Part shown: positions 1 to 5,736 of the stretch, in pieces | Position numbering within the stretch: position 1 is the stretch's first letter | Layout: each line of letters opens with the position of its first letter | Assembly: GCA_030628225.1 (NCBI GenBank) | Contig: DAOVRJ010000166.1 | Coordinates: 1 to 5,736 of the forward strand | DNA length: 5,736 nucleotides | DNA from: Candidatus Zixiibacteriota bacterium | GTDB lineage: Bacteria > SM23-81 | Direction: 5' to 3' | Notes under the pieces: generated by a model | Databases searched by the model: none | Told to the model about the DNA's origin: nothing | What the model saw: the letters and a program-made list of their open reading frames with translations, nothing else | Translations under genes and position numbers: made by a program

Positions 1-53
1 GAGAGGACAGTTCCGGTCGAACCCTGAAAGATCGATGATAGCAGATGAAAAGA

Positions 54-86
54 GGGCGGCCCAACTGTGCGGGTCGCCCCTTTTTT
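54..86 (+). terminator. Intrinsic terminator of an upstream gene
   Basis: A 9-bp stem (54-62 with 71-79, one G-T wobble at 59/74) encloses an 8-base loop and is followed directly by six T (81-86). This is a textbook Rho-independent terminator on the plus strand. The gene it ends lies mostly outside the window; in-frame stops at 25-27 (TGA) or 36-38 (TGA) could be its end, but too little is visible to identify it. On the minus strand the same stem is followed by TCTTTTC, a weaker T tract. It may therefore also stop fic transcripts arriving from the right, since no other hairpin is evident after the fic stop. Confidence 0.85.
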
Positions 87-189
87 AGAAACTTAATGTT
101 GAAGGATTTGGACATCAGAAATTAGTGCTTGCAGGATCTTTTCTTTTCATTTCAACGCAAAACACGCCATAAGCTTGACTCATAAACCC
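87..189. other. Short intergenic spacer, no gene seen
   Basis: About 100 AT-rich bases separate the terminator at 54-86 from the convergent fic stop codon. No open reading frame with a ribosome site, RNA gene or repeat was recognised. The spacer would be the 3' untranslated part of the fic transcript if that transcript ends at the 54-79 hairpin. Confidence 0.5.
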
Positions 190-1377
190 CTATGACAAGA
201 AACGATATGTTTTTGCTTTGGGCATCTCCTTAACTCGTTTGAAAAACTCTGTTTCTGTAATCTCCGTCGGCCATTCTAATCGTGCAAAGAAATGAAACTG
301 ATTGCTTTCGGTTTTGCGATAGTCAACTGCTTTGAGGGCAATTAAGTAGCTAATATCACGGCTTAAAGCTTTGTTAGGATTCTTCAATCCGGTATACAGC
401 AAACGCGTCTTGTCAAAAAGGTCCTCCAAGGTGAGATAATCAGTCTCTAAGAGCAACTTAAGAATTGCAATGTGTCTCTCCATTATTACACGTTTCCTTT
501 TACTTCTGAGTCTATTGAAAAGATCATACATTAGATTTAAGAACAGTGCTTTGGATACGTTCTTTTTGATTTCTTCGAAAAGTCGTCTACACTGGAGCTC
601 AATTCCTTTCAACCCAAAGAGCAAAAAAGAAGTTAAATCATAATCATTAGCCCGCACTTCCGCCAATGATTCTAAATAGCTGTTTTTCTCCTCATAATAG
701 TAGTTCGACATAGCAATAAATAGCGTGTCACGAAGACCTACACGCTGAAGCATGAGTGCTTCTACTGCACGGGCTGTCCTTCCATTTCCATCGAGAAACG
801 GGTGAATTGCGGCGAAGTGGTGATGCAAGGCCAGCGCTTGAATCAGAGGATCATGTTCTTGAAACTCTTTCTTAATAGCTCTACATAATTCATTGAACGC
901 TCTTTCACATTCAGTACCCCCTTCAACTCCCCGATGTCGTGGTGTACCATAAGTAACATTCTGATCACGACCACGGAGTTCTCCAGGAGCGCAATGGTCA
1001 TCGTCGGCATCCGCAATAATCAACCGATGAATCCCCCGAATGAGGTCGGCGTCAATAGGCCGATCCATTGGCAATTTTGCAATCCAGCGATAAGCTCGGA
1101 CAGCTGCAGCTGCTTGTCGCTGGGAACGCGTGTAAAGCTTCTGAGGAAATTCATCAAGTGCCGCGTCTAACTCTTTTTCGGTGAAATCAGCACCTTCTAT
1201 GCGGGATGTACCAGCAACCTCTCTCTTGAGCTGGACAATTTGAAGCTTGTCTGCCCAACTCCTCTGGTAAGGCATAGCAGTCAAAGAGAGCACAACTGCT
1301 TTAGCAGATGCGAGCTGAGCACTTATCGCAACCGGATCGTATTTAATCCAATTTTGTGGAAACTTATAGCGAATCAT
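190..1377 (-). CDS. fic: Class II Fic family protein (AMP-transferase)
   Basis: This 395-residue protein belongs to the Fic/DOC family, which transfers AMP (sometimes another phosphate-containing group) from a nucleotide to a hydroxyl side chain of a target protein in the cytoplasm. The signature HPFLDGNGRTAR spans residues 192-203: catalytic His192, Asp196 for Mg2+, Gly197-Asn198-Gly199 as the phosphate anion hole, and Arg200 and Arg203. All key residues are present, so it should be active. Upstream, TSRIEG (57-62) matches the inhibitory motif (S/T)xxxE(G/N). Glu61 would clamp Arg203, which makes this a class II enzyme with its antitoxin helix built in at the N-terminus; accordingly no separate antitoxin gene is adjacent. 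The flap region is near PGELRGRDQN (131-140). Residues about 276-395 look like a winged-helix segment, as in many Fic_N-Fic-wHTH proteins. The ATG at 1377-1375 has no Shine-Dalgarno but sits at the predicted transcription start. G+C is clearly lower than in the neighbouring gene. The target protein is unknown. Confidence 0.95.
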   Translation of the reverse strand: MIRYKFPQNWIKYDPVAISAQLASAKAVVLSLTAMPYQRSWADKLQIVQLKREVAGTSRIEGADFTEKELDAALDEFPQKLYTRSQRQAAAAVRAYRWIAKLPMDRPIDADLIRGIHRLIIADADDDHCAPGELRGRDQNVTYGTPRHRGVEGGTECERAFNELCRAIKKEFQEHDPLIQALALHHHFAAIHPFLDGNGRTARAVEALMLQRVGLRDTLFIAMSNYYYEEKNSYLESLAEVRANDYDLTSFLLFGLKGIELQCRRLFEEIKKNVSKALFLNLMYDLFNRLRSKRKRVIMERHIAILKLLLETDYLTLEDLFDKTRLLYTGLKNPNKALSRDISYLIALKAVDYRKTESNQFHFFARLEWPTEITETEFFKRVKEMPKAKTYRFLS

Positions 1378-1383
1378 ATTCTC

Positions 1384-1411
1384 AATATAACCATTTTCAT
1401 TTCCATGTCAA
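1384..1411 (-). promoter_or_regulatory. Sigma-70-type promoter of fic (leaderless)
   Basis: On the minus strand a perfect -35 box TTGACA (1411-1406), a 16-base spacer and a -10 box TATATT (1389-1384, five of six consensus bases) precede fic. Only six bases separate the -10 box from the A of the ATG at 1377, so transcription is expected to start on or next to the start codon. No purine-rich ribosome site precedes the ATG, which agrees with a leaderless message. The spacer contains one copy of TGGAAATGA, the same core as in the repeat array at 1485-1528. Confidence 0.75.
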
Positions 1412-1438
1412 GTCTTTTTTTCTAATAACAGAACAAGC

Positions 1439-1452
1439 CAATTTATAAATTG
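1439..1452. promoter_or_regulatory. 14-bp perfect palindrome, candidate operator
   Basis: CAATTTATAAATTG is a perfect 14-base palindrome located 28 bases upstream of the fic -35 box. It is suited to a dimeric DNA-binding protein, or it may act as an AT-rich upstream promoter element. Nothing in the sequence says which protein binds it. A chance AT-rich palindrome remains possible. Confidence 0.4.
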
Positions 1453-1484
1453 TTACGAAACATTCTGTGAGTATTTTTTTCTGT

Positions 1485-1528
1485 TCATTTCCAACTCATT
1501 TCCAGTTTATTTCCAGCTTGTTTCCAAA
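1485..1528. repeat. Four 11-bp direct repeats (TCATTTCCA core)
   Basis: Four head-to-tail units of 11 bases start at 1485, 1496, 1507 and 1518 with consensus T(C/T)ATTTCCA(G/A)N. The last unit reads TTGTTTCCAAA. The period is close to one helical turn, so the same bases of each unit face the same side of the DNA, as in arrays of protein-binding sites. A fifth copy of the exact core TCATTTCCA lies at 1397-1405, inside the fic promoter spacer and 88 bases (eight periods) from the first array unit. A regulatory role is inferred; a simple slippage repeat is the alternative. Confidence 0.7.
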
Positions 1529-1594
1529 TAACTTTCTTGAGGGCTTACTTCATTCTAACTCTCCGAGCTCCCAGTTCTCAGCTCCGCGCTCTCA

Positions 1595-1639
1595 CAACTC
1601 TCTCAACTCTCTAAACTCTCCAAACTCTCTAAACTCAGT
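1595..1639. repeat. 9-bp tandem repeat array in C/T-rich tract
   Basis: Five units with a 9-base period start at 1595, 1604, 1613, 1622 and 1631: CAACTCTCT twice, AAACTCTCC, AAACTCTCT and a degenerate final AAACTCAGT. The surrounding DNA from about 1555 to 1675 is strongly C/T-biased on the plus strand and also carries short AGTCTC repeats at 1651-1671. Reading frames through it translate as Asn-Ser-Leu/Pro repeats and have no ribosome site, so it is taken as noncoding. It lies just upstream of the promoter at 1690-1719 and could vary in copy number between strains. Confidence 0.75.
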
Positions 1640-1689
1640 TCACGATTCCCGAGTCTCCAGTCTCGAGTCTCGGCTTTTACAAAAACTCC

Positions 1690-1719
1690 TTGACAGACCC
1701 CACCATTTTGTGTTAAGAT
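1690..1719 (+). promoter_or_regulatory. Promoter of the large phosphoesterase gene
   Basis: A perfect TTGACA (1690-1695) is followed after 18 bases by TAAGAT (1714-1719, four of six bases of TATAAT). Transcription would begin near 1726, leaving a leader of about 55 bases before the GTG at 1782. The -10 box is imperfect and the spacer one base longer than ideal, so basal activity may be moderate. Confidence 0.6.
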
Positions 1720-1770
1720 AAATTGGAACAGCTTCAGAACAATTACATTCCGTCACTTCTCAAATCAACA

Positions 1771-1777
1771 AAGGGGG
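1771..1777 (+). promoter_or_regulatory. Ribosome binding site selecting a GTG start
   Basis: AAGGGGG lies four bases before GTG at 1782-1784. No in-frame ATG is better placed, and starting here gives a complete signal peptide (positive n-region, hydrophobic core, AxA cleavage site). The GTG start is therefore well supported. Confidence 0.8.
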
Positions 1778-1781
1778 TATT

Positions 1782-4700
1782 GTGAATAAATTATTTGTCT
1801 GGTCACTGTTAGCTGCACTCCTGGTGACCTTTCTGCCGGGCCCGGCTCTGGCCGCCTACGAGGTCATCGTGGACGACGAGGATGGTGCGCCCGCATTCAC
1901 CACGGTGGGCACCTGGGGGGTAAGTGGCTATGGAAACAACTACCCGCCACCTAATGGCAACAAACATTTCGCATATCATGGAGATGGCTCGGGTACGGCC
2001 ACCTGGACCACTTCTCTAGACTATGATGGGGACTACTCGGTTTGGTTCTGGGTGAACAACTCCACCTACGCTAACCCCGCCGAGTATATCATCCAACACG
2101 CCGGTGGAATCGACACCGTCTACAAGAGCCAGTACAAGGTTGGCGATGGCTGGCATTCTCTGGACACATTGAACTTCATCTCATCAGCCACGGTCACAGT
2201 GACCGATACATTCCCTGCGGGTACCTACGTGGTCGCCGACGCCATCCGCTGGCTCTATCTCACCCCCACCCACTCCATCAGCGGCTCGGTCAGCTTCAGC
2301 GACGGCTCCGCAATCGACGTGGCCACTATCAAGGCCTACGAGCACGACACCTCCAACCTGGTGGGTCAGGACGAGACCGTCCCCGGCGGGGGCAGCTACT
2401 CCATCGACAACCTGTTCGATGGTGCCTACGACCTGGTCTTCACCTCGGTGCGCTACGACACGGCGGCCATCGACAGCGTGGCCATCGACGGGGGCGACGT
2501 GACCGGCCAGGACGTGGTCATGCAGCGCTCCGCCGGCCCCTTCTACACCATCGGTGGCACGGTGACCTTCGACGACGGCTCTCCCACGGCCATCGCCGAG
2601 ATCACCGCCTACGAGAACGACACTCAGTATGTCCTGGACCGGGACAGCACCGCCGCCGGAGGGGGATCCTACACGCTAATTGATTTCCCCGACGGGACCT
2701 ACGACATCGTGGTGCGGGCCGACGGCTACGCCAGCGACGCCTCCACCCTGGCCAACACGGTCGTTTCCGGCTCCCCTGTGACCGGCGCCGACGTGACCCT
2801 GCACAAGACCTTCACATTCGTCTTCTGGACCGACACCCACGTGGGCGACGCCGGGGGCACCTCGGGAACCACAGATGCCCGCAACGACATCAACACCCTC
2901 ACGGACATCGACTTCGTCTTCCACAGCGGGGACATCACCGAGTTCGGGGACAACTGGATGTACGACCAGTACAAGAACATCGCCGACGGCCTAATCTTTC
3001 CCCGCTACGAGGTGCCCGGCAACCACGACACCAAGTGGCCCGAGGCCGGCCTGGAGAAGTTCCGGGAGGTCTGCGGACCGATCTATTTCTCCTTCGACCA
3101 CAAGGGATACCACTTTATCGGCCTCAACGTGGGCACCTGGATGCGCGGCGAGGGCAGCATCGACGTGACCCAGCTGGAGTGGCTGAAGGCCGATCTGGCT
3201 GCCCTGGCACCGGAGATGCCCATCTTCGTCTTCTGGCACCATCCGGCCTGTAATAACTTTTTCGCCAAAGCAAATGAGTCGGCGCTGCTGGACATTCTCA
3301 AGCCCTACCGGGTCGTACTGTGCTTAACGGGCCATGTGCACTCCAACCATCTCTATGACTTCGAGGGCATCGTGGGCATGGCCGGGGAGGCACCTTTCGG
3401 AACCGGCGCCGGGTATAGCATCATCCAGGTCACCGAAAGTCAGGTCACCGTCTCCAACCGGCCCAACGGCGGGCCCACACAGTCGCCGTGGGTCACCATA
3501 GATCTGCCGGTGCCCGCCTACCCCACCATCACCTTCTACCAGCCGGCAGAAGATGATCTGGTCTCCGGCACCATCAACATCGATGTGACCATCGCCGGCA
3601 ACCCGGAGACGGTCACCTCGGCCGAGTTCCAGTTCGATGACGACGGCTGGCAATCCATGAGCGGCATGGGCTCCAACTGGAGCGGATCGGGTTCCACCAC
3701 CGGCCTGATCAACGGCGCCCATCAGATCCAGGTAAAGATGAGCTCGGCCTCCCACACCTGGTACAAATCCACCAATGTCTATGTGGAGAACGGATATCCT
3801 AAAGCCGTCTGGCGGTATCAGGCCGCAGGCACCATCCAGTCCTCCCCGGCGACCGACGAGGGGCGGGTCTATTTCGGCACCCTGGAGGGAAAAGTCTACT
3901 GTCTGGACCTGTTCACCGGCCACAAGCTGTGGGATCATCAGACGGGCAGCGAGATCGTCTCCTCCCCCGCCGTGGAGGGCGACCTGGTGTTCATCGGCTC
4001 CTGCGACAGCACCCTCTACGCCCTGGATGTCTCCGATGGCTCTGTGGAGTGGACCTGCCCTGTGGGCGGGACGATCATGAGCCATCCCACCGTCGCCGAC
4101 AGCGTGGTCTACGTGGGCTGCGGCGATCACAAGCTGTACGCCGTGGACATGATCACCGGCAGCGAGCTGTGGTCCTTCTCCACCGGCGGGATGATCGAGA
4201 CCCGGCCTTTGGTGCATGACGGGGTGGTCTATTTCGGCAGCTGGGACTCCTACTTCTACGCCGTGGAGATCAGCACCCATACGCAATTGTGGCGCTGGCA
4301 GAGCCCCACAAACGCCAGCCGGTACTATAGCCCGGCGGCCGTCTGGCCGGCCTGGGCCAACAACAAGGTCTTCTTCACTTCCCCGGAGCGGTACATGATG
4401 GCTCTGGTGGATTCCACCGGATCCCCGGTGTGGCGCTCCAACACGCCGCAGTTCTACGACTCCATCGGCCGCTCGGCCTCCGGCGACAAGATCTACGGCC
4501 GGGCCCTGGACGGCAAATTGTACGCCTTCGACTCGGCCGCCTCCAGCCAGGTACAGCTCTGGGGCACCGACCAGGGCTGGGGCTGGGACCACGGGCCGTC
4601 CATGCCCATCGAGTACGGCGGGACTATCTACACCGGCTGCAAGCGCGGTTACGTCGTAGCGGTGAACCCCACTAACGGCGCCACCCTCTGGAAGTATCAG

Positions 4701-5153
4701 GTGGGCAAGGGGTACATGTTCACCACGGTGACCACCGGGAACGGGGCGGCCATCGCCGCCACCCAGGACGGCCGGATCTGCGCCGTGGTGGACGCCTCGG
4801 CGCCCTGGCCGATCGGTGACCTGGAGAGCCAGAAGGCCGGAGCGACTGAGATCAGACTGAGCTGGTCCCCCAAGGCCGGCGCCACCGAGTACCGCATCTT
4901 CCGCGGGGTGAACGATCCCGGTTTCACTCCCGGATCGCCCTATGACGCCACTCCCGACGTCTATTATCTGGACTCGTCGGCCGGCGACCCGGCCAACAAC
5001 TACTACTACGTGGTCCGGGCGGCCAACACATACGGCGAGAGCGATGACTCCAACCGGGTGGGGGAGTTCGATAGGAGCTTGCAAAATGCGAAGAGGGGTG
5101 GGAATCAGCGTGGATCGAAACGGGAACAGGTGGCCAGTGTGAAGAGAAGGTGA
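1782..5153 (+). CDS. Exported multidomain metallophosphoesterase with PQQ-type propeller
   Basis: This 1123-residue secreted or periplasmic protein is predicted to hydrolyse phosphoesters. Order of parts: signal peptide 1-24 (cleavage after Ala-Leu-Ala); golvesin C-terminal/Xly CBD-like beta domain about 25-161, ending in VVADAIRW; two tandem carboxypeptidase-regulatory-like beta domains about 164-250 and 254-342; calcineurin-like phosphoesterase about 345-560; Ig-like domain about 580-673; PQQ-like (BamB/quinoprotein type) beta-propeller about 674-1004; fibronectin type III about 1007-1096; basic tail 1097-1123. The phosphoesterase keeps every metal ligand motif: D351-x-H353, GD384, GN414-H415-D416, H486/H487, and GH518-x-H520, with His415 the expected proton donor. 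About eight blades can be read in the propeller from recurring 'YFG...LYALD...G..LW' patterns. Substrate is unknown; the propeller more likely mediates protein or glycan contacts than PQQ catalysis. It appears monocistronic, from the promoter at 1690 to a hairpin 14 bases after the stop. The phosphoesterase and propeller calls are firm; the flanking beta-domain names are less so. Confidence 0.93.
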   Translation: MNKLFVWSLLAALLVTFLPGPALAAYEVIVDDEDGAPAFTTVGTWGVSGYGNNYPPPNGNKHFAYHGDGSGTATWTTSLDYDGDYSVWFWVNNSTYANPAEYIIQHAGGIDTVYKSQYKVGDGWHSLDTLNFISSATVTVTDTFPAGTYVVADAIRWLYLTPTHSISGSVSFSDGSAIDVATIKAYEHDTSNLVGQDETVPGGGSYSIDNLFDGAYDLVFTSVRYDTAAIDSVAIDGGDVTGQDVVMQRSAGPFYTIGGTVTFDDGSPTAIAEITAYENDTQYVLDRDSTAAGGGSYTLIDFPDGTYDIVVRADGYASDASTLANTVVSGSPVTGADVTLHKTFTFVFWTDTHVGDAGGTSGTTDARNDINTLTDIDFVFHSGDITEFGDNWMYDQYKNIADGLIFPRYEVPGNHDTKWPEAGLEKFREVCGPIYFSFDHKGYHFIGLNVGTWMRGEGSIDVTQLEWLKADLAALAPEMPIFVFWHHPACNNFFAKANESALLDILKPYRVVLCLTGHVHSNHLYDFEGIVGMAGEAPFGTGAGYSIIQVTESQVTVSNRPNGGPTQSPWVTIDLPVPAYPTITFYQPAEDDLVSGTINIDVTIAGNPETVTSAEFQFDDDGWQSMSGMGSNWSGSGSTTGLINGAHQIQVKMSSASHTWYKSTNVYVENGYPKAVWRYQAAGTIQSSPATDEGRVYFGTLEGKVYCLDLFTGHKLWDHQTGSEIVSSPAVEGDLVFIGSCDSTLYALDVSDGSVEWTCPVGGTIMSHPTVADSVVYVGCGDHKLYAVDMITGSELWSFSTGGMIETRPLVHDGVVYFGSWDSYFYAVEISTHTQLWRWQSPTNASRYYSPAAVWPAWANNKVFFTSPERYMMALVDSTGSPVWRSNTPQFYDSIGRSASGDKIYGRALDGKLYAFDSAASSQVQLWGTDQGWGWDHGPSMPIEYGGTIYTGCKRGYVVAVNPTNGATLWKYQVGKGYMFTTVTTGNGAAIAATQDGRICAVVDASAPWPIGDLESQKAGATEIRLSWSPKAGATEYRIFRGVNDPGFTPGSPYDATPDVYYLDSSAGDPANNYYYVVRAANTYGESDDSNRVGEFDRSLQNAKRGGNQRGSKREQVASVKRR

Positions 5154-5166
5154 GTCTCCACATGTG

Positions 5167-5202
5167 CCGTCGGGTGGCCTCACCCGACGGTCCCTTACTT
5201 TT
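5167..5202 (+). terminator. Probable terminator of the phosphoesterase gene
   Basis: A perfect 10-bp G+C-rich stem (5167-5176 with 5181-5190) closes a four-base loop and begins 14 bases after the TGA at 5151-5153. The following stretch TCCCTTACTTTT is only partly T-rich, so termination may be incomplete. The stem belongs to the GTCGGGT palindrome family also seen at 5420-5443 and 5460-5481, so a dispersed repeat may have been recruited as the terminator. Confidence 0.65.
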
Positions 5203-5206
5203 GTAA

Positions 5207-5242
5207 GTCGATAGAAATCGACAGTTGGTCGGACAATCCGAC
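5207..5242. repeat. Two adjacent small hairpins
   Basis: GTCGAT/ATCGAC (5207-5212 with 5217-5222, loop AGAA) is followed by GTCGGA/TCCGAC (5228-5233 with 5237-5242, loop CAA). A further 5-bp stem, CTTAC/GTAAG, sits immediately upstream at 5194-5207. Each is short alone, but their serial arrangement after the phosphoesterase gene would give a structured RNA 3' end. No function is claimed. Confidence 0.5.
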
Positions 5243-5257
5243 GCCACTGAAAAATGC

Positions 5258-5293
5258 TCGAAGCTCGTAACGAGGCTCGTCTGTCGAAGCTCG
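5258..5293. repeat. 10-bp direct repeat pair
   Basis: TCGAAGCTCG occurs at 5258-5267 and again at 5284-5293, with CTCG-TAA-CGAG (5264-5274) between them. The copies lie 26 bases apart. They may be remnants of a small element or simple sequence drift in noncoding DNA. Confidence 0.5.
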
Positions 5294-5311
5294 ATGTCGT
5301 CTCTCTCTGTC

Positions 5312-5331
5312 ATTCCTGCGAATGCAGGAAT
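5312..5331. repeat. dRS3-like 20-bp inverted repeat, copy 1
   Basis: ATTCCTGC and GCAGGAAT pair perfectly around the loop GAAT and are preceded by TGTC. The layout matches the widespread intergenic palindromes of the form GTCATTCC...GGAAT, of which neisserial dRS3 (ATTCCC-N8-GGGAAT) is the named example. A second copy lies at 5606-5625. A run of six T follows four bases after the stem (5336-5341), so weak terminator activity on the plus strand is possible. Confidence 0.75.
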
Positions 5332-5347
5332 CTCGTTTTTTCCCCCT

Positions 5348-5378
5348 GGTTCCCAAACTTCGTTTGGGAACCTTTTTT
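5348..5378 (+). terminator. Strong intrinsic terminator
   Basis: A perfect 11-bp stem (5348-5358 with 5362-5372) with a three-base loop is followed at once by six T (5373-5378). It is the best terminator in the window. It lies 195 bases after the phosphoesterase stop with no credible gene between. It either backs up the leaky hairpin at 5167-5190 or ends a small untranslated RNA. Confidence 0.88.
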
Positions 5379-5419
5379 ATCTGGAGTACGCAAGCCTAGC
5401 TAGCGCTTTTCATCACGTG

Positions 5420-5443
5420 GCGTCGGGTCACCGTACCCGACGC
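5420..5443. repeat. GTCGGGT-family palindrome, copy 2
   Basis: A perfect 9-bp stem GCGTCGGGT/ACCCGACGC encloses six bases. It shares the arms GTCGGGT and ACCCGAC with the hairpin at 5167-5190. There is no T tract after it, so it is a repeat rather than a terminator. The form resembles REP-type elements. Confidence 0.7.
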
Positions 5444-5459
5444 AGGCAAAGGAAACAAC

Positions 5460-5481
5460 TGTCGGGTGGGGTCACTCGACA
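5460..5481. repeat. GTCGGGT-family palindrome, copy 3
   Basis: A 9-bp stem (5460-5468 with 5473-5481, one G-T pair at 5465/5476) encloses a four-base loop. Over 20 bases it matches the element at 5169-5188 at 17 positions. The single stem change (C to T at 5476) still allows a G-U pair in RNA, so base pairing is retained. Confidence 0.65.
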
Positions 5482-5536
5482 ACACGAAAAATAACATCCA
5501 CAGCAAGCAAGGGGTAGACCACACAAGAGGACTGGC

Positions 5537-5568
5537 AATAAAAAATAGGATGTGTCCCTATTTTTATT
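5537..5568. repeat. AT-rich inverted repeat AATA-A(n)-TAGG / CCTATTTTTATT
   Basis: The arm at 5537-5549 pairs with 5557-5568 with one bulged A, around the centre ATGTGTC. Read on the plus strand it ends in a T-rich arm, so it could act as a bidirectional terminator. The AATAGG...CCTATTTT pattern recalls palindromes that surround IS200/REP-type transposase genes, but none is present here and the likeness is from memory only. Confidence 0.55.
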
Positions 5569-5605
5569 CTCAGAATGACAACAAAGAATATTCTCTCTTT
5601 ATGTC

Positions 5606-5625
5606 ATTCCCGTGCAAACGGGAAT
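5606..5625. repeat. dRS3-like 20-bp inverted repeat, copy 2
   Basis: ATTCCCGT and ACGGGAAT pair perfectly around a GCAA (GNRA-type) loop, matching the pattern ATTCCC-N8-GGGAAT exactly and preceded by TGTC like the copy at 5312-5331. Translated by chance, such elements yield the familiar false peptide FPCKRESR, seen in an open frame here. Confidence 0.8.
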
Positions 5626-5636
5626 CCAGAGGCTTA

Positions 5637-5668
5637 TGTCCCGGAGGAGCTCCGGCCTCTGCGGGACA
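5637..5668. repeat. Nested hairpin
   Basis: An outer 7-bp stem TGTCCCG/CGGGACA (5637-5643 with 5662-5668) encloses an inner GAGG/CCTC stem (5644-5647 with 5656-5659). An alternative stem CCGGAG/CTCCGG (5641-5646 with 5650-5655) is mutually exclusive with the outer one. It may be part of a composite repeat with the preceding copy at 5606-5625. Confidence 0.55.
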
Positions 5669-5681
5669 GGTACTATAAGGC

Positions 5682-5703
5682 CGTCCTCACAGGAGTGAGG
5701 ACG
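5682..5703. repeat. 9-bp stem hairpin near window end
   Basis: CGTCCTCAC and GTGAGGACG pair perfectly around AGGA. Five T appear nine bases later (5714-5718), too far for a good intrinsic terminator. No gene is visible on either side, so it is recorded as another member of the hairpin cluster. Confidence 0.65.
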
Positions 5704-5736
5704 CTACAGTGGATTTTTCCACCATACCCTTCACAA

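Follow-up and report, generated by a model that had tools for sequence, protein, structure and literature searches.

A phosphoesterase-propeller protein from a Zixibacteria-like genome ends in a candidate type IX secretion signal

The window analysed here is one whole contig of 5,736 bases holding two genes. One of them encodes a protein in which a calcineurin-like phosphoesterase is joined to an eight-bladed propeller, and which ends in an FN3-like domain with a conserved VGEFD box (FN3-VGEFD; Table 1). It is this terminal domain that most merits attention. We propose, with a probability of roughly 55%, that FN3-VGEFD is a new class of C-terminal signal for the type IX secretion system (T9SS), carried by dozens of cargo proteins in one family of Zixibacteria-like bacteria, standing beside the type A sorting domain and exchanged with it in the course of evolution.

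Table 1. Features of the window around the phosphoesterase-propeller gene
Feature	Residues	Position	Strand	Basis
Promoter-like site TTGACA-18-TAAGAT, TG ahead of the -10		1690..1719	+	consensus match only
Likely ribosome-binding site GGGGG before the GTG start		1773..1777	+	read directly
Whole coding sequence	1123 aa	1782..5153	+	GTG start, one ORF
Signal peptide	1-24	1782..1853	+	sequence pattern, MNKLFVWSLLAALLVTFLPGPALA-A at the N-terminus
Golvesin_C	28-156	1863..2249	+	PF25275, 57 bits, cut-off 31.6
Two CarboxypepD_reg-like domains	~164-248 and 256-340	2271..2801	+	PF13620, two stretches; first boundary estimated from the repeat, best Pfam stretch 256-340
Calcineurin-like phosphoesterase (Metallophos)	345-521	2814..3344	+	PF00149, 40 bits, cut-off 21.5
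Ig-like linker domain	~580-670	3519..3791	+	inferred from sequence; alignment gap against gut homologues
Eight-bladed PQQ-like propeller	674-1002	3801..4787	+	Pfam PQQ families from 674, fold, eight repeats
Terminal FN3-like domain and tail	from 1005	4794..5153	+	candidate T9SS C-terminal signal
VGEFD box	1093-1097	5058..5072	+	conserved 88-100% per position in 65 copies
Terminator-like hairpin downstream of the gene		5166..5191	+	consensus match only

A recurrent C-terminal domain

When the whole protein was used as a query, its own genome (G000) and G003, a genome of the same family, yielded dozens of hits confined to residues 1003-1105. A profile (A2) was built from 14 copies and used to collect the FN3-VGEFD domains, the surroundings of which were then fetched. 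A total of 72 copies were found in the two genomes, two of them running off a contig; among the other 70, whose ends can be read, 65 close the protein at its very C-terminus, a proportion which the profile, built from copies with known ends, may bias towards terminal ones, while internal copies from the sister family (f2) were still recovered. The terminal copies mostly end in a box resembling S-N-x-V-G-E-F-D-[RK]-x-L, usually followed by 7-26 residues, and at a mean identity of 39% this box is as strongly conserved as the FN3 core. Among the five remaining copies, four are followed by about 190 more residues, and one is an FN3 domain devoid of VGEFD ahead of a type A-like tail. The four extended copies, at loci L094, L099 and L128, have VGEYD- or AEYD-like boxes and represent a different arrangement.

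The bodies that precede FN3-VGEFD are diverse, and comprise gingipain-family C25 peptidases, an alpha-amylase, an endonuclease I, amidases, a subtilase, glycosidase-like proteins, FG-GAP proteins, PQQ propellers and Golvesin_C proteins; a signal peptide was recognised by a loose sequence pattern in 25 of 27 other FN3-VGEFD proteins. No Pfam or NCBIfam model names the tail, and the domain was absent from the plasmids and viral contigs searched. In the literature, the string VGEFD was encountered in one unrelated paper only.

Probable exchange with type A sorting domains

The genome that harbors the window encodes SprA (632 bits, cut-off 200) together with its neighbours, PorU (743 bits, cut-off 420) and PorV-family proteins. 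SprA and PorV-family proteins were also found in three relatives, PorU exceeded its cut-off in three of the four genomes, and PorV-family matches numbered 22-24 in the f1 genomes. Type A sorting-domain matches ranged from 64 to 144 per genome (G000, G003, G001 and G002), with 64 in the window's own genome. The co-occurrence of a T9SS core and type A domains in these Zixibacteria-like genomes is an observation in its own right: reviews describe the T9SS as specific to Bacteroidota, to our knowledge little is known of it outside that phylum, and our literature search found no paper joining Zixibacteria with T9SS or with sorting domains. Two features of a T9SS substrate are present in the window protein, namely an N-terminal signal peptide by sequence pattern and a genome encoding SprA, PorU and PorV.

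The sharpest sign of a link to the T9SS comes from homologous proteins, in which one kind of tail is found in place of the other. Locus L122 of G003, a propeller followed by FN3-VGEFD, and L011 of G001 are 70% identical over 514 aa and then diverge, the L011 sequence continuing into a type A tail. The C25 peptidase L087, from the window's own genome, is 50% identical to L188 over 1097 aa; its homologues in G001 and G002 are 50% identical up to the domain boundary and then continue into type A tails, and its paralogues in its own genome and in G003 (44% identical) are also type A-tailed. L089 matches L158 (55% over 398 aa) and a protein on contig 14 of G001 (55-56% over the whole body), and L093 is 50% identical to L156. 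The type A model TIGR04183 scored above its cut-off in all five f2 partners scanned, and matched neither four FN3-VGEFD proteins nor the window protein. The nearest FN3 copies in the sister family lack VGEFD, and most of them are then followed by a type A tail. These comparisons were first made with sequences retrieved through their type A tails, a possible selection bias; whole-genome searches with the bodies alone recovered the same type A partners, and the L122/L011 pair came from a search with the propeller and not with the tail.

FN3-VGEFD resembles the type A domain in being a terminal domain of about 100 residues; both are attached to similar kinds of secreted enzymes and occupy the same position in homologues. 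It differs in sequence, as the YPNPF motif and the terminal KM-L-LK motif that mark the type A tails found here are missing from it, and the two profiles share no similarity (hhalign probability 0.4%). The suggested equivalence of the two domains therefore stems from position and swapping, not from sequence. Among the FN3-VGEFD copies there was no match to any of the NCBIfam sorting models, through which the type C domains were also judged; the copies may therefore differ from the type B and type C domains as well. The existence of type A, B and C domains provides a precedent for one T9SS accepting several unrelated families (PMC10202324), and since the shuttle employed by type A is not that of type B (PMC12618676), a further class with a shuttle of its own would fit.

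One alternative explanation is that FN3-VGEFD is an ordinary extracellular module, serving for binding or as a spacer, and that the proteins which carry it are exported along a different path or remain periplasmic. The domain is indeed a recognisable relative of FN3, with solved FN3 structures among its relatives: while the copy in the window protein scores 16 bits against PF00041 (cut-off 25), seven of 14 copies match this model weakly and the homologous copy in L117 passes it with 26.6 bits. The FN3 copies of the sister family, which sit as plain spacers before a type A tail, and the dissimilarity between FN3-VGEFD and type A sequences also speak for an ordinary module. We nevertheless consider this unlikely, as a plain spacer would explain neither the terminal location of nearly all copies, nor a box placed after the last FN3 strand and conserved like the core of the fold, nor the homologues in which a type A tail takes over at the boundary, where the alignment stops. 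In the initial annotation, the beta domains were regarded as adhesive; this description was not supported, the FN3-like domain being a family-wide terminal module found in place of the type A sorting domain.

The recognition of unrelated sorting domains by a single T9SS is considered an open question (PMC10202324). Tail swaps between homologues that are 50-70% identical, in genomes possessing both kinds of tail, provide natural paired constructs for studying this recognition. If the proposed role is true, FN3-VGEFD would moreover hint at where dozens of secreted enzymes that lack annotation are located.

The phosphoesterase and the propeller

The unusual fusion of phosphoesterase and propeller in one chain, which the initial annotation had pointed out, was corroborated by the Pfam domains, a complete set of metal ligands and a folded propeller, and the proposed order, with the active site between the golvesin/regulatory domains and an Ig-propeller-FN3 half, was borne out by Pfam and sequence. 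The chain is also predicted to be exported, as had been suggested, on the basis of the pattern of its signal peptide.

Assignment of the enzyme to PF00149 is indicated by a score over the cut-off and by the presence of all phosphoesterase motifs (DTH 351, GDITE 383, GNHD 413, WHHP 485 and GHVH 517). The metal ligands D351, H353, D384, N414, H415, H486, H518 and H520 are all in place, and are invariant in five aligned sequences. Models of class III cyclic-nucleotide phosphodiesterases remained below their curated NCBIfam cut-offs (SpdA NF050112, 33 bits against 400; CpdA PRK11148, 23 against 225). The phosphodiesterases GpdQ, Rv0805 and SpdA share the calcineurin-like motifs and a partial sequence similarity with the window protein; this similarity, however, is weak and far under the family cut-offs, and no propeller is found in that class. 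A sequence search returned no close characterised phosphoesterase, the best solved relatives having an E value of 5.5e-5.

Folded by itself from a two-row alignment, the propeller yielded a model with a pLDDT of 81 and a pTM of 0.83. Its best fold match was the designed eight-bladed propeller Cake8 (314 of 320 residues aligned, 1.8 A, Z 41.3), and it also aligned to BamB structures. As this match agrees with eight repeats that can be read in the sequence, the modelled propeller is continuous, closed and eight-bladed, and the possibility of a discontinuous one, on which the fusion claim had been made to depend, did not materialise. The models for PQQ-dependent dehydrogenase (TIGR03075, 86 bits against 480) and BamB (TIGR03300, 140 against 285) scored under their curated cut-offs.

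A full-length structure model computed from two sequences had a pLDDT of 37 and was of low quality everywhere but in the propeller, so that it offers no guide to the packing of the phosphoesterase against the propeller. The Ig-like stretch had no Pfam match and no confident structure model, and a sequence search of the Golvesin_C region against solved structures produced chance matches only. A golvesin has been counted in a group of CBM6/35/36-like domains, two Bacteroides members of which were reported as lectins (PMC9166713); by analogy, the golvesin-type domain of the window protein might at best bind carbohydrates, which is to be treated as a lead.

Relatives of the full chain and of its core

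A scan of 84,980 genomes by short exact peptides, which distant relatives can escape, revealed one full-length relative, in candidate division Zixibacteria SM23_81 (LJUY01000007), filed by NCBI under Candidatus Zixiibacteriota of the FCB group. It appears to represent the same locus as in G003. As this homologue, which belongs to another genus, shares 76% identity along the entire chain, the architecture is not a product of chance. It displays the entire domain order including the FN3-VGEFD tail, and differs in its GHxH motif, which reads AHGH, and in its gene neighbours: trehalose-phosphate and transporter-like genes followed by a transposase-like gene, as read from the sequence. Directly downstream of the homologue (L002, 9908-10390) lies a probable REP-associated transposase, likewise read from the sequence. 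The full fusion was absent from the two other genomes of the phylum examined (G001 and G002, family f2).

Exported proteins combining a phosphoesterase with a propeller were also detected by translated search in three human gut contigs (MT835805, MT836367 and MT836053, deposited as phage records), and Pfam confirmed both domains in all three proteins. There, the pair makes up an exported protein of its own, 626 aa long. Similarly to the window protein, the gut proteins have a signal peptide and a phosphoesterase followed by a propeller; the two are colinear, with 31% identity in the core, and the metal ligands and the TKW signature are kept. In contrast, their chains contain no Golvesin_C, CarboxypepD_reg, Ig or FN3 domain. 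Golvesin_C is encoded instead by the gene directly upstream in the two gut contigs that were scanned, and since the single chain of the window corresponds here to neighbouring genes, a functional link between Golvesin_C and the phosphoesterase-propeller is suggested. The neighbours in the gut contigs comprise the golvesin-domain protein, a GT2 glycosyltransferase and DUF4922, and judging by gene content these contigs are probably Bacteroidota DNA. The records themselves (L211, L212 and L213) are unverified GenBank 'Bacteriophage sp.' entries with bacterial-looking gene clusters, and are likely mislabelled.

The initial annotation could match the combination of domains to no characterised protein. 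For the full architecture this stands, with SM23_81 as one further case; the phosphoesterase-propeller pair, on the other hand, is not unique to the window, its core being shared, by sequence comparison, with Bacteroidota-like gut DNA. No paper on this pair was found in a literature search.

An alignment of the core of the window protein, SM23_81 and the three gut proteins, equivalent to about three effective sequences since two gut proteins are mutually close and one is cut short, contains 121 invariant positions; the phosphoesterase accounts for 46 and the propeller for 73. The T417-K418-W419 signature after GNH is invariant in all five, and so are residues in blades 5 and 7 of the propeller (S850, A852, A853, W855, P856, P868, R870 and G932, G934, H937, P939, S940, M941). 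A core common to distant lineages and with invariant loops defines a putative enzyme group.

Proposed function

The domains, the metal ligands, the propeller fold, a core conserved in distant relatives and the replacement of the tail make it probable that the protein is a T9SS-exported binuclear-metal phosphoesterase, with the phosphoesterase and the eight-bladed propeller as its core and FN3-VGEFD as its export signal. The signal peptide would take the protein through Sec, after which FN3-VGEFD would deliver it via a SprA/PorV/PorU-type T9SS to the cell surface or to the outside. There, the enzyme would act on a phosphoester, which might belong to a phosphorylated glycan. Blades 5 and 7 may contribute to substrate presentation through their conserved loops. 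The propeller would be no passive anchor but a conserved partner to the active site. In this lineage, the core is preceded by the golvesin-type domain and the two CarboxypepD_reg spacers, has the Ig-like insert before the propeller, and is followed by FN3-VGEFD.

A different role, put forward in the initial annotation, is that of a phosphate-scavenging enzyme. A complete active site in a protein with an export signal is compatible with it, and known extracellular members of the calcineurin-like fold release phosphate. No phosphate-uptake gene, however, is located nearby, either in the window, where the neighbour is a Fic gene, or in SM23_81, and the golvesin protein, GT2 and DUF4922 next to the gut homologues point to glycans and not to phosphate starvation; phosphate scavenging is therefore doubtful. 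An additional scenario is that the propeller itself functions, either as a PQQ dehydrogenase or as an assembly factor of the BamB type, rendering the protein bifunctional. It draws on the BamB-like fold and on the partial matches to both models, but with the two scores so far under the curated cut-offs and a designed propeller as the best fold match, we view it as highly improbable.

The locus

The promoter-like site, one of three such consensus matches in the region against 1.2 expected, and the terminator-like hairpin flank the open reading frame, which would thus probably be transcribed as a single-gene unit. The second gene of the window (190-1377, minus strand) encodes an ordinary Fic-family protein with an HPFLDGNGR motif and a TSRIEG stretch, which presumably fits the class II inhibitory motif. 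The window also contains two palindromic GTCATTCC...GGAATC repeats (5300-5332 and 5594-5626), and GTCGGGT-like repeats occur at three places (5169, 5422 and 5461); all of these resemble REP-like intergenic elements.
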